A stretch of DNA of 11,507 nucleotides, taken from Acidobacteriota bacterium (lineage in GTDB: Bacteria > Acidobacteriota > Holophagae > Thermotomaculales > Thermotomaculaceae). The DNA is taken from contig JAMOUY010000105.1 in NCBI GenBank assembly GCA_027067895.1, forward strand, positions 1 through 11,507. The letters run 5' to 3'. The position numbers and the translations under genes were made by a program. Below, piece after piece: positions 1 through 11,507 of this stretch. The first letter of the stretch is position 1. Each line of letters begins with the position of its first letter. Under the pieces are notes generated by a model. The model was not told the DNA's origin, made no database searches, and saw nothing but the letters and a program-made list of their open reading frames with translations.

Positions 1-1152
1 AAGATAGGTTATCAAAACAGTACCTAAAAAAACGGCCAAAACGTCAAAGAGTTTTACCTCAAACGGAATAAATGACAGAAAATCATAAACGTCGGGGGGA
101 AGTTTTATCAATTGGTATTTGTTGCCAAAGTAAGCGGTAATCACTCCCAAAGAACACCCGATAAACGAGCCTGCCATTCCGACAACAAGCCCCTGCAATT
201 TGAAAATTTTTGTTATCTGTTTGTTTTTCATTCCCATCGCCTTTAAAATACCGATATCCTTTCTCTTTTCAAGCACCATCAAAACAAGGGAAGAGGTTAT
301 GTTTAACGCGGCAACCAAAACTATAAGCCCGATAATTATTGAGACGATAATTTTCTCAATTTTTATTGCGGCAAAAAGCCTTTTGTTTGTTTCGCGCAAA
401 TCAATTATGAAAAACTGAGGCGGAAGAATTTTTTTCAATTCGCTTTTAAAAACGTCTATCTTTTCAATAGATGAGCATCTGAATTGGACAAAATCAACTT
501 TGCCCTTCATATCCAAAACGGATTGAAGATTTTTCAAACTTACGAAAATCCAATTTTTGTCGTATTCGTAAATCCCGCTTGAAAAAATACCGCAAACTTC
601 GTAAACCCTTATCCTCGGCATTATTCCAAGAGGCGTTTGAGTCGGCTTGAAAAAGAGCAAAGAAATTTTATCGCCGATACTCAATCCCTGCCTTTTGGCA
701 AGTTCGTACCCGACAATCACACCGTTATAGGGCATTGCATTTTCTTTTACGGAATCAAGTATTGTCGTCACTTTTTTTTCTTTTTCCAACTCAATTCCCT
801 TAATTACAACAGGCTTTGCCTCGTCCGACAACCCGCCTCTCAAAAGCCCCTGCGTCAAAACGGCATAATTGCCCGCCTTAAAGTAATGCAATTTTGACGC
901 TTTTTTTAGAATTTCCTCGGCATCCTCAACCTTCATGTTTTTACCCAAACTGTGCACCGTAAGGTGGGAATTTGCGTCAAGAAGGTTTTCCTTCATCTTG
1001 TTGTGAAAGCCTGTCATTAAGGATAGGGCTATCACAAGGGAAAATGTGCCGATAATTATTCCCAGCACAGATATAACGGTAATTATCCCGATAAATGTTT
1101 GATGCCTTTTTGCCTTTAAATATCGTAAGGCAATGAATTTTTCCGCTTTCAT
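1..1152 (-). CDS. lolC: LolC/LolE-family lipoprotein-releasing permease (3' end beyond window)
   Basis: Inner-membrane permease subunit of the Lol ABC transporter, which in this family extracts lipoproteins from the inner membrane and hands them to the periplasmic carrier LolA. 384 codons are visible and the frame is open to base 1; the family usually has about 400-415 residues, so only some 20-30 are missing. Visible architecture: a short cytoplasmic N terminus, TM1 at about residues 17-45 ending near LMTGFHNKM, a large periplasmic domain about 46-263, TM2 about 268-294, the hallmark cytoplasmic coupling helix EKRKDIGILKAMGM at 295-308, TM3 about 318-341, and the start of TM4 at the edge. 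The start is ATG at 1152-1150, one base after the lysS stop (TAA-A-ATG). No good Shine-Dalgarno precedes it (GAGGAG lies about 20 nt away), so translation is probably coupled to lysS. LolC and LolE cannot be told apart from this sequence; lolD would be expected just outside the window. Confidence 0.9.
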   Translation of the reverse strand, partial: MKAEKFIALRYLKAKRHQTFIGIITVISVLGIIIGTFSLVIALSLMTGFHNKMKENLLDANSHLTVHSLGKNMKVEDAEEILKKASKLHYFKAGNYAVLTQGLLRGGLSDEAKPVVIKGIELEKEKKVTTILDSVKENAMPYNGVIVGYELAKRQGLSIGDKISLLFFKPTQTPLGIMPRIRVYEVCGIFSSGIYEYDKNWIFVSLKNLQSVLDMKGKVDFVQFRCSSIEKIDVFKSELKKILPPQFFIIDLRETNKRLFAAIKIEKIIVSIIIGLIVLVAALNITSSLVLMVLEKRKDIGILKAMGMKNKQITKIFKLQGLVVGMAGSFIGCSLGVITAYFGNKYQLIKLPPDVYDFLSFIPFEVKLFDVLAVFLGTVLITYL

Positions 1153-1153
1153 T

Positions 1154-2668
1154 TTATTTTTCTTCTGTTTTCTCCTCTTTTTTAGGTCTCATGTAAGGAA
1201 AGAGAATAACGTCTCTGATTGACGGCGAATTGGTAAAAATCATTACAAGCCTGTCAATTCCGATTCCCTCTCCCCCTGTCGGCGGCATACCGTGTTCCAT
1301 TGCAACAAGAAAATCCTCGTCCATCATTTGAGCCTCGTCGTCTCCTTTTTCCCTCTCCTTCAACTGCATTTTAAACCTTTTCAACTGCTCGTCCGGGTCA
1401 TTCAACTCACTATAAGCATTTGCAAGTTCCATGCCTGCAACAAACAACTCAAATCGGTCAACAAACCTTTCGTCTCCCTCAATTGTTTTTGTCAAAGGGG
1501 AAACTTCAATAGGATATTCGGTTATAAAGGTAGGCTGAATAAGTTTTTCTTCGGCAACAGTCTCAAACACTTCCGATAAAAGTTTTCCGTAGTTTAATTT
1601 TTCCGCATCCTCAATTTCCAATTTTTTGGCAATGGGAAGCAGGGTTTCTTTTGAGTTTAAGTCTTCAAATTTAATATCTTTGCCAAATTCAACAATAGCC
1701 TCTCTCATTGTCATTTTTCTGAAAGGAGTTGAGAAGTCTATTTCGTGGTCAAGGTATTTTATCTTTCTTTTGCCAATAACGTTGTCGCAAATAGTGGTAA
1801 ACAATTCCTCTGTAATTCTCATCATATCTCTTAAATCTGCATAGGCCTCGTAAAACTCAACCATGGTGAATTCGGGATTGTGCTGGGTGTCAACTCCTTC
1901 GTTTCTGAAATTTCTGTTTATCTCAAAAACCTTGTTAAACCCGCCGATTATAAGCCTTTTTAAATACAACTCAGGCGCAATTCTTAAATAAAGGTCTATA
2001 TCAAGGGCGTTGTGGTGGGTAATAAAAGGCCTTGCCGCCGCGCCGCCGGGAATTAACTGCATCATAGGTGTTTCAACCTCAATATAACCTTTTGATTCAA
2101 AAAACTTTCTAATTTCGGAAATAATTCTGCTTCTTAAAAGAAATGTTTTTCTAACATCGGGGTTTGTCAAAAGGTCAAGGTATCTCTGTCTGTACCTCAA
2201 CTCTTTATCCTGCAAACCGTGCCATTTCTCCGGCAGAGGCCTGATTGCTTTTGCAAGAAAGGTGTATTTTTCAACGTTAACGGTCAATTCGTTTGTCTTT
2301 GTCCTGAAAAGAGTGCCCTCAACGCCTATAAAATCGCCGACTTCTATTTTTTTCAAAAGTTTGTATTCTTTTTTGCCCACTTTGTCCTGTGCAAAAAACA
2401 GTTGAAGTTTTACCCCTTCGTCAAATATGTGCATAAAGGTAACCTTGCCCATCACCCTTTTCGCAATAATTCTTCCGCATGTTTTTACTTTTTTGTTTAA
2501 CTCTTCAAGTTGCGCGGCATCGTATTTTTCAAAAATCTCTTTTATCTGAGAGGGGGTAATATCGTATTCAAACTTTACCGGATAGGGATTTATTCCCGCA
2601 TCTTTCAAAGCCTTTAAGTTATTGCGCCTGTTTAAGATATACTCGTTAACCTGTTTTTCGTTGGCCAT
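1154..2668 (-). CDS. lysS: Lysyl-tRNA synthetase, class II
   Basis: Charges tRNA-Lys with lysine using ATP; a cytoplasmic homodimer in this family. The 504 residues match the normal class II LysRS length. An N-terminal OB-fold anticodon-binding domain lies at about 62-137 ([20 protein letters not shown]). The class II catalytic core follows: motif 1 region around 196-213 ([18 protein letters not shown]), motif 2 about 247-274 ([20 protein letters not shown]), and motif 3 at 466-477 ([12 protein letters not shown]). Nothing essential appears to be missing. The ATG at 2668 is preceded by an AGGAAGAGG Shine-Dalgarno and lies about 30 nt below the start point expected from the consensus promoter at 2705-2733. 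A lysine- and glutamate-rich tail (KKEEKTEEK) ends one base before the lolC-like start codon, so the two genes form one operon. The pairing of lysS with a Lol permease is known from several deltaproteobacterial-type genomes. Confidence 0.98.
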
Positions 2669-2704
2669 AGCAAACCTCTTCCTTTATTTATTTAAACAAG
2701 TTGC

Positions 2705-2733
2705 ATTATAGTTTATAAGGGTTTTTCAGTCAA
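2705..2733 (-). promoter_or_regulatory. Sigma-70 promoter of lysS-lolC
   Basis: On the minus strand TTGACT (complement of 2728-2733) and TATAAT (complement of 2705-2710) are separated by exactly 17 bases, a near-perfect housekeeping sigma-70 promoter. The predicted start point is near 2698, which leaves a leader of about 30 nt before the lysS ATG. It lies downstream of the rpoD terminator, so lysS is independently transcribed. Confidence 0.85.
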
Positions 2734-2770
2734 TCAAAAGGATTTTGGTTATGAATTTTAAATTTATAAG

Positions 2771-2800
2771 AAAAAAAAGAGGGGATAACCCCCTCCCAAA
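2771..2800 (-). terminator. Intrinsic terminator after rpoD
   Basis: Read on the minus strand, a 6-bp all-strong stem GAGGGG / CCCCTC (arms at 2790-2795 and 2779-2784) with a 5-nt loop is followed at once by eight T residues. It begins within about ten bases of the rpoD TAG. The plus strand has no T-tract after the hairpin, so it acts in one direction only. Confidence 0.92.
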
Positions 2801-2803
2801 AAA

Positions 2804-4483
2804 CTATCTCATTCCTTCAAGAAATGCTTTTAATTTTCTGCTTCTTGACGGATGTCTCAACTTTCTCAACGCTTTGGATTCAATCTGTCTGATTCTTTCC
2901 CTTGTTACCGCAAACAACTGTCCTACTTCTTCAAGGGTATGCTCGCCGTCTTCCGTTAAACCGAATCTCATTTCAAGCACTTTTGCCTCTCTCTCCGGCA
3001 AAGTTTTCAAAACTTCAAGAACAGACTGTTTTAAGTCAAGTTCAATAACGTTGTCAATGGGCGAAACGTTTTTAACGTCTTCAATAAAATCTCCAAGATG
3101 GGAATCTTCCTCTTCTCCGATAGGGGTTTCAAGGGAAATCGGGTCTTGCGCAATTTTCATAATCTTTCTGATTTTGTCAACAGACATTTCCATTTTCATG
3201 GCAATTTCTTCCGGGGTGGGCTCTCTTCCCAACTCTTGAACAAGGTTTCTTGAAACCCTGATTACCTTGTTTATTGTTTCAATCATGTGAACGGGAATTC
3301 TTATTGTCCTTGCTTGGTCGGCTATTGCCCTTGTTATCGCCTGCCTAATCCACCATGTTGCGTATGTGGAAAACTTGTATCCCCTTCTATATTCAAATTT
3401 TTCAACAGCCTTCATCAAACCGATGTTTCCTTCCTGAATTAAATCAAGAAACTGCAAACCTTTGTTTGTGTATTTTTTTGCAATTGAAACAACAAGCCTT
3501 AAATTCGCCTCAATAAGAGCGTTTTTAGCCTTTTCCGTCCTCGTCTCGCCTTCCTTTAAAAGTTTGTAATTTTTGTTAAAAGTCTCAAAGGTTGTACCCA
3601 ATTCGGTAAGCCTTTTGTTAAATTTGGCTTCAAGTTCTTTTAATTCTTTGGTCAATTTTGGTTTAAGTTGCTGATAGGCAGGCTTTTCAAGTTTGGTTTT
3701 TATTTCTCTAATTCTTCTGTCATATCCGTGCAATTCTTTATGAGTTTCGTTTACAAGTTCAATAAGTTTGTGCATATGATGAAAGTTTAATTTAAGTTTC
3801 CTAATCTCTCTTGAAACCCTTATTTTCTGCCTGTTTATTTTAGAGTAAAGTTCCTTTTTCTTTTCTTCGTCCAGAGTTTCGTTGTACTCTTTCAGGAAAC
3901 TTTGAAGTTTTCCCTCTTCCGCCCTAATGTTTCTGAAAATTTGAAGAGCAAAATCCAAAGCCTCTTTATCCTCTCCGAAGGCTTCGTCGTCAAGCCCGAT
4001 AACCTCTTTCAAATGAAACGGCTTTTCCTCAATAAGGTCTCCCAATTTTAAAAGATAAGGAACAACAACCCTCATTCGGGAAAGCGCTTTTAAAGTTGTT
4101 TTCATTCCCGCTTCAATTTCTTTCGCGTAATAAATCTCTTCTTCTCTTGTTAAAAGAGCTACGTTTCCCATCTCTTTTAAATACAGTCTTACAGGGTCGT
4201 TTACTTTGTCAACTTCTCCCGGTGCAAACGTAACTTCTTCCGGATTTTCCGCAACCTCTTCCTTTTCCTCAACCTCGTCCAATTCTCCGGTACCGTAATA
4301 GTCTCCGTCTTCCCTTTCAAAATCAATAAGGTCAACCCCTCCCGCCTTAATGTCTCCGATTAGTTTGTCAATATCTTCAACCGTGGCGTCCGGGTCAAGC
4401 ATGTTGTTTAATTCATCGTAGGTTATAGAGCCTTTGCCTATGGCATACTCTTTAATGTGGGCATACTTGTTGTTTTTAGCCAA
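2804..4483 (-). CDS. rpoD: Principal RNA polymerase sigma-70 factor RpoD
   Basis: Housekeeping sigma factor that directs RNA polymerase to -10/-35 promoters. The 559 residues comprise region 1.1 (about 1-55), an acidic linker (56-95), region 1.2 ([11 protein letters not shown] at 96-106), a lysine- and glutamate-rich non-conserved segment (about 128-320) shorter than that of E. coli, region 2 (about 322-398, with [20 protein letters not shown] at 363-382 for -10 recognition and melting), region 3 (about 400-475) and region 4 (about 485-559, with the -35-reading helix-turn-helix around 516-545, [20 protein letters not shown]). The presence of region 1.1 marks it as a group 1 sigma. The start codon is TTG (4483-4481), supported by a strong GGGAGGG Shine-Dalgarno six bases away; the next ATG would be codon 29, inside region 1.1. 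It is divergent from cdaA and has its own terminator. Confidence 0.97.
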
Positions 4484-4489
4484 TTTAAA

Positions 4490-4496
4490 CCCTCCC
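4490..4496 (-). promoter_or_regulatory. Strong Shine-Dalgarno fixing the TTG start of rpoD
   Basis: GGGAGGG on the minus strand lies six bases upstream of TTG at 4483-4481. No ATG or GTG in frame is closer, and region 1.1 similarity begins right after this TTG, so the non-ATG start is well supported. Confidence 0.8.
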
Positions 4497-4518
4497 GTTT
4501 TTTTAAATCCAAATGATA

Positions 4519-4547
4519 TTTATAACAAAAAAATTCTCCCGGCACAA
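4519..4547 (-). promoter_or_regulatory. Candidate proximal promoter of rpoD
   Basis: On the minus strand TTGTGC (complement of 4542-4547) and TATAAA (complement of 4519-4524) have a 17-base spacer containing a T7 tract. The expected start point near 4512 gives a leader of about 28 nt. The -35 is only a partial consensus match. Confidence 0.55.
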
Positions 4548-4552
4548 ATAAG

Positions 4553-4580
4553 AATATACGGTCTAAAATTTAATTTGCAA
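4553..4580 (-). promoter_or_regulatory. Candidate distal promoter of rpoD
   Basis: On the minus strand TTGCAA (complement of 4575-4580) and TATATT (complement of 4553-4558) have a 16-base spacer. It could act with or instead of the proximal promoter. Its -35 overlaps the first copy of a direct repeat (4569-4578). Confidence 0.45.
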
Positions 4581-4619
4581 TTTTTTTTTAACAATATTCT
4601 TTAATTTGCTAAAATTTAA
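4563..4619. repeat. Overlapping direct repeats in the rpoD-cdaA divergent promoter region
   Basis: The 10-mer TTTAATTTGC occurs at 4569-4578 and 4600-4609, 31 bp apart, about three helical turns. The 11-mer CTAAAATTTAA occurs at 4563-4573 and 4609-4619. The first copies touch the rpoD distal -35 and the second copies abut and cover the cdaA -10. A T9 run (4581-4589) lies between them. The region is very AT-rich, so chance is possible. Confidence 0.5.
4588..4615 (+). promoter_or_regulatory. Promoter of the cdaA operon, extended -10
   Basis: TTAACA (4588-4593), a 16-base spacer, then TAAAAT (4610-4615) preceded by TGC at 4607-4609, which makes an extended -10 element. The predicted start point is near 4622. 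This lies downstream of the in-frame TTG at 4606 and so argues against that codon as the cdaA start. Confidence 0.65.
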
Positions 4620-4650
4620 AAGGATTATTATTTTATTTGACGGGGAATTT

Positions 4651-5478
4651 ATGGAATTTTTAAACATAGGAAGCATAAGAATACCAACATTAACGGATTT
4701 CATAGACATATTCCTGCTTGCTTACCTTATTTATAAACTCCTGATTTTGATAAAAGGCACAAGGGCAATGCAGATGATTGCCGGCATGGCACTGCTTTTC
4801 TTTGCAAGTTTTTTGTCCGGTGTTTTTCATTTAAACACATTAAAGACGGTTATAGATTCAACAATAAGTTTTCTTCCTATTGCGGTAATAGTGGTTTTCC
4901 AATACGAAATCAGAAAAATTCTCGCAAGAATGGGAACATATTCTTTCATAAAAAATCACGAAAGCATACAAGAGCATTCAATTGAGCAGATTTTAAAAGC
5001 GGCAAACATGCTTTCAAAGGAAAAAAAGGGCGGGCTTATTGTCATTGAAAGGGGACAGGGACTCGGACAGTATATTGAAACGGGAATTATTCTGGACGCA
5101 AAGATTTCCTTTGACCTTTTGGTAAATATTTTTGAGCCTAAAACCGCATTGCACGACGGCGCGGTAATAATATCAAAGGAAAGAATAGCCGCCGCATCCT
5201 GCCTGCTTCCGCTTTCGTCAAACCCTCAACTTCCTCCGCATTTCGGGACAAGACACAGGGCAGGAATAGGAATAACTGAAGAAACGGACGCAATTGCAAT
5301 AATTATCTCGGAAGAAACCGGGAAAATCTCATTTGCAAAAAACGGCACAATTATGCATTACAAGGATAAATCCTTTGAGGGAATGAAAAATCATCTTATA
5401 GGGCTTCTTGAAATAAACAAAAAACAAAAAGAACCGAACAAATTTATTGAAAAAATCAAGAGGATTTTTGGAAAATGA
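4651..5478 (+). CDS. cdaA: Diadenylate cyclase CdaA (membrane c-di-AMP synthase)
   Basis: Condenses two ATP into cyclic di-AMP, a second messenger for turgor, potassium and cell-wall homeostasis. With the ATG at 4651 the protein has 275 residues, the family's usual size. Three N-terminal membrane segments (about 16-34, 40-58, 69-88) precede a linker and a DisA_N/DAC catalytic domain (about 100-240). The signature residues are intact: DGA at 169-171 (context ALHDGAVIIS) and RHR at 201-203 (context GTRHRAGIG), with SEETG at 220-224. The frame also opens at a TTG at 4606, but that lies inside the predicted promoter and adds 15 residues with no Shine-Dalgarno. The ATG has GGGGA four bases upstream, a short spacing. 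The stop overlaps the cdaR start as ATGA, and c-di-AMP synthase followed by cdaR and glmM is the classic arrangement of Firmicutes, here in an apparent diderm. Confidence 0.95.
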   Translation: MEFLNIGSIRIPTLTDFIDIFLLAYLIYKLLILIKGTRAMQMIAGMALLFFASFLSGVFHLNTLKTVIDSTISFLPIAVIVVFQYEIRKILARMGTYSFIKNHESIQEHSIEQILKAANMLSKEKKGGLIVIERGQGLGQYIETGIILDAKISFDLLVNIFEPKTALHDGAVIISKERIAAASCLLPLSSNPQLPPHFGTRHRAGIGITEETDAIAIIISEETGKISFAKNGTIMHYKDKSFEGMKNHLIGLLEINKKQKEPNKFIEKIKRIFGK

Positions 5479-6431
5479 GCAAAAGAACTGAACTTTTTGA
5501 AAAAGACTGGTTTTTAAAAATTGTCTCCCTTTTAATTGCCTTTACAATGTGGGCGTTTATAAGCGGACAAAAAACGCCAAAAATTATTGAAAAAAACTTT
5601 ACCGCTCCCATTTATTTTGAAAACACGTCCGACGACATGATTTTGACAAGAGACGTTTTATACGAAATAACGGTGCAGTTAAGGGGACCGGAAACAAAGA
5701 TAAAAAAGATTAAACCTGAAGACGTTTACATAACCATTGATTTGAAAAACAAAAAATTCGGACTTCACTCCATTCCTTTAACGGAAGAACTTGTCCACAA
5801 ACCGGAAGGGGTTTCGGTTGTCAACATAATTCCAAACACAATTCAATTTAAGATTGAAAAAAAGATTACAAGGCTTGTGCCTCTCAAAGCAAACCTTGTG
5901 GGCGAACTTCCAGACAATCTTGAAGTTAAGAAAGTAATTCTTTCCCCGCCTGCAATAAAGGTTGAAGGACCTCAATCCGTTCTTGAAAAAATTCAGTATT
6001 TCAAAACAGAGGTTATAGACATTAGCGACAAAACGCAGACATTTACAACGACAACAGTTGTTATGCCGGAATCCAACTTTTTAAAAATACTTTCCAATCC
6101 AAATGTAAAAGTCAAGGTGATTATCGGTGAAAGAGACAAGATTAAACTGTTTAAAAATATCCCGATAACTTTGGCAAACACGGGAAAACACACTGTTTGG
6201 ATAAACCCGAAAACAATAGCGGTGCAGGTTAAAGGCACCAAGAGTTTTGTTGAAAGGGTTTCAAGAAAAAACATCAAGGTTTTTATTGACTGCAAAAATC
6301 TAAAACCCAAACCGAAAGACTACGTTATAACACCTCAAATTGATTACACGGGTAAAGACAGCGAAGAAATAAAAAACAACGTAAAATTCAAAACAATTCC
6401 TTCACTTGTCAACGTGAGGGTTTTTAAATGA
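5475..6431 (+). CDS. cdaR: CdaR/YbbR-domain protein, membrane-anchored regulator of CdaA
   Basis: In Firmicutes CdaR binds CdaA and modulates c-di-AMP synthesis; here the role is inferred from sequence type and position. The 318-residue protein has a short positive N terminus, one membrane anchor (about 13-31, WFLKIVSLLIAFTMWAFIS) and an extracytoplasmic part made of tandem YbbR beta-rich modules, roughly 42-128, 132-217 and 223-318. Family-like phrases recur, such as VQLRGPETKIKKIKPEDVYI, IKVEGPQSVLEKI and VQVKGTKSFVERV, each a strand, a GP or GT turn and a helix, so three modules are apparent. It overlaps cdaA by four bases (ATGA) and glmM by the same ATGA, so translation is likely coupled and the three products made together. 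YbbR modules diverge quickly, so the module boundaries are approximate. Confidence 0.88.
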   Translation: MSKRTELFEKDWFLKIVSLLIAFTMWAFISGQKTPKIIEKNFTAPIYFENTSDDMILTRDVLYEITVQLRGPETKIKKIKPEDVYITIDLKNKKFGLHSIPLTEELVHKPEGVSVVNIIPNTIQFKIEKKITRLVPLKANLVGELPDNLEVKKVILSPPAIKVEGPQSVLEKIQYFKTEVIDISDKTQTFTTTTVVMPESNFLKILSNPNVKVKVIIGERDKIKLFKNIPITLANTGKHTVWINPKTIAVQVKGTKSFVERVSRKNIKVFIDCKNLKPKPKDYVITPQIDYTGKDSEEIKNNVKFKTIPSLVNVRVFK

Positions 6432-7711
6432 AAAAACTCTTCGGCACGGACGGAATTAGGGGAAAGGCGGGAATTTCCCCGATAACCCCGGAAGAGGTTT
6501 ACAAACTTGCATACATCTTCGCAAAAAAGACCAATTACAGAAACATCGCAATCGGCTGGGACACGAGAGAATCTTCCCTTTGGATAGCAAACGCGGTTAT
6601 TTCGGGGCTGAAAGACGCAAACTCAAACTCCGAAATTTTAGGATGCGTCCCTACCCCCGTGCTTGCATACACGGTAAAGGAAAACTTTGACGGCGGAATA
6701 ATGATTACCGCTTCCCACAATCCTTTTGAAGACAACGGATTGAAATTTTTCAACGGCAAAGGCGAAAAGATTGAAACTTCAATTGAAAAAGAGGTTGAAA
6801 AAGAATTTTTCCAAAGCAAAATAAAACCAAAGATTGAAAATTTTTTAAAAAACCAATTGATTTTCAACAAAGACTTAACGGAAAAATACCTTCTGCGCAT
6901 TGCCGAAAAGATTTCAATAAAATCAATATCAAAAACCTATCCGGTTGACTGCGCAAACGGTGCAACATCGCTCTTTATCAAATTCGCTTCGGAAAAATAC
7001 GGCATTGATTTTCAGCCTTACAACACAAACCCAAACGGAAAAAACATAAATTTCAAATGCGGCGCCGCAAAACCGGAATTTATAAGAAAAAACTCATTTG
7101 CCTTTGACGGAGACGGAGACAGAATAATGGCAAAGGACGAAAACGAAAACATTGTAAACGGCGATATAATCCTTATGTTTCTTGCCGACAAACTTAAAAT
7201 AAAAAAACTTGTTGGCACGGTAATGACAAACATGGCTGTTGAGATTTTCTGCAAAAACAGGAATATTCAATTTGAAAGAACGCCTGTGGGAGACAAATTT
7301 GTAAGGGAAAAGATGAAGGAAATAAATGCTTCGTTAGGCGGAGAGACGTCGGGACACATCATTCTTTCCGATTTAAACCATACGGGGGACGGTTTTGCCG
7401 TTTACCTGAAAATGCTTGAACTTTTCAACAAAGAAAACATTGCTTTAAAAAACCTAACCGAAAACTACCCTCTTTTTCCCCAAAAAGTGATAAATATTCC
7501 CGTTAAGGAAAAAGTCCCGTTTGAAAACATAAAAGGATTTGAGCAATTGAAAGAAAAAGTTGAAGAAATTTTGGAAAATGAAGGAAGGTTTTTCCCGCGA
7601 TATTCTGGAACGGAAAACCTTTTGAGAATTTTGATTGAAGGAAAAGACAAAGAAAAAATAGAGCAATGCGAAAAAATAATCAAAGAATTTTTCAATAAAA
7701 CGGAGGTTTAA
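6428..7711 (+). CDS. glmM: Phosphoglucosamine mutase GlmM
   Basis: Converts glucosamine-6-phosphate to glucosamine-1-phosphate, the step before GlmU on the way to UDP-GlcNAc for peptidoglycan and lipid A. All alpha-D-phosphohexomutase signatures are present: [10 protein letters not shown] (3-12), the phosphoserine loop TASHNP with the catalytic Ser96, the magnesium loop DGDGDR (227-232), the sugar-specificity loop GGETSGH (304-310) and the phosphate-binding loop RYSGTEN (391-397). At 427 residues it is slightly shorter than the usual 445-450. The RYSGTEN form of the last loop differs from the commoner RxSGTEP and resembles the form I recall from Campylobacterota GlmM. The ATG overlaps the cdaR stop (ATGA) and has a GTGAGGG Shine-Dalgarno. 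In Firmicutes GlmM physically interacts with CdaA, which gives the gene order a functional meaning. Confidence 0.97.
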
Positions 7712-7712
7712 A

Positions 7713-8435
7713 ATGACAAGGCTTGGAGTAAACATTGACCATGTCGCTACGGTTAGAGAGGCGAGAAAAATTGATATCCCCGACCCTGTTTATGCGGCGG
7801 TTTTGTCCGAACTTGCCGGGGCAGACGGGATTACCGTCCATTTAAGGGGAGACAGAAGGCATATTAAGGAAAGAGACGTTGAACTTTTGGCAAAATTCAT
7901 AAAAACAAAACTTAACATTGAAATGGCAACAACAACCGAAATGTTTGAAATTGCGTGCAGGGTAAAGCCGTACAGCGTAACCTTGGTGCCTGAAAAAAAA
8001 GAAGAAATCACAACGGAAGGCGGACTTGACGTAATTCTTCACCAAAGCATTTTAAAAACCTTAATCAAAGAATATCAGTCCCACAATATAAAAGTTTCCA
8101 TATTTGTTGACCCCGACAACGAGCAGATAAAAAGATGCATTAAACTAAACGCGGACATAATTGAAATTAACACGGGAAAATACGCAGAAGCGGAAAGCGA
8201 AAGACAAATTGAAAACGAACTTGAAAAAATAAAAAACGCCGCAAGGCTTGCCGCAAAATCCGGATTAAAGGTTGCGGCCGGACACGGATTAAATTACAGA
8301 AACGTAAAACCGATAGCGCAAATTCCCGAAATTGAGGAATTAAACATCGGACACGCAATAATTGCAAGGGCTATATTTGTCGGCCTTGAAAAAGCGGTAA
8401 GAGAGATGAAGGAATTGATTAAGAAGGAGAAATAA
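7713..8435 (+). CDS. pdxJ: Pyridoxine 5'-phosphate synthase PdxJ
   Basis: Condenses 1-deoxyxylulose-5-phosphate with 3-amino-2-oxopropyl phosphate to pyridoxine 5'-phosphate, the ring-forming step of the DXP-dependent vitamin B6 pathway. The 240-residue TIM-barrel protein has the family's normal length. Recognisable blocks are [15 protein letters not shown] (4-18), [16 protein letters not shown] (36-51), NIEMA (68-72), [10 protein letters not shown] (89-98), VSIFVDP (128-134), IEINTGKYA (150-158), [12 protein letters not shown] (187-198) and [14 protein letters not shown] (209-222). His43, Glu70 and His191 sit at the places of the E. coli catalytic His45, Glu72 and His193. The ATG follows the glmM stop after one base (TAA-A-ATG), with GGAGG inside the end of glmM. 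The gene belongs to the same transcript as cdaA-cdaR-glmM; the glmM-pdxJ pairing is known from some deltaproteobacteria. Confidence 0.97.
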
Positions 8436-9349
8436 TGAAAAAAATTTTAATTTTTGCCGTTGCGATTTTTCTGACAACCTTGAATTTACACGCAGGGACA
8501 ATCTGCGTTGACATAAAAAACAAACAAAACCTCTTTGACTCATTTGCAAAAGAATTGATTTCCTATTCGGAAAAACACTACGGCGTTTCTAATTTCACAA
8601 TAGACCAGAATTCAAAAACCATTAAAGGTGAAAAAACATTCAAAATCAAGAGAAGAAAAAATCAGATAATCGGGACAATAAAAGAATCTTTTAAGAAAAA
8701 ACCCAAATGGAAAAAGGAAAAGATTGAAATTAAAGGAGAAATTGACAAAGACAAAGCCTGTGTTGAGGTAAGTCTAACCGCATACAACAAAAGGACAAAA
8801 AAATGGCACAAACTTGAAAGCGACAACATACTTGAAGAACACATGGCGGCTTTTTTGCTTACCGAAGCACTGAAAGGCAAAAAATTTTGGAGCATAGGAA
8901 ACATAAGCGTTGAGAAAAACGGCTTACGGAAAAGAGTTTTAAATCTAACCGAATTTACGGTTGAAGCCGTTGAAATTTCAATAGACCCGTCTTCCGGAAT
9001 AAAAAGCGTAAACTTTTTGCTGTCAAACAACGGCGATTCGGCGCTTTACCGTGTGCTTATGCTTGACAATGTTAAAGACATAAACTCTGCTTTAAAAGAA
9101 TTTTACCGCCATTTTCTTGACTATAACCCCGTGAAAAAGACATCAAAAATATACCAATTTTACTGGGAATATGCCAAAAGGGGCGAAATAATGGACGGCA
9201 TGCACAAACTTCAACTTATTACCGCACTTGGCTTTCCAAACAAGGTTGAAAAGAAAAAAGACAATAAAGAAATATTTTTTTACAATTTCGGAAAAAAGAC
9301 ATACAAATACCGTGTTGTTAAAAATGAATTAAATATGGAGAATGAGTAA
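8435..9349 (+). CDS. Secreted (periplasmic) protein of unknown function
   Basis: I do not recognise this 304-residue protein. Residues 1-20 form a typical Sec signal peptide (KK, a hydrophobic core, then LHA just before Gly21); the nearby Cys24 is not in a lipobox, so it is probably soluble periplasmic or peripheral to a membrane. The mature part is very lysine-rich in its first half (about 60-125) and has exactly two cysteines, Cys24 and Cys109, which could form a disulfide. The C terminus (about 248-298) reads G-EIMDGMHKLQLITALGFPNKV followed by a short aromatic strand FFYNFGKKTYKY. This 'GM...LG-P...' layout recalls SmpA/BamE-like folds, but only as a weak resemblance. It starts within the pdxJ stop (TAATG), has AAGGAG six bases upstream, and is the last gene of the cdaA operon. 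No terminator follows. Base and codon use match its neighbours, so nothing suggests transfer. Confidence 0.85.
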   Translation: MKKILIFAVAIFLTTLNLHAGTICVDIKNKQNLFDSFAKELISYSEKHYGVSNFTIDQNSKTIKGEKTFKIKRRKNQIIGTIKESFKKKPKWKKEKIEIKGEIDKDKACVEVSLTAYNKRTKKWHKLESDNILEEHMAAFLLTEALKGKKFWSIGNISVEKNGLRKRVLNLTEFTVEAVEISIDPSSGIKSVNFLLSNNGDSALYRVLMLDNVKDINSALKEFYRHFLDYNPVKKTSKIYQFYWEYAKRGEIMDGMHKLQLITALGFPNKVEKKKDNKEIFFYNFGKKTYKYRVVKNELNMENE

Positions 9350-9359
9350 AATCACCGTA

Positions 9360-9379
9360 TGTCAAATTTTTCCTTGACA
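9360..9379. repeat. Inverted repeat overlapping the HU -35 box
   Basis: TGTCAA (9360-9365), an 8-base spacer, then TTGACA (9374-9379) form a perfect 6-bp inverted repeat whose right arm is itself the -35 element. It has operator-like geometry. It is not followed by a T-tract, so it is not a convincing terminator for the upstream operon. Confidence 0.5.
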
Positions 9380-9402
9380 GTAAAGGAGTTTGCTAATAAT
9401 AT
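9374..9402 (+). promoter_or_regulatory. Strong sigma-70 promoter of the HU gene
   Basis: TTGACA (9374-9379, perfect -35), a 17-base spacer and TAATAT (9397-9402) predict a start point near 9409 and a leader of about 56 nt. The closeness to consensus fits a highly expressed gene. Because no terminator precedes it, HU may also receive read-through from the cdaA operon. Confidence 0.85.
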
Positions 9403-9427
9403 TAATCCGTAATTACATGCATAAATC

Positions 9428-9445
9428 TCACAAGGAAACTTGTGA
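9428..9445 (+). other. Hairpin with GAAA tetraloop in the HU 5' UTR
   Basis: TCACAAG (9428-9434), loop GAAA, and CTTGTGA (9439-9445) form a perfect 7-bp stem capped by a GNRA-type tetraloop. It lies seven bases upstream of the Shine-Dalgarno AAGGAGG (9453-9459). It could stabilise the mRNA or tune translation. Confidence 0.6.
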
Positions 9446-9452
9446 AATAACG

Positions 9453-9459
9453 AAGGAGG
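9453..9459 (+). promoter_or_regulatory. Shine-Dalgarno that sets the HU start
   Basis: AAGGAGG, a full match to the anti-Shine-Dalgarno, lies five bases before ATG at 9465. It decides against an in-frame upstream start at 9390, which falls inside the promoter and would add 25 residues unlike HU. Confidence 0.9.
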
Positions 9460-9464
9460 CTATT

Positions 9465-9737
9465 ATGAACAAAACTGATTTAGTAAATGCTGTTGCTGAG
9501 AAAACCGGTCTTTCAAAGGTTAAGGCTGCTGCTGCTGTTGACGGAGTTATCAGTGCTATCAGTGACTTCTTAAAAAAGGGTGAAAAGGTTTCTCTCGTTG
9601 GTTTCGGTACTTTTGAAGTTGTTAAGAGACCTGCAAGAAAGGGAAGAAACCCCCAGACTGGAAAAGAAATCACAATTCCCGCAAAGAAAGTTGTAAGATT
9701 CAGAGCAGGAAAAAAATTAAAAGACATTGTTAACTAA
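9465..9737 (+). CDS. hup: HU-family histone-like DNA-binding protein
   Basis: Small basic nucleoid protein that bends and compacts DNA as a dimer. The 90 residues match HU exactly in length. The N-terminal helical dimerisation part is [20 protein letters not shown] and onward, followed by the core GFGTFEV (46-52) and the beta-arm [19 protein letters not shown] (57-75), in which Pro63 is the DNA-intercalating proline. The C-terminal [14 protein letters not shown] closes the fold. HU and IHF subunits are related, but the RNPQTGKEI arm and the lack of extensions favour HU. Codon use differs clearly from its neighbours: GCT and GTT dominate (including four GCT codons in a row at 9525-9536), as expected for a very highly expressed gene rather than for transferred DNA. 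It has its own consensus promoter, a structured leader and a strong shared terminator. Whether it is hupA- or hupB-like is undefined. Confidence 0.97.
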
Positions 9738-9755
9738 TTAGTTTTCACAAGTCTT
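9721..9755 (+). other. Imperfect hairpin across the HU stop codon
   Basis: AAGAC-A-TTGT pairs with ACAA-GTCTT, and inside these AACTAATTAGTT (9732-9743) is a perfect 12-base palindrome that contains the TAA stop. The total is about 5+4+4 or more base pairs with a small bulge and an internal loop. It precedes the terminator by four bases and may be a 3' mRNA structure. AT-rich pairing makes its stability uncertain. Confidence 0.4.
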
Positions 9756-9759
9756 TAAT

Positions 9760-9791
9760 AAAAAAAGGGAGGCTAAATGCCTCCCTTTTTT
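9760..9791. terminator. Bidirectional intrinsic terminator between HU and ybaB
   Basis: A perfect 7-bp GC-rich stem GGGAGGC / GCCTCCC (9767-9773 and 9779-9785) with a 5-nt loop is flanked by seven A residues on the left and six T residues on the right. It can therefore end transcription of HU (plus strand) and of dnaX-ybaB (minus strand). Confidence 0.95.
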
Positions 9792-9811
9792 ATTTTCAAA
9801 ATCAAAAATTT

Positions 9812-10108
9812 TTAAAACAAACCGGGAAAACCCAAACCGCCAAATCCCTTCATTGAAGATTCAATTTCTTCGTCAACCTTTTTATATCCTTCGGACAATG
9901 CGGCAATAATCAAATCTTCAACCATCTGTTTGTCTTCAAGAAGGGAATCGTCCTCAATCTTTAAAGAAACAACTTCTTTGTGTCCGTTTAAAACAACTTT
10001 AACAGCCCCGCCGCCGCTTGAAGCCTCAACTCTTAACTCTTCAAGTTTCTTCTGCAACATTTGTTGCATCTTTTTTGCCTGTTTCATCAAAAAATTAATA
10101 TCAGCCAT
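9812..10108 (-). CDS. ybaB: YbaB/EbfC-family nucleoid-associated protein
   Basis: Small dimeric DNA-binding protein, regularly encoded next to dnaX. The 98 residues fit the family. An N-terminal coiled-coil helix (NFLMKQAKKMQQMLQKKLEE, 5-24) is followed by the typical central strands (VEASSGGGAVKVVLNGHKEV, 27-46, and SLKIEDDSLL) and a C-terminal helix (VEDLIIAALSEGYKKVDEEI) ending in a glycine- and phenylalanine-rich tail (GFGGLGFPGLF). The ATG is 12 bases below the dnaX stop with GGAGG four bases upstream, so both share a transcript. The usual third partner, recR, does not follow: a terminator closes the unit about 20 bases after the stop. Confidence 0.95.
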   Translation of the reverse strand: MADINFLMKQAKKMQQMLQKKLEELRVEASSGGGAVKVVLNGHKEVVSLKIEDDSLLEDKQMVEDLIIAALSEGYKKVDEEIESSMKGFGGLGFPGLF

Positions 10109-10120
10109 AATTCCTCCGTT

Positions 10121-11507
10121 TTATTGAATTTTCTTTATCTCTCCTTCAAATTCGTCAACAATAAATTTTACCAAAGGATGCTTTTCAACACCGGAAAATT
10201 CTTCTTTTTCCTTAGAAACAACTTGTTTGGTTTCGAGCAAAAACGAATATCTTTTTTTAAAACGAATATAAACATTGCCTTCAAGAGATTTTAAAATATT
10301 TTCAATGCTTCTTATTATAATATCCGGTATTGCATGAAGTTTAATTTTAATCAAATCCTGTCCTTCAAAAATTATCTGAGCCTTTTTTAAAATAGGCGCA
10401 AGTTTGTCTTCGCTTTCAAACCTTTTTTTAATAAAATCCGCAATCTTTTCTTCTTCTGTTTTTTCTTCCGAAATTAAGTTTTGAGAAGAATTTTCCCTTT
10501 TGTCTTCTTCTGCGTGCGGTGTGTGGCTTTCGGATTTCTCTCTATTCTCAATTGTTAGTTTTTTTTTTGAAAGAAGTTCGGAAATCGGCATAACCTTTGA
10601 GGCAAAAACCATCTTGAAAAGCAAAAGTTCAACCGCAATCCTCGGATTAAAGGCGTCCCTTACAAACCTTTCGTTTTGCAGTATTACGTTTAAATACCTG
10701 ATTATATCTTCAACCGAAAATTTCTTATCCCTCAAACTTTCAGGCAGAAAACCCTTATTTCCGCTTACAACCGCATGGAGAAGGCTGTTAAAAAACTCGC
10801 CAAGCCTTAAAACAAACTTTACGAAATCGGTGTTTCTGTCTTCAAGTTTGTCAAGTATGTCAACAATACCTTTTGCATTGTCCTCAACAATAGCCCTGAA
10901 AATATCAAAAAAAACGGTTGAATCGGGCACTCCCAAAACAACCGACACGTCCTCTTCCCTTATCTTCCCGCCTGTGAAGGAGATTATCTGGTCAAGCAGA
11001 CTTTGGGCATCCCTCATGCTTCCCTCAGATGCGTCAACAATCAACTTCAAGGCGTCTTCATCAATGTCAATTCCCTCTTTTTCGCATATTTTTTTCAAAT
11101 GCTCCACAATTTTCAAAGGGGGAATTTTCTTAAACTCAAAAATCTGACACCTTGACCTTATTGTCGCAGGAATTTTGTGAGGCTCGGTTGTTGCAAGTAT
11201 AAAAACGACGTATGATGGTGGTTCCTCAATGGTTTTCAAAAGAGCGTTAAAGGCATGGGTTGAAAGCATGTGCACTTCGTCAATAATGAAAACCCTGAAC
11301 CTGTCCCTTACCGGGGGATACTGCACAATTTCCTTTAAATTTCTTATATCGTCAACCCCTTTGTTTGAGGCTGCGTCAATCTCCATAACGTCAATATCCC
11401 TACCCTCGGCAATCTCTTTGCACTGCTCGCATTCAAGGCATGGCTCAGCGGTGGGGCCGTTTTTGCAGTTTAAGGCTTTTGCGTAAATTCTTGCGGTTGA
11501 GGTTTTT
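10121..11507 (-). CDS. dnaX: DNA polymerase III subunit gamma/tau (5' end beyond window)
   Basis: ATPase subunit of the clamp loader that places the beta sliding clamp on primed DNA. The frame is open to the right edge; 461 residues are visible and about 45 N-terminal ones are missing. The visible part begins with the end of Walker A (KTSTARIYA). It continues with a zinc module of four cysteines (visible residues 14, 23, 26 and 29, spacing C-x8-C-x2-C-x2-C as in E. coli), the core phrase DVMEIDAASNKGVDDIR (39-55), Walker B FIIDEVHML (73-81), sensor 1 ILATTEPHKIPATIRSRCQIFEF (103-125 with the SRC finger) and helical domain III to about residue 310. A charged linker and a compact C-terminal domain complete a tau-like form of roughly 505 residues, shorter than the 643 of E. 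coli. An A10 run at the end of domain III may generate a truncated gamma form. An ATG at 11386 lies inside the conserved core and is not the true start. Confidence 0.97.
   Translation of the reverse strand, partial: KTSTARIYAKALNCKNGPTAEPCLECEQCKEIAEGRDIDVMEIDAASNKGVDDIRNLKEIVQYPPVRDRFRVFIIDEVHMLSTHAFNALLKTIEEPPSYVVFILATTEPHKIPATIRSRCQIFEFKKIPPLKIVEHLKKICEKEGIDIDEDALKLIVDASEGSMRDAQSLLDQIISFTGGKIREEDVSVVLGVPDSTVFFDIFRAIVEDNAKGIVDILDKLEDRNTDFVKFVLRLGEFFNSLLHAVVSGNKGFLPESLRDKKFSVEDIIRYLNVILQNERFVRDAFNPRIAVELLLFKMVFASKVMPISELLSKKKLTIENREKSESHTPHAEEDKRENSSQNLISEEKTEEEKIADFIKKRFESEDKLAPILKKAQIIFEGQDLIKIKLHAIPDIIIRSIENILKSLEGNVYIRFKKRYSFLLETKQVVSKEKEEFSGVEKHPLVKFIVDEFEGEIKKIQ
10559..10568 (-). promoter_or_regulatory. 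A10 slippery run in dnaX (candidate programmed slippage site)
   Basis: On the coding strand TC is followed by ten A residues and then CTAACAATTGAG; in frame this reads Ser-Lys-Lys-Lys-Leu-Thr-Ile-Glu. One extra A gives KKKTNN and then TGA (10550-10548). One A fewer gives KKN and then TAA (10557-10555). Slippage either way would release a DnaX of domains I-III, about 360 residues. Thermus thermophilus dnaX makes its short form by transcriptional slippage at an A9 run. Confidence 0.6.

Follow-up and report, generated by a model that had tools for sequence, protein, structure and literature searches.

The dnaX gene of Thermus thermophilus is said to have been described by Larsen in 2000 as a case of transcriptional slippage. 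Two papers place this slippage at a run of nine A residues (A9), with stops in both other frames (PMC1088944, PMC5009743). E. coli dnaX, as presented in PMC3711429 and PMC5009743, instead uses a −1 ribosomal frameshift at A_AAA_AAG, together with an upstream Shine-Dalgarno (SD)-like element and a hairpin. Another arrangement is the two-ORF dnaX, in which recoding is needed for tau; one survey lists 17 such genes, nine of them with 10 A, and states that the genome set included three Acidobacteria genomes (Antonov 2013, PMC3711429). That survey was the only paper found in the open-licence literature for dnaX, slippage and Acidobacteria together. By term counts, dnaX was paired with none of the genera considered here among the open-licence matches listed.

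We analysed a window (the whole stretch of DNA, 11,507 nucleotides) that carries a dnaX gene with a run of ten A residues (A10) in its coding strand. The features relevant to this run are as follows.

10121..11506, minus strand: dnaX (DNA polymerase III gamma/tau), with frame 0 reading as tau and the 5' end lost at the contig end; TIGR02397 match and full-length copy P0004
10569..11506, minus strand: part common to gamma and tau (ATPase, lid and domain III); Pfam PF13177 (2-128), PF22608 (132-180) and PF12169 (183-313)
10559..10568, minus strand: A10 run, the proposed slippage site; coding-strand letters of dnaX
10555..10557, minus strand: TAA reached with one A lost (9A), predicted gamma end ...SKKN; frame reading
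10548..10550, minus strand: TGA reached with one A gained (11A), predicted gamma end ...SKKKTNN; frame reading
10124..10558, minus strand: tau-specific C-terminal tail of 145 codons; frame-0 reading
9812..10108, minus strand: ybaB/ebfC, the next gene downstream of dnaX and in the same direction; ORF and domain matches

The window protein matched TIGR02397 dnaX_nterm with an E value of 1.2e-106, and the gene is followed by ybaB/ebfC, a usual neighbour of dnaX. The T10 at 10559-10568 of the plus strand is the A10 of the dnaX coding strand (GAA CTT CTT TC-AAAAAAAAAA-CTA ACA ATT GAG), and the tau frame crosses it as S-K-K-K-L-T. The run lies at the end of domain III, about 70% along dnaX (residue 363 of 511): the PF12169 (domain III) match ended at residue 313 of the window fragment, a Ser whose TCA codon supplies the first A. 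An earlier note on this DNA had placed ten A residues at the end of the conserved clamp-loader part, with TGA or TAA close by in both alternative frames and neither an SD-like element nor a clear stem-loop beside the run. All of this was borne out. The run starts in the codon of the last PF12169 residue, the TAA and TGA are at 10557-10555 and 10550-10548, a motif scan found no SD-like stimulator upstream of the window run, and the 70 nt past the run had a minimum free energy (MFE) of −0.5 kcal/mol with z +1.6, that is, no hairpin. The same note had sized tau at about 505 residues and gamma at about 360, figures that need correction. The full-length database copy of the window dnaX, P0004, which came from a protein search in which the best 120 of 5747 matches were considered, has 511 aa, and on this basis tau would have 511 aa and gamma 366 (9A) or 369 (11A) aa.

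We propose that the window dnaX is a programmed recoding site. RNA polymerase would slip on A10, and in some mRNAs the run would then be 9 A, 11 A or another length. Full-length tau (511 aa) would come from mRNAs with 10 A or with a number that differs from 10 by 3n. In all others a stop would follow 0-2 whole codons past the run, and the product would be gamma, of about 366-369 aa, with clamp-loader domains I-III retained and the tau tail missing. The likeness to Thermus is close: the window gene has a homopolymer A run (at least about 9), tau in frame 0, gamma predicted from slipped mRNA, and nearby stops in the two other frames. It differs from Thermus in the length of the run (A10 vs A9), in its position (some 70% of the way into the gene, where domain III ends, vs seven-eighths of the way) and in being known from sequence alone. 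As in E. coli, gamma and tau are predicted to come from one gene with a stop soon past the slip. Unlike in E. coli, the heptamer is A_AAA_AAA with no AAG after it, and neither an SD-like element nor a hairpin was found. The window gene is also unlike the two-ORF type, as it has the opposite (Thermus) polarity, with tau in frame 0.

The run was conserved within the same family (f1, Thermotomaculum-like; NCBI taxonomy places Thermotomaculum in Holophagae, Thermotomaculales). The sample comprised nine same-family genomes, eight of which reach the dnaX site (L006-L009 and L011-L014); L010 ends before it. The run was exactly A10 in 8/8 covering genes, and all three codons of the KKK were AAA in every one (24/24 codons). 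Fourfold sites in these dnaX genes differed by 0.43-0.59 within genera and by 0.66-0.84 between genera. Lys was conserved at 16 columns in 7 or 8 of the 8 genes, and besides the three columns of the run, only 1 of 13 was all AAA (7/7). In genus g1 the order was TCA-AAA-AAA-AAA-CTN (4/4), with the tenth A supplied by the Ser codon TCA 5' of KKK, and in genus g2 it was AGC-AAA-AAA-AAA-AGY (4/4), with the tenth A supplied by the AGY Ser codon 3' of KKK. The register shifts between the genera and the length is the same, indicating that the f1 run is kept at the nucleotide level, not at the codon level. Stops followed 0-1 codons past the run with one A lost and 1-3 codons past it with one A gained (8/8); equally tight stop pairs were found at 0.4-1.8% of positions within each f1 gene.

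Runs of this length were rare in the genomes. The window genome (1,811,738 bases, 83% complete) had five A10/T10 runs, and the four other than that of dnaX lay within no ORF longer than 85 aa. Exact A8, A9 and A10 counts, derived from match counts, were 560, 54 and 5 in this genome, a factor of about 0.1 per added A, and p(A|A) was 0.47 in the window. In the window genome, any given 90 nt of coding sequence would carry an A10 on one strand with a probability of about 1.2e-4; across the four genomes computed, the probability of an A10 start per 90 coding nt ranged from 1.1e-5 to 1.2e-4. Matches to A10/T10 on both strands numbered 5 in G000, 4 in G003, 2 in G005, 1 in G012 and 3 in G014, with overlapping matches counted separately where runs were longer (e.g. 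G002, G004 and G020). All 15 genomes in which the dnaX site was covered had one A10 in dnaX. A10 was also considered as a sharp genome-wide length threshold, and this idea was dropped, as counts already drop steeply between A8 and A9 (r9/r8 0.07-0.12, r10/r9 0.05-0.09, four genomes). Of 4000 synonymous shuffles of the window dnaX, 9% regained an A10 close to the site. Because of this, the single window gene is only suggestive of programming at A10, and it is the relatives that make the case.

A few other A10 runs were located in long ORFs. In each of G003, G005, G006 and G007, one other A10 lay within a frame of about 800-840 aa. Three of the four genomes of the sister genus g2 (L153, L160 and L162; 1501-1510) shared the position of this second A10 (EKKKRW/DKKKRW), in an ORF about 840 aa long with AsmA/TamB/YhdP-like Pfam matches below cut-offs (Pfam on L153 only). 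The dnaX run and the run in the AsmA/TamB-like ORF were the only A10s of G005. We make no claim of a switch for this ORF; its other frames stay open for 20-52 codons. In G003 the ORF with the other A10 (L152, 1501-1510) is about 800 aa long and has acetyltransferase and CoA-binding/ligase domains; its other frames were open for 14 and 47 codons.

A reversed arrangement was found in f3, an Acanthopleuribacteraceae-type family (NCBI lists Sulfidibacter and Acanthopleuribacter under Acanthopleuribacteraceae, also in Holophagae). The sample was L015-L021, all f3 genomes of the class search (n = 7). All seven dnaX genes carried an A10, about 25-42 nt further on than the f1 place, and the run occupied all three codon phases among them. 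Frame 0 ended 1-2 codons past A10 in 7/7, which would give gamma, and the 9A frame stopped within 0-9 codons after the run. A tail of 133-180 codons opened in the frame of one extra A (equal to a −1 shift, or to two A lost). These relatives thus match the two-ORF type, in which frame 0 ends after the run, with tau in the −1 frame (7/7). Between L016 and L018, the tail had a pN/pS of 0.31, with 31/26/77 changes by codon position. Over six pairs, pN/pS was 0.31-0.67 in the tail vs 0.10-0.32 in the upstream 297-300 codons, values which suggest that selection acts on the tail as protein, though less strictly than on the body. The end motif of the tail resembles, by eye, the end of f1 tau (NPIVK..FNGTI vs HPLVK..FEGRI). 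Tau is unreadable in f3 unless the frame shifts at an A10 that occupies a similar part of dnaX, and we regard this as decisive new support for the switch. The gamma/tau switch by slippage that the earlier note had put forward is thus supported by both the A10 conservation in f1 and the reversed arrangement in f3. AAG-interrupted Lys codons in relatives, which that note had named as evidence against it, were not seen in the eight covering f1 genomes; a run of at least nine A kept despite the AAG options, which it had looked for in relatives, was present as three AAA codons within A10 in all eight covering f1 genomes.

We also surveyed the phylum. A family search over 396 Acidobacteriota genomes matched 382, and 100 loci were read (30 best-scoring, 30 from other families and 40 regions, several cut by contig ends). 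In 7/100 loci, the stretch from −90 to +240 nt relative to the domain III end contained a run of at least nine A. Runs of A9-A11 near the same dnaX place were found in six further Acidobacteriota families (f21, f26, f64, f51, f55 and f22). In f21, 11 of 13 genomes had an A9 (L173, L174, L176-L178, L180-L184 and L187), arranged as GG-A9-CTYTRA after the domain III end, at a locus GC of 0.46-0.61. Runs were present in 6/6 f26 genomes (five A10 and one A9; locus GC 0.60-0.68), 2/2 f64 genomes (A10), 2/2 f51 genomes (A10 and A9, the A10 locus being cut 8 nt past the run), 1/2 f55 genomes (A11) and the single f22 genome (A9). With the exception of the cut f51 locus, frame 0 of the run-bearing genes in these six families continued for at least 149 codons past the boundary or reached the end of the retrieved sequence without a stop; tau thus seems to occupy frame 0 there. 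The f21 A9 genes had a stop 1 codon on with an A lost (11/11) and 3-13 codons on with an A gained. Stops in the other run-bearing families were less tight, at 1-23 codons with an A lost and 1-14 with an A gained, which counts against the switch.

Runs of A9-A11 near the boundary also occurred in dnaX loci of 60-70% GC. Those of A10-A11 in loci of 66-70% GC, striking at such a composition, were L149/L190 (G195), L082 (G230), L191 (G354) and L193 (G251). In a set of 123 dnaX genes, which was enriched for run-bearing families and in which the boundary was extrapolated from an early-ending match in a few genes, an A run of at least 9 was present in the 180-nt stretch at the boundary in 38, and an A or T run of at least 9 was present in the conserved dnaX body in none (0/123; 130,749 nt).

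The run was not found throughout the phylum. An A9 run at the boundary was absent from all 21 genes examined in f2, which we take to be Holophagaceae, so the switch appears dispensable in that family. Two small f2 genomes (1.2 Mb), L029 (G031) and G045, contained no A10 at all, and their DnaX open frame had 408 codons. The dnaX of L093 (G097) ends about 9 codons past the domain III end without an A run; a YbaB-like frame (by eye) comes next, no tau tail was seen, and this DnaX is possibly gamma-only. At least five trait changes were needed on a quick tree (107 rows) and six on a careful tree (44 rows), and neither tree told gain and loss apart. A clade of f1 and f3 was present on the quick tree (SH-aLRT 95) and was not recovered by the careful mixture-model tree. 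For this reason, we put forward a single origin of the f1 and f3 runs only as a possibility.

The weight given to f3 depends on its genes being intact. If they were broken, as pseudogenes or through assembly error, or if the tail were a separate protein, f3 would be uninformative for the window. Public records do give the tail as a separate hypothetical protein, of 149 aa in Sulfidibacter corallicola and 117 aa in Acanthopleuribacter pedis (P0001, P0002), and the first ATG, GTG or TTG in the tail frame, which comes 10-63 codons in, is in L021 a GTG at only 10 codons. In the other six genes, however, this start codon lies 23-63 codons in, and the arrangement is identical in 7/7 genomes, including the single-contig G014, whose 3 matches included no second full-length DnaX. 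The purifying selection on the tail and its f1-like end motif also argue against this reading, which we regard as extremely improbable. Chance is hardly a better explanation. An A-rich gene may contain a KKK coded by AAA without any programming, and tau would then be the only product. The synonymous shuffles leave some room for this, as 1.7-43% of the 4000 made per gene regained an A10 close to the site across the 15 A10 dnaX genes, and so do the other all-Lys columns, since 3/22 in g1 and 6/25 in g2 were AAA in all four genomes. Yet the exact length survives both a register change and high synonymous divergence, and A10 is rare elsewhere, the dnaX run being the sole A10/T10 match in the 6.2 Mb of G012. 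Furthermore, f3 tau is unreadable without a shift, and runs of A9-A11 near the same place extend to the GC-rich dnaX loci (60-70% GC). We consider the absence of programming very improbable, and a programmed switch, whichever its mechanism, highly probable.

As for the mechanism, a programmed −1 shift of the ribosome at an A_AAA_AAA inside the run would resemble E. coli and give gamma here (tau in f3). An in-frame A_AAA_AAA is available in every phase of A10 and could yield the same products, the f3 tau frame is −1 in 7/7, and in L011 a strong hairpin lies just past the run (z −2.6). In a review, Chlorobium is named as a candidate for a reversed ribosomal type (Atkins 2016, PMC5009743). However, a scan of the 25 nt upstream for six short motifs found no SD-like element in 14/15 A10 genes, the remaining one being L013 with GGAG at −13, and the 70 nt after the run held no hairpin shared by the 15 genes (z −2.6 to +1.6, strongest in L011). 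The heptamer requires 7 A, but exactly 10 were present in 15/15 genes, in three codon phases. The +1-frame stop is also kept close, at 0-1 codons in 8/8 f1 genes and 1 codon in 11/11 f21 A9 genes, and in f21 this stop sits in the A-lost frame, which −1 ribosomal shifting does not enter. Ribosomal frameshifting is thus, in our judgement, unlikely. Polymerase slippage is favoured because 9-11 A occur in more than one codon phase, the f1 stops are close in both frames, and neither an SD-like element nor a shared hairpin accompanies the run. Programmed gamma/tau production by RNA-polymerase slippage, as in Thermus, is probably what the window gene encodes; from the genomic sequences we infer both the making of the two proteins and a slip in transcription, not translation.

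New here are the clade itself, the distribution across the phylum and the polarity flip inside one class; both polarities had been published before. PMC5009743 states, for E. coli, that the function of gamma alongside tau has been controversial. In the clade analysed here, exactly ten A are kept at high synonymous divergence where A10 is rare, which suggests that both DnaX forms are selected for. More tentatively, and with reservations, dnaX slippage at a fixed-length A run may be an old, recurrent trait of Acidobacteriota whose polarity is evolutionarily free. If polarity is free, slipped transcripts would always give both products, and indels beside the run would swap the frame-0 form with neither form lost. 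One flip would then separate Thermotomaculaceae from Acanthopleuribacteraceae, and a second may have taken place among close relatives (P0016/P0014). The metagenome DnaX P0016 has 370 aa and ends three residues past KKK, and P0014, which is 87% identical, has 499 aa (protein level only); this pair may reflect either a polarity flip of recent date or an indel that assembly introduced into the run.

In Sulfidibacter and Acanthopleuribacter, the tau tail is on record as a stray hypothetical protein. The run apparently works in either polarity within one class, and this would offer a natural comparison of gamma/tau output when each form is made from slipped vs faithful mRNA.
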